Part shown: piece after piece, positions 1 through 49,572 of the stretch
Numbering within the stretch: position 1 is the first letter of the stretch
How the letters are laid out: every line of letters starts with the position of its first letter
Assembly: GCA_902578115.1 (NCBI GenBank)
Contig: CACHBR010000007.1
Location: 1 to 49,572, forward strand
Direction of reading: 5' to 3'
DNA: 49,572 nt
From: an uncultured Pelagibacteraceae bacterium
GTDB lineage: Bacteria; Pseudomonadota; Alphaproteobacteria; Pelagibacterales; Pelagibacteraceae
The notes under the pieces: model-generated
What the model saw: the letters and a program-made list of their open reading frames with translations, nothing else
What the model was told of the DNA's origin: nothing
Databases searched by the model: none
Made by a program: the position numbers and the translations under genes

Positions 1-461
1 TCCTTTTTATAAAAAAGCTCTCTGTTAGCTCCAGGTCGCATTGGGCCAATTCTTTTTTTCTTACAAATTTTAATAGCAGAAACAAAATCAGGATCAGATT
101 TTTCATTTTTTATTTTATCTATACTATTTTTTATAAATTTTTCCTCAAGTCCTTTACTTTTTAATGAATATGAAATTTTATTTAACGAATAACCTCTTCT
201 ATAAAGATTTCTTGCTTTAGCGTCAGAATAAAGTGCATCATTTAGGTAATTATGTTTTTCTAAGCCAATTACTATTTTATCAATTATTTCAGAAACCTCC
301 TTTCTGCTTTTTGAACCTTGAAATTTTGTTAAATATTTCTTTAAAAGAAAAGTTTTTGTTTGTTGTCTCGATGGGTTATATTTTTCAATATAAGAATATG
401 CTAAATCCCTTAGTTTGATAGTTAAATCTTCGAAATCTTTTTTGTTTGATATTGGATCCAT
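1..461 (-). CDS. recX: RecX-family regulatory protein, 3' end cut by window edge
   Basis: Reading the minus strand from an ATG at 461 gives an open frame of 153 codons that runs off the window start. The protein is lysine-rich and helical, with the RecX-like segment RIGPMRPGANRELFYK near the visible end and an earlier block ending in NDALYSDAKARNLYRRGYS. RecX proteins bind RecA filaments and modulate recombination in the cytoplasm. The gene diverges from the next gene with only 24 bases between the two starts, so the promoters must overlap. The C-terminus is outside the window. The family call comes from motif memory and is fairly but not fully secure. Confidence 0.72.
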   Translation of the reverse strand, partial: MDPISNKKDFEDLTIKLRDLAYSYIEKYNPSRQQTKTFLLKKYLTKFQGSKSRKEVSEIIDKIVIGLEKHNYLNDALYSDAKARNLYRRGYSLNKISYSLKSKGLEEKFIKNSIDKIKNEKSDPDFVSAIKICKKKRIGPMRPGANRELFYKK

Positions 462-485
462 AGCTTTTATATTGTACAAGATTTT

Positions 486-956
486 ATGATTAATGATCTT
501 CTACAATTTTTAAACTACGAAAATATTTATCTTATTGCAAATATTGGTGTAATTCCTTGCTGGTTTTTATTAATTTTTTTTCCTAGAGCAATATTTACAA
601 ATATTTTGGTTAAATCTGTTGTAATTCCTGCTTTATTATCCACGGCATATATTTTCATTGCCTATCAAATTTATATAACAGAGAATATTTTTGAAATTTT
701 TAATCTTTATTTTGGTTTAAACGAACTTTATTCTTTGTATTCTAATGAAGGTTTTTTATTAATTTTTTGGCTTCATTTTTTAACAGTTAATCTTTTTGCA
801 GGAAACTGGATTGTAAACGACGCCATGACCTATTCTGTATCAAAACCTTTTGTAATTATTTCCTTAATAACAACTTATTTTACTGGTCCTTTGGGTCTTG
901 TATTGTATTGGTTAATAAGAATTTTTTATTCCAAAAAAATTAATTATTATGACTAA
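486..956 (+). CDS. ABA4-like (DUF4281) integral membrane protein
   Basis: A 156-residue hydrophobic protein with about four membrane segments. The pattern PCWFLLIFFPR near residue 24, WLHFLTVNLFAGNWIVNDA near residue 95 and FTGPLGLVLYWLIR near the C-terminus matches the ABA4-like/DUF4281 family, related to a plant protein needed for neoxanthin synthesis. The bacterial role is unknown. It is the first gene of a four-gene plus-strand run and overlaps the next gene by 8 bases, suggesting translational coupling. No enzyme active site can be pointed to. Confidence 0.72.
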   Translation: MINDLLQFLNYENIYLIANIGVIPCWFLLIFFPRAIFTNILVKSVVIPALLSTAYIFIAYQIYITENIFEIFNLYFGLNELYSLYSNEGFLLIFWLHFLTVNLFAGNWIVNDAMTYSVSKPFVIISLITTYFTGPLGLVLYWLIRIFYSKKINYYD

Positions 957-1536
957 ATCTATTGAGTTTTATTTCGACTTTAGTAGTCCGTATGCTTATC
1001 TTGGTTTTAAGGAAATTAAAAAATATGAAAAAAAATATCCTTTTCAAATTAAATATATGCCAATATTTTTAGGTGGACTTCATAATTCTGCGGGCATAAC
1101 GCCAGCAGCATTTAACAAGATAAAATCTAAGTATATGGTTCAGGACACAAAATTAGTCGCGAACAAAAAAAATATCAAATTTAGTTTCAATTCTTATTTT
1201 CCGATAAAAACGGTAAATTTTATGAGAGGTGCTATAATTGCAAAGGATGATAACTATGAAAAAATTTATGTTGAGAAAATTTTCGACTCCATTTGGAGAG
1301 ATGGGTTAAATATGAACGATAATATTATAATTAATAAGGTGCTAAAAAATTTAGATTTAAATCCTAGTATCTTTTTTGGAAAAGTTTCAGACATAAAAAT
1401 TAAAGATAAATTGAAAAAATTAACAAATGATGCGTTAAAAAAAGGAATATTTGGTGCTCCCACTTATTACGTTAATAGAAAAATCTTTTTTGGTCAAGAT
1501 AGATTGATCTATGCAATTGATGAGATTAAAAAATAA
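949..1536 (+). CDS. 2-hydroxychromene-2-carboxylate isomerase / DsbA-fold (GST kappa-like) protein
   Basis: The 195-residue protein opens with FYFDFSSPYAYLG, the thioredoxin-fold start of HCCA isomerases and kappa-class GSTs, in which a serine of the SSPY segment activates glutathione. The C-terminal GIFGAPTYYVNRKIFFGQDRL-type block supplies the cis-proline (GAPT) and closing strand of the fold. Length fits the family (about 190-220). It lacks a CXXC motif, so it is not a classical disulfide oxidoreductase. In a genome with no other aromatic-degradation gene in view, the substrate is better left open: a glutathione-dependent isomerase or transferase. It overlaps both neighbours (8 bases and 1 base), so it is very probably co-translated with them. 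Confidence 0.82.
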   Translation: MTKSIEFYFDFSSPYAYLGFKEIKKYEKKYPFQIKYMPIFLGGLHNSAGITPAAFNKIKSKYMVQDTKLVANKKNIKFSFNSYFPIKTVNFMRGAIIAKDDNYEKIYVEKIFDSIWRDGLNMNDNIIINKVLKNLDLNPSIFFGKVSDIKIKDKLKKLTNDALKKGIFGAPTYYVNRKIFFGQDRLIYAIDEIKK

Positions 1537-2564
1537 TGAGAGAAGTTAAATCTAAAAAAAACAATCCTTTTAAAAAGTTTTTTATAAAGATTTGTAGATT
1601 TTTTGGGTTAGAGTTAATAGACCAAAGCAATTTTTCAATACCAACCTCCAACAAATCTATTAATGATACTTTAAGTGTGCCTGGAGAAAAATCAATTACT
1701 CTACCGATGGGTAAAATAAACATTACAAGACCTGTGAAATCATTAAATATTATTTTAAGAACCTGCATGTCGGTTAATATGCTTACTCAATCAAAAAAAA
1801 GAATTTTTGAAAAGGATAAGGAGGAGTATACCAAAAGAACACTTATTTCGTTAATTAATAGTGTTCATTATGCTAAAGATTTTTTTAAAAATGTAAAATT
1901 TAAAGTACATATAATTGATCACAACTCCTCAAAAAATCAAATTAATGATATTAAAATAATTTTAGATAAATCAAATTTAAATTTTGAAATTTTAAATTTA
2001 AAATTTGAAGAATATTCAAATCTTATAGAAAAAATCAACGAAGAAGAAAAAGAGGTAACAAATAATCAAAAATCAAATATGTCGAATATTCATCAATCAT
2101 TAATCCTTTCTAAAGAGGCATGTGAAGATCTTACTTATTTTGTTGAAGACGATTATATTCATGAAAAAAATAGTCTTGCAGAAATGCTTTTTGCTTATGA
2201 AAAGATAGCATCACTTACAAAAAAAGAATTAATTATTTGCCCTACAGATTATCCATTTCTTTATAATCAAAATGAAAGTACCAAAATTTTTTTAGGTGAT
2301 AAAAAGCACTGGCGTCAAATAGACCAGACATTATGTACATTTTTAACTAGTAAAGAAATTATCGATAGATATTGGGATCAAATTATAAGCATGTGTAAAT
2401 TTGAGCACTACCCTTTTGAAAAACCATTACATAATATTTATAAAAAAGAATTATGTATATCACCAATACCTTCACTAGCAGTTCATTTTACAAACATAAA
2501 CTCGATTTACGGATTGTCTCCAAATGTAGATTGGAAAAGGTTGTGGAATGAAAATTCAAGTTAA
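1536..2564 (+). CDS. Putative glycosyltransferase-like protein of unknown specificity
   Basis: A 342-residue soluble-looking protein with no signal peptide. Residues from about 70 begin a beta strand (LNIILRTCMS) followed by KRTLISLINSVHYAKDFF and a strand VHIIDHNSS, a layout like the N-terminal half of GT-A nucleotide-sugar transferases. FVEDDYIHE near residue 210 could be the metal-binding acidic motif, and HWRQIDQTLCTF with PFEKPLHNIY lies in the acceptor half. This is inference from pattern only; I do not recognise a named family. It starts on the last base of the previous stop codon and overlaps the peroxiredoxin by 17 bases. A role in surface-sugar modification is possible. Confidence 0.55.
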   Translation: MREVKSKKNNPFKKFFIKICRFFGLELIDQSNFSIPTSNKSINDTLSVPGEKSITLPMGKINITRPVKSLNIILRTCMSVNMLTQSKKRIFEKDKEEYTKRTLISLINSVHYAKDFFKNVKFKVHIIDHNSSKNQINDIKIILDKSNLNFEILNLKFEEYSNLIEKINEEEKEVTNNQKSNMSNIHQSLILSKEACEDLTYFVEDDYIHEKNSLAEMLFAYEKIASLTKKELIICPTDYPFLYNQNESTKIFLGDKKHWRQIDQTLCTFLTSKEIIDRYWDQIISMCKFEHYPFEKPLHNIYKKELCISPIPSLAVHFTNINSIYGLSPNVDWKRLWNENSS

Positions 2565-3009
2565 TAAAAAAGCAATAAATTTTAAGTTACAGTCTACATC
2601 AGGTAAAATTTTTAATTTATCAGATGTAAAAAACGGGTTGGTTGTATACTTTTATCCAAAAGATAATACTCCAGGATGCACTCTAGAAACTAAAGATTTT
2701 TCATTGCTTTATAAGAAATTTAAATCACTTAAGTACGAGGTTGTAGGTATATCTAAAGATAATATGGAAAGTCATATAAAATTCAAAAAAAAATTCAAAG
2801 TTCCTTTCCAACTCCTCTCTGACGAAAAGATACAAGTACAAAAAAAATATGGTATCTGGGGACCTAAGTCTTTTATGGGTAAAAAGTTTATGGGAACAAT
2901 TAGATCAACAATTGTTATTGATAAAGGCAAAATTATAAAAGTATGGTCAAATGTTAGAGTTAAAGATCATGCAAAAGAAGTTCTTAATTTTATAAAATCA
3001 TCAAAATAA
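2548..3009 (+). CDS. bcp: Peroxiredoxin, Bcp/PrxQ type, 1-Cys
   Basis: A 153-residue thioredoxin-fold peroxidase. The peroxidatic cysteine is Cys44 in NTPGCTLETKDF, and the fold is confirmed by VVYFYPKDNTPGCT and the later FMGTIRSTIVID strand. It reduces hydroperoxides in the cytoplasm. In many Bcp proteins a resolving cysteine lies five residues after the first; here that position is lysine and the whole protein has only one cysteine, so it should work as a 1-Cys enzyme that needs an external thiol. It is the last gene of the plus-strand run and is followed by a hairpin at 3011-3032. Confidence 0.9.
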   Translation: MKIQVNKKAINFKLQSTSGKIFNLSDVKNGLVVYFYPKDNTPGCTLETKDFSLLYKKFKSLKYEVVGISKDNMESHIKFKKKFKVPFQLLSDEKIQVQKKYGIWGPKSFMGKKFMGTIRSTIVIDKGKIIKVWSNVRVKDHAKEVLNFIKSSK

Positions 3010-3010
3010 A

Positions 3011-3032
3011 AAGGCCCGATCTCTCGGGCCTT
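3011..3032 (+). terminator. Stem-loop terminator after the peroxiredoxin gene
   Basis: A perfect 9-bp stem AAGGCCCGA / TCGGGCCTT around a TCTC loop starts one base after the peroxiredoxin stop codon. The following tract is only mildly T-rich. Its stem core GGCCCG/CGGGCC is repeated in the second hairpin at 3072-3099. Confidence 0.75.
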
Positions 3033-3071
3033 ATATTACCTAAACTTTAGGGAAGGTAATCTGCTAAAAAG

Positions 3072-3099
3072 TAAGGCCCGGACTAAAAACCGGGCCTTA
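3072..3099 (-). terminator. Stem-loop terminator after amtB
   Basis: A 10-bp stem TAAGGCCCGG / CCGGGCCTTA around an 8-base A-rich loop, lying 33 bases past the amtB stop. Read on the minus strand it is followed by ACTTTTTAG, a reasonable U-tract, so it most likely terminates amtB. It shares its core with the hairpin at 3011-3032, as though one terminator unit had been duplicated. Confidence 0.7.
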
Positions 3100-3132
3100 A
3101 ATTATCTCCTAAACGAAGGGAGGGAGAGTTAT

Positions 3133-4425
3133 TTAATCTCTTATACCGTAAGCGATTACACCAACCTCGGACTTATCAGTTCCAAGCCTTTCAGCTTCTT
3201 TACTGATTCTTATTCCAATAGTCATTTTCATAATTGACCATACGATGTATGACACTACGAAAACGAAAACTACTACTGAAATAGTTCCTAAGAATTGTGA
3301 ACCAAAACCTACTTCTGTATTTGTAAATGGAACTGCTAATGTACCCCACACTCCAGCAACTAAGTGTGCAGGAATAGCACCAACAACATCATCTATTTTC
3401 ATTTTATATAATAGTTTTGTTGAGTAGTACATTAATACACCAGCTATTGCTCCAATCACGATTGCAGCAAGTGGGCTTGGTGCTAAAGGTTCCGCTGTTA
3501 TACCAACTAAACCAGCTATCGCACCATTAAGCATCATGACTACGTCAGTTTTACCACCGGCAAGTCTTGATACTGTAGCAGCGGCTAATACACCACCACC
3601 TGCAGCTAAGTTAGTATTAATATATATTGTTGCAACAGAGCTAACGTCTTCTAATGTTCCAGCAGCTAATTGTGAACCACCGTTAAATCCAAACCAACCT
3701 AACCAAAGTATAAATACCCCAAGCGTTGCTAATGGAATTGAAGAAGCCGCAAAAGGTGCCATAGCTTTTACGCCACCTCCTGAAGTAAATCTTCCAGATC
3801 TCGCACCAAGTACTATTGCACCGGCAAGAGCAGCAGCTCCTCCAGCAGCATGTACTAATGTTGAACCTGCAAAATCAGAAAAACCAGCAGCTGATAACCA
3901 ACCACCGCCCCACTGCCATCCCATTTCAATTGGATAAATAAATCCAGTTAAAATAGCTGCAAATAAGAAGAATGGCCAAATTTTAATTCTTTCAGCCAAT
4001 GTTCCTGATACGATTGACATTGTTGTTGCACAGAATACCATTTGGAAAAACCAATCTGAACCATCAGAATAACCTGTTTCTAAAGATGATGCGTCACTCC
4101 AAGAAGAGAATGAACCTATCCATCCACCTTCTGGTATACCGTATGCTAAATTGTATCCAACTAACCAGAACATTACTCCAGCAATTGAATATAAACCTAT
4201 ATTTTTTGCGCAGATCGCTGATACACTTTTAGATGTTACCAACCCTGATTCAAGCATGGCGAAACCTGCCGCCATCCACATGACCAGAAAACCTGACATT
4301 AAAAATAATATTGTATTAAATATGTATTGTACTTCCGCCGATACAGTCGTATTTGCGTACCCTAAACCAGCAAAGCTGAAATAAAGTGCTGTACCTGCAA
4401 AAAAGTAACCAAGTATTTTTTTCAT
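3133..4425 (-). CDS. amtB: Ammonium transporter AmtB
   Basis: A 430-residue Amt/Rh-family channel of the cytoplasmic membrane with a predicted signal peptide (MKKILGYFF...GYA) and about eleven membrane helices. The family hallmarks are present: DFAGSTLVHAAGG carries the structural Asp and first pore His, and IPAHLVAGVWGT carries the second pore His. The start at 4425 is chosen over an in-frame ATG at 4443 because AGGAGG lies just before it and the signal peptide begins there. No PII (glnK) gene is adjacent, unlike the common glnK-amtB pair. It imports ammonium for glutamine synthesis. A direct repeat about 50-70 bases upstream may be an operator. Confidence 0.96.
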   Translation of the reverse strand: MKKILGYFFAGTALYFSFAGLGYANTTVSAEVQYIFNTILFLMSGFLVMWMAAGFAMLESGLVTSKSVSAICAKNIGLYSIAGVMFWLVGYNLAYGIPEGGWIGSFSSWSDASSLETGYSDGSDWFFQMVFCATTMSIVSGTLAERIKIWPFFLFAAILTGFIYPIEMGWQWGGGWLSAAGFSDFAGSTLVHAAGGAAALAGAIVLGARSGRFTSGGGVKAMAPFAASSIPLATLGVFILWLGWFGFNGGSQLAAGTLEDVSSVATIYINTNLAAGGGVLAAATVSRLAGGKTDVVMMLNGAIAGLVGITAEPLAPSPLAAIVIGAIAGVLMYYSTKLLYKMKIDDVVGAIPAHLVAGVWGTLAVPFTNTEVGFGSQFLGTISVVVFVFVVSYIVWSIMKMTIGIRISKEAERLGTDKSEVGVIAYGIRD

Positions 4426-4472
4426 ACTTCCTCCTTTGTTCATAATAAATTCTTAAATGATTGATTGAAAAA

Positions 4473-4502
4473 GAGTTACGTTAAGTGACGTTGTGAGTTA
4501 TG
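4473..4502 (-). promoter_or_regulatory. 10-bp tandem direct repeat upstream of amtB
   Basis: On the minus strand AACGTCACTT is followed directly by AACGTAACTC (8 of 10 bases shared), preceded by a degenerate CATAACTCAC copy. Repeats one helical turn apart are typical of sites for dimeric regulators such as OmpR-type response regulators. It lies in the only upstream region of amtB. Function is inferred. Confidence 0.35.
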
Positions 4503-4531
4503 CAGTTTTTGCAAGGGGTGCGGCGTTTTCA

Positions 4532-4566
4532 AACAATCCCCAAAATCATAGATTTCAGGGATTGTT
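4532..4566 (-). terminator. Stem-loop terminator after the HU gene
   Basis: AACAATCCC and GGGATTGTT form a 9-bp stem, with further pairing of the TGAAATC / GATTTTG flanks toward the loop, starting 8 bases after the HU stop codon on the minus strand. It probably ends HU transcription and separates it from amtB. Confidence 0.65.
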
Positions 4567-4574
4567 GAATTAGG

Positions 4575-4850
4575 TTACTTATTGAACATATCTTTCAAAC
4601 TTTTCGCTGGAAGGAATTTAACCTTCTGTGATGCGCTAATTTGAATTTGTTCACCAGTTCTAGGGTTTCTACCAATTCTGGCTTTTCTTTTGGCTACTTT
4701 ATATGTACCAAAACCAGCGATTTTAACCGGTTCGTCACTTTTTAAACAATCCAGTATTATCTGGGTAATTGTATCAAAAGTTCTCTCCGCGTCTGCTTTG
4801 CTTTGACTTAAAGTAGAAGCAATTTTATTAACTAGTTGTTTTTTGTTCAT
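4575..4850 (-). CDS. hup: HU-family DNA-binding protein
   Basis: A 91-residue histone-like protein. The family signature GFGTYKVAKRKARIGRNPRTG at about residues 46-66 contains the DNA-intercalating beta arm with its Arg-Asn-Pro tip, and the N-terminal helices (MNKKQLVNKIA) form the dimer core. It bends and compacts DNA in the nucleoid. An IHF subunit cannot be excluded by motif alone, but the sequence reads as HU. An AAGGGG ribosome site sits seven bases before the ATG. It has its own upstream region of 158 bases with nested inverted repeats and its own terminator, so it is probably monocistronic. Confidence 0.95.
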   Translation of the reverse strand: MNKKQLVNKIASTLSQSKADAERTFDTITQIILDCLKSDEPVKIAGFGTYKVAKRKARIGRNPRTGEQIQISASQKVKFLPAKSLKDMFNK

Positions 4851-4895
4851 TTATGCCCCTTTTTATTGATATTTTGAATTTGTCTAAAAACTAAG

Positions 4896-4971
4896 TAAAA
4901 TCAACAATTATTTAGTGTTTTTTTGACATATTAACACTATATATTGTGGATGTTAAAAACTGTTGATTTTA
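4896..4971 (-). repeat. Nested inverted repeats in the rseP-hup intergenic region
   Basis: An outer perfect 11-bp inverted repeat (TAAAATCAACA at 4896-4906 with TGTTGATTTTA at 4961-4971) encloses an inner 7-bp one (TAGTGTT at 4913-4919 with AACACTA at 4933-4939). TTAACA at 4931-4936 could instead pair with TGTTAA at 4951-4956, so the inner arms have two exclusive partners. It could be a protease-gene terminator, an HU leader RNA or a protein-binding site; the sequence does not decide. Confidence 0.5.
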
Positions 4972-5008
4972 TTAGCTTTTTTGAGGTACTGAAAAATATT
5001 AGCTAAAT

Positions 5009-6106
5009 CTACCAAGTATTTATATCGTTAAAAGTTGTGAAAAGCATCAATGAAACTAATAAAAATAGCCCGATTCGAAAAAATCCCTCTTGAGTTTTTT
5101 GTGATAAAGGTCTCCCAAGTATTTTTTCAAATAGGAAAAACATCAAGTGTCCTCCATCTAATAAAGGTATAGGAAACAAATTAATTAATCCTAAGCTTAT
5201 GGATATATAAGCAATTGTAGTGATAAAAGCTAATAAACCAAACTCAGCAACTTGACCTGATATTTTCGCGATTTTAATTGGTCCTCCTAATTGAGAGGTG
5301 TCGGCCTTACCAGTTATCATTGAGCCCACGTAACTTAAAGTCGTTTTAGTTACAAACCATATTTCCTGGACTGAATAATAGATTGCAGAAACTGGTCCTA
5401 GCTTTTTTTGATTTAGTTCATTTGTAACTGGTGTAATTGAAATACCTATTATTTTTTTTTTGATTGAATTCCCGAAAGCATCTTCTGCATCTATAGATTT
5501 AGTTTCAGTTTTAAAAGTAATTTCTCTATCGTTTCTTAATACAGTAATGTCAATAGTATCTGATGAGCTTGTATTTATAAATGTAGAAACCTCTCTAATA
5601 CTTAAAATTTTATTATTATTTATTGATAAAATAATGTCATCTTTCATTAAGCCAGCTTTATCTGCTGGACCATCGATAGTAATTTTATCAATTTTAGGCT
5701 GTGTAAAATCTTTTCCTACGAACATGTAAATTGATGTAAAGATAACTATAGCTAATAAAAAATTTGCCAATGGACCTCCAAAAACTATTAATGCTCTTTG
5801 ATAAAGGGGTTTTGTAATAAATAACTTTTCTTGATCTTCTTTACTGTATTTTTTTAAAATTTCAGCTTGTTCTGCTTGGCTAAAAACATTTCTGTCACCA
5901 AAAAATTTTACATAGCCTCCTAAAGGGATAAGACAGAATTTCCATCTTGTTCCACTTTTATCATTAAACCCAAATAACTCTTTACCAAAACCGATTGAAA
6001 AATCAGTAACACCAACTTTATATTTTCTAGCAAAATAATAGTGTCCATATTCATGAATAAAAACAACTACTGTAATTAAAATAATGAAAGGTATTATAAA
6101 ATTCAT
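5009..6106 (-). CDS. rseP: RIP site-2 metalloprotease (RseP/MMP family)
   Basis: A 365-residue membrane zinc protease that cuts transmembrane segments of its substrates, such as anti-sigma factors. The N-terminal HEYGHYYFAR (HExxH) binds zinc; a PDZ domain occupies about residues 130-200 (GPADKAGLMKDDIILSIN); LINLFPIPLLDGGHLMFFL is the C-terminal NPxPxxDG-type motif giving the third ligand. Only one PDZ domain is seen, where E. coli RseP has two, and the protein is correspondingly shorter. The ATG at 6106 overlaps the rhomboid stop as ATGA and has AAGGA upstream; a TTG three codons earlier is less likely. The usual dxr/bamA neighbours are absent. Confidence 0.93.
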   Translation of the reverse strand: MNFIIPFIILITVVVFIHEYGHYYFARKYKVGVTDFSIGFGKELFGFNDKSGTRWKFCLIPLGGYVKFFGDRNVFSQAEQAEILKKYSKEDQEKLFITKPLYQRALIVFGGPLANFLLAIVIFTSIYMFVGKDFTQPKIDKITIDGPADKAGLMKDDIILSINNNKILSIREVSTFINTSSSDTIDITVLRNDREITFKTETKSIDAEDAFGNSIKKKIIGISITPVTNELNQKKLGPVSAIYYSVQEIWFVTKTTLSYVGSMITGKADTSQLGGPIKIAKISGQVAEFGLLAFITTIAYISISLGLINLFPIPLLDGGHLMFFLFEKILGRPLSQKTQEGFFRIGLFLLVSLMLFTTFNDINTW

Positions 6107-6831
6107 TGTTCCCAAGGTCCTTTTTTCTTTATATTTTTATTTGTCTTTTTAAGATTACTTTTTACGGATTTTTTATTAAAAAATAATATCAAAATAACAC
6201 CAGAGATAAAACCTCCAATATGTGCGGCATAGGCAACCCCTCCAACTGATGAAGATGAAAGAAAAGAATTTACAAACTGTAATATGAACCAAAATCCGAG
6301 AACATACAAAGCTCTTATTTTAAGAAGCTGGCTGAAAAAACCAAATGGTATTAAAACTAAAACTCTGGCATTAGGATAATTTATTAAATAAGCTCCTAGA
6401 ACTCCGCCAATAGCTCCACTAGCGCCTATCATCGGAATTTGAGAATTTACATCTATTAAAACCTGGGACATCGCTGCTCCAATTCCACAGACTAAATAAA
6501 AAATTACGAAATTTAATGTTCCTAAATCATCTTCTATATTGTCCGCAAAAATCCACAAATACAACATATTGCCTATCAGATGCATCCAGCCTCCGTGCAT
6601 AAACATTGAGGTAAAAATTGTACCTATTGGCGATATTCTGTTTAGATCACTAGGTAATTGGTCTATGCCCATAAGAACGGATGGAATTAATCCATATGAA
6701 TATGTGAAGTCTCTTAATTCATTCTCACTCAGTCCAATTTGGGCTAAAAAAATAAGAACACAAAAACCAATTATACCATAGCTCACAATTGGTCTTGAGC
6801 TAGTTGGATTATCATCTTTTAAAGGAATCAT
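6103..6831 (-). CDS. Rhomboid-family intramembrane serine protease
   Basis: A 242-residue protein with six to seven membrane helices. The catalytic serine is in GASGAIGGVLGAYL (about residue 137), the histidine in AHIGGFISG (about residue 204), and the family HLIGNMLYLWIFADNIED loop lies between the first helices. Rhomboids cleave transmembrane proteins within the lipid bilayer. The gene is coupled to the site-2 protease by an ATGA overlap, so two mechanistically different intramembrane proteases are made from one message. The C-terminal tail is lysine-rich (KKTNKNIKKK) and cytoplasmic by the positive-inside rule. The substrate is unknown. Confidence 0.93.
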   Translation of the reverse strand: MIPLKDDNPTSSRPIVSYGIIGFCVLIFLAQIGLSENELRDFTYSYGLIPSVLMGIDQLPSDLNRISPIGTIFTSMFMHGGWMHLIGNMLYLWIFADNIEDDLGTLNFVIFYLVCGIGAAMSQVLIDVNSQIPMIGASGAIGGVLGAYLINYPNARVLVLIPFGFFSQLLKIRALYVLGFWFILQFVNSFLSSSSVGGVAYAAHIGGFISGVILILFFNKKSVKSNLKKTNKNIKKKGPWEQ

Positions 6832-6912
6832 AATTTTTTCTACTCTTTTTAGCTATTTTATGGATATTTTAAACATTTGATTTTATCAACCCTTAATTGT
6901 AGGATTAACGCA

Positions 6913-7224
6913 ATGAGCGAAAAAACTTCAGTTCTACTATCAGACGTGACTATAAGAGGCAACGTTGTTGAGAAAGAAAAACTAATGACTGATGCAAAAA
7001 TAGACGGCGATGTATCGGCAGATAAACTTCAAACCTTCGAGGGTTCAGAAATAAAAGGTAATATAAATTCGTCTGATGTTAGTTTAGGTGGAACTTTAAG
7101 AGGTAATATTAAATCAGACAAAATAAGAATTAAATCAACTGCTGACGTAGATGGTGTTTTGAACCAAAAAAACTTATCTATTGAAGATGGGGCAAAACTA
7201 AAAATAAAGGCTGAAACTTACTAA
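6913..7224 (+). CDS. Bactofilin (polymer-forming cytoskeletal protein)
   Basis: A 103-residue protein with repeated beta-helix turns (IRGNVVEKEKL, IDGDVSADKLQ, IKGNINSSDVS, LRGNIKSDKIR), the pattern of the bactofilin/DUF583 domain. Bactofilins self-assemble without nucleotides into filaments attached to the membrane and organise cell-wall or stalk enzymes. It consists almost entirely of the core domain with short tails, as in minimal members. The start at 6913 is preferred because TAGGA precedes it and the family begins here; an in-frame TTG at 6877 would add an unconvincing leader. It diverges from the rhomboid gene and ends one base before the LysR gene on the opposite strand. Confidence 0.9.
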   Translation: MSEKTSVLLSDVTIRGNVVEKEKLMTDAKIDGDVSADKLQTFEGSEIKGNINSSDVSLGGTLRGNIKSDKIRIKSTADVDGVLNQKNLSIEDGAKLKIKAETY

Positions 7225-7225
7225 T

Positions 7226-8116
7226 TTAAAATTTCCATTCATTTACCTTACTAAACAAAAAATTTCTAAAAGCCTGAACTTTTCCAACATTTTTTAATGA
7301 TTGCGGATAAACAAAATGCGTTTCTGTTAATGGTCCCTCAACCTCTGGCAAAACTTTAGTTATATTTGGTACATTAATAGTAATATAATCTGGTAAGGCA
7401 GCTAAACCCACTCCACTCTGAACTGCCAATAATAAACCATAAACACTATTTACCTTCATGACTGGCTTTCTTTTTTTGTTATCTTTTGATCCAAGTTTTA
7501 AGGCCCAATCAGGATTAAAAACTGGGGATGGTGCTCCTCTCCCATAAGTAATGAAGTTGTGTTTATTTAAATCAGAGATTTTTTTTGGGTGGCCATTTTT
7601 TTCTAGATATTTAGTTGAGCCATAAATATGATAATGTAAATCAATTAATTTTTTTTGAATATAATTTAATTGTTTTGGACGTCTCATAAAAATTCCTATA
7701 TCCGATTGTCTAGTGCTTAAATCTAATTCTTTATCATCGAAAATTAGTTCTACTTCAAGATCTGGATGGAGACTCATAAATTCTTGTATCCTAGGTGTAA
7801 GCCAAGTTGTGCCAAAACTTACAACCGTTGTTACAGTAAGTTTTCCGTTAATCTTATCTTTGTCTTCACTTAAAGTTGACTCAACATCTTTAAGTTTTGA
7901 AATAACGTCATTGGCTGTTTTATATAAATATTCACCACTACTTGTTAAAACTAAACCTCTAGCATGTCTTTCAAATAAGTGAATTTTAAGATCTTTTTCT
8001 AATGATTGAATTTGTCTACTAATTGCTGATTGGCTTAAGTTAAGTACAGTTGAGGCATTCGTAAAACTCCCAGCTTCAGCAACTGTATGAAAAATTTTTA
8101 ACTTATCCCAATCCAT
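7226..8116 (-). CDS. LysR-family transcriptional regulator
   Basis: A 296-residue protein with an N-terminal winged helix-turn-helix (FTNASTVLNLSQSAISRQIQSLEKDL, about residues 18-43, named here by its ends) and a periplasmic-binding-protein-like effector domain from about residue 90. The SAISRQIQSLE recognition-helix sequence is highly typical. It lies 13 bases downstream of the acuI-like reductase on the same strand, so the two are likely one unit, and the reductase promoter region carries direct repeats that could be its operator. The effector is unknown; regulation of the reductase, possibly in response to acrylate or another toxic acyl compound, is inference from position. Confidence 0.93.
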   Translation of the reverse strand: MDWDKLKIFHTVAEAGSFTNASTVLNLSQSAISRQIQSLEKDLKIHLFERHARGLVLTSSGEYLYKTANDVISKLKDVESTLSEDKDKINGKLTVTTVVSFGTTWLTPRIQEFMSLHPDLEVELIFDDKELDLSTRQSDIGIFMRRPKQLNYIQKKLIDLHYHIYGSTKYLEKNGHPKKISDLNKHNFITYGRGAPSPVFNPDWALKLGSKDNKKRKPVMKVNSVYGLLLAVQSGVGLAALPDYITINVPNITKVLPEVEGPLTETHFVYPQSLKNVGKVQAFRNFLFSKVNEWKF

Positions 8117-8129
8117 AGATTATTTTTTT

Positions 8130-9126
8130 TTATTTGTTTGTGTTTAATATTGCACGACCTGAAAACTCACCTTTAATTAATTTTGGGTAAGTTTCTAAAA
8201 GCTCATTAAATGATAATTCTTTTGTAAATCCGTGAACCTTTGTAAAATCGACCAATTTTGCTGCCTGTCCCCACACAAATTCTCTTCTCTTTAAGGATGA
8301 CCCTGACGAGTCAATACCCCAAAGTTTAACTCCTCTTATAATAAATGGCATTACAGTAGTATTTATTTTATTACCACCTGCATTTCCGCATGCTGCAACT
8401 ATTCCACCGGGTTTTGTTTGAGCAAAAATTTTTGTCAATGCTGGTCCTCCAACAGTATCAACAACACCGTCCCAAATACCTTTCTCTAATAATTTACTTT
8501 CGCCCTCAAATTCTTTTCTATCTATAATATTTTTTGCACCTAAATCTTTTAAATAATCTGTTTTATCTTTTTTTCCTGTAACAGCATGTACGTCATAACC
8601 CATCTTAGATAGTACCATTATAGCAACACTGCCGACACCACCTGTTGCTCCTGTTACCAGGACATCTTTAACTTTTGTGCCAAGCAATAATTCCTCTTTT
8701 GCTTTTACTGCAAAAGAACATAGTAAAGCTGTGAAACCGGCTGTGCCTAACATCATAGATTTTTTGTTGTCTAAATCTTTTGGCATTTTAACTAAAAAAT
8801 TAGAATCAACTTTTGCGTATTGTGAAAATCCACCAAAATAACTTTCGCCTACTCTAAATCCAGTTAAGATTACGTTGTCGTCTTTTTTTGAATTTATCAT
8901 CAGCACTTTCCACAACAACTCCCGAAAAATCTATGCCAGGAACAAAGGGAAATTTCCTTACTATTCTTCCCCCATCCTTTAGGATCATAGCATCTTTGTA
9001 GTTAAGGCTGGAGTAGTCTACCTTCACTAAAACATTTCCGTCTTTAAGAGACTCTTTATCTATCTCTTTTACTTCGCGAGTAAATTTTTCATTTTGATTA
9101 TCAATAACAATTGCTTTGAATTTCAT
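8130..9126 (-). pseudogene. acuI: Acryloyl-CoA reductase / YhdH-type MDR oxidoreductase, frameshifted
   Basis: Two overlapping minus-strand frames (N-terminal 8854-9126, C-terminal 8130-8918) together make one zinc-free medium-chain dehydrogenase of the AcuI/YhdH family. The N-part has NYKDAMILKDGG and FVPGIDFSGVV; the C-part has GTAGFTALLCSF and the NADPH site VTGATGGVGSVAIM. They join at a run of seven A (8883-8889 on the plus strand as T). Removing one A gives 331 codons in one frame, continuing DDKFKK directly into DDNVILTGFRVGES. The full-length homologue reduces acryloyl-CoA to propionyl-CoA with NADPH. The break may be a sequencing error, a real lesion or a slippage site; both halves remain well conserved, which argues against old decay. 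Confidence 0.85.
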
Positions 9127-9132
9127 AGAAAA

Positions 9133-9170
9133 TTACATGATCTTACATGTGACAAATTAATATGACAAAT
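9133..9170. promoter_or_regulatory. Two pairs of direct repeats upstream of the acuI-like gene
   Basis: TTACATG occurs at 9133-9139 and 9143-9149, and TGACAAAT at 9150-9157 and 9163-9170. The spacing of 10 and 13 bases places them on about the same DNA face. The region lies between the reductase start at 9126 and the divergent small gene at 9197, where the LysR regulator encoded nearby would be expected to bind. Function is inferred. Confidence 0.35.
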
Positions 9171-9196
9171 ATTTTCTTTTAAGCGTATTATTTTTA

Positions 9197-9397
9197 ATGA
9201 AGAAATTACCGTATTATATAAGATTAAGTATAATTATTATCATACTAATATCACCAATACCTGCTTTTCAGATCGGATGGTATTTTTTAGGAAAAAAAGA
9301 CGGCCTATTATTTGCATTTTGTTATGGAATCTTTGCAGTATCTTTTGCGTGTTATAAATTTTATTTAGATAATTGGAGAGATGAGGATGAAGATTAA
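9197..9397 (+). CDS. Small two-helix membrane protein, unknown
   Basis: A 66-residue protein with two hydrophobic stretches (about residues 10-31 and 38-55) and an acidic C-terminal tail NWRDEDED. No family is recognised. It has no clear ribosome-binding site, which is common here. Its stop codon overlaps the folE stop on the other strand by four bases. The composition looks like a real short membrane protein and not a shadow of another gene, since nothing else occupies this interval. Confidence 0.6.
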   Translation: MKKLPYYIRLSIIIIILISPIPAFQIGWYFLGKKDGLLFAFCYGIFAVSFACYKFYLDNWRDEDED

Positions 9398-10011
9398 CGC
9401 TTTTGTGAAATATAATTTAAAAATCTATTTTGAAAACTTAAATCATTTTTGAACTTACCTAAAAAATAATTTGTAATTGTGGTCGCCTTTTCTTTTTTAA
9501 TTCCTCTCATAGTCATACACTGATGCGTAGAGTCTATTGTGACAGCAACACCGTGTGCATCTAAACCTTTCATTAAAGTTTCTGCGATTTGCATTGTTAG
9601 TCTCTCTTGGGTTTGTAATCTTTTTGAAAATACTTCTACAACTCTAGCAAGCTTACTTAAACCAACAACTCTTTTATTAGGAAGATATGCAACATGAGCT
9701 ACGCCGATAATTGGGGCCATATGATGCTCACAATGACTTTGCACTGATATGTTTTTTTGAAGGACCATATCATCATAACCATTTACGTCACCAAAAGTTT
9801 TTAATAATTCTGAAGTAATTTCTTGTTTATACCCTTTAAAATATTCTTTAAAAGCCTTTGTAACTCTTCTTGGAGTTTCACGTAATCCTTCTCTGTCAGG
9901 ATTTTCACCAATCCATCTTAAAATAGTTCTGAAAGCTTCTTGGGCTTCTTTATCAGAAACTTCAGGTTTTTCCTTTAAAATTGTGGTGTTAAAATTTTTA
10001 ACTATTTTCAT
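9394..10011 (-). CDS. folE: GTP cyclohydrolase I
   Basis: A 205-residue cytoplasmic enzyme that opens GTP to 7,8-dihydroneopterin triphosphate, the first step of folate synthesis. Zinc ligands are visible in SHCEHHMAPIIG (Cys and His, about residues 92-95) and HQCMTMRGIKK (Cys about residue 165), and VVGLSKLARVVEVFSKRLQTQE-type sequence forms the conserved core (given here by its ends). Length and all core motifs are normal. It diverges from hisI with 77 AT-rich bases between them. Supplying tetrahydrofolate links it logically to the glycine cleavage genes further on. Confidence 0.96.
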   Translation of the reverse strand: MKIVKNFNTTILKEKPEVSDKEAQEAFRTILRWIGENPDREGLRETPRRVTKAFKEYFKGYKQEITSELLKTFGDVNGYDDMVLQKNISVQSHCEHHMAPIIGVAHVAYLPNKRVVGLSKLARVVEVFSKRLQTQERLTMQIAETLMKGLDAHGVAVTIDSTHQCMTMRGIKKEKATTITNYFLGKFKNDLSFQNRFLNYISQKR

Positions 10012-10088
10012 AATTTTTAAAATTAATATATAATAAATATTATTAATGCAAATTTCAAATTGTGAATTAATTAAACTTAACCGTAAAA

Positions 10089-10556
10089 ATGTTTAAAAAA
10101 AGAGAAAATGTCGCGGAAATAGAAGAGGGAAACCTCTTATCACCAAAATTTGATAACGACGGTCTTATACCAGTCATAACAACTGATCACAAAACAAATG
10201 AAGTGTTGATGCAAGGATTTATGAATGAAGAAGCTCTGAGAAAAACAATCGAAACAAAAGAAGCTCACTATTGGAGTAGATCTAGAAAAGAAGTTTGGCA
10301 CAAAGGAGAAACAAGCGGCTTCGTACAAAAAGTCATTGAACTAAGAATTGATGATGATCAAGACTCAATATGGATGACCGTAAATATTGGTGATGGCGCT
10401 AGTTGCCATGTTGGATATAAGTCTTGTTTTTATAGATCAGTACCCCTTGGAAAAATTGAAGATAGTGAAAAAATAAAAATGGAATTTAAAGAAAAGAAGA
10501 AAAAATTTGATCCTAATATAGTTTATAAAGATAAACCAAATCCAACTAAAATTTAA
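10089..10556 (+). CDS. hisI: Phosphoribosyl-AMP cyclohydrolase
   Basis: A 155-residue enzyme for the third step of histidine synthesis, opening the adenine ring of phosphoribosyl-AMP. Typical motifs are VLMQGFMNEEALRKTIET, HYWSRSRKEVWHKGETSG and the zinc-binding GDGASCHVGYKSCFYRSV with its cysteine pair. It is the stand-alone HisI form, not fused to HisE, and carries about 25 extra residues at each end. No other his gene is nearby, so it is detached from the his operon. Its stop lies within a 22-bp perfect palindrome shared with the end of the opposing gene. Confidence 0.95.
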   Translation: MFKKRENVAEIEEGNLLSPKFDNDGLIPVITTDHKTNEVLMQGFMNEEALRKTIETKEAHYWSRSRKEVWHKGETSGFVQKVIELRIDDDQDSIWMTVNIGDGASCHVGYKSCFYRSVPLGKIEDSEKIKMEFKEKKKKFDPNIVYKDKPNPTKI

Positions 10557-10572
10557 ATAATATTATTTAAAT
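10551..10572. repeat. 22-bp perfect palindrome across two convergent stop codons
   Basis: ATTTAAATAAT followed at once by ATTATTTAAAT is a perfect 22-base palindrome that contains the stop codons of both hisI (TAA at 10554-10556) and the opposing Yip1 gene (10563-10565). It is all A/T, so as a hairpin it would be weak. It may act as a minimal two-way end signal or be a protein site. Confidence 0.6.
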
Positions 10573-11078
10573 AAGACAACTAGTAAGAATAATAGTATCG
10601 CTTGTAAGAACCAACAAACAACTACAACGCCTAAAGCTTTCCATAGACTTTTATAGTCAAGTGCTTGTCTCACACCAACTACCATACAAGCAAGCATCCA
10701 TAGAGATGATCCAATAAATGTTACGGTCATTAACTCTGGTGTAAAACCAAAAACTCTTATTATGCCTGGTGCACTTGAAAAACCAATTGTTCTCAATAAT
10801 TCACCGTGATTACTTTTTGTTTGTTTGTCAGGAAATAATTTTGTTCCAACAATATAAATCAAAAAAGCCCAAAAATACCAACTAGCTAGAGAGAGTAAAG
10901 GACCTAAAAGAAAATTTGAAGCACCTAAATGGATGGCACCAATCCCTGCGGCTAAACTTGAAAGTACTACAACTAATGCAGCTTGAAAAGTTGCTGATTT
11001 ATCGTGTTCAACCTCCTCATATAAATCTGGATCAATTTTAATTGCCCGATATATTCTATTTACAAAACTTTTTTTCAT
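10563..11078 (-). CDS. Yip1-domain membrane protein
   Basis: A 171-residue protein with an N-terminal soluble segment (residues 1-28, ending in DLYEEVEHDKSAT) and about five membrane helices. The arrangement matches bacterial Yip1/DUF1282 proteins, including the LLRTIGFSSAPGI segment that is characteristic of the family. The cellular role of bacterial Yip1 proteins is not established. It follows tspO on the same strand with 16 bases between, so the two may be co-transcribed. No catalytic residues can be assigned. Confidence 0.78.
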   Translation of the reverse strand: MKKSFVNRIYRAIKIDPDLYEEVEHDKSATFQAALVVVLSSLAAGIGAIHLGASNFLLGPLLSLASWYFWAFLIYIVGTKLFPDKQTKSNHGELLRTIGFSSAPGIIRVFGFTPELMTVTFIGSSLWMLACMVVGVRQALDYKSLWKALGVVVVCWFLQAILLFLLVVLFK

Positions 11079-11094
11079 TCAAAATACTTTTAAA

Positions 11095-11559
11095 TTAATT
11101 TAGATATAAAATACTTGTATTAAGTAATAATGCAAAAGAAGACCATAACAAATATGGGACCATTAGTAAAAAACTTAATTTAGTTGTTTTATAGTATATC
11201 TTCATCAGCCAAATTATAAAAAATAGTATTATCAATAAATTTAATAAAGCTAGAAAGATTTGATGAAAACCAAAAAAAATAATGCTCCAAATTGAATTAA
11301 AAAAAATATGAAATAAATAGATTTTGATTGTTTTCTTATCTTTAAAATTGATCCAATTTATCCATACAGCTAGCGACATTAAAATATATAAGCTTGTCCA
11401 AACTGGACCAAAAACAGACGCCGGAGGACTAAATGATGGTCTTATTATTTGCGAATACCATGGTTCTTTGTAAATTGATGTAACAACTCCACCTATTGCA
11501 GATGCTGAAAATGTAATTAAAACAATAATTAATAAAGATAGATATTTATTATTGAACAT
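11095..11559 (-). CDS. tspO: TspO/MBR family tryptophan-rich sensory protein
   Basis: A 154-residue protein with five membrane helices. The signature is WYSQIIRPSFSPPASVFGPV followed by WTSLYILMSLAVW (about residues 33-66), the tryptophan/proline-rich first loop and second helix of TspO. Family members bind porphyrins and cholesterol-like ligands and in photosynthetic alphaproteobacteria modulate tetrapyrrole and light or oxygen responses. Here the ligand is unknown. The gene starts 21 bases from the divergent SDR gene, and the shared gap contains a TATAAT element. Confidence 0.92.
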   Translation of the reverse strand: MFNNKYLSLLIIVLITFSASAIGGVVTSIYKEPWYSQIIRPSFSPPASVFGPVWTSLYILMSLAVWINWINFKDKKTIKIYLFHIFFNSIWSIIFFGFHQIFLALLNLLIILFFIIWLMKIYYKTTKLSFLLMVPYLLWSSFALLLNTSILYLN

Positions 11560-11580
11560 AAGTATGAGATATAATTTATT

Positions 11581-12333
11581 ATGAGTGAAAACCAGAGAAA
11601 AGTTTGGATTACAGGAGCTAGTAGTGGAATAGGCAAAGCCACTGCTGAAAAATTTGCAAAAGAAAATTGGAAAGTTGCAATTTCTGCTAGAAGAGAAGAA
11701 ATTTTAAATGAAATGGCAAAAGATCAAAATATTTTTGCTTTCCCAATGGATGTAACTGACCAGAATAAAACAGAGGAAACTTTTAATAAAATTATAAAAG
11801 AGTTTGGTGATTTAGACCTTTGTATTTTTAGCTCAGGTACCTATGAGAGAAAGTCAGAAAAAGGATTGAGTGTAGATAATGTAAAAACAGTAATGGAGAT
11901 AAATTTTCTAGGTGTAGTTGGTTGTGTAAAAGCGGTTCAAGAATACTTTATAAATAAAAAAAGTGGTCATATTTCAATTGTTTCATCACCTGTTGGTTAC
12001 AGAGGTTTACCAAAATCATCTGGTTATACTGCATCAAAAGCTTCGCTGAACAATTTTACACAGGGAATATATTTCGATTTTAAAAAGTTTAATGTGAGAG
12101 TTACTTTGATTTCCCCAGGATTTATCAAGACTGCTTTAACAGATAAAAATGAATTTAAGATGCCATTTTTAAAAGACACTAAATATGCTGCTGATAAGAT
12201 TTATGATGGTTTAATTAACAAAAAATCATTCGAAATTATATTCCCACCTCAAATAGCTTTGATTTATAAAATCTTTCAGATTCTACCAAATAAAGTTTAT
12301 AATTTTTTGATAAATAAATTTGTAAATAGATAA
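11581..12333 (+). CDS. SDR-family NAD(P)-dependent oxidoreductase
   Basis: A 250-residue Rossmann-fold enzyme of the classical short-chain dehydrogenase type. The cofactor motif is WITGASSGIGKATAE (TGxxxGIG, about residues 10-24), with a structural SSGTY in place of the usual NNAG, catalytic Ser in ISIVSSPVGY and YTASKAS supplying the Tyr-x-x-x-Lys pair near residues 157-161. The missing NNAG asparagine is unusual but seen in some members. Substrate unknown. A TATAAT lies only five bases before the ATG, so the message may start almost at the initiation codon. Confidence 0.92.
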   Translation: MSENQRKVWITGASSGIGKATAEKFAKENWKVAISARREEILNEMAKDQNIFAFPMDVTDQNKTEETFNKIIKEFGDLDLCIFSSGTYERKSEKGLSVDNVKTVMEINFLGVVGCVKAVQEYFINKKSGHISIVSSPVGYRGLPKSSGYTASKASLNNFTQGIYFDFKKFNVRVTLISPGFIKTALTDKNEFKMPFLKDTKYAADKIYDGLINKKSFEIIFPPQIALIYKIFQILPNKVYNFLINKFVNR

Positions 12334-12358
12334 AATAGTTTTTAAGATTATATTCAAA

Positions 12359-12577
12359 ATGAAAAAATACGTAATTATATTATTAGTTTTCTATTTGAAT
12401 TCTATATCTGCTTTATATGCAGAAAATAGTAAACAAGGGAAAATTGATTTTGATTGGTTTAATTCAGAGGAATATAAAATGATAAAAAAAATGCATAATT
12501 GTAAAGTTCAGTATCTCGATGGTTCTTTTGGAACATGTAATCCTTACAATTCATATAGAAACCCTAATTTAAGATGA
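12359..12577 (+). CDS. Small exported protein, unknown (first of an exported-protein cluster)
   Basis: A 72-residue protein with a good signal peptide: MKKY, a hydrophobic core, and SALYA before ENSKQ as a likely cleavage point near residue 21. The mature part of about 50 residues has two cysteines (NCKVQYLDGSFGTC) that could form a disulfide in the periplasm. No family is recognised. Its stop overlaps the next start as ATGA, tying it to the lipoprotein gene that follows. Confidence 0.68.
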   Translation: MKKYVIILLVFYLNSISALYAENSKQGKIDFDWFNSEEYKMIKKMHNCKVQYLDGSFGTCNPYNSYRNPNLR

Positions 12578-13113
12578 ACTCTTCAAAATTAATCACATTT
12601 TTTTTTATTTTTTTTGTAGCAGTGTCATGTACACCTAGATCGTTATCTGTTGCTCAAAAAAATGCTTGTATGGCACCAAGTGCGAATTTCAAAGCTTTGG
12701 ATGCTATTCATTCCACAAAAATTCATGCAATTTTATGGGCTAAGAAATTTGCTAAACAAGCTTCCTCAAAAGAATTGAGCTTAAGTGATAAATGTAGACA
12801 AACGCAGATTTTAATTAAAGCTTTGTACGGACTAAGAGACGGTGAAAGTGCTACCTGGGAAAATCCACAAAATAATACATCTGGTAAAATTAAAATTTTA
12901 AATACGATTGTTCAAACTGGAATCTGGGGATACGGAGGCTGTAGAGATTATTTATCTTATATAAAAATTGATGATAAATTAGAGACTTTTAAATTTAGAG
13001 CCTGCCCTAAAGAATTAGGTGCTTTTGAACTAGTTGATAGTGCAGGTTTTCCGATACCTGGACATTTATATTTTGCGGGTTGGTATTTTTATGATTATAG
13101 ATTTTTTGAATGA
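12574..13113 (+). CDS. Lipoprotein resembling 17-kDa surface-antigen (RT0821/Lpp0805-type) proteins
   Basis: A 179-residue protein with a lipoprotein signal peptide whose lipobox AVSC gives Cys19 as the lipidation site. Residues from about 88 (RDGESATWENPQNNTSGKIKI) through GYGGCRDYLSYI and FRACPKELGAFELVD show the W-N-P...SG...G / C-R / A-C / G...-L pattern of the rickettsial 17-kDa antigen domain in surface lipoproteins of alphaproteobacteria. That similarity is by eye and remote. It overlaps both flanking genes by four bases, so it is one of a translationally linked set. Confidence 0.7.
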   Translation: MNSSKLITFFFIFFVAVSCTPRSLSVAQKNACMAPSANFKALDAIHSTKIHAILWAKKFAKQASSKELSLSDKCRQTQILIKALYGLRDGESATWENPQNNTSGKIKILNTIVQTGIWGYGGCRDYLSYIKIDDKLETFKFRACPKELGAFELVDSAGFPIPGHLYFAGWYFYDYRFFE

Positions 13114-13421
13114 AAAAAATTATTCTTTTATTTATATTCTTGTTTAGCTGTGTAAATACAGGCTCATCTATAAAAGATTCTCCAAGCATAAAAAACGTTC
13201 AAAAAGATAAATGTGATATTATTTCTTTTTTTTCATCAAATCAGAATAAGAAAATAGTGAAATGTAATAGTGGTTACAGTTTCCAAATGCCAAATGAAGA
13301 AATTGATAGTAAATCATGTAAAATAGAAAGATACAGAATAAATTTAGCTGGTTCTTATACAATTAAAGAAAGCTTGAAATGTAAAGATTTTGAAAATGAA
13401 AACATTATTACTATATATTAA
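13110..13421 (+). CDS. Small lipoprotein, unknown
   Basis: A 103-residue protein with a short signal peptide and a lipobox LFSC, making Cys14 the likely lipid-modified residue. The mature part has four further cysteines spaced as CDIISFF...VKCNSGY...SCKIE...KCKD, suggesting two disulfides. The spacing resembles that of the product at 14397-14666, so the two may be paralogues. No known family is recognised. It overlaps the next gene by 26 bases, in a different frame. Confidence 0.65.
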   Translation: MKKIILLFIFLFSCVNTGSSIKDSPSIKNVQKDKCDIISFFSSNQNKKIVKCNSGYSFQMPNEEIDSKSCKIERYRINLAGSYTIKESLKCKDFENENIITIY

Positions 13422-13905
13422 AAAAATAAATATTTTAACTCTTTCAATATTATTCGTTTTATTTCCTTCACAAACTAAAAGTGAAAGTCTAAATGTTTTT
13501 ACTCAAACACCAGTTATAGTTAATCCAGAAAGTGAATATGAAGGCATGTTGTTTGATCTTATACTAGATCAAATGGTTTATCATTATTATAAAATTCCTA
13601 GGGACGGAGTTAAAAAACATAACTCAACTTTATTTTTATCTATTAGTGACCCTGCTCACGGAAAAATATATAGTTGGGAAAGTGGAAAATTTTATGGATT
13701 AATAAGAATGATTTCATCCAAAAAAGAAAAAGAAAAAATTTGTAGAATATGGCAAGAGGAAATCGGTAAATTTTCTATAGTTGATAATTACGGTAAAAAT
13801 TCATATCAGAGAGTAACTAGTAAAATTCGTTCAAATAAAGCATGTTTTGATCTTGATGAAGGAAAGTGGGTGATGGTTGATGAAAATTATCACTTTAAAA
13901 ATTAA
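13396..13905 (+). CDS. Exported protein resembling 17-kDa surface-antigen proteins
   Basis: A 169-residue protein with an N-terminal signal sequence (MKTLLLYIKK, a hydrophobic run, then QTKSES). The mature part has the order GKIYSWESGKFYGLIRMI, EKICRIWQEEI, NKACFDLDEGKWVMVDE, which follows the W-SG-G / C-R / A-C / G-K-W layout of the rickettsial 17-kDa antigen domain, as in the lipoprotein at 12574-13113. There is no lipobox, so it is likely periplasmic or outer-membrane associated. The ATG at 13396 is preferred to a TTG two codons earlier. The start lies inside the preceding gene. Confidence 0.65.
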   Translation: MKTLLLYIKKINILTLSILFVLFPSQTKSESLNVFTQTPVIVNPESEYEGMLFDLILDQMVYHYYKIPRDGVKKHNSTLFLSISDPAHGKIYSWESGKFYGLIRMISSKKEKEKICRIWQEEIGKFSIVDNYGKNSYQRVTSKIRSNKACFDLDEGKWVMVDENYHFKN

Positions 13906-13927
13906 TTAAAAATAAGTATAAGAAGTT

Positions 13928-14404
13928 ATGAAAAAAGCTTTTGTTATTATAAGCTTATTACTGTTAACTTTCGCATGTTCTTCAACTTATAAAGTTAAAC
14001 CATATAAAGACAAAACTCCGGATTGGTATATTGTTGATAAAGATGAATGGAGAACAGTTTATGGCAAAGCTCTTGGCGAGTCCGAATCTTTAGAGATGGC
14101 TTCACGAAAAGCAGAGGCACTTGCTGTAAGTAATATTATTTTTAAAATTAAAAGTGAAATTGACGCGACAAAAAAAGTTTATTTAGCAGATAGATACAAG
14201 AAGATAGACGGAAAAGTATCATCCACTCAAAAAAATAATTTTGAAGAAAAAATAACTATTGCATTAGATAATTATCAAATTTCAAAATATAGAGTATCAA
14301 ACAAAGAAGTTTTCAGAAATGATGATAATTATAAAGTATTTGTTGAAGTAGCCTTTAAAAAGAAAGAGCTATTCAAGTCATTAGATAAAATCAATATTGA
14401 TTAA
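13928..14404 (+). CDS. LPP20-family lipoprotein
   Basis: A 158-residue lipoprotein: signal peptide, lipobox TFAC with Cys17, then KTPDWY and GKALGESESLEMASRKAEALAVSNI (ends quoted), the hallmark of LPP20-like proteins in which an alanine-rich helix follows a Gly-x-Ala turn. The C-terminal strand DNYKVFVEVAFKKKEL completes the domain. LPP20 proteins sit on the outer membrane with unknown function and are often found next to other envelope proteins. Its 3' end overlaps the following gene by eight bases. Confidence 0.75.
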   Translation: MKKAFVIISLLLLTFACSSTYKVKPYKDKTPDWYIVDKDEWRTVYGKALGESESLEMASRKAEALAVSNIIFKIKSEIDATKKVYLADRYKKIDGKVSSTQKNNFEEKITIALDNYQISKYRVSNKEVFRNDDNYKVFVEVAFKKKELFKSLDKINID

Positions 14405-14666
14405 GTTTTTTCCATTATTCATCAGTTTAATTCTTTTTTCATGTGCTAAGCAAAATATAAAATTCCATAAAGCGTGTAATTTTAAAACCATAAAAGGTAA
14501 AGAGGTTCTTGTGTGTGATGAGAGGATGTTAAGAAAAGTAAAATCGATTAATTCTAAAAATAGAGATTGTGAAAAATTTGAATATTTGACTGTAATAAAT
14601 GGTGTAGAAGCAGAAAATGAGGGAATTAAATGCAAAACACCTTATGGTTACGAAGTAATAAGATAA
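14397..14666 (+). CDS. Small lipoprotein with TTG start, unknown
   Basis: An 89-residue protein whose signal peptide MIKFFPLFISLILFSC ends in a lipobox LFSC (Cys16). The signal peptide demands a start at the TTG at 14397 or the next codon, ATT; there is no ATG, so this is a non-canonical start inside the end of the LPP20 gene. Five cysteines including the lipidated one occur in the mature part, with spacing like the lipoprotein at 13110-13421, consistent with an old duplication. Function unknown. Confidence 0.6.
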   Translation: MIKFFPLFISLILFSCAKQNIKFHKACNFKTIKGKEVLVCDERMLRKVKSINSKNRDCEKFEYLTVINGVEAENEGIKCKTPYGYEVIR

Positions 14667-14701
14667 TTGAATTTATTTTTTATATTTCATAAGATATTTT
14701 T

Positions 14702-14836
14702 ATGAAAAATTTAATTATTATCATAATTTTAGTTATCCTTTTCAGTTCTGAAGTATTAATTTTTAAAAAAAAAAATTGGAATAAATTAGTTGAAAAAACA
14801 GGACAGCAATATGAAAAAATTATGGAAAACTTTTAA
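14702..14836 (+). CDS. Possible 44-residue membrane microprotein
   Basis: An ATG at 14702 opens 44 codons ending at 14836. The start MKNLIIIIILVILFSSEVLI is a single hydrophobic helix and the tail FKKKNWNKLVEKTGQQYEK is basic and helical. It overlaps the next gene by 26 bases in another frame. It fills an otherwise empty 145-base gap in a cluster of exported proteins, which supports it, but there is no clear ribosome-binding site. It could also be chance in AT-rich DNA. Confidence 0.35.
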   Translation: MKNLIIIIILVILFSSEVLIFKKKNWNKLVEKTGQQYEKIMENF

Positions 14837-16643
14837 AGTTCTTCTCTTTTTTTTAATTTACCCATTTTATTCTCATTCTGTCGAATTGAATGAATATGGT
14901 TTAAATCATAACAGTTTTTCTGAATTACAAGAACTAAGAACAATATATATCACTGGAGAAGAAGCAAATTATATAGACCCAGAAGACACTGAAAACTTAG
15001 CTAATATAAAAGATTTTTATTTAAATATTAATTTTTTATCTGATGAGGAAAATACAATTTATCAATTTTGCTGTAGATCTAAAAGTGATCTCAACGGATT
15101 CTATAAGGGCACAATAAATGGAGCAAAAGAAAAATTTAAAACCTTAAGTCCTAGAGAGGTTCATGGCTTAGATAAGCAAATTGAAGTAAAAAATTATTTA
15201 GTATTTGATAAGGGCAAATTAACAAAATCAGTTTATATTAAGGATAATAAATATAATATTTTGCAAATAACCCCTGAAAAAAAAACTTACTCACTGCTTT
15301 TTAATTCTCAATTAAAATTCAAAAATACTATTCCATCATTGGATAAAGTTAATTGGCGCGATATACCTTTAAGTGATTTTGCTTTATTGATAGAGCTTAG
15401 ACCTAATTATACCCAAATCTCAGATGTAGCTTCAAGTGTTACTCTTTTTAAAATACCAAAAATGGGTTTGTTTATTATTTCAGATGAAAAAAGTAATAAG
15501 GTGATTTATACAGACGAAAATCTTAAAAAAGTAAAATATCACGGAGATTATAACGAAAATGCTGATTTACAAAATCCGTCTAGTTTTCTAAATCCAACAT
15601 TATTAAATTTTTTACCTACCGAATTCAAAAAAATATTAGATAAAGGACGAGAAATAAATTCAAATTATCCATTAAATTACAATTTAGATGACATTATGAA
15701 TTTAGTAAGCAATGTTGAAACATTTTACGCTGACAATGTTAATTTTGCTAAACAAAAAGAAAGTGAGCTACAAAGTGCAATACAAAAAAAACAAGCTGAA
15801 CTCAAAGCAGAGCAGGATAGGATTAAAGCGGAAGAATTAAAAGCTGCTCAAATAGAAGAAAGAAAAGCGCAAGAAGAACGTCAAAAAATTTTAGATCAAA
15901 AAGCTGAAGAAGAAAATCAAAGAATGTTAGCCGAATATGAGGCGGCAGAAGCTGAAGAAAAAAGACAAAAATATTTGCAATATGGTCTGATAATTCTCTT
16001 AATTGGTGGATTAATTGCTTTTATATTTTTCACTAATTTTTTAGATAATTTACAAAAATTTTTAAAGCAAATATTTAGTAAATTTAAAAAGAAGAAAGTG
16101 AAAAGTTACTTACCTAAGGATTATGGAAAAAAGAAAGGTAAACAAAAAAAACAACTGGGCATCTGGTGGGCTGATTGGGCTAATAGTTATGAAAAACCAT
16201 TATCTGCAACACTAATTGTCACTTTTAGTTATATAGTAGGTGTGATCGTAGTTTCCCAGATCTTAAAAATTACAGAACTTGAAAATAATGATAACGTAAT
16301 TTCTATTACGGTTATATTATTCCTGGTTCCCGTTTATCATATATTTAAGCTTTGGGCAGGAATAATTCATTATCATTGCCCTAAGTGCAAAAGAATACAT
16401 GCTGGTGAAATATATTCATCTGCCCATATTGGATCACAGCAAAGAGCAAAAAAATACAGAGTTCAAGATAATAGAACGTTAAAATATAGAGATCACCGAG
16501 GTATTGGCCAAAGGCACAACTATACAATAGAAAGAGACGAAACTGGTGTTGAACAAGTTGATACTTATCATAATAAAGCTAAGTGCCTACTTTGTAACCA
16601 TAAGTGGGAATATAATTCTTCAACATCAACAAGGGTACGATAA
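14811..16643 (+). CDS. Large membrane protein with coiled coil and C-terminal zinc ribbon, unknown
   Basis: A 610-residue protein. Signal peptide about residues 1-25; an exported region to about residue 310 with no recognised domain; an alanine/glutamate/lysine-rich coiled coil at about 315-395; a membrane helix (YGLIILLIGGLIAFIFF) at about 397-414; a basic cytoplasmic loop with IWWADWANSYEKPLSATL; two further helices; then a C-terminal zinc-ribbon-like domain with HCPKCKRIHAG and KCLLCNHKWEY (two CxxC pairs). The start at 14811 has AGGAC upstream and begins the signal peptide; a TTG 21 bases earlier is rejected. I know no family with this architecture. It may sense or scaffold envelope components. 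Confidence 0.75.
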   Translation: MKKLWKTFKVLLFFLIYPFYSHSVELNEYGLNHNSFSELQELRTIYITGEEANYIDPEDTENLANIKDFYLNINFLSDEENTIYQFCCRSKSDLNGFYKGTINGAKEKFKTLSPREVHGLDKQIEVKNYLVFDKGKLTKSVYIKDNKYNILQITPEKKTYSLLFNSQLKFKNTIPSLDKVNWRDIPLSDFALLIELRPNYTQISDVASSVTLFKIPKMGLFIISDEKSNKVIYTDENLKKVKYHGDYNENADLQNPSSFLNPTLLNFLPTEFKKILDKGREINSNYPLNYNLDDIMNLVSNVETFYADNVNFAKQKESELQSAIQKKQAELKAEQDRIKAEELKAAQIEERKAQEERQKILDQKAEEENQRMLAEYEAAEAEEKRQKYLQYGLIILLIGGLIAFIFFTNFLDNLQKFLKQIFSKFKKKKVKSYLPKDYGKKKGKQKKQLGIWWADWANSYEKPLSATLIVTFSYIVGVIVVSQILKITELENNDNVISITVILFLVPVYHIFKLWAGIIHYHCPKCKRIHAGEIYSSAHIGSQQRAKKYRVQDNRTLKYRDHRGIGQRHNYTIERDETGVEQVDTYHNKAKCLLCNHKWEYNSSTSTRVR

Positions 16644-16662
16644 ACATTAGAAATCTATGTTT
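16642..16662. terminator. Weak stem-loop between two convergent genes
   Basis: AAACA / TGTTT plus TAG / CTA form an eight-pair stem with one bulged base around an AAAT loop, starting on the stop codon of the large membrane protein gene. The 51-base gap to the convergent DUF3833 gene is A/T rich. Probably a weak terminator for the plus strand; the strength is doubtful. Confidence 0.35.
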
Positions 16663-16694
16663 ATTAATAGAGAATAAAATCTTTCAATATTTTT

Positions 16695-17219
16695 TTAATT
16701 TTTAACAAAAACCACAGTCAAATCAGCTACTCTAAAACCAAACTTTGTCATTTTAGCTCTGTTGATTGCAATGGTGTCACTTTGTTTAAATATCCAATCA
16801 TCAAATGTGATTTTTATTTCTTTTCCTTTTACAGGGACAAGTAAAACATACTCTAATTTGAAAGCTGATCCATAAGAGAAACCTTTTGCTGTTCCAACAA
16901 CATCTGCAGCTGTACCCTCATAATTATGTTCATCTTTTTTTATAATTTTCCATTGTCTTGTTTGAACTTCGCCATCTGACCAATTAAATTTTTCGTCAAG
17001 AATTAATTGTTTACCGTCCCACTTTCCATCTAGGTCCGCTGAAAATTGTCTTGTAACTTTACCACCTCTATTTTGAAGCACACCATACGCTTTGACATTT
17101 CCATTTAAAAATTCCTCAATAATTAGTCTTGGTTTTTGATCTTTAAAGTCTTCTGGTTTCATTCCTGCTACACAATTCGTTAAAAACAATGTTAAAAATA
17201 AGGTTAAAATATATCTCAT
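16695..17219 (-). CDS. DUF3833 lipoprotein
   Basis: A 174-residue protein with lipobox LTNC (Cys16) and the DUF3833 pattern: FLNGNVKAYGVLQNRGGKVT, FNWSDGEVQTRQWKI, YEGTAADVVGTAKG and the C-terminal MTKFGFRVADLTVVFVK. It is predicted to form a lipocalin-like beta barrel anchored in the envelope. DUF3833 genes recur beside CFA-synthase-like methyltransferases, DUF1365 and an FAD oxidoreductase, as they do here, so a role in carrying or presenting modified lipid is plausible but unproven. It is the last gene of the long gcv transcription unit, three bases after the methyltransferase gene. Confidence 0.88.
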   Translation of the reverse strand: MRYILTLFLTLFLTNCVAGMKPEDFKDQKPRLIIEEFLNGNVKAYGVLQNRGGKVTRQFSADLDGKWDGKQLILDEKFNWSDGEVQTRQWKIIKKDEHNYEGTAADVVGTAKGFSYGSAFKLEYVLLVPVKGKEIKITFDDWIFKQSDTIAINRAKMTKFGFRVADLTVVFVKN

Positions 17220-17222
17220 TTT

Positions 17223-18410
17223 TTATTCATTCCTAAATGAAAATTGTATTAAATCAATATTTTTAGCTCTAAAACCAGCCTCACAATAAGAAAAATAAAA
17301 ATCCCAGATTTTTTTAAATGAATTATCAAAACCTTGTTGTGAAATATTATTCCAAGAACCTATAAAGTTTTCTCTCCATTTACTCAACGTATGTGAGTAA
17401 TGTATACCGTATGAATTATATCCACTCAAAGTTAGTCCAGTTTTCTTTGTGTAATCTTTTATTGATTGTAAGGAAGGTAAAAAACCTCCTGGAAAAATAT
17501 ATTTTTGTATAAAATCCTGGTTTTTTTTGTATCTATCAAAAAGTTCATCTTTAATAATAATTGCTTGAATAGCCCCAACCCCATTCGGTTTAAGATTATT
17601 CTTAATTGTTTTAAAATATCTATTTAAATTCTTCTCTCCGACTGCTTCGATCATTTCTATAGAGGCTATTGCATCATATTTATCTTTCAAATCTCTGTAA
17701 TCTAAAAATTTTACTTTAACTTTATTTTGTAAACCTAAAAGGTTTATTCTTTTTTTTGTAAACTCAAATTGTTTTTGTGAGATCGTGATACAATCAAGTT
17801 GAACATCATAATTTTTTGCAAGATGTTCAGCAAAACCACCCCATCCACATCCTATTTCTAAAATTTTATCTCCCGGTTTTGGTTTTATTAAATTTATAAG
17901 TTTATTGTATTTATTAATTTGAGCTTTTTCTAATTCTTGACCAGGTTTATCAAAAATACCACATGAATAAGTTAATGTTTTATCTAGCCAAGTAGAGAAA
18001 AATTCATTGCCTAAGTCATAATGTTTTGAAATATCTTCAACACTTTTTTTCTTTGTGTTTGATATAAAAAGTTTTTTGAAAATACTGCTTATACCTGAAA
18101 TATTTAATATTCCTGAAAATTCGTGGGTTATGTTTATATTTTTTGCAGTTAACTCAATCAAAGAAGGTAAATTTAAAGTCTCAAATTCGTTTTTAATATA
18201 ACTCTCTCCTAAAGCACTACTACCTCCCCTTATAATATTAAAATAAAACTTTGGATTATGGATTTTAATTTTTGCTGATAAAGAACTTTCTTGATTTCCA
18301 AATTGATGTATTTTTCCATCGTAGTTTTCTAGTGAAAGCTTTCCATCCTTAATATAGTTCAATTTTTTTAGAACGAAATTTTCAGAGATTTTATAAGGAC
18401 TAAAATTCAT
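17223..18410 (-). CDS. cfa: Cyclopropane-fatty-acyl-phospholipid synthase-family methyltransferase
   Basis: A 395-residue SAM-dependent enzyme. The N-terminal domain (about 1-115) is the lipid-binding part; YSCGIFDKPG (about 150) holds the conserved Cys; ILEIGCGWGGFAEHL (about 187-201) is the SAM site; IEMIEAVGEKNL and KYIFPGGFLPS are core family motifs. Family members add a methylene or methyl group to double bonds of membrane phospholipid acyl chains. Because it sits with an FAD oxidoreductase and DUF1365, it may make a methylated or furan fatty acid rather than a cyclopropane. It overlaps DUF1365 by four bases. Confidence 0.93.
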   Translation of the reverse strand: MNFSPYKISENFVLKKLNYIKDGKLSLENYDGKIHQFGNQESSLSAKIKIHNPKFYFNIIRGGSSALGESYIKNEFETLNLPSLIELTAKNINITHEFSGILNISGISSIFKKLFISNTKKKSVEDISKHYDLGNEFFSTWLDKTLTYSCGIFDKPGQELEKAQINKYNKLINLIKPKPGDKILEIGCGWGGFAEHLAKNYDVQLDCITISQKQFEFTKKRINLLGLQNKVKVKFLDYRDLKDKYDAIASIEMIEAVGEKNLNRYFKTIKNNLKPNGVGAIQAIIIKDELFDRYKKNQDFIQKYIFPGGFLPSLQSIKDYTKKTGLTLSGYNSYGIHYSHTLSKWRENFIGSWNNISQQGFDNSFKKIWDFYFSYCEAGFRAKNIDLIQFSFRNE

Positions 18411-19168
18411 TTTTCTACAGATAAATTATTTTTAACTTTCGAATTTTTCTTAACAAGTTTAACTCCTTTCTTCCACAACCTTAATGCTTCAAAGTGTATC
18501 GCCATTATAATTTTTATAGTCATCATTGGGTGTTTAATGAAATTTTGAACTAATTTTTTTGTGGATATTTGTTCTTTCTTTCCAATCTGGCATGCTGAAA
18601 GTAGCATCCCCTCATTGTCAGTTTGTTTAATAAATATACTTAAAGTTTCCTTTGGTTCGGCTAATCTAAAATTATAAGCAGTTTCCATCTCCATGAATGG
18701 CGATACATAAAGCTTTTTATTACAAGTTTGTGTAATTATTTTTTCATTTTTTTGAACCGGAAAAATATAAGTATGTTGCTCATTAAAAGTATTCTTTACT
18801 TCATAAAGAATTGCTCTTAATTCGTTATTTTCATTGTAGCAATAAAAAATGCTTAATGGATTGAAAACATAACCAAAAATTCTTGGGAAACATAAAAGTT
18901 TAATCTTTGTAACTTTAAAATTTATATTATATTTTTTTAAACTTTTCATAACCCAGTCTCTAAGATTGCCGCCATCCCTGTCACCATGATCTTTATTATA
19001 AAAACTAAATATATTAAATTTATTGAATGAAAAAATTGATATTTTTTTTTGTAAATCCCCAAGTTCATCTAAATCAAAGAAAATAGAAAAGGTTTTATAT
19101 GAAAAAAAATGTCTTTTCGGTTTAAATCTTCGATGCGTTACTATACCTTTGTATATACACGTCTCCAT
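18407..19168 (-). CDS. DUF1365 protein
   Basis: A 253-residue protein with the DUF1365 pattern: HRRFKPKRHFFSYK at the N-terminus, DHGDRDGGNLRDW, the core LCFPRIFGYVFNPLSIFYCY and EVKNTFNEQHTY, then SPFMEMETAYNFR. No biochemical function is established; the family is found almost only beside CFA-like methyltransferases and FAD oxidoreductases. An ATG at 19168 with GAGGGG four bases upstream is the best start; an ATG one codon earlier and a TTG at 19198 are in frame. It begins within the last 50 bases of the FAD oxidoreductase gene, so the two are translationally coupled. Confidence 0.88.
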   Translation of the reverse strand: METCIYKGIVTHRRFKPKRHFFSYKTFSIFFDLDELGDLQKKISIFSFNKFNIFSFYNKDHGDRDGGNLRDWVMKSLKKYNINFKVTKIKLLCFPRIFGYVFNPLSIFYCYNENNELRAILYEVKNTFNEQHTYIFPVQKNEKIITQTCNKKLYVSPFMEMETAYNFRLAEPKETLSIFIKQTDNEGMLLSACQIGKKEQISTKKLVQNFIKHPMMTIKIIMAIHFEALRLWKKGVKLVKKNSKVKNNLSVEK

Positions 19169-20408
19169 CATTCCCCTCGAATTGTTTGAGCATTTCAAGA
19201 GAGGATTTTAATCCATCCTCGTGAAAACCATAACCAAAATAACTTCCTGAAAACCATACCCTTTTATTTCCCTGCAAGTCTTTTAAACGATTTTGCATCT
19301 CAAAACTTTTATTATTTAAGTATGGGTGAGTAAAATTTATTTTTTTAATAATTTTACTGTCTTTGATTTTTGTAATTGGATTTAAAGTAAGAAAGTAATT
19401 TATATTTGTATCTAAATTTTGTAGTTTATTTAACCAGTATGTAACACATGTTTTTGTTAAATCTTTTTTTGATATAGAATTCCAACTTGACCAAGCGTTT
19501 GTTTTATTAGGCATCAAATCCACATCTGTATGTAAATACGCCTCATTAGATATATATGTAAATTCATTAAGAATTTCTTTTTCATCATTTGAAGGATTAT
19601 CGATGAGTTTTAAACTCTGGTCAGCGTGACATGCTAACACTACATGATCATAGTCTCTATATTCACCAGGGGTATTAATAAAAATTCTTACATTGTCATC
19701 ACTTCTTATGATTTTTTTAATTTCATAATTTTTAAAATATTCTCCATTAATTTTATCTAAAACTTTAGAAACATAATTTCTACTTCTATTTGTAACTGTG
19801 TACCACTGGGGTCTATCTTTTAATTTGAAAAGACCATGGTTATTAAAAAAATTTAAAAATAATTCAAATGGTATATCTCTAGCCTTAGAGAATGGCATAG
19901 ACCAAATTGCAGCTACCATTGGTATTATATGATAATTGACAAAATATTTTGAAATCTTTGAATTGTCTAAATAATTACCCAGGGTTAAATTCTTCAAATC
20001 TTTTTTTAACAATACTGGTGCAGATTTATAAAAAGATATAATTTCATAAATCATTTTAATAAAATTAAAATTAAAAAGATTATTTTTTCTTGCAAATAAT
20101 GAATTAAATCCGGTTCCTCCGTATTCTATATTCGAATCCTTTACAGAAACCGAAAAAGACATATCACTTTTCTCATAGGGTACTTTTAATTCTTCAAAAA
20201 AATTAATTAAATTTGGATAAGTAGTTTTATTAAAAACAATAAAACCAAGGTCTACTGGTACTTTTTTATTTTTTTCCTTTATATCGAAAGTATATGAGTG
20301 TCCGCCAAAATGATCATCTTTTTCAAAAAGATCAACTTCATTTTTTTTGGATAGATAGTAAGCAGATGATAATCCCGAAATTCCAGATCCAATGACGGCA
20401 ATTTTCAT
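19122..20408 (-). CDS. FAD-dependent (amine-oxidase-like) oxidoreductase of the CFA cluster
   Basis: A 428-residue flavoprotein. The N-terminus MKIAVIGSGISGLSSAYYLS is the Rossmann GxGxxG FAD site; the DLFEKDDHFGGHSYT strand ends in the ribose-binding Glu; and the C-terminal VWFSGSYFGYGFHEDGLKSS closes the FAD site. It belongs to the NAD(P)/FAD-binding family found next to DUF1365 and CFA-like genes. The likely substrate is an acyl chain of a membrane lipid, oxidised or desaturated before or after methylation; that is inference from context. It starts five bases after the gcvP stop, so it belongs to the same transcript. Confidence 0.9.
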   Translation of the reverse strand: MKIAVIGSGISGLSSAYYLSKKNEVDLFEKDDHFGGHSYTFDIKEKNKKVPVDLGFIVFNKTTYPNLINFFEELKVPYEKSDMSFSVSVKDSNIEYGGTGFNSLFARKNNLFNFNFIKMIYEIISFYKSAPVLLKKDLKNLTLGNYLDNSKISKYFVNYHIIPMVAAIWSMPFSKARDIPFELFLNFFNNHGLFKLKDRPQWYTVTNRSRNYVSKVLDKINGEYFKNYEIKKIIRSDDNVRIFINTPGEYRDYDHVVLACHADQSLKLIDNPSNDEKEILNEFTYISNEAYLHTDVDLMPNKTNAWSSWNSISKKDLTKTCVTYWLNKLQNLDTNINYFLTLNPITKIKDSKIIKKINFTHPYLNNKSFEMQNRLKDLQGNKRVWFSGSYFGYGFHEDGLKSSLEMLKQFEGNDGDVYIQRYSNASKI

Positions 20409-20413
20409 TAAAT

Positions 20414-23281
20414 TTATGCAGCCTCATCCTTGTATTCATCGAGACTTGGACAAGTACAAACTAAATTTCTGTCTCCATACACATTGTCTACTCTTGCTAC
20501 TGGTGGCCAGAATTTATTATCTTTTAAATATTCTTTTGGAAACGCAGCTTCTTCTCGAGTGTAAGAATGTTTCCATTCATTAGAACTTAACTCTAAATAA
20601 GTATGAGGAGCATTTTTTAGAGGATTATCTTTTTTGTCAAAATTTCCTTTATCAACTTTGTCAATTTCCTCTTTGATTGATATTAATGCGTTACAAAAAC
20701 GATTCATTTCGTCTAATCCTTCACTTTCAGTTGGCTCTATCATCAATGTTCCTGCAACAGGCCAAGACATTGTTGGAGCGTGGTAACCGTAGTCGATCAG
20801 TCTTTTTGCTATATCTTCTTCTGAAATTCCTGATTTAGCTTTAATAGGTCTTAAATCAATTATACACTCGTGAGCAACGTTTCCATTTTTTCCAGTGTAT
20901 AAAACTTTATAAAATTTTGATAATCTTTTTGAAATATAGTTTGCATTTAAAATTGCTACTTGAGATGCCTTTTTTAAACCTTCAGCTCCCATCATTTTAA
21001 TATACATCCATGATATAACTAAAATACTTGAGCTTCCCCAAGGGGCAGCGGATACTGAACCAAGGCTTTTATCAGTGCCAATACTTTTTATAACTGAATG
21101 ATTTGGTAAAAAATCTTCTAAATGTTTTGCACATGCTATCGGACCCATACCTGGTCCACCACCACCGTGAGGTATACAAAATGTTTTATGAAGGTTTATG
21201 TGGCAGACGTCTGGACCAAATTTACCAGGTTTAGCAATTCCAACTAAAGCATTTAAATTTGCACCATCCATATATACTTGGCCGCCAGCTTTGTGAACGT
21301 AGTCGCATATTTCTGTAATCTTTTCTTCAAAAACTCCATGTGTCGAAGGATATGTAACCATTAGTGCCGCGAGATCATTAGAGTATTTGTCAACTTTACT
21401 TTTTAAATCTTTTAAGTCTACATTTCCGTCTTCATCGCAATTCACAACAACAACTTTCATACCACACATTTGTGCACTAGCTGGATTAGTTCCATGTGCA
21501 GATTCTGGAATTAGACATATATTTCTATTTTTTTGTTTATTGTTGATATGATATTTTCTAATTGTCATTAATCCAGAGTATTCCCCTTGTGCTCCAGAAT
21601 TTGGTTGAAGCGAGACAGCATCAAAACCAGTAATTTCTTTTAAATCATTTATTAAGTCATTAAACAAAACCTTATAACCTTTCATCTGATCCTCGGGTAC
21701 AAATGGATGAGGTAAAGAAAATTCTTTCCATGTAACTGGTATTAGCTCAGCTGTTGCATTTAGCTTCATTGTACAAGAACCTAGGGCAATCATCGATCTA
21801 TTTAGGGCAATATCACAATCTTCTAGTCTCTTAAGATATCTAAGCATCTCTGTTTCTGAGTGGTATTTATTAAAAATTGGATGGGTCAAATATTTTGAGG
21901 TTCTTAATAGATTTTTTGGCAAATTATTCAGCTCTACGTTCACCGAGTTATCATATTCTTTTTTAACTCCAAATACTTTCAGAAGAATATTTACATGCTT
22001 TATCTTCTTTACTTCATCAAAAGCAACCGATAAAGTTTTTTTGTTTACCCTCCTTAAGTTTATTTTTTCTGCTAAAGCTTTATTAAAAATGGTTTCAGTT
22101 TTTTCATTTGTTTCAATTGTGACTGTATCAAAAAAGCTTTTAGAAAATATTTTAAAACCATTCTCCTCTAAGCTGTCAGCAAATATTTTTGCAAGTTTCG
22201 ATGTTCTATTTGCAATTTTTAAAATACCTTCAGGTCCATGATAGATTGCATAAGCAGCTGAAATTATTGCCAAAAGTGCTTGGGCAGTACAAATATTACT
22301 TGTCGCTTTATCTCTTCTTATGTGTTGTTCCCTTGTTTGAAGAGATAATCTAAAAGCCTTTTTTCCATGTCTATCAACTGAAACACCAATTATTCTACCT
22401 GGCATGGATCTTTTAAATTCCTCTTTTGTTGCAAAAAAAGCTGCATGCGGGCCACCATATCCCATGGGAATACCAAATCTTTGAGCACTACCAACAGCAA
22501 TGTCTGCGCCAAGTTCCGCAGGAGTTTTAAGTCTTGCTAGTGATAAAAGATCACAAACCATTATTGCCTTGCCTTCTCTTTTATGAATTAAACTAATGGC
22601 CTCGCTTGGGTCTTTTATGTCTCCTAAAGTTCCTGGGTAAGCTAAAACCCCACAAATTATTTTATCTTCGATTTTATTTAGTTCTTTATCTTCACTACCA
22701 ACGATAATTTCTATCCCGAATGGCTCAACTCTTGTTTTGATAATATCTATTGTTTGTGGGTTACAAGAACTTGATACAAATATTTTTTTTGAATCACCTT
22801 TGTCTAATCTTTGACAAAGACCTACTGCTTCTGCAGCAGCAGTCCCTTCGTCCAATAATGAAGCATTTGCGATATCCATTCCGGTCAAATCCATAATGAC
22901 TTGTTGGAAATTTAATAACATTTCTAATCGACCTTGTGCTACCTCTGGCTGATAGGGCGTGTAAGAAGTATACCAACCAGGATTTTCCAATATATTTCTT
23001 AGTATTACGTTAGGAGTAATTGTATTGTAATAACCCATTCCAATAAAATTTCGATAAATTTCGTTTCTCTTAGAAAGTAGCTTTAATTTCTTTAAAGCAT
23101 CATTTTCTGACATTGGTTGGTCAATTTTTAAATTATCTTTTATAAGTATTTTTTGAGGAACAGTTTTTTCTATTAAGTCCTCAAGAGATTGAGCACCAAC
23201 TTTTTTGACCATGGTATTTTCTTCATGACTTGTTGGTCCAATATGTCTTCGAATAAATTCTTTAGAAGTATCTTCAATCAT
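20414..23281 (-). CDS. gcvP: Glycine dehydrogenase (decarboxylating), P-protein
   Basis: A 955-residue PLP enzyme, full length for the single-chain form (both GcvP1-like and GcvP2-like halves). It begins FIRRHIGPTSHEE, has the YQPEVAQGRLEMLLNFQ block in the first half and INLHKTFCIPHGGGGPGMGP in the second, where the Lys binds PLP. It decarboxylates glycine and hands the aminomethyl group to GcvH. It is the third gene behind the glycine riboswitch and lies one base after gcvH. It is followed at once by a lipid-modification cassette. Confidence 0.98.
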   Translation of the reverse strand: MIEDTSKEFIRRHIGPTSHEENTMVKKVGAQSLEDLIEKTVPQKILIKDNLKIDQPMSENDALKKLKLLSKRNEIYRNFIGMGYYNTITPNVILRNILENPGWYTSYTPYQPEVAQGRLEMLLNFQQVIMDLTGMDIANASLLDEGTAAAEAVGLCQRLDKGDSKKIFVSSSCNPQTIDIIKTRVEPFGIEIIVGSEDKELNKIEDKIICGVLAYPGTLGDIKDPSEAISLIHKREGKAIMVCDLLSLARLKTPAELGADIAVGSAQRFGIPMGYGGPHAAFFATKEEFKRSMPGRIIGVSVDRHGKKAFRLSLQTREQHIRRDKATSNICTAQALLAIISAAYAIYHGPEGILKIANRTSKLAKIFADSLEENGFKIFSKSFFDTVTIETNEKTETIFNKALAEKINLRRVNKKTLSVAFDEVKKIKHVNILLKVFGVKKEYDNSVNVELNNLPKNLLRTSKYLTHPIFNKYHSETEMLRYLKRLEDCDIALNRSMIALGSCTMKLNATAELIPVTWKEFSLPHPFVPEDQMKGYKVLFNDLINDLKEITGFDAVSLQPNSGAQGEYSGLMTIRKYHINNKQKNRNICLIPESAHGTNPASAQMCGMKVVVVNCDEDGNVDLKDLKSKVDKYSNDLAALMVTYPSTHGVFEEKITEICDYVHKAGGQVYMDGANLNALVGIAKPGKFGPDVCHINLHKTFCIPHGGGGPGMGPIACAKHLEDFLPNHSVIKSIGTDKSLGSVSAAPWGSSSILVISWMYIKMMGAEGLKKASQVAILNANYISKRLSKFYKVLYTGKNGNVAHECIIDLRPIKAKSGISEEDIAKRLIDYGYHAPTMSWPVAGTLMIEPTESEGLDEMNRFCNALISIKEEIDKVDKGNFDKKDNPLKNAPHTYLELSSNEWKHSYTREEAAFPKEYLKDNKFWPPVARVDNVYGDRNLVCTCPSLDEYKDEAA

Positions 23282-23282
23282 A

Positions 23283-23663
23283 TTAATTAGGGTTGTCCTT
23301 TACAAATTTTTCATAATCAGTTTGATTCATTAAAGTATCTAATTCAGATTTATTTTTGATTTTTATTTTAAAAAACCAACCATTATTTTCAGGATCTTTA
23401 TTAACATTTGATGGGTCATCGACAATTGGTTGGTTAGTTTCTAATATCTCTCCAGATACAGGAGTATAAACATCACTTGCGGCTTTTGTTGACTCAACAA
23501 CTGCTGCTTTTTCCTCTTTTTCCAAACCTTTTCCTTTTTCAGGAAGCTCAACGAAAACAATATCTCCTAACATTTCAGTAGCGTGTTTGCTTATACCAAC
23601 CGTTGCTGTTTCCCCGTCTAACATTATCCATTCATGTTTTTTTGAATATTTTTTTTCACTCAT
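23283..23663 (-). CDS. gcvH: Glycine cleavage system H protein
   Basis: A 126-residue lipoyl carrier. The lipoylation site is Lys60 in [20 protein letters not shown], and the N-terminal [10 protein letters not shown] and C-terminal [13 protein letters not shown] are standard. It shuttles the aminomethyl group from GcvP to GcvT. GGAGG stands seven bases before the ATG, giving a strong ribosome site. It lies nine bases after gcvT. Confidence 0.98.
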
Positions 23664-23672
23664 TTTTTCCTC

Positions 23673-24761
23673 CTATTTAACATAGCTTTTTTTATAAAAT
23701 GGTAACTTAGAAACCACAGCATCATGTTTTTTTCCTCTTACTTCTAACAAAATTTTATTATTAATCTCAGAAAATTTACTTTGAATATAGCCCATCGCAA
23801 CAGGTGCGTTAACGCTCGGACCAAATGTTCCGCTAGTTACAACACCAATCTCATCACCAGAAGATGAGAATATTTTAGTGCCCTCTCTTGCTATAATTCT
23901 TCCAGATGGTTTAATACCAACTCTTATTTTTGAAACACCATTTTTTAAATCGTTTTGTATATTTTCCCAACCTTTAAAACCACCCTCTTCTCTTCTTCTT
24001 TTTGAAATCGCCCATTTTAAATTTGCCTGAATAGGACTAATATCTTGGTTTAGTTCATGGCCATATAAACACAAACCTGCTTCCAATCTAAGTGTATCTC
24101 TCGCTCCAAGACCTATTGGTTTAGCTCCTTTGTTAGAAAGAAGTTTTGTAAAATTTTCTGCATTTGTGTTTGATAAAGAGATTTCAAAACCATCTTCGCC
24201 TGTATAACCTGATCTTGTGACATAAATTTTTTTTCCTTGAAATTTAAAGTAATCTCCATTCATAAACTTAAGTTGTTTTACACCTGGGATTATAGATTCT
24301 AAAATAGTTTCTGATTTTGGACCTTGTAAAGCTACAAGAGAAAGATCTTTTTTTAATTCATATTTACTATCTGAGTCTAAGCATTTTGCTATTTCTTTAG
24401 TGTCGTTATCCTTACAGGCTGCATTCAATATAATATTAAAACCTCCCTCAACTCTTGTGATAATTAGGTCGTCAATCACTCCACCTTTATCATTTATCAA
24501 AAAAGAATATTTAGATTGATTTATTTTAATTTCTTTAAAATCCAATGGAATGATTTTTTCTAAACTTTGCTCTAATGACTTGCTTCCTGAAATAAAAAGC
24601 TGCCCCATATGTGAGACATCGAAAAAACCTGCTGTCTGTCTTGTGCTAATATGTTCCTTAACAATGCCGTCTTTATATTGAATAGGCATTTCATATCCAG
24701 CAAAGGGAACAAACTTTGCTCCTAAGTTTTTATGAAAATTGTATAAAGCTGTTTTTTCCAT
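23673..24761 (-). CDS. gcvT: Glycine cleavage system T protein (aminomethyltransferase)
   Basis: A 362-residue folate enzyme that releases ammonia and forms 5,10-methylene-tetrahydrofolate from the H-protein-bound intermediate. It begins LYNFHKNLGAKFVPFAGYEMP; GFFDVSHMGQ and RSGYTGEDGFEI are diagnostic, and GARDTLRLEAGLCLYGHE is the substrate-site motif. The related DMSP demethylase DmdA is common in SAR11, but the place directly before gcvH and gcvP and behind a glycine riboswitch makes GcvT the clear call. The start codon lies four bases after the terminal stem of the second aptamer. Confidence 0.97.
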   Translation of the reverse strand: MEKTALYNFHKNLGAKFVPFAGYEMPIQYKDGIVKEHISTRQTAGFFDVSHMGQLFISGSKSLEQSLEKIIPLDFKEIKINQSKYSFLINDKGGVIDDLIITRVEGGFNIILNAACKDNDTKEIAKCLDSDSKYELKKDLSLVALQGPKSETILESIIPGVKQLKFMNGDYFKFQGKKIYVTRSGYTGEDGFEISLSNTNAENFTKLLSNKGAKPIGLGARDTLRLEAGLCLYGHELNQDISPIQANLKWAISKRRREEGGFKGWENIQNDLKNGVSKIRVGIKPSGRIIAREGTKIFSSSGDEIGVVTSGTFGPSVNAPVAMGYIQSKFSEINNKILLEVRGKKHDAVVSKLPFYKKSYVK

Positions 24762-24765
24762 ATTT

Positions 24766-24931
24766 GTAATAACCCTTCATTTTCCCCATCTGTCTAAGAA
24801 CCTGAGAGATTTGCTCCTTCGGTGAGGCCTAAGCCTGCTTTCCAGAGTTATTACAATAACGGTCCTTTTGCCTGAGAGTTTCCAGGGAGGTTGCTCCTTC
24901 GGCGCTATATTTAAATAGTCTCTCCCGTTAT
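24766..24931 (-). promoter_or_regulatory. Tandem glycine riboswitch (two aptamers) upstream of gcvT
   Basis: On the minus strand two consecutive glycine aptamers are visible. Aptamer 1 (24931-24856) is closed by ATAACGG / CCGTTAT and contains GGAGAGA, CGCCGAAGGAGCAA, and CTCTCAGGCAAAAGGACCG. Aptamer 2 (24854-24766) is closed by GTAATAACTC / GGGTTATTAC (ten pairs, one wobble) and contains TGGAAAGCAGG, CACCGAAGGAGCAA and TCTCTCAGGTTCTTAGACAGA. These are the conserved cores of the class. Glycine riboswitches before gcvT and malate synthase are reported in SAR11. No intrinsic terminator is seen after it; aptamer 2's closing stem ends four bases before the gcvT start and pairs the only Shine-Dalgarno-like GGG. 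Confidence 0.95.
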
Positions 24932-24936
24932 GATTT

Positions 24937-24942
24937 TTTATA
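24937..24942 (-). promoter_or_regulatory. Possible -10 element of the gcv operon
   Basis: TATAAA on the minus strand at 24942-24937 would place the transcript start near 24931, exactly at the first base of the riboswitch. No convincing -35 box is seen at the expected distance. Confidence 0.35.
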
Positions 24943-24960
24943 ACACAAAATTTGGATTAA

Positions 24961-25818
24961 TTATACTTTTTTATAATCTAAGCTTTTCATAACTACAGCG
25001 GAAAGAATAATCATTCCTCCAACTAGTACACTTATTGGTGGTATTTCATTATAAAATAGCCAAACCCATATTGGGGCAAATATAGATTCCATTAACATTA
25101 ATAAACCCACCATTACTGCAGGTGTTGTTCTGGAACCTATCGTTATAAAAATAAAACCAAAAGCTAATTGAGGTACACCAAGTAAAAATGCTAACCAAAT
25201 ATCTTTTGTGGATATAGCAAAATTTTCGAGTAAAAGTAAACCATACAGGCAGCTCAATATACCTGCGTAAAATATTGCAGGTATCATATCCACTTTTGGA
25301 TATTTTCTTATTATTAAAACTAACACTGAAAAGTTTATTGGAATAGTCAAAGCAGCTAAATTTCCTTTTAAAGATCCGGTCCCAAGTGAATCCCCAATCA
25401 TCAAAGTTACGCCAATCATTGCTAACATAATTGCAACATATCCCCGCGGTGAAATTTTTTCTTTTAAAAAAATGTAGGCCACTATCGGTAAAAAAACTGT
25501 TTGAGTGCTAATAATAAAAACTACATTAGCAACAGTTGTTTCCATCATAGAATACATGTAAGCAACAAAGTTAGTTGATAGAAACAATCCGCCTATAAGC
25601 CCAGGCACTCCTGCTTCTTTAATTTTTTTAAATGTTTTTTTTCCATAAGTTAACAAAATAAAAGCTATTAACACCCAAAGAAAAAATATTGATCTATAAA
25701 AAAGAATTTGCCAAATACTAGCGCTTTCAAAAGTTCTTAAAATGAGGCCACCCCAGCTTAGACAAAATCCACCTGTAAGAATAAGAAGTGGACCAGGTAT
25801 TTTATAAACAAAATTCAT
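24961..25818 (-). CDS. EamA/DMT-superfamily permease
   Basis: A 285-residue protein with ten predicted membrane helices in two EamA repeats. Sequence cues are GGFCLSWGGLILRTFE in the first helix, EKISPRGYVAIMLAMIGVTL at the end of the first repeat and a second-repeat ending in PPISVLVGGMIILSAV. DMT proteins are carriers or exporters of small metabolites. The gene begins on the base after the pxpC stop, which suggests co-transcription with the 5-oxoprolinase genes and possibly a related substrate; that is inference. Its end lies 29 bases from the glycine riboswitch start. Confidence 0.88.
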   Translation of the reverse strand: MNFVYKIPGPLLILTGGFCLSWGGLILRTFESASIWQILFYRSIFFLWVLIAFILLTYGKKTFKKIKEAGVPGLIGGLFLSTNFVAYMYSMMETTVANVVFIISTQTVFLPIVAYIFLKEKISPRGYVAIMLAMIGVTLMIGDSLGTGSLKGNLAALTIPINFSVLVLIIRKYPKVDMIPAIFYAGILSCLYGLLLLENFAISTKDIWLAFLLGVPQLAFGFIFITIGSRTTPAVMVGLLMLMESIFAPIWVWLFYNEIPPISVLVGGMIILSAVVMKSLDYKKV

Positions 25819-26742
25819 TTAGAATTTTCTTACATAGTCTTGAAAAGCATTTTCCGCAACTGCCAAATTGACCAATTTAAATTTAATAGTTGTACCTGGA
25901 GTTTTTTGAACTAATTTATCATAGTCAGCGGTTATCACATTGGCTATTTTTGGATATCCGCCAATCGTTGGGTGATCTGAAAGAAGAATTATAGGTTGGC
26001 CATCACCAGGTACTTGGATTGATCCTTTTGTGATCCCTTCAGATTTTATATTTTTATTAACAATGTTTTCAAGTTTAACACCTTCTAATCTCATTCCCAT
26101 TCGATCAGTTAGTTTTGTAACTTTATACTCTTTTGAAAAAAAATCATCTTGGCTTTTTTTTGAAAAGTAATGTACTTGTAGTCCCTGCATAACTCTGATG
26201 GTATTATCTTTATCAAAATCAAATTCAATTTTCTTTGATTTATTTGTTTGATGGGATTTTTTAAAAAAAATTTTATCATCAATCTTTAGTTTATTTCCAT
26301 TATTCGGACCAATTTTTGCTTTAACTAATGTGGATACACTTCCTTTGACCTCTTCAATTTTGAAGCCACCAAATATTGAAAAATAACCATAGACAGAATT
26401 AATTGTTGATAAAATATCAATCTTATCTCCATTAGAAATTTGAAAACTTTCATTGGACTTTCCTTTTATTATTTCACTATTTTTTTTGATTAAATTAAAA
26501 TTAACTTTTCCTGAAACAGCCACCAATGCATTTTCTCCATTCATCTCAAGTAAAGGTCCCTGATATGCAAATTCTAAAGCTCCTTCTGATATTTTATTAC
26601 CAACTAATTTATTTGAATTACAAAATGATAGTTGATCCATACTGCCACTAGCAACAATGCCAAGATGCTGTAATCCAAATCTACCTAAATCTTGAAAAGT
26701 TGAATTAATACCTGGTCTTAATACTTTAAAATAATTATTCAT
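25819..26742 (-). CDS. pxpC: 5-oxoprolinase subunit C (PxpC / KipA family)
   Basis: A 307-residue protein of the biotin-dependent carboxyltransferase-like family. It starts LRPGINSTFQDLGRFGLQHL with the GS-MDQLSF segment after it, and has TKLTDRMGMRLEG and GSIQVPGDGQPIILLSDHPT, all diagnostic. With PxpA and PxpB it makes the ATP-dependent prokaryotic 5-oxoprolinase, which opens 5-oxoproline (a spontaneous product of glutamine and glutamate) to glutamate. It overlaps pxpB by eight bases. Confidence 0.93.
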   Translation of the reverse strand: MNNYFKVLRPGINSTFQDLGRFGLQHLGIVASGSMDQLSFCNSNKLVGNKISEGALEFAYQGPLLEMNGENALVAVSGKVNFNLIKKNSEIIKGKSNESFQISNGDKIDILSTINSVYGYFSIFGGFKIEEVKGSVSTLVKAKIGPNNGNKLKIDDKIFFKKSHQTNKSKKIEFDFDKDNTIRVMQGLQVHYFSKKSQDDFFSKEYKVTKLTDRMGMRLEGVKLENIVNKNIKSEGITKGSIQVPGDGQPIILLSDHPTIGGYPKIANVITADYDKLVQKTPGTTIKFKLVNLAVAENAFQDYVRKF

Positions 26743-27424
26743 TTTTAAATAAAGTAAATTCTTTTTTTGATATAGACTTAAATTTTACGGTATCCCCAGG
26801 TGATAAAATACTTGTGTTTGTTTTATTTATATTAAAAAGCTCGAATGGGGTTCTTCCAATTATATTCCATCCACCTGGACTTTCGAACGTGTATATTGTG
26901 CAGAACTTTTCGACTATACCCACAGAACCTTTGTTAATTCTTATACGTGGTGTATCTAACCTATCGTGATAAAGATTTTTATTGAGATCACCAAGGAAGG
27001 GTTGTCCTGGTACAAAACCTATCATATAAACAAAAAAATTTGTTTCAAGATGTTTAGATACTATTTCTTTAAAATTCAATTTAGTTTTTTCTTCTAATCT
27101 TTTTATATCTAAAGCAAATTCTTCATCATAACATATTGGGATTTCAACAGTTTTTGTGTTTTCAGGTAAATTTATTTTTGAATAATCATTACTTTTAATA
27201 AATTCTATTATTTGGTTTGATTTAATTTGTCCTAACTCAAAATTAATTATTAATTTATTATATGATGGTGTGTAATTTAATATTCCTTTAATTTTTCTTC
27301 TATTTACTGAGTCTTGAATAAAATTAAAAAGTTTTATTACTTCTTTATTTGTATTTTTATTGACTTCATCACCGAAATCACAAGTGATGCCACAGTCTCC
27401 GATATTACTTATTTTTTTCAACAT
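26735..27424 (-). CDS. pxpB: 5-oxoprolinase subunit B (PxpB / KipI family)
   Basis: A 229-residue protein with the KipI-type motifs PICYDEEFALD, FFVYMIGFVPGQPFLGDL, TPRIRINKGSVGIVEKFCTI and ESPGGWNIIGRTPFELFN. It is the partner of PxpC in 5-oxoproline hydrolysis. The older KipI name refers to a kinase-inhibitor role in Bacillus sporulation that is not relevant here. It diverges from pxpA across a 37-base gap with a symmetric pair of -10 elements, so all three subunits of the enzyme are driven from one point. Confidence 0.93.
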   Translation of the reverse strand: MLKKISNIGDCGITCDFGDEVNKNTNKEVIKLFNFIQDSVNRRKIKGILNYTPSYNKLIINFELGQIKSNQIIEFIKSNDYSKINLPENTKTVEIPICYDEEFALDIKRLEEKTKLNFKEIVSKHLETNFFVYMIGFVPGQPFLGDLNKNLYHDRLDTPRIRINKGSVGIVEKFCTIYTFESPGGWNIIGRTPFELFNINKTNTSILSPGDTVKFKSISKKEFTLFKNE

Positions 27425-27430
27425 AAATTG

Positions 27431-27448
27431 ATATAATAGATATTATAT
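27431..27448. promoter_or_regulatory. Symmetric divergent -10 elements between pxpB and pxpA
   Basis: ATATAATA-GA-TATTATAT is a perfect dyad (8-base arms, 2-base centre) with a TATAAT on each strand. Each -10 would put its start just ahead of the gene it faces (pxpA ATG at 27462, pxpB ATG at 27424). The -35 boxes would fall in the opposite gene and are weak. The overlap implies competition or balanced firing. Confidence 0.45.
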
Positions 27449-27461
27449 AAAGGTTTAAAAT

Positions 27462-28235
27462 ATGGAAATTAATATTAATTGTGATCTTGGAGAAACTTCA
27501 AAGTTCTGTTCTACAAAAAACGACCCTTTATTATTGGGTATAGTTAATTCAGCTAATGTTGCTTGTGGGTACCATGCTGGAGACGTACCTACCATGAAAA
27601 AAACAGTAGAAATTTCAAAAAAAAATGGTGTTAGCATAGGCGCCCATCCATCATTTAATGACCCAGAAAATTTTGGTAGAAAAAGGTTAAATCTAACTTC
27701 TAAAGAAATAAATAAATTAATAATAGACCAAATTAATATTTTATCTGAAATTGCTGAGAAAAATTCAATGAAAGTTACACACGTTAAACCTCATGGTGCA
27801 TTAAATAACATGGCTTGTGAAGATTTTGAATTAGCAAGCGTAATTTCAAAATCTATTATTAATGCAAATAAAGATTTAATTTTTTTAGTTCCTACAGGAT
27901 CACAAATGGAGAAGGCAGGGAAAAAACTTAAAATGAAAGTTGCAGCAGAAATTTTTGCTGATAGAAATTATGAAGATGATGGTAATTTAGTTTCAAGGTC
28001 TAAGAAAAATGCACTTATAACAGATCCGGAAGAAGCAAAAAAACATGTTATTAAAATGGTTCAAAATCAAGCTTTAAATTGTTTTTCAGGTAAACAAATC
28101 CCATGCGAAATTGATTCTATTTGTGTTCATGGTGATGGAAAGAGTGCTGTAAAAACTGCTCAAGAGATTAAGTATGGATTAATAAAATCTAAAGTTTCAT
28201 TAAAGTCTTTGGATCAATTAAAGAAATTTATATAA
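27462..28235 (+). CDS. pxpA: 5-oxoprolinase subunit A (PxpA / LamB-YcsF family)
   Basis: A 257-residue protein with all family motifs: INCDLGETSKF at the start, VNSANVACGYHAGDVPTMKK, VSIGAHPSFNDPENFGRKR, THVKPHGALNN and ICVHGDGKSAVKTAQEI near the end. It is the third subunit of the ATP-dependent 5-oxoprolinase and carries a polysaccharide-deacetylase-like fold. AAAGG lies eight bases before the ATG. It ends two bases before the end of guaA on the other strand. Confidence 0.95.
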   Translation: MEININCDLGETSKFCSTKNDPLLLGIVNSANVACGYHAGDVPTMKKTVEISKKNGVSIGAHPSFNDPENFGRKRLNLTSKEINKLIIDQINILSEIAEKNSMKVTHVKPHGALNNMACEDFELASVISKSIINANKDLIFLVPTGSQMEKAGKKLKMKVAAEIFADRNYEDDGNLVSRSKKNALITDPEEAKKHVIKMVQNQALNCFSGKQIPCEIDSICVHGDGKSAVKTAQEIKYGLIKSKVSLKSLDQLKKFI

Positions 28236-28237
28236 TT

Positions 28238-29785
28238 TTATTCCAATTCAATAGTGCTTGGAGGTTTAGAGGTCACGTCGTAAAGAACTCTGTTTATTCC
28301 ATTTACAGAGTTGATAATTCTATTAGATACCTTCTGTATAAAAGTTTTGTCGAAATTATAAAAGTCTGCGGTCATTCCATCGAGTGAGGTAACTGCTCTT
28401 AACATACATGTATATTCATAGGTTCTGCTGTCTCCCATGACACCAACGGTTTTTAAAGGAAGAAGAGCTGCATAAGCCTGCCAGATCTTATGATAAAGAT
28501 TTGATTTTTTTAATTCATCAATAAATATGAAATCTGCTTCCTGTAACACTTTAATTTTATATTTTGAAATTTTTCCTGGTATTCTTATAGCAAGACCGGG
28601 TCCTGGAAAAGGATGTCTTTGAAGTATGGCTTTTGGAACTGATAATTCTTTTCCTAATTTTCTTACTTCATCTTTAAATAGTGTTTGCAAAGGTTCTACT
28701 AATGAAAATTTCAAATTTTTTGGTAATCCTCCTACATTGTGGTGTGACTTAATTTTTGAGGTAGGACTTCCAGTGACGGACCTGCTTTCTATCAAATCTG
28801 GATATAAAGTACCTTGGGCTAAAAACTTAATTTTTTTTGCCTTTCTTTCAAAAAGCTTTATAAAAAGTTTACCAATAATTTTTCTTTTCAATTCAGGATC
28901 AGTAACATTTTTTAATTTATTTAAAAAAAGTTTAGAAGCATCAACATAAATTAAATTAGATTTTAATTTTTTTTTAAAAGTTTTTACAACTTCTTTTTCC
29001 TCGTTTTTTCTTAGAAGACCAGTGTTTATAAAAACACATTTTAATTTTTTACCGATTGCTTTGTTTAATAAGAATGCAACCACACTACTATCAACGCCTC
29101 CAGATAAAGCGCATATAACTTTTTCATTTTTCACTTTGTTTTTGATATCATTAATTATTAAATCTTTTTGTTTTCTAAGACTCCACATTTTTTTTGTGCG
29201 GCATATATTCAATACAAAATTCTTTAAAATTATTTTTCCATTTTCGGTATGAGTAACTTCAGGATGAAACTGTACTCCGTAAAGCTTTTTTTTTTCATTT
29301 GATATAATTGCAAATTTTGAGTTCTGCGTTGAAGCTATTTTTTTAAATCCACTTGGTATTTTAGCTACAATATCTTGGTGGCTCATCCAGACAGAATTAT
29401 TTTTATTTTTGAAAAAATTTTGAGTTAAAGGACATTTTTTGTCACTTTTAATTTGTGCAAATCCAAATTCTCTTGTTTTTGATATTTTTACCCTGCCTCC
29501 AAATTTCTTTGCTAATATTTGATGTCCGTAGCAAATTCCAAGAATAGGTTTTTTTAAATTTAAAATGTTATCAGGAAGATTTAAAGAATTTGATTTAGTT
29601 ATAGTTAAAGGCCCACCGGATAGAATTATGCCTTTAATAAATTGATTTTGTTTGATTTTTTTTGATTTATTAAAATTTATTATTTCAGAGTAAACACCAA
29701 TCTCTCTGACTTTTCTTGCAATTAACTGTGTAACTTGTGAGCCATAATCTACAATAATTATTTTTTCTAAGTTGTCTTGATTCAT
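28238..29785 (-). CDS. guaA: GMP synthase (glutamine-hydrolysing)
   Basis: A 515-residue enzyme that converts XMP to GMP. The class I glutaminase domain covers about residues 8-195: nucleophile Cys in [17 protein letters not shown] and the His-Glu pair in VQFHPEVTH. The ATP-pyrophosphatase domain starts with the PP-loop [15 protein letters not shown] (about 228-242), and the dimerisation domain has [15 protein letters not shown]. Length is normal. It starts two bases after guaB on the same strand, the classical guaBA arrangement. Confidence 0.97.
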
Positions 29786-29787
29786 TT

Positions 29788-30849
29788 TTATTTTATGACT
29801 TGATCCACATTGTGAACCATGCTTTCATAAAAACCAGCTTTACTAATTTTCACGAACTCGCCTCTTTTTTGTAAGTCATTGATCGTCTTAGCTCCTAAAT
29901 ATCCCATTGAAGATCTCAATCCACCAGTTAAATTATAAATAATTTTATTTACTGGGCCTTTAAATTTTACTATTCCCTCTACACCTTCTGGGACAAATTT
30001 CGAAATATCTTTGAATTTTTTTTGATAATACCTGTCTGCTGAGCCAACCGACATAGCGCCAGCAGATCCCATGCCTCTAAAAGTTTTATATAATTTACCT
30101 TTACGTTTTAAAATTTTTCCTGGACTTTCTGTTGTTCCTGAAAAGAGTGATCCAATCATTACAGCGTCAGCTCCAGCAGCTATAGCTTTTGCTAAATCAC
30201 CTGAAAATTTAATTCCTCCATCTGAAATAATTTTAGTTTTACTTTTTCCTAAAGCTTTTTTTACATCTAATATTGCACTCAACTGTGGTACACCGACTCC
30301 AGCAACCAGTCTTGTAGTACAAATTGATCCTGGTCCAATTCCAACTTTTACTATATCAACCCCGCAACTCGCCAAAAATTTAGCAGCCTTCCCAGTAGCA
30401 ATGTTACCTGCGCAAAGTGGTATTTTTTTTGCAATTTTTTTAACCTTATAAATCATTTTTGAAACTTTTTGTGTATGCCCATGAGCAGTGTCTATTACAA
30501 TCATATCAACGTTTGCTTCTATAAGTTTTTTTACTCTATCTAAGTCATTATTATTTACGCCTATAGCAGCACCTACTACAAAGTTTGCCTTTTTAACTTT
30601 CTTAATTTCACTAACTTGCGCATCTACTGATAAGTTTCTATGAATAACTCCAATTCCTCCCATCTTAGCAATAGCTATTGCCATTTTAGACTCGGTTACA
30701 GTATCCATTGCAGATGAAATTAGTGGAATCTGTAAATTCAATCTTTTATGCAAAGTGATTTTTGTGATTGTTTCGTTGGGTACGACCGAAGACTCTTGAG
30801 GAACAAGGCTTACGTCGTCAAATGTGAGCGAATCTTTTATACTTCCCAT
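29788..30849 (-). CDS. guaB: IMP dehydrogenase lacking the CBS (Bateman) domain
   Basis: A 353-residue enzyme that oxidises IMP to XMP with NAD, first committed step to GMP. The TIM-barrel motifs are intact: [26 protein letters not shown], the loop [20 protein letters not shown] with the catalytic Cys177, [23 protein letters not shown] and the flap [12 protein letters not shown] followed by LVPEGVEG-like FVPEGVEG. The usual roughly 120-residue pair of CBS domains, expected after [19 protein letters not shown] (about residue 88), is missing without disturbing the frame. It should be catalytically competent but lack CBS-mediated purine-nucleotide control. Confidence 0.96.
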
Positions 30850-30915
30850 ATTTAACTATATATAAAATATTCACGAATCCAATCAGATTATTGCTGCGAC
30901 TTAAATAACATTGGA

Positions 30916-30921
30916 TATAAT
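30916..30921 (+). promoter_or_regulatory. Candidate -10 element for the TPR-protein gene
   Basis: TATAAT in the 108-base gap between guaB and the TPR gene, 37 bases before the ATG. The best -35-like box (TTGCTG at 30891-30896) is 19 bases away, longer than optimal. Confidence 0.35.
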
Positions 30922-30957
30922 TAAGAAATTAAATAAAATTTAATATTACTTATAAAC

Positions 30958-31452
30958 ATGTTTAAAAAAATATTTATAATTTTAATCGCAACATTTATAT
31001 TCGCTCAGTATTTAGGTGTTTCTCATGGGGCAAGCAGCGATAGCAGCAGTGATAGTGGTTCAGATAATTATATGGATCAGTACAAATCTGCCAAACAGTT
31101 TATTTCTAGAGCTGAAAAACTTGAGAAAAAAGATAAAATTGATAGAGCAACTAAGTTATACGTTAAAGCTTTAGACAAATTACAGGAAGCTCACAAACAG
31201 GATAGAAACAATCCAGATATTTTAAATTACTTAGGTTTTACATTAAGAAAAACCGGAAAATTTGAAGAAGCTGAGAAATACTACTTGGCTGGTCTCAAAA
31301 TAAAACCAAATCATAATGGTATCAACGAATACTTGGGCGAATTATACGTTCAAACAGGGAGAATTGAGCTCGCTAAAGAAAGATTAGCAGTATTAAAAAA
31401 TTGTAACTGTGAAGAATACGCTGAACTTAAAGAAGTAATAGAAAAAAATTAA
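30958..31452 (+). CDS. Exported TPR-repeat protein
   Basis: A 164-residue protein with a signal peptide (MFKKIFIILIATFIFA, likely cut after SHGA), a serine/aspartate-rich linker (SSDSSSDSGSDN) and about three tetratricopeptide repeats, the clearest being NPDILNYLGFTLRKTGKFEE and AEKYYLAGLKIKPNH. It is a probable periplasmic protein-protein adaptor. A CNCEEY near the end adds two close cysteines. The next gene, a DoxX protein, starts on the base after its stop codon. No partner can be named. Confidence 0.85.
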   Translation: MFKKIFIILIATFIFAQYLGVSHGASSDSSSDSGSDNYMDQYKSAKQFISRAEKLEKKDKIDRATKLYVKALDKLQEAHKQDRNNPDILNYLGFTLRKTGKFEEAEKYYLAGLKIKPNHNGINEYLGELYVQTGRIELAKERLAVLKNCNCEEYAELKEVIEKN

Positions 31453-31836
31453 ATGCATGTAGTTGAAGTCTTTGGAAGAATATTTATATCTTCATTGTTC
31501 ATTATTGAAGCTGTAAGAAAATTTTTTTCTCCTGATGAAGGCATGATGTATATGTCTCAATACGGTGTTCCCGAAGTTCTTTTTTATCCATCGTTAGTCT
31601 TTGAATTTATAGTTCCATTAGTTTTAATAGCAGGTTTTAAAACTAGAATTGTGGCTTCCATTTTATTTTTATTTGTTTTAACAGTTACACTTATTTTTCA
31701 CACCGATTTCAGTAATAGTATGCAGTTAATATCTTTTTTGAAAAATACCGCTATTATGGGAGGACTATTAATAATCATTTCAAACAAACCACAAATGTGT
31801 AGTATTGATTATTATTTAGAATCAAAAAAAAGGTAA
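31453..31836 (+). CDS. DoxX-family membrane protein
   Basis: A 127-residue protein with four membrane helices. The N-terminal GRIFISSLFIIEAVRKF, the SQYGVPEVLFYPSLVFEFIV second helix (ends quoted) and LVLIAGFKTRIVA loop fit DoxX/SURF4-like proteins. Some members are linked to thiosulfate oxidation or respiratory protein complexes, but most are of unknown function. It abuts the TPR gene with no gap and is followed after six bases by a conserved unknown gene. Confidence 0.8.
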   Translation: MHVVEVFGRIFISSLFIIEAVRKFFSPDEGMMYMSQYGVPEVLFYPSLVFEFIVPLVLIAGFKTRIVASILFLFVLTVTLIFHTDFSNSMQLISFLKNTAIMGGLLIIISNKPQMCSIDYYLESKKR

Positions 31837-31842
31837 TTAATT

Positions 31843-32286
31843 TTGCCAAAAGAAAAAGATATTTATAAATTATTTAAACCACAACTTACTCCTAAAGAAA
31901 TGCTAGAGCTTGGCGTCTTTGGTGGATCATACTTTAAAGATAAAGAGATGAAAGAATTTCCTAAATCATGGTTTACGAAAGCTAAACTAAGTAAAAGTTT
32001 TGATGTTGAATTAAATAGATTCAAAATAAAATCGGGATTACCAAGAGAGGAATGGATTAAAAAGGGATGGATTTTTAAAGAAGATCCGCTTGGATGGTTT
32101 CAGTGGTATTGCAGGTATTCAAATGGCAGAAGAATTAAAGGTATGGATGAAGTTCAAATTCAAAGATGGTTAAATTTTACTAGACACGTAAAGGCAATAG
32201 CAAAAAATTGTGATAAGAATGATTTATCTTGTAGAAGAAGACAAAGACAAGCAATACTTCAATGGGCTTATGACCCATTCATTTGA
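31843..32286 (+). CDS. Conserved protein of unknown function (TTG start)
   Basis: A 147-residue soluble, very basic protein rich in tryptophan and aromatic residues: ELGVFGGSYFKDKEMKEFP, SGLPREEWIKKGWIFKEDPL, GWFQWYCRYSNGRRIKG, then QRWLNFTRHVKAIAKNC and SCRRRQRQAILQWAYDP. I believe similar proteins occur in other alphaproteobacteria and some eukaryotes, but none has a known function I can name. The start is a TTG with AAAGGT nine bases upstream; no ATG fits. The high density of Arg and Trp suggests nucleic-acid binding, which is only a guess. It overlaps the end of dctM on the other strand by eight bases. Confidence 0.72.
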   Translation: MPKEKDIYKLFKPQLTPKEMLELGVFGGSYFKDKEMKEFPKSWFTKAKLSKSFDVELNRFKIKSGLPREEWIKKGWIFKEDPLGWFQWYCRYSNGRRIKGMDEVQIQRWLNFTRHVKAIAKNCDKNDLSCRRRQRQAILQWAYDPFI

Positions 32287-33589
32287 GTGGTTGTATCATT
32301 TGCTCGGGAAGCCACAAGGCTAACTGCGGAAAAGAAATAATAATAACTACTGCTAAAATCATTAAAAGAAATAACGGAAAAGCACTTCTTGCTATAAAGC
32401 CCATATCTCTTTTTGCCATTCCTTGAAGGACAAATAAATTAAAACCAACTGGTGGAGTAATTTGCGCCATCTCAACAACTATAACTAAATAAATTCCAAA
32501 CCAAATCATATCAAATCCCGCTTGTCGTATCATGGGTTCAATAATTGCCATGGTAAGAACTACAGCAGATATTCCATCCAAAAACATTCCAAGAATTATA
32601 TAAAAAATTGTTAAAACTAAAAGCAACATGTAAGGAGACAACTGAAGTGTATCTATAAATACAGCTAAATTTTTTGGTAATCCCGTAAATGCCATTGCTA
32701 ACGTCAAAAAAGATGAGCCAGCTAAAATAAAAGCTATCATACAAGAAGTCTTGGTTGCGCCTAATAATGATTTACTAAAAGATTCCTTTGTTAAACTTTT
32801 CTGAAAAAAGGATAATACTAATGCACCCAATACACCGAGCGATGCTGCTTCTGTGGCTGTTGCTATACCGGCATAGATTGAGCCAATTACTGCAAAAATT
32901 AAAAGTATAACAGGTAATAATTGCCCAGATTGTTTTACTTTATCAATAAATGAGAAATCTTCACTTATCACTGGCATTATTTTTTTATTTTTAAGGGACC
33001 AGCCAACTACATAAATCATGAACAATAGAGCAAGCCCAATACCCGGGATTATTCCAGCTATAAAAAGTTTAGCTATAGATTCTTCAACCGTAACACCATA
33101 AATAATTAATATTATTGAAGGTGGGATCAAAAGTCCTAAAGTTCCTGAACCTGCTAAGGTTCCAAGCAGAAATCTTTCAGGATAATTTCTTTTTCTTAAT
33201 TCTGGGATAGACATTTTCCCAACTGTTGCAACGGTTGCTGCTGATGATCCAGAAATAGCTGCAAATATTGCACAACCTAAAATATTTACATGTATCAATC
33301 CTCCAGGTAATTTTGATAACCAAGGGGATAAACCTTTAAACAAATTTTCTGAAAGTTTAGTTCTAAATAAAATTTCACCCATCCAAACAAAAAGTGGTAG
33401 AGCTGTTAACGACCAAGATGAGGCCATGCTCCACATGGTTGTTGCCATTGCATCTCCTACTGGTCGAGAAGTAAACATAATCATTCCAATAGTCGAAACT
33501 CCGATCATGCTTATTCCTACCCAAATTCCTGAACCCAGAAAGAATAGAAGTACGCCAATAAAAAATATTGTTAAATAAACCTCAGTCAT
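32279..33589 (-). CDS. dctM: TRAP transporter large permease (DctM)
   Basis: A 436-residue membrane protein with about twelve helices and the DctM signature AGSGTLGLLIPPSIILIIYG (about residues 145-164). The N-terminal GSGIWVGISMIGV and C-terminal QITPPVGFNLFVLQGMA are also typical. It is the sodium-driven transport subunit that receives solute from the DctP binding protein. It overlaps dctQ by eight bases. The substrate is probably a carboxylate. Confidence 0.95.
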   Translation of the reverse strand: MTEVYLTIFFIGVLLFFLGSGIWVGISMIGVSTIGMIMFTSRPVGDAMATTMWSMASSWSLTALPLFVWMGEILFRTKLSENLFKGLSPWLSKLPGGLIHVNILGCAIFAAISGSSAATVATVGKMSIPELRKRNYPERFLLGTLAGSGTLGLLIPPSIILIIYGVTVEESIAKLFIAGIIPGIGLALLFMIYVVGWSLKNKKIMPVISEDFSFIDKVKQSGQLLPVILLIFAVIGSIYAGIATATEAASLGVLGALVLSFFQKSLTKESFSKSLLGATKTSCMIAFILAGSSFLTLAMAFTGLPKNLAVFIDTLQLSPYMLLLVLTIFYIILGMFLDGISAVVLTMAIIEPMIRQAGFDMIWFGIYLVIVVEMAQITPPVGFNLFVLQGMAKRDMGFIARSAFPLFLLMILAVVIIISFPQLALWLPEQMIQPLK

Positions 33590-34073
33590 ATGATTTAGCT
33601 GTAAATATTTTTATAAAATTATGTGTTATGCAAATAAAAAAAATGATGGAACCTATTGCTACTCCAGTTTGTGGTATCCAAAGTAAAATTTCGTCTGCTC
33701 CCTGACTTCTTTCAGCTAATTGAATTGAAACAAACCACATTTTGATAAAATAAAAAGCTAAAAAACCTGAAAAAAAAGTTGATACAGCTAAACACCAAAT
33801 CGTTAAAAATTTTAATAATTTCCCTTTTGCTTTTTCTAAAAATAAAGTAATTCGAATGTGGGCGTTCTCGTTGAACGTATAGGCAAGTGCTAAAAAAGAT
33901 GCAGATGCTAAACTATATCCGGAGTATTCGGTCAAACCACGAATATAGAATCCAAAAATTCTAGATGTGATCCCTAAAACTATAGTACATAAAATTAGTA
34001 TTAAAAATATTGCCGCAAGATATCCAGAAGCTCTGTAAAAAGAATTTAGAAATTTATCTAATTTTTGAAGCAT
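33582..34073 (-). CDS. dctQ: TRAP transporter small permease (DctQ)
   Basis: A 163-residue protein with four membrane helices and the DctQ pattern EYSGYSLASASFLALAYTFN followed by AHIRITLFLEKAKGKL. It is the partner of DctM. The ATG directly follows a strong hairpin that fills its ribosome-binding region, so its translation is likely lower than that of dctP or depends on processing. Confidence 0.92.
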   Translation of the reverse strand: MLQKLDKFLNSFYRASGYLAAIFLILILCTIVLGITSRIFGFYIRGLTEYSGYSLASASFLALAYTFNENAHIRITLFLEKAKGKLLKFLTIWCLAVSTFFSGFLAFYFIKMWFVSIQLAERSQGADEILLWIPQTGVAIGSIIFFICITHNFIKIFTAKSYD

Positions 34074-34101
34074 AAAGGCCGTACCCTATTATACGGCCTT
34101 T
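34074..34101 (-). terminator. Intra-operon stem-loop between dctP and dctQ
   Basis: AAAGGCCGTA and TACGGCCTTT form a perfect 10-bp stem around an eight-base loop. The 3' arm on the minus strand ends directly at the dctQ ATG at 34073. It could act as a partial terminator or as an mRNA-stabilising end for dctP, setting a high binding-protein to permease ratio. Confidence 0.75.
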
Positions 34102-34116
34102 TTACCTAAATAAAAT

Positions 34117-35088
34117 TTATTTATATGCTGATAATACAGCCTGTCCTCTTGAACCTGCTTTACCTGACCACTCTTTAGCCATAGTAGCTCCTACTTTTTC
34201 AAAATGACTCTGTAGAGAAGCGTTTACTTTGCCTACTACCATACCTGCATCTGCTAAAGCTTTTTTGTCTGCAACGTTACCTTGTTTGGATAAGTTCCAG
34301 CCTTTTCTTTCAGCTAAAGCCGCTTGGCTCATTACCATTTTCTTTGTTGCATCATCTAGCTTGTTCCAAGCTTTTTTGTTTGCAACAACCATATTTTTTG
34401 GAAACCAAGCTGCAATATCATAAAAATATTTCACGCCATTTTCCCAAATTTTACTATTCTTACCTGTTGTTGGTGATGTAATCATGCTTTCTACCATTCC
34501 AGTTGAAAACGCCTGACTAATCGCAACAGCTTCAAGTTTAGTTGGTTTCATACCAGTAAGTTCTGCAATTCTTATTGTTGCAGAGTTATAAGCTCTGAAT
34601 TTTAGACCTTTAAGATCACTAACAGAGTTTATTGCTTTTTTACTGTACAATCCTTGAGCTGGCCACGGAACTGCGTAAAGGAAAACTAATCCCTTTTCAT
34701 CTAATCCCTTAACCAACGCTGGTTTTGATGCTTTGTAAAGTTTTTCAGCATCAGAATATGTTTGAGCAACGAAAGGTATTGAATCCACTTCTAGTAAAGG
34801 ATCAAAACTTCCATGTGCTGACATAAATCTTTCACCTATTTGTGTTTGTCCAGTTTGTACAGCTCTTAAAATAGCTCCACCTTTGAACAACGATCCACCT
34901 GGGTGAGTTTTAATAGTAAGTTTACCACCTGACTTATCAGTGACTGCTTTTGCAAATTCCGCCGCATTTTGCGAATGGAAGTTACCTGCTCCATAAGCTA
35001 GAGCCATATTCCATGTCTCAGCTTGAGCAGAACCTATACTAATAAGTAAAGAGGTTAATATTATACTAATTTTTTTAATTATATTCAT
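34117..35088 (-). CDS. dctP: TRAP transporter substrate-binding protein (DctP)
   Basis: A 323-residue periplasmic protein with a signal peptide cut after AQA (about residue 23). Family marks: GGSLFKGGAILRAVQTGQTQIGE, PAQGLYSKKAINSVSDLKGLKFR with the Arg that salt-bridges the carboxylate of the ligand, and AISQAFSTGMVESMI. It binds the solute, most likely an organic acid, and docks on DctQM. GGGGG stands at its ribosome site. TRAP systems are abundant in SAR11. The exact ligand cannot be read from the sequence. Confidence 0.94.
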   Translation of the reverse strand: MNIIKKISIILTSLLISIGSAQAETWNMALAYGAGNFHSQNAAEFAKAVTDKSGGKLTIKTHPGGSLFKGGAILRAVQTGQTQIGERFMSAHGSFDPLLEVDSIPFVAQTYSDAEKLYKASKPALVKGLDEKGLVFLYAVPWPAQGLYSKKAINSVSDLKGLKFRAYNSATIRIAELTGMKPTKLEAVAISQAFSTGMVESMITSPTTGKNSKIWENGVKYFYDIAAWFPKNMVVANKKAWNKLDDATKKMVMSQAALAERKGWNLSKQGNVADKKALADAGMVVGKVNASLQSHFEKVGATMAKEWSGKAGSRGQAVLSAYK

Positions 35089-35205
35089 GTTTCCCCCTAT
35101 AATTAATTTGAGCTATTTCACATTCCCATAGAGTAAATTGCAAGGTAAATTTTAGTAAATATTTCTTTAAAGAAGCCCAATAAACGAATATAAATAGCCT
35201 TTCAA

Positions 35206-35844
35206 ATGGAAAATATCCTACTTCCCAAAGTTATAATTTTTTTTCAAATAGTTTTTATTGATATTGTTATGGCTGCTGATAATGCGATCATAATAGGTTT
35301 AATTGCATCTTCATTTGCGGCTAAAGATAGAAAAAGAATTATTCTTCTTGGAGTTTTTGGAGCTTTTCTTTTCAGAGTAATTTTTGCTGCAATTACAGTA
35401 CAGCTTTTACAATATCCAATTCTTAAAGTAATTGGTGGTGCTTTATTAATTTGGATTGTGGTTAAATTAATAAAAGATTTAGAAATTTTTGACGCTCTAA
35501 AAACATCAAAACAACAAAGTCCAACAAAACCTAAAAAGCCACCATCATTTGCATCTGCGGTTTATGCAATAGTAGTTGCAGATGTTACTTTAAGTTTTGA
35601 CAACGTTTTAGGTGTGGCCGCTGCTGCAAAAAATGAAACTGGATTATTAATATTTGGACTATTGTTGTCAGTGTTACTTGTTGGAACAGTTGCAACTTTT
35701 TTTGCAAATTATATAAAAAATCACAAATGGGTTGGTGTCCTTGGTTTAGTAGTAATATTGTTTGTTGCACTCCAATTAATTTTGGGTGGTACAAATGAAA
35801 TCTACCCAGGAACAATTCCAGATTTCATTTTAAAAGTTATTTAG
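35206..35844 (+). CDS. TerC/YjbE-family integral membrane protein
   Basis: A 212-residue protein with about seven helices. The two acidic TerC motifs are present: IVMAADNAIIIGLIASSF (about residues 21-38) and ADVTLSFDNVLGVAAAA (about 125-141), whose Asp and Asn residues bind a metal ion, thought to be Mn or Ca. Members help metal export or metalation of secreted enzymes. No Mn riboswitch (yybP-ykoY type) is visible in the 117-base upstream gap. It overlaps tctA by eight bases, tail to tail. Confidence 0.9.
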   Translation: MENILLPKVIIFFQIVFIDIVMAADNAIIIGLIASSFAAKDRKRIILLGVFGAFLFRVIFAAITVQLLQYPILKVIGGALLIWIVVKLIKDLEIFDALKTSKQQSPTKPKKPPSFASAVYAIVVADVTLSFDNVLGVAAAAKNETGLLIFGLLLSVLLVGTVATFFANYIKNHKWVGVLGLVVILFVALQLILGGTNEIYPGTIPDFILKVI

Positions 35845-37333
35845 TCTTTAAACTTAAATAGCTTTGCCAAGAAAAAATTAATATTGTAAAAACAAGAATA
35901 ATTGCTGTTAAAGGCCGGTCCCATAAAAAATTAAAAGATCCATCGCTTATTAAAAGAGATCTTCTTAAATTTTCCTCCATCAAGCCGCCTAAAACGAAAG
36001 CTAATATTAGTGGTGGCATGGGAAATTTATAAAGCCTTAGTCCTGTAGCAACTACTGCAATTCCAATCATTAGGAAAATATCAAAAGTATTAAAAGACAT
36101 TAAATAAATTCCCGTCACTGAAAAGAATAAAATCATAGGTATTAAAAATGTTCTTGGGACTGCAAGTATTCTGGCTATGTAAGGTATTAATGGTAAGTTT
36201 AGTATTAAAAGTACAACCATTCCAATATACATAGACATTATAACTGACCAAAAAATTTCTGGGTTTGTCATGTAAAGTCTAGGTCCAGGCTGAATACCAA
36301 AACCTAAAAGAGCACCTAACATAACAGCGGTTGTTCCGCTTCCGGGAATACCAAGTGTTAATAATGGCACAAATGAACCAGAGCACGCAGCATTATTAGC
36401 TGTTTCTGGTGCAGATAATCCGTGAACACTTCCTTTACCAAATTTTTCTTTTTCCTCTTTATTTACGAAATTTCTCTCCATTCCGTAAGCTAAAAAGGAT
36501 GCAATAGTTGAGCCAGCTCCAGGTAAAACACCAACAATAAAACCAATTATTGAAGATCTTGGAATAGTTTTTAAAGTTTTTTTTGTTTCTTCCTTATCTA
36601 ATTTTATTGATCCTAATTCTTTAAGAGAAATAGCCTTAGCTGCACTACTTGGATCAGTACCCTTTAAAATTATTGTTAGGGCCTCACTCATTGCAAAAGT
36701 AGCCATTACGACTAATACAAAACTTATCCCGTCAGATAAATTCATATTATTAAAAACAAATCGTGGAATATCAGATAAAGTATCTTGTCCAACTGTAGCT
36801 AGCATCAAACCTAATACTGCCATCATCATGGCTTTTAAAAATTGTCCCTTAGCTGAAAAAGCAGAAACAGCTGTTAAACCAAGAACCATTAATGCAAAAT
36901 AATCTGGCGATCGGAAAGCTAAACTCACTTTTGATAAACTTGGAGCAGCGAATAATAAAAATATTGCTGCGATCGTACCTCCTGCAAAAGAACTATAGGC
37001 TGCTATCGCAAGGGCTTTACCAGCTTTACCTTGTTGTGCCATTGGATAACCATCAAATGAAGTTGCGACGGTGCCAGGAACACCTGGGGCATTAATTAAA
37101 ATTGATGAAGTAGATCCACCAAAAACAGCTCCATAGTAAACTCCAGCCATTAAAATTAAACCAGTAGCAGGATCAAAACCATAAGTAATTGGGATCATCA
37201 AAGCGATAGCTGTCATTGGACCTAACCCTGGTAACATTCCTATGATTGTCCCAAAAAAACATCCCATCATTACCATTAAAATGTTTTTTAATGATAACGC
37301 AGTATTTAATCCTATTAAAATTCCTTCGATCAT
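35837..37333 (-). CDS. tctA: Tripartite tricarboxylate transporter permease TctA
   Basis: A 498-residue protein of about twelve helices with the TctA signatures GTIIGMLPGLGPMTAIALMIP (ends quoted) near the N-terminus, INAPGVPGTVATSFDGYP (about residue 80) and GFIVGVLPGAGSTIASFLAYG (ends quoted) in the middle, with ETANNAACSGSFVPLLTLGIPG after it. It is the main transmembrane subunit of the TTT system, driven by an ion gradient. It overlaps tctB by four bases. Carboxylates such as citrate are classical substrates. Confidence 0.95.
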   Translation of the reverse strand: MIEGILIGLNTALSLKNILMVMMGCFFGTIIGMLPGLGPMTAIALMIPITYGFDPATGLILMAGVYYGAVFGGSTSSILINAPGVPGTVATSFDGYPMAQQGKAGKALAIAAYSSFAGGTIAAIFLLFAAPSLSKVSLAFRSPDYFALMVLGLTAVSAFSAKGQFLKAMMMAVLGLMLATVGQDTLSDIPRFVFNNMNLSDGISFVLVVMATFAMSEALTIILKGTDPSSAAKAISLKELGSIKLDKEETKKTLKTIPRSSIIGFIVGVLPGAGSTIASFLAYGMERNFVNKEEKEKFGKGSVHGLSAPETANNAACSGSFVPLLTLGIPGSGTTAVMLGALLGFGIQPGPRLYMTNPEIFWSVIMSMYIGMVVLLILNLPLIPYIARILAVPRTFLIPMILFFSVTGIYLMSFNTFDIFLMIGIAVVATGLRLYKFPMPPLILAFVLGGLMEENLRRSLLISDGSFNFLWDRPLTAIILVFTILIFSWQSYLSLKTK

Positions 37334-37800
37334 CCAATTATTCCTAAGTATTTTAATAAAGGATCTCTAAGATAAATATCTAATACCCCATGTAGTAAAA
37401 GCATAAATAAAGCCACAAATGGAAATGAAAAAAGCAACATCCATTTCCACCTTCTTTCACCTAGAAAATAATAAGCAAAAAGTAAAAAAATCGATGTAGA
37501 TAAAAAGAAGCCAACTCTTAAGATGGTAAAGCCGTAAAAAATCATTGTAACAACCAACAAAATAACTTTTTTATAATCTAAAACTTTATGATTAACCTCT
37601 TCTACAGTTTTTTCAGGTAAAATCATTCTTAATGCTGAAAGTAACATTCCTGTATAACCAAGATAGATAGGAAATGTTTTTGCATTAAATGGTGCGTTTT
37701 CATCAAATGAAAAAACTTGTATTTGGTAAGCCGTATAAAGATAGAAAGCTGATAAAACAAAGAAGAGCAGCGAGATAATTTTGACTGAACTTATCTTCAC
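37330..37800 (-). CDS. tctB: Tripartite tricarboxylate transporter small permease TctB
   Basis: A 156-residue protein with four helices. A first helix, a periplasmic FDENAPFNAKTFPIYLG segment, then two closely packed helices (VILLVVTMIFYGFTILRVGF) and a last pair around FLGERRWKWMLLFSFPF match the TctB family. It couples TctA to the binding protein. It lies 25 bases after tctC with AGGAGG upstream. Confidence 0.9.
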   Translation of the reverse strand: MKISSVKIISLLFFVLSAFYLYTAYQIQVFSFDENAPFNAKTFPIYLGYTGMLLSALRMILPEKTVEEVNHKVLDYKKVILLVVTMIFYGFTILRVGFFLSTSIFLLFAYYFLGERRWKWMLLFSFPFVALFMLLLHGVLDIYLRDPLLKYLGIIG

Positions 37801-37825
37801 TGCTCCTCCTTTAAATCCTAACGGA

Positions 37826-38803
37826 TTAAATTACTCCAAGTTTTTTCATAAGAGCTGTCATTTCTTTTGTTTGTGTTTGAAGAAATTTCACAAACTTTTT
37901 GTCTGGATTATAAATATTAACCCAAGCATTTCTTTTTCTAACAGCTTCCCACTCATCAGTCTTTTGAACATCGCCTAGCATTTTAGCGATTTTATTTTTA
38001 TCACCACTGCTCATACCAGGAGGGCCAAAAAATCCTCTCCAGTTTACAAACTGAACATCAAAACCTTGTTCTTTCAATGTTGGAACATCAGGTGCATCTT
38101 TTACTCTTTTAGGTGCTGTAATTCCAATTATTCTAACTTGGTCTCTTGCTCCCATAACTTCTCCCAAACCAGTTGAAAGAATTTGAGTTTCTCCTGATAA
38201 CAATCCTGCTAAAGCTTTTCCTCCAGCATCGTAAGGGATATAAACTACTTTATTTGGATCAGCTCCTGCTTCTTGAAATGCAAGTGCGCCAATTAAATGG
38301 TCCATGCTTCCTCTTACAGATCCACCAGCCATTTTCACAGATTTTGGATTAGCTTTGTAAGCTGCTACAACATCTTTGAAATTTTTATATGGTGAGTTCT
38401 TTGCTACAGCGATTGCGCCGTAGTCACCGATAACTCCAGCTATTGGTACAACATCTTTGTACGAAAGAACACCACTACCTTTCACATAACCTTTGTGTCT
38501 TGTGATAGATCTTAAAACTAATGGAGTTGATTGAACTAATACAGTTCCCGCAGGTTTTGTATTAATTAAAAATGATAGAGCTTTACCTCCACCACCACCT
38601 GACATGTTTTCAAAAGATGCACTTTTGAGCATACCAGATTTCGTTAATGCTTCACCTGTTCCTCTAGCAGTTCCATCCCAACCACCGCCAGCTCCACCAC
38701 CGATTAAGAAGTGAAGTTTGTCGATTGCAAATGATTGTGTTGAAAAAGATAGGAAAAGAACAGACGCAAATAATAAACTAATAAGTTTTCTTATATTTAT
38801 CAT
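37826..38803 (-). CDS. tctC: Tripartite tricarboxylate transporter substrate-binding protein TctC
   Basis: A 325-residue periplasmic protein with a signal peptide (cut after SFA, about residue 26). Residues LIGGGAGGGWDGTARGTGEA (about 33-52) form the first ligand loop and ENMSGGGGGKALSFLI the second; later DVPTLKEQGFDVQFVNWRGF is a strong family motif. GGGGG precedes the start. In the 56-base gap after prpD an AT-only stem (ATTTAATA / TATTAAAT at 38819-38837) may be a weak intra-operon attenuator. Neighbouring prpD and aconitase make a tricarboxylate or a propionate-derived acid plausible substrates. Confidence 0.92.
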   Translation of the reverse strand: MINIRKLISLLFASVLFLSFSTQSFAIDKLHFLIGGGAGGGWDGTARGTGEALTKSGMLKSASFENMSGGGGGKALSFLINTKPAGTVLVQSTPLVLRSITRHKGYVKGSGVLSYKDVVPIAGVIGDYGAIAVAKNSPYKNFKDVVAAYKANPKSVKMAGGSVRGSMDHLIGALAFQEAGADPNKVVYIPYDAGGKALAGLLSGETQILSTGLGEVMGARDQVRIIGITAPKRVKDAPDVPTLKEQGFDVQFVNWRGFFGPPGMSSGDKNKIAKMLGDVQKTDEWEAVRKRNAWVNIYNPDKKFVKFLQTQTKEMTALMKKLGVI

Positions 38804-38859
38804 TTTTTCCCCCTTTTTATTTAATACCTTATTAAATTTTGAATTAATTAAAGAGTCAA

Positions 38860-40362
38860 TTAGAAAATTACTTTATTGCTTCTAGTTCTCAACGATTTTG
38901 CCCTAACTTCAACGTTAAGTTTATGAAGTTCGCCTGATTTGAGTTTTCTAAGATTTTGAACAACTTTAATAAATCTATTTGACTCTTTTGGTAAAATAAT
39001 TCCATTTGTAAGTGTCTGAAACTTTTCTATGTAATTTTCTCTTTCAAAAGGCCTGTTACCAGCAGGATGCGCATCTGCTACAGATATTTCATCCTCTATC
39101 TTTGAGCCATCTTTCATTTTAATTACAACCTTACCCCCAAAACATTTTTTATTTGGATCTGGATCGTGGTATTTCTTTGTCCATTTTTTATCCTCAAAAG
39201 TTTTTACTTTTCTCCATAATTGCACTGTGCTTTTTTTATTAGCTCTTTTAGGTGTATAAGAATTCACATGGTGCCACTTGCCATCTTCTAGCGCTACAGC
39301 AAAAATATACATAATAGAGTGATCTAAAGTTTCTCTACTCGCATTTGGGTCCATTTTTTGTGGATCCTTTGCTCCAGTTCCGATCACATAGTGAGTGTGA
39401 TGACTTGTGTGAATTTCTACAGATTTAATTTTTGAAACGTTATCTATACTTTCGTTCATTCTTCTTGCTAAATCGATAAGTGCTTGAGATTGATATTCAG
39501 CTGAATGTTCTTTTGTATAAGTTTCTAATATTGCTTTCTTTTCTTCATTAATATTTGGAAGAGGAACTATATATTTAGCTTTAGGTCCTGAAAGTACATA
39601 GGCAATTACACTATCTTCTCCCTCATAAATAGGACTAGGTGCTCCCTCTCCTCTCATGCATCTGTCGACTGCTTCTATTGCTAATTTTCCAGCATGAGCA
39701 GGTGCAAAAGCTTTCCAACTGGAAATCTCGCCTTTTCTTGATTGTCTAGTTGATACTGTTGTGTGAAGCGCCTGTTGTACAGATTGATAAATTGTTTCAG
39801 TATTTAATTTTAATAAAGAGCCTAAGCCTGCAGCTACACTTGGACCTAAATGTGCGATGTGATCTATTTTATGTTCATGTAAGCATATTCCTTTAACGAG
39901 ATTAACTTGAACTTCATAGCCTGTTAAAATTCCTCTAATCAAATCTCTGCCTGATAATTTTTTTTGTTGGGCTACTGCTAGTATTGGCGGAATATTATCA
40001 CCTGGATGACTGTAATCAGCTGCTAAGAATGTATCGTGAAAATCTAATTCTCTCACTGCAGTACCATTTGCCCAGGCTGCCCATTCACAATCAAATTTTT
40101 TCTTTGGACTTACACCAAATAATGTGGCTCCATTTTTTCTTGGATGAGCTAAAGCCATTTCTCTTGCAGATATAACTGGTTTTCTATTGAAGGAGGCAAT
40201 AGCAACTGATGCGTTATCAATTATTCTATTGATGACCATATCAATAGCATCCTCATTCAATTTGGCTTTATCTGATGCAATCTCAGCAATTTTCCATGCT
40301 AACTGTTGTTTTTTTTTTAGTTTTGATGCTGAAGGGTATACTCTTACTTTTATATTTCTCAT
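38860..40362 (-). CDS. prpD: MmgE/PrpD-family protein, probable 2-methylcitrate dehydratase
   Basis: A 500-residue iron-free dehydratase-family protein. The PrpD core [20 protein letters not shown] is at about residues 108-127, with [17 protein letters not shown]-like [14 protein letters not shown] after it, [19 protein letters not shown] (about 210) and [10 protein letters not shown]. It would dehydrate 2-methylcitrate in propionate use. MmgE/PrpD proteins also include other enzymes, so specificity is not certain, and prpB and prpC are not in view. It overlaps the HAD gene as ATGA and is followed by tctCBA, which suggests uptake and use of a tricarboxylic or related acid. Confidence 0.88.
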
Positions 40363-41021
40363 TTTAAAACCAATAATTCTTTTAAGTTTTTTACCTCATA
40401 TTTTGGTGTGTAATCAAGTTTGTCAAATACATTATTGCTTCGATTAACCCAAATTGAATTATAACCATAATTTCCACCACCAGAAACATCCCAAGTATTT
40501 GCACTCAAAAAAGTAATTTCTTCTTTTTTCACCTTATATTTATTAACTGGAATATCGTAAACTTTTGGATCAGGCTTGTATATCTTTACTTCTTCGATTG
40601 AGAAAACATCATCAAATAAATTTTCTAGATTACTATTTTTAACTAAATTGCTTAAAAGACTTGGTGTGCCATTTGATAAAATAGCCAATTTTATTGATTT
40701 TTTTTTTAATTCTTCAAGAACAGTTTTTACTTCTGGAAAAGTAGAGAGTTCTTTATAAAGATTTAATAACTCATTCCTCATTGATTTATCTATTTTAAAA
40801 GTGAGCATGGACTTATCTAAAGAGTCTTCTGTAATCTGCCAGAAATCTTTATGTCTTTTCATCAAACTTCTTAGCCAAGTATACTCAAGTTGGGTAGTTC
40901 TCCAATAATTGGCAAAGGTTTCCCATTTGTCTCCAATTTTATCTTTACACTTTTCAGCTGCTGAGTTCACATCGAATAATGTGCCATAAGCATCAAAAAC
41001 AATAGCCTTTGTATTATTCAT
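40359..41021 (-). CDS. Type II haloacid dehalogenase-like HAD hydrolase
   Basis: A 220-residue cytoplasmic hydrolase. Motif I is [12 protein letters not shown] with nucleophile Asp10; motif II is [10 protein letters not shown]; motif III Lys and motif IV are in [13 protein letters not shown] and [16 protein letters not shown]. The [10 protein letters not shown] and SNGTPS sequences, the catalytic-loop Asn-Gly and TWDV match L-2-haloacid dehalogenases, which replace a halogen by hydroxyl. In this context it may act on another 2-substituted acid. It lies three bases after acnA and overlaps prpD by four. Confidence 0.9.
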
Positions 41022-41024
41022 TTT

Positions 41025-43703
41025 TTAATTAAGCATATTTCTTAAAACGTATTGGAGAATTCCACCGTTTTTATAATACTCAATTTCATTTTCTGTATCT
41101 ATTCTTGATAGGAGTTTAATAGTTTTGCTTGAACCATCTGCATATTTAATTTCACAATTTACTTCTGCTCCAGGATTTATTCCTTTTTCAATATCAATAA
41201 TAGTAAATAACTCAGTGCCTTTAATGTTGAGTTTTTTTCTATCGAAACCTTCTTTAAATTGAAGTGGTAAAATTCCCATTCCTACTAGATTTGATCTATG
41301 TATCCTCTCGAAACTCTCAGCGATTACAGCTTTTATTCCTAATAATTTTGTTCCTTTTGCAGCCCAATCCCTTGAAGAGCCTGTTCCGTATTCTTTACCA
41401 GCCACTACAACTAAATTTGTCCCTCTTTTTTTATATTCCATTGCAGCTTCATATACGCTCATTTGTTTTCCATCTGGTTGTAATATTGTAAAACCACCTT
41501 CGGTACCTGCAGCCATTTCATTTCTAATCCTAATATTTCCAAATGTTCCTCTCAACATAACTTCATGATTGCCTCTTCTAGCCCCGTAAGAATTAAAATC
41601 TTTTTGCTGAACCTGGTGTTTCATAAAGTAATCGCCAGTTGGGCTATCTTTTTTAATAGATCCAGCTGGGGAAATATGATCGGTTGTTACAGTATCACCT
41701 AATATTAAAAGTGGTCTTGCATCATTAATTTTCTTAAATCCTTCTGGCTTGTCTGGTAAATTATCAAAAAAAGGCGGTCTTTTTACATAGGTAGAGCTTT
41801 CCTCCCAATTATAAATACTACTTTGGTCTGTTTTAATAGAACTCCATTCTTTAGGTCCTTCAGAAACATTCGAGTATCTCTTAACAAACATATCGGCATT
41901 AATAGATTTTAACATTAACTCTTCGATCTCTTTATTTGAAGGCCAAATATCTTTTAAAAATACATCTTTTCCGTTTTGATCTTTACCTAATGAATTTTTA
42001 TAAAGATCGTGATGCATATTACCTGCTAAAGCATAAGCAACTACTAGAGGTGGTGATGCTAAATAATTTGCTTTAACATCTGGATTAATTCTACCTTCAA
42101 AGTTTCTGTTACCTGACAATACTGAAACTGCATAAAGATTTTCTTTATGTATTGTCTCAGAAATTTCTTTATCTAAGGGCCCAGAGTTTCCAATACAAGT
42201 AGTACAACCGTAGCCAACTAAGTTGAAACCTAATTGATCTAAATACTTATTTAATCCAGCTTTTTGTAAATAGTCTGTTACGACTTGAGACCCTGGTGCC
42301 AATGATGTTTTTACCCAAGGTTTTACCTTTAAACCTTTTTCAACAGCCTTTTTTGCAACTAGTCCAGCACCAATCATAACACTTGGGTTTGATGTATTTG
42401 TGCAAGAAGTAATCGCGCCAATAACAATATCACCATCTTTAATTTTAAATTCTTTATTATTAACTTTAGCTTCTAAAGGAACCTTTCTTTTTGTATTTTC
42501 TTTAAACGCTTTATCGAAATCTTTTGCAGCATTTGTTAATAAAACTTTATCTTGTGGTCTCTTTGGTCCTGAAATACTTGGAACCACAGAATTTAAATCT
42601 AATGAGATTGTATCAGTAAATTCTATTTGATCATTTTGGTTTGACCATAGTCCTTGCTCTTTAGAATATTTTTCAACAAGAGAAATTGTATTTTGGTCTC
42701 TTCCAGAGAATTTTAAATACTTAATAGTTTCATCATCAATAGGAAAAAATCCACAAGTAGCTCCGTACTCAGGCGCCATATTTGCAATTGTAGCTCTATC
42801 AGCTAATGATAGGTTTTTTAACCCATCACCAAAAAATTCTACAAATTTTCCAACAACGCCTTTTTTTCTTAACATTTGTACTATTGTTAAAACTAAATCA
42901 CTTGCTGTTGTTCCTTCAGTAAGTTTTCCATTAATTTCAAAGCCAATTACTTCGGGTATTAACATTGAAATAGGTTGTCCTAACATAGCTGCCTCTGCTT
43001 CAATGCCCCCAACTCCCCAACCAAGAACTGATAAACCATTTATCATCGTAGTATGACTGTCTGTTCCAACTAAAGTATCGGGATAAGCAAATAACTGGCC
43101 GTTGACCTCTGAGGACCAAACAACTTTAGATAAATATTCCAAATTAACTTGATGACAAATACCTGTTCCGGGTGGCACAACTCTAAAATTGTTAAACGCA
43201 CTTTGCCCCCATTTTAAGAAAGAATATCTTTCACCATTTCTATCAAATTCCCTTTGTACATTTTTTAAGAAAGAATCTTTTTTTGCATAATTATCGACCA
43301 TCACTGAATGATCAATAACTAGGTCTACAGTTGATAAAGGGTTTATTTTGTTTGGATCTTTATTTTTTGATTTTACAGCATCCCGCATTGCAGCTAGGTC
43401 TGCAACAGCTGGTATTCCAGTGTAATCTTGTAATAAAATTCTTGCCGGCCGATAGGCTATTTCTTGTTTTGAGCTTTTAGTGTTTAACCATTCTGCAATA
43501 GCTTTAATTTGTTTTTTATTTACAGTTAGGTCATCCTCGAATCTTAATAAGTTTTCGAGAAGCACTTTAATTGATTTTGGAAGTTTTTTTATATTTTTCA
43601 AACCATTCTTTTCAGCTTTTATAAGATTAAAAAAATTATATTTCTTGCCTGAAACTGTAAGCGAATCTAATGATTGAAATGAATTTTTACTTTTAAATTC
43701 CAT
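41025..43703 (-). CDS. acnA: Aconitate hydratase A
   Basis: An 892-residue 4Fe-4S enzyme, full length for AcnA. Cluster ligands are in AITSCTNTSNPSVM (one Cys) and GYGCTTCIGNSGPL (two Cys). Substrate motifs include YPDTLVGTDSHTTMINGLSVLGWG (ends quoted) and the swivel-domain DWAAKGTKLLGIKAVIAESFERIHRSNLVGMG with the catalytic SRDWA. It interconverts citrate and isocitrate in the TCA cycle. It is the upstream gene of the HAD-prpD-tct block, an unusual location; AcnA-type enzymes can also hydrate 2-methylaconitate. Confidence 0.97.
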   Translation of the reverse strand: MEFKSKNSFQSLDSLTVSGKKYNFFNLIKAEKNGLKNIKKLPKSIKVLLENLLRFEDDLTVNKKQIKAIAEWLNTKSSKQEIAYRPARILLQDYTGIPAVADLAAMRDAVKSKNKDPNKINPLSTVDLVIDHSVMVDNYAKKDSFLKNVQREFDRNGERYSFLKWGQSAFNNFRVVPPGTGICHQVNLEYLSKVVWSSEVNGQLFAYPDTLVGTDSHTTMINGLSVLGWGVGGIEAEAAMLGQPISMLIPEVIGFEINGKLTEGTTASDLVLTIVQMLRKKGVVGKFVEFFGDGLKNLSLADRATIANMAPEYGATCGFFPIDDETIKYLKFSGRDQNTISLVEKYSKEQGLWSNQNDQIEFTDTISLDLNSVVPSISGPKRPQDKVLLTNAAKDFDKAFKENTKRKVPLEAKVNNKEFKIKDGDIVIGAITSCTNTSNPSVMIGAGLVAKKAVEKGLKVKPWVKTSLAPGSQVVTDYLQKAGLNKYLDQLGFNLVGYGCTTCIGNSGPLDKEISETIHKENLYAVSVLSGNRNFEGRINPDVKANYLASPPLVVAYALAGNMHHDLYKNSLGKDQNGKDVFLKDIWPSNKEIEELMLKSINADMFVKRYSNVSEGPKEWSSIKTDQSSIYNWEESSTYVKRPPFFDNLPDKPEGFKKINDARPLLILGDTVTTDHISPAGSIKKDSPTGDYFMKHQVQQKDFNSYGARRGNHEVMLRGTFGNIRIRNEMAAGTEGGFTILQPDGKQMSVYEAAMEYKKRGTNLVVVAGKEYGTGSSRDWAAKGTKLLGIKAVIAESFERIHRSNLVGMGILPLQFKEGFDRKKLNIKGTELFTIIDIEKGINPGAEVNCEIKYADGSSKTIKLLSRIDTENEIEYYKNGGILQYVLRNMLN

Positions 43704-43706
43704 GCC

Positions 43707-44297
43707 CTATACATAGAACAAAATTACGCAAACGATAAGTAAAAAAGACATTGTATAGTTAAAATTCGTTATAAATTTTTTACTTGTGGCAAATTTTCTC
43801 AAATATTTTCCAATTAAAGACCATGTAGTAATACTTCCAATTGCCATAAAGAAATAAACCGTGGTGACTATTATCGAGTCTCTTAAATAATTGAATTGAA
43901 CATCTACAAACGTTGAGACAGTTATCATGGCTACTACAACGCCCTTAGGATTAATAAATTGAAAAAAAAATGTTTCAAAAAAACCTATTGGTTGTTTGAC
44001 TATTGTCTTATTTGTATCGCTTGAAAATGCAATTTTATAAGCTAGATAGACTAGAAAAAAACTCCCTAAAATTTTTATAATTAATTGTAATATCTCAAAT
44101 TTTTGAAAGATAACTATTAAACCAGCCTCCATGCAAATTAACATTGATGTCCAACCAAAAATGACACCCAACATTAAGGGTATGGTTTTTTTAAATCCAA
44201 AATTAAAACCAGAGTGAGACGCCATTATATTATTTGGGCCTGGAGTAAAAGATGTTGCTATTCCAAATAAAATTAAAGTTAAAAATTGAGGATACAT
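43707..44297 (-). CDS. LysE/RhtB-family amino-acid exporter
   Basis: A 196-residue protein with six helices. The N-terminus FGIATSFTPGPNNIMASHSGFNFG-type sequence (given by its ends) carries the family TPGPN motif, followed by the KTIPLMLGVIFGW segment and FQFINPKGVVVAM in the middle. Family members export amino acids such as lysine, threonine or homoserine lactones across the inner membrane. It is three bases downstream of the CsaA-like gene and three bases upstream of acnA. The substrate is unknown. Confidence 0.92.
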   Translation of the reverse strand: MYPQFLTLILFGIATSFTPGPNNIMASHSGFNFGFKKTIPLMLGVIFGWTSMLICMEAGLIVIFQKFEILQLIIKILGSFFLVYLAYKIAFSSDTNKTIVKQPIGFFETFFFQFINPKGVVVAMITVSTFVDVQFNYLRDSIIVTTVYFFMAIGSITTWSLIGKYLRKFATSKKFITNFNYTMSFLLIVCVILFYV

Positions 44298-44300
44298 TTT

Positions 44301-44642
44301 TTAAGCAATATCCAAACCATTTTCTGTTTTTTGTGAGGGATGGACCAAAACTACTTTGCCATCTTTTTCTATAGCTCCTAAAATTAAAACCTCAGATACA
44401 ACGCCGGCAATATTTTTCTTAGGGAAGTTACAAACACCAATTACTTGTTTTCCAACTAAATTTTCAGAATTATAGTAGTGTGTTATTTGTGCTGAGGATT
44501 TTTTTATTCCTATTTTCGGACCAAAATCAACTTCTAAAACTAACGAAGGTTTTCTTGCTTTAATATTTTTTGATACTTTTAATACAGTTCCAACTGAAAT
44601 TTGAACCTTTTGGTAATCTTCAAATGTAATTTCATTCTTCAT
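44301..44642 (-). CDS. CsaA-like tRNA-binding-domain protein
   Basis: A 113-residue single OB-fold protein: EDYQKVQISVGTVLKVSKNIKA, EVDFGPKIGIKKSSAQIT, QVIGVCNFPKKNIAGVVSEVLILGA and a C-terminal VLVHPSQKTENGLDIA closely match the CsaA/EMAP-type tRNA-binding domain (each block given here separately). CsaA acts as an export-linked chaperone in Bacillus and also binds tRNA. It starts the minus-strand unit that runs into lysE and acnA, with a 132-base gap shared with the divergent binding-protein gene. Confidence 0.92.
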   Translation of the reverse strand: MKNEITFEDYQKVQISVGTVLKVSKNIKARKPSLVLEVDFGPKIGIKKSSAQITHYYNSENLVGKQVIGVCNFPKKNIAGVVSEVLILGAIEKDGKVVLVHPSQKTENGLDIA

Positions 44643-44712
44643 AATTTTTATTTTATCAATATATAATGAGGTATCACCTTAATCTACAAGGTAAATAAAT
44701 GAAATTTTGGCA

Positions 44713-44741
44713 TTGAAAAGTCTGTTACAAAAGTAAATAAT
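44713..44741 (+). promoter_or_regulatory. Sigma-70-type promoter for the livK-like gene
   Basis: TTGAAA at 44713-44718 and AATAAT at 44736-44741 are separated by 17 bases, the optimal spacing. Transcription would start near 44748, giving a leader of about 27 bases with GAGGGG at 44765-44770 just before the ATG at 44775. Confidence 0.6.
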
Positions 44742-44774
44742 ATTCAAAATTAATAATACTAATAGAGGGGAAAT

Positions 44775-45956
44775 ATGAAAAAAGTATTTATTGCTGCAAT
44801 TATGTATTTGTCGGTCTTGACTACAAACACTTTTGCAGAAGTTAAAATGGGTATAATTTTAGGATTCACTGGTCCAATTGAATCTTTAACACCAGCTATG
44901 GCAGCTTCAGCAGAATTAGCTTTTAAAGAAGCTTCTGATTCAGGTTCGTTACTTGGTGGAGAAAAAATTAAACCGATAAGAGCAGACTCAACTTGTGTTG
45001 ATTCAGCTGCAGCTACAACGGCTGCTGAGGGATTAGTTTCTCAAGGTGTTGCTGCGATTATGGGAGCGGACTGCTCTGGTGTAACTGGAGCTATAGCAAG
45101 TAATGTGGCAGTTTCTAATGGTATAGTAATGATATCACCATCAGCGACTTCGCCTGGTTTAACAACTTTAGATGATAAAGGTTTGTTTTTCCGAACAGCT
45201 CCATCTGATGCACGTGGCGGTCAAATATTAGCTGACATTACAAAAGACAGAAAAATTAAAAGCGTTGCAATTACTTATACAAACAATGACTACGGTAAAG
45301 GACTTGCTGATGTTTATTCAGCAGCCGTTAAAGCTCACGGTATTAAAGTAACAACTGTTAACGCTCACGAAGACGGTAAAGCTGACTACAGTTCTGAAGT
45401 ATCAACATTAGCTTCTGCTGGTGGAGATGCTGTTGCTGTAATTGGTTATCTTGACCAAGGTGGTAAGGGAATAATCCAAGGATCACTTGATTCTGGTGCC
45501 TTTGATACATTTATTTTATCAGACGGTATGATTGGTGACTCGCTTACAGATACTTTTGGTAAAAGTTTAAATAAATCTTTTGGTTCTCTACCTGGTTCTA
45601 TGGGTAAAGGAGCAGGAGTATTCAAAAATGTTGCTAGTGCAGCTGGAATTGATTCATCTGGACCGTATACAGGAGAGTCTTATGATGCTGCAGCTTTAAT
45701 TGTGCTTGCGATGCAAGCTGGAGGTTCAGCTGATCGTGGTTCAATAGCTAAAAACGTAATGTCTGTTGCGAATGCACCAGGTACCAAGATTTACCCTGGA
45801 GAGCTAAAAAAAGGTTTAGATCTTTTAGCTAAAGGTAAATCAATTGATTACGAAGGAGCAACTGCTGTTAAATTTACAGACGTCGGGGAACACGTCGGTA
45901 ACTTCATTGAAAAAGAAGTTAAAGGCGGTAAATTTAAAAATAAAAAACAAAGATAA
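44775..45956 (+). CDS. livK: Branched-chain-amino-acid-type ABC transporter substrate-binding protein
   Basis: A 393-residue periplasmic type I binding protein. Signal peptide about residues 1-21 (ends TFA). The core begins VKMGIILGFTGPIESLTPAM and contains DCSGVTGAIASNVAVSNGI and ISPSATSPGLTTL, whose Ser/Thr bind the ligand carboxylate, then YTNNDYGKGLADVY. It has its own promoter and a strong terminator, while the permease and ATPase genes lie on the other strand ending at the same terminator. This arrangement allows much higher expression of the binding protein. The ligand may be branched-chain or other amino acids. Confidence 0.93.
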   Translation: MKKVFIAAIMYLSVLTTNTFAEVKMGIILGFTGPIESLTPAMAASAELAFKEASDSGSLLGGEKIKPIRADSTCVDSAAATTAAEGLVSQGVAAIMGADCSGVTGAIASNVAVSNGIVMISPSATSPGLTTLDDKGLFFRTAPSDARGGQILADITKDRKIKSVAITYTNNDYGKGLADVYSAAVKAHGIKVTTVNAHEDGKADYSSEVSTLASAGGDAVAVIGYLDQGGKGIIQGSLDSGAFDTFILSDGMIGDSLTDTFGKSLNKSFGSLPGSMGKGAGVFKNVASAAGIDSSGPYTGESYDAAALIVLAMQAGGSADRGSIAKNVMSVANAPGTKIYPGELKKGLDLLAKGKSIDYEGATAVKFTDVGEHVGNFIEKEVKGGKFKNKKQR

Positions 45957-45966
45957 AAATTAATTT

Positions 45967-46004
45967 AAAAGCCTCAGCGGTTTAACTGCTGAGGCTTTTT
46001 TTAT
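45967..46004. terminator. Strong bidirectional terminator
   Basis: AAAAGCCTCAGC and GCTGAGGCTTTT pair perfectly (12 bp), with the stem extended inward by a GGT/ACT set, and are flanked by A-run and T-run on the two sides. It serves the livK-like gene on the plus strand and livM, whose stop codon touches it, on the minus strand. Confidence 0.93.
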
Positions 46005-47371
46005 ACCCTTTTTATTTTTTCTGGTAAAATACCTTTTGGTCTATACCTCATTATTAATAATAATCCGACTCCCATCATTAAAAATCTGAAGTATGGAATG
46101 CTATCGATAAGATGGACTTTTAAAGCATTTGTTTCCTCTAAACCACTTGTGAAGAAATTAATTAAAAATAAAGCAATTGGAGCTGCTTCAATCCATAAAA
46201 ACCAAACAGCAAACCCCCCTAAGATTGCACCAAAATTATTTCCACTTCCACCTACAATTACCATTACCCAAATTAAAAATGTATATCTCATGGGTCTATA
46301 GCTTCCTGGAGTGAATAATCCATCATATGTTACCATCATTGCTCCTGCTATTCCTACAATTGCAGATCCAAGAACAAAAATTAAAAGGTGTTGTTTAACA
46401 ACATTTTTTCCCATCGCGTTTGCTGCTTCCTCATTATCACGAATTGCTCTCATCATTCTTCCCCAAGGAGAATAAAGGGCTTTTTGAGTAACGATTAATA
46501 GAATAATTACTACAGCTGTAAAAAGTCCTGCAAAACATAATTTTACAAAAACAGTTGAGGATTCGATAACTAATTGTTTTAAAGCTTGCTGTCTTTCTAA
46601 ATTGTCTGAAATTAAATTTAAACTTCCTTGATGAAATTTCTGAACTAAATTAATAAACCATTCTTTACCTTGCAAATCTATTTCATACGGGACTGGTCTT
46701 TTTAAACCAATTACATTTTTTACTCCACGTGATAACCAATCCTCATGTTTAATTACTGCTATTACAATTTCAGAAATTAGTAGTGTTGCTATCGCTAAAT
46801 AATCTGCTCTTAGTCCTAATGCAATTTTTCCAATTACGTATGCTAGACCTCCTGCAAAAAATGCTCCAACTATCCATGAAAATAGTATAGGCAAACCCAT
46901 ACCACCCAAAAAGCCTGTTGTTGCCGGATTAATTGCCTCGATTGACTCTATAGCTGGCGCAGATATTAACCTTAATAAGATTAGTCCAGCTATTATTACT
47001 GCTGCAATAATATAATTCCTGTTTTTTGATTTACTAAATTTTTGCAATACCAAACGAATAATAAGAATCATTGAAAAGATTATGAATGCACAAATTAACA
47101 TATCTAAACCTCCAGCTTTCCATGCATCTTCAACAGGTGGAGCAGAAACTAAAACTGCTGCCAAACCTCCAAGAGCTGTGTATCCCATTATTCCGAAATT
47201 TATTAATCCAGCGTATCCCCATTGAATATTAGCCCCTATTGTCATAACTGCAGAGATTAAACATAAGCATAAGATTGATAATGCCATGCTCCATGATTGA
47301 AGAAAGCCAACAAGAATTATTAAACCTAACATAATTGAGTATGCAGCGATTACATCTAAATTATTTCTCAT
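46001..47371 (-). CDS. livM: Branched-chain amino acid ABC transporter permease LivM
   Basis: A 456-residue membrane protein with about ten helices. NIQWGYAGLINFGIMGYTALGG near the N-terminus is the LivM motif, and GRMMRAIRDNEEAANAMGKNV (about residue 315) is the cytoplasmic EAA-like coupling loop facing the ATPases. It contains a longer central periplasmic stretch (KNVIGLKRPVPYEIDL to NLERQQALKQL) than short homologues. It pairs with LivH, with which it overlaps by four bases. Its stop lies inside the shared terminator. Confidence 0.94.
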   Translation of the reverse strand: MRNNLDVIAAYSIMLGLIILVGFLQSWSMALSILCLCLISAVMTIGANIQWGYAGLINFGIMGYTALGGLAAVLVSAPPVEDAWKAGGLDMLICAFIIFSMILIIRLVLQKFSKSKNRNYIIAAVIIAGLILLRLISAPAIESIEAINPATTGFLGGMGLPILFSWIVGAFFAGGLAYVIGKIALGLRADYLAIATLLISEIVIAVIKHEDWLSRGVKNVIGLKRPVPYEIDLQGKEWFINLVQKFHQGSLNLISDNLERQQALKQLVIESSTVFVKLCFAGLFTAVVIILLIVTQKALYSPWGRMMRAIRDNEEAANAMGKNVVKQHLLIFVLGSAIVGIAGAMMVTYDGLFTPGSYRPMRYTFLIWVMVIVGGSGNNFGAILGGFAVWFLWIEAAPIALFLINFFTSGLEETNALKVHLIDSIPYFRFLMMGVGLLLIMRYRPKGILPEKIKRV

Positions 47372-48378
47372 AAAACTTTCCCTTTAAAAATACCTGAAGG
47401 TCTAAATAATAAAACTACAACCAAAATTGAAAAAGAGACTGCGAATTTATAGTCTGTAGATAATAATTGTAAAAGACCATCAGGCTCTAAACTCTCTGGT
47501 AAGAGATAAACAAAAAACTTCTTATATGCATAAGTTAAAAGTATTTCTGAAAATGCAATAACATAACCACCTAAGAAAGCTCCAAATGGATTGCCTATGC
47601 CCCCAACGATAGCAGCAGCAAATATTGGAAGCATATTATTAAAATATGTAAATGGCTTAAAACTTTTATCTAATCCATACAAAGCTCCACCAATTGTTGC
47701 TAAAATTGCTGCGATCAACCAGGTAGTCATGACAACTTTTTTAGGATCTATTCCTGATAAGAGAGCTAAATCTTCGTTATCTGAATATGCTCTCATACTC
47801 TTTCCTGTTTTTGTTTTATTCAAAAACCAAAATAATATTGAAACAACAATAATTGTTACAAACAAAGTGATGACTTGTGTTGATTTTATAGCAAGTCCTT
47901 CGTTTAAACCTGTCATTTCTTTAAACTCATTTGCCCTTATAATAAATTTTTCTCCATCAAAAAATCTTCTATCAAAAGGTCCAATAATAATTCTTACTAT
48001 AGCTTGGGTTACAAACATGGTTCCAATGCTTACCATTGCTAACATTACGGGCGGGCTTTTTTTAGTTCTATAATAACTAAAAACTAATTTATCTTTTAAA
48101 AGTACATAAAGAATAGTTACTATTATGCCAAAAGGTATGGCTATTAATGCGGTTGGAAGAAAACCTAAATTTATTCCTAAAGATTGAAAATACCAAGTAA
48201 ATAGAATTGTAAACATAGTACCAAAAGACATTAAATCCCCAGCAGTAAAGTAAGCAAATCTTAAAATTCCGTAAATTAATGAAACAAAAATTGCACCAAG
48301 CGCTAGTTGTGAACCATAAGATAATGCAGGTACAAATAAATAATTTAAAAGTAAAATTATCGCATTTAAAAAATCCAT
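47368..48378 (-). CDS. livH: Branched-chain amino acid ABC transporter permease LivH
   Basis: A 336-residue membrane protein with about eight helices. FVSLIYGILRFAYFTAGDLMSFG is the N-terminal LivH pattern, GKSMRAYSDNEDLALLSGIDPKKV (ends quoted) is the coupling loop for the ATPases, and AAIVGGIGNPFGAFLGGYVI the conserved C-terminal helix region. It forms the channel with LivM. It starts one base after livF and overlaps livM by four bases. Confidence 0.94.
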   Translation of the reverse strand: MDFLNAIILLLNYLFVPALSYGSQLALGAIFVSLIYGILRFAYFTAGDLMSFGTMFTILFTWYFQSLGINLGFLPTALIAIPFGIIVTILYVLLKDKLVFSYYRTKKSPPVMLAMVSIGTMFVTQAIVRIIIGPFDRRFFDGEKFIIRANEFKEMTGLNEGLAIKSTQVITLFVTIIVVSILFWFLNKTKTGKSMRAYSDNEDLALLSGIDPKKVVMTTWLIAAILATIGGALYGLDKSFKPFTYFNNMLPIFAAAIVGGIGNPFGAFLGGYVIAFSEILLTYAYKKFFVYLLPESLEPDGLLQLLSTDYKFAVSFSILVVVLLFRPSGIFKGKVL

Positions 48379-48379
48379 T

Positions 48380-49087
48380 TTAAGCTCCTAGGAAAGAGCT
48401 TCTCACTCTTTGGTCATTTAATAATTCTTTGCCAGTTCCAGAATATCTATTCTCTCCCGTAACTAAAACGTAACCTCTATCTGATATACTTAAAGCCTGT
48501 TTTGCATTCTGCTCGACCATTAATATTGCAACATTTGTTTTTTTTACTTTTATAATATGGTCAAACAATTCATCCATAACTATAGGCGATACGCCTGCTG
48601 TTGGTTCATCTAACATTAAAACGGACGGCTTAATCATTAAAGCTCTACCAAGAGCAACCTGTTGTCTTTGTCCTCCAGATAATTCGCCAACCAGCTGAGA
48701 TTTTTTTTCTTTTAAAATTGGAAAAAGATCATAAATTCTGTCTAAGATTTCTTTTATATTTTCATCTCTTAAAAAAGCTCCCATCTCTAAATTTTCTCTA
48801 ACAGTTAATCCTGCAAATACATTTCGATTTTGAGGAACAAATGCTATTCCAAGTTTAACTCTGTCTTGGGGATTTAAATTTGAAATATCCTTGCCATTTA
48901 TAACTACTTTTCCTGACTTAAGTTTTAATAGCCCCAACATTGCTTTCATAGCTGTGGATTTTCCTGCACCGTTTGGACCTAAAATTGAAACTATCTCTCC
49001 TTTGTTTACATTTACAGTGCAAGATGAAATTATATCTGGACCAGATCCGTACCCTCCTGTCATTTTTATTCCTTCAAAAAATGCCAT
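48380..49087 (-). CDS. livF: Branched-chain amino acid ABC transporter ATPase LivF
   Basis: A 235-residue ABC ATPase. Walker A GPNGAGKST (about residues 37-45), signature ELSGGQRQQVALGRAL, Walker B VLMLDEPTAGV and switch His region MVEQNAKQAL are all intact. AFVPQNRNVFAGLTVRENLEMG is typical of LivF. It powers LivHM together with LivG. The ATG shares one base with the livG stop (TAATG). Confidence 0.96.
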   Translation of the reverse strand: MAFFEGIKMTGGYGSGPDIISSCTVNVNKGEIVSILGPNGAGKSTAMKAMLGLLKLKSGKVVINGKDISNLNPQDRVKLGIAFVPQNRNVFAGLTVRENLEMGAFLRDENIKEILDRIYDLFPILKEKKSQLVGELSGGQRQQVALGRALMIKPSVLMLDEPTAGVSPIVMDELFDHIIKVKKTNVAILMVEQNAKQALSISDRGYVLVTGENRYSGTGKELLNDQRVRSSFLGA

Positions 49088-49572
49088 TAATTCTTATCCT
49101 TTGAATTTGACCCTCTTCCTAAATAACTATCTATAACTTTTTCATTTTTTTTAACCTGATCTGGAGTTCCTTCAAACAATACAGAGCCCTCTGATAAAAC
49201 AATAACTGGATTACAAAGTCGGCTTATAAATTCCATATCATGTTCGATCATGCAAAAAGTATATCCTTGTTCCTTATTCAATCTTAATATTGCACTACCA
49301 ATATCTTTTAAAAGAGTTCTATTTACGCCCGCACCTACCTCGTCTAACAAAACTAATTTTGCATCAACCATCATAGTTCTACCTAGTTCTAATAGTTTTT
49401 TTTGTCCTCCAGATAAATTTCCAGCCAGCTCATTTGAGAGATGTTTTAAGTTTAAAAAATCAATTACCTTTAATGCTTTTTCTTTTACTTTTATTTCTTC
49501 TTTTTTAACTAGACTTGGTTTGAATAGTGCATTTACTAATTTCTCACCTGATTGTCCTCCAGGAACCATCAT
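49087..49572 (-). CDS. livG: Branched-chain amino acid ABC transporter ATPase LivG, N-terminus beyond window
   Basis: The visible 161 C-terminal residues include the ABC signature LSGGQKKLLELGRTMM, Walker B LVLLDEVGAGV and the switch-His region CMIEHDMEFISRLCNP. The Walker A motif must lie upstream, outside the window; any internal Met here is not the true start. LEVGAGVN in place of DEPTAG is a usual LivG variation (LLDEVGAGVN). It forms the heterodimer with LivF. Confidence 0.93.
   Translation of the reverse strand: MMVPGGQSGEKLVNALFKPSLVKKEEIKVKEKALKVIDFLNLKHLSNELAGNLSGGQKKLLELGRTMMVDAKLVLLDEVGAGVNRTLLKDIGSAILRLNKEQGYTFCMIEHDMEFISRLCNPVIVLSEGSVLFEGTPDQVKKNEKVIDSYLGRGSNSKDKN

Follow-up and report, generated by a model that had tools for sequence, protein, structure and literature searches.

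TolA-type stalk proteins combine an inner-membrane anchor, a long periplasmic helix rich in Ala, Glu and Lys, and an outer domain that touches outer-membrane partners. Zinc-ribbon families have paired CxxC knuckles joined by a beta-hairpin, and proteins of the NCBIfam family TIGR04211 (SH3 and membrane anchor, YgiM-like) run from an exported domain through a coil into a membrane helix. In polymorphic toxin systems such as CDI and Rhs, modules recombine at a fixed junction and displaced orphan modules are found downstream (PMC3482391). In SAR11, hypervariable regions encode cell-surface genes (PMC2217521).

The window, meaning the whole 49,572-nucleotide stretch of DNA that was analysed, encodes a 610-residue protein that is the last of eight genes in an inserted cassette (Table 1). 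Like TolA-type proteins, it has an inner-membrane anchor, an Ala/Glu/Lys-rich helix and an outer domain. However, the order is reversed, with the outer domain at the N-terminus, and there are three membrane helices and a predicted cytoplasmic cysteine domain. The protein has no Pfam match to TolA, and its neighbours are not Tol-Pal genes. The succession of exported domain, coil and membrane helix is shared with TIGR04211, which gave 22.8 bits against a cut-off of 65 (E 5.6e-5). This match spans residues 308-406, that is, coil and transmembrane segment alone, and the SH3-domain part of TIGR04211 has no match in the protein. The tail has the paired knuckles of zinc ribbons and a predicted hairpin, but about 65 residues lie between the knuckles. 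No zinc-ribbon family reached its cut-off (best 16.4 bits against 30.3); for PF13717 (Zn_ribbon_4) the best E, 0.0089, came from one homologue and was below cut-off, and the window copy gave E 0.44. The tail is a probable zinc ribbon that would bind zinc.

No significant match was found over any folded part of the protein in Pfam, NCBIfam, PHROGs, PADLOC or the PDB, and no match to this architecture was found in the literature. These results agree with an earlier sequence-only reading, which knew of no described family with this order of parts; no full-length match to a characterised family emerged.

Table 1. Features of the cassette and of the 610-residue protein, in window coordinates.
Feature	Coordinates	Strand	Remarks
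Inserted cassette, about 4.36 kb	12334..16694		between convergent SDR (11581-12333) and DUF3833 (16695-17219)
72-aa exported protein, first cassette gene	12359..12577	+	signal peptide; 4-base overlap with next gene
179-aa lipoprotein	12574..13113	+	weak 17 kDa surface antigen likeness
103-aa lipoprotein	13110..13421	+	weak homologue (105 aa) in G340 cassette
171-aa exported protein	13390..13905	+	G340 cassette has a 165-aa homologue (E 2e-16)
158-aa lipoprotein	13928..14404	+	weakly LPP20-like
89-aa lipoprotein	14397..14666	+	G340 cassette has a 100-aa homologue (E 2e-8)
44-aa small membrane peptide ORF	14702..14836	+	overlaps start of 610-aa gene
610-aa modular envelope protein, gene of interest	14811..16643	+	ORF reads through
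Signal peptide, residues 1-23	14811..14879	+	by inspection: Lys-rich start, then a hydrophobic core; SHS precedes VE
Exported domain, residues 24-290	14880..15680	+	occurs as two allelic types; vicinal pair C87-C88 conserved
A/E/K/Q-rich helical stalk, residues 291-388	15681..15974	+	recombination breakpoint within about 330-390
TM1, residues 393-411	15987..16043	+	hydropathy peak
Basic, predicted cytoplasmic linker (KKVKSYLPKDYGKK...), residues 412-463	16044..16199	+	apparent swap point in G823
TM2-TM3 hairpin, residues 464-514	16200..16352	+	TM2 = 464-482, TM3 = 496-514
Zinc-ribbon-like domain, residues 516-610	16356..16640	+	CPKC (523-526), CLLC (592-595)
Cysteine pairs of zinc-ribbon-like tail	CPKC 16377-16388; CLLC 16584-16595	+	

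Architecture and topology of the protein

Kyte-Doolittle profiles have three membrane-helix peaks in the window protein, the number that had been estimated from the sequence, and in four of the five full-length homologues. In the most distant homologue (L023) the third peak does not reach the threshold, and another (L021) has one additional weak peak within the exported domain. The 52-residue loop between TM1 and TM2 is basic (16 Lys and Arg versus 4 Asp and Glu), as is the C-terminal tail (18 versus 9), whereas the loop between TM2 and TM3 is acidic (1 versus 3). Given this charge asymmetry and the positive-inside rule, the protein should have its N-terminus outside and its C-terminus inside, with the tail predicted to lie in the cytoplasm, where the earlier reading had also placed it.

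AlphaFold2 was run with six sequences as input. The model of the whole 610-residue protein was weak (mean pLDDT 51) and had helices at residues 292-342 and 365-422. The tail, at a pLDDT of about 72-83, was modelled with a long beta-hairpin between the two CxxC pairs. Modelled alone, the exported domain had a mean pLDDT of 52.7, with its better half at approximately residues 40-120 of the construct. OspA and TarM were considered as folds of this domain and rejected because their Z of about 6-7.5 is in the commonplace range for the tool and the models are of low confidence.

The stalk, a charged helical segment of ~90 residues, has a weak heptad bias, and its i,i+4 salt bridges are no more common than in shuffled sequences. 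On these two grounds a coiled coil is favoured and a single alpha-helix was rejected. The weak heptad bias and the AlphaFold2 helices are in keeping with the Ala/Glu/Lys coiled coil that had been proposed to lead into the membrane. The exported nature of the N-terminal region also stands, but the region, with the signal peptide set aside, measures about 270 residues and not about 290. Both cysteine pairs of the proposed C-terminal domain are present; its bounds are better set at approximately residues 516-610, since the interval 540-610 given earlier omits the pair at 523-526. The overall order of exported part, coil, membrane and cysteine tail is supported by charges, hydropathy and AlphaFold2.

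Family members and conservation

The family comprises six full-length members, the window protein and five homologues at 42-69% identity, together with a seventh (G823) that is truncated by the contig end and has another tail beyond the stalk and first helix. Carriers number 3 of 61 relatives and 7 of 397 Pelagibacteraceae genomes; few members are available, and many of the genomes are incomplete. The window itself belongs to a Pelagibacteraceae (SAR11) genome. All homologues in the named collection come from uncultured Pelagibacteraceae (SAR11), mainly single-cell isolates. Beyond this family, 385 genomes of the class and 259 of the phylum yielded no credible match to the zinc domain. The candidates that were rejected are weak matches out of frame against an RND-type gene (L009 and L010), a match in unrelated coding DNA (L061) and short, weak matches that contain stops (L062 and L063).

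The four tail cysteines (CPKC and C[LK]LC) are invariant in all six full-length members, which leaves the earlier reading unrefuted on this point. H539 and H597 are equally invariant. In the exported domain an adjacent pair, C87-C88 (window 15069-15074), is likewise kept in 6/6 full-length homologues and may form a vicinal disulphide.

Metal handling, with the tail as a zinc buffer or sensor and the outer part as a metal-binding domain, would make use of both the four conserved tail cysteines and the conserved outer pair. However, the cassette has no metal transporter or metal regulator, inspection of the exported domain revealed no His/Asp/Glu cluster of the ZnuA/ZinT kind, and metal sensing leaves the modular exchange described below unexplained. 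We therefore regard this explanation as unlikely.

The envelope cassette and its insertion sites

Inspection of the cassette products identified four with lipoprotein signals and two with ordinary signal peptides, and all eight appear to be exported, lipidated or membrane-bound. This all-envelope neighbourhood fits a role of the 610-residue protein as an envelope sensor or tether, which we infer from its architecture. The 179-residue lipoprotein matches PF16998 below cut-off (E 0.039; its G340 homologue, E 0.0054), and the 158-residue lipoprotein has a resemblance only to LPP20 (PF02169; 16.3 bits, E 0.013, against a gathering score of 25.9). The frame of the 44-residue ORF is conserved in all five copies examined. 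No cassette protein tested matched a PADLOC model at E up to 0.1, no toxin or defence family was matched among the cassette proteins, and no intrinsic terminator was found within the cassette.

The cassette genes are inherited together. The LPP20-like gene and the 610-residue gene occur in the same 3 of 61 relatives and are both missing from the other 58. The 179-residue gene is present in all seven carriers of the 610-residue family; when 122 family genomes were considered, only four had it, all of them known carriers. G340 belongs to another genus. There, the 610-residue homologue has around it, in changed order and orientation, counterparts of the 179-, 171- and 89-residue genes (E 4e-18, 2e-16 and 2e-8) and a weak homologue of the 103-residue gene. 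This co-occurrence in a rearranged order argues for a functional linkage of the cassette genes that would go beyond hitch-hiking.

Congeners lack the cassette at this site: SDR and DUF3833 are adjacent, 3-24 bp apart, in 12 of 13 regions, and in the thirteenth (L045) the cassette is absent too but the SDR has no match. The cassette was found at three genomic locations, two of which adjoin tRNA genes. In L019 it has tRNA-Asn on one side and tRNA-Cys on the other, two genes that several related genomes keep about 48 bases apart, and L022 has the same tRNA-Cys side. In G340 and G823, tRNA-Arg follows the 610-residue homologue. The three insertion sites suggest that the cassette is transferred as a unit, presumably by homologous recombination in flanking DNA. 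As part of our overall reading, mobility or patchy inheritance of the cassette in SAR11 is put forward tentatively. Like the hypervariable regions of SAR11, the locus has variable cell-surface genes between conserved core genes (PMC2217521); it differs in being a small stand-alone cassette at three sites with one mosaic gene.

A different gene set lies beside tRNA-Cys and valS in another genome (G849, L075:293-7380). It includes small exported proteins, a 595-residue membrane/coiled protein and, by inspection, TerB-like and caspase-like proteins, which suggests that the tRNA-Cys/valS site is a hotspot for accessory cassettes. Separately, several congeners have an FAD-oxidoreductase-like gene between TspO and a Yip1-domain gene (L038:2301-3458, L044:8400-9503) that the window does not have.

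Insertion next to tRNA genes at two of the three locations, together with patchy presence, would also suit a superinfection-exclusion gene derived from a phage or provirus and carried as cargo. Against this stand the lack of a PHROGs match and of any integrase in the cassette. Neither the 610-residue protein nor the LPP20-like gene has viral relatives in phage records or viral contigs, and a viral origin was rejected on this ground. Superinfection exclusion is thus an improbable explanation.

Mosaicism and rates of change

Different parts of the 610-residue gene have different closest relatives. In the exported domain the window copy pairs with L019 (79% identity) and L020 with L022 (84%), whereas across TM1 and the linker the window copy pairs with L020 (86-87%) and L019 with L022 (91-94%). 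Nucleotide quartet counts, which compare four sequences and do not date the events, favoured window plus L019 by 120:2:1 over residues 1-290 and window plus L020 by 52:3:0 over TM1 and the linker. The upstream cassette genes group the window with L020 against L019 with L022 (84:3:5), and within the cassette the 610-residue gene alone is mosaic. From the switching quartet support, breakpoints are placed near the gene start and in the stalk (about residues 330-390). A further difference lies in the TM2-TM3 hairpin, with 17-33% identity between types, despite conservation of the linker and the zinc domain on either side. We read this mosaicism as separate exchange of the outer and inner modules by recombination.

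The gene also differs from its neighbours in rate. Its dN/dS of 0.29-0.38 compares with 0.02-0.18 in the upstream cassette genes, where one value of 0.51 reflects very few changes. Between the window and L020 it has dN 0.27 and dS 0.81, as against 0.002-0.054 and 0.08-0.32 for the upstream cassette genes and flanks. Between the window and L019 its dS of 0.52 is similar to that of the neighbours (0.31-0.76), and its dN is 2.6 to 8 times theirs. The simplest cause of the high dS is an unsampled divergent donor pool, and recombination with such a pool could be the source of much of the protein change. Diversifying selection is not proven, since dN/dS is below 1.

These data bear on the main rival to the reading that we favour, namely that the protein is a structural tether or scaffold, TolA-like in shape, that arranges the cassette lipoproteins in the service of uptake, adhesion or envelope integrity, takes no part in signalling or conflict, and varies as ecotypes vary at their surfaces. 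A plain tether is in keeping with the all-envelope cassette, with a stalk of suitable length and with the cell-surface genes of SAR11 hypervariable regions (PMC2217521). However, a pure tether has no need of a conserved cytoplasmic four-cysteine domain, and one would not expect a scaffold to have its outer and inner parts exchanged separately. We consider it conceivable but doubtful.

Possible exchange at the linker and downstream remnants

The match of the G823 copy to the family covers the stalk and TM1; from the linker onward it is replaced by an unrelated membrane segment, and from the stop codon on the downstream DNA again follows that of G340. The G823 assembly is fragmented, with the contig cut inside the gene, ambiguous bases, 6% contamination and a possible frameshift in the last part. 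Because of this poor assembly, the apparent tail replacement at the linker is suggestive only. Elsewhere in the family, the best match to the G823 tail (L065) was rejected, as it lies in an unrelated 548-residue protein; other matches are weaker.

Downstream of the gene, L020 has a decayed linker copy of 41 bases (93%), and L012 has one of 40 bases (88%), behind which comes the remnant YNSSTSTKVA. They resemble what past tail exchanges or duplications would leave behind. In L012 (G004), three genes lie between the 610-residue homologue and the decayed copy (L012:8562-12883), encoding a 367-residue protein, a 720-residue CASTOR/POLLUX-type channel-like protein and a 241-residue voltage-gated K+-channel-like protein (by inspection). 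The 367-residue gene was considered as a related module and rejected for lack of similarity.

Apparent exchange at a junction and downstream remnants would also be common ground with CDI and Rhs. If this were a polymorphic toxin or contact-dependent system, delivery would fall to the exported part, the exchangeable C-terminal module would be the effector, and decayed displaced modules would lie downstream. The apparent replacement of the C-terminal part in G823, at a fixed linker, and the linker remnants in two relatives, which resemble displaced orphan modules (PMC3482391), are consistent with such a system. However, no immunity-like gene follows the window copy, which ends 51 bases from the convergent DUF3833, and none was found downstream of the L019 and L022 copies, where a tRNA gene and valS lie instead. 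Moreover, the cassette encodes no secretion partner, the zinc domain is conserved across types and not polymorphic, and the one tail swap, seen in a poor assembly, carries little weight. With no immunity gene and a tail predicted to stay inside the producing cell, a toxin is disfavoured and seems to us improbable.

Proposed function

We favour, at a probability of roughly 40%, the reading that the cassette encodes an envelope-spanning complex with exchanged modules, in which the 610-residue protein acts as a periplasm-spanning sensor or tether, probably in a setting of conflict with phage or competitors. The protein would be anchored in the inner membrane by its three helices, and the ~90-residue stalk, up to ~13 nm long if it is one straight helix, would hold the exported domain toward the peptidoglycan and outer membrane. 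There the co-encoded lipoproteins would be located, as likely partners of the exported domain. A signal from contact at this domain could travel along the stalk and helices as far as the zinc-ribbon module, and this module would bind a partner in the cytoplasm. The outer and inner modules would be swapped independently by homologous recombination.

Independent module exchange beside conserved lipoproteins suggests that the counterpart changes, as a phage or competitor would, and conflict of this kind would be the likeliest setting. Counting against conflict, the window copy has no known effector and no defence or toxin family match, and adhesins and transporters, too, commonly exchange modules. 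A more specific proposal, that the protein is a SAR11 sensor-effector whose outer recognition module and inner membrane and zinc modules are shuffled between strains, acting with its own lipoproteins in phage defence or interbacterial conflict, is speculative and rather unlikely.

SAR11 is among the most abundant bacterial groups of the ocean and has a streamlined genome; to our knowledge, few defence or competition genes have been recognised in it. The cassette and the modular recombination, both of which the sequence-only reading had missed, are stronger findings than the architecture. A 4.4-kb all-envelope cassette retained in a streamlined SAR11 genome is a concrete, testable gene set. It is rare and patchily inherited, and related cells swap pieces of its largest protein, as would be expected if it served to sense enemies or partners that change. 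With one gene whose outer and inner parts have different genealogies, beside conserved neighbours, the cassette would qualify as a candidate recognition system that has so far gone unnoticed.
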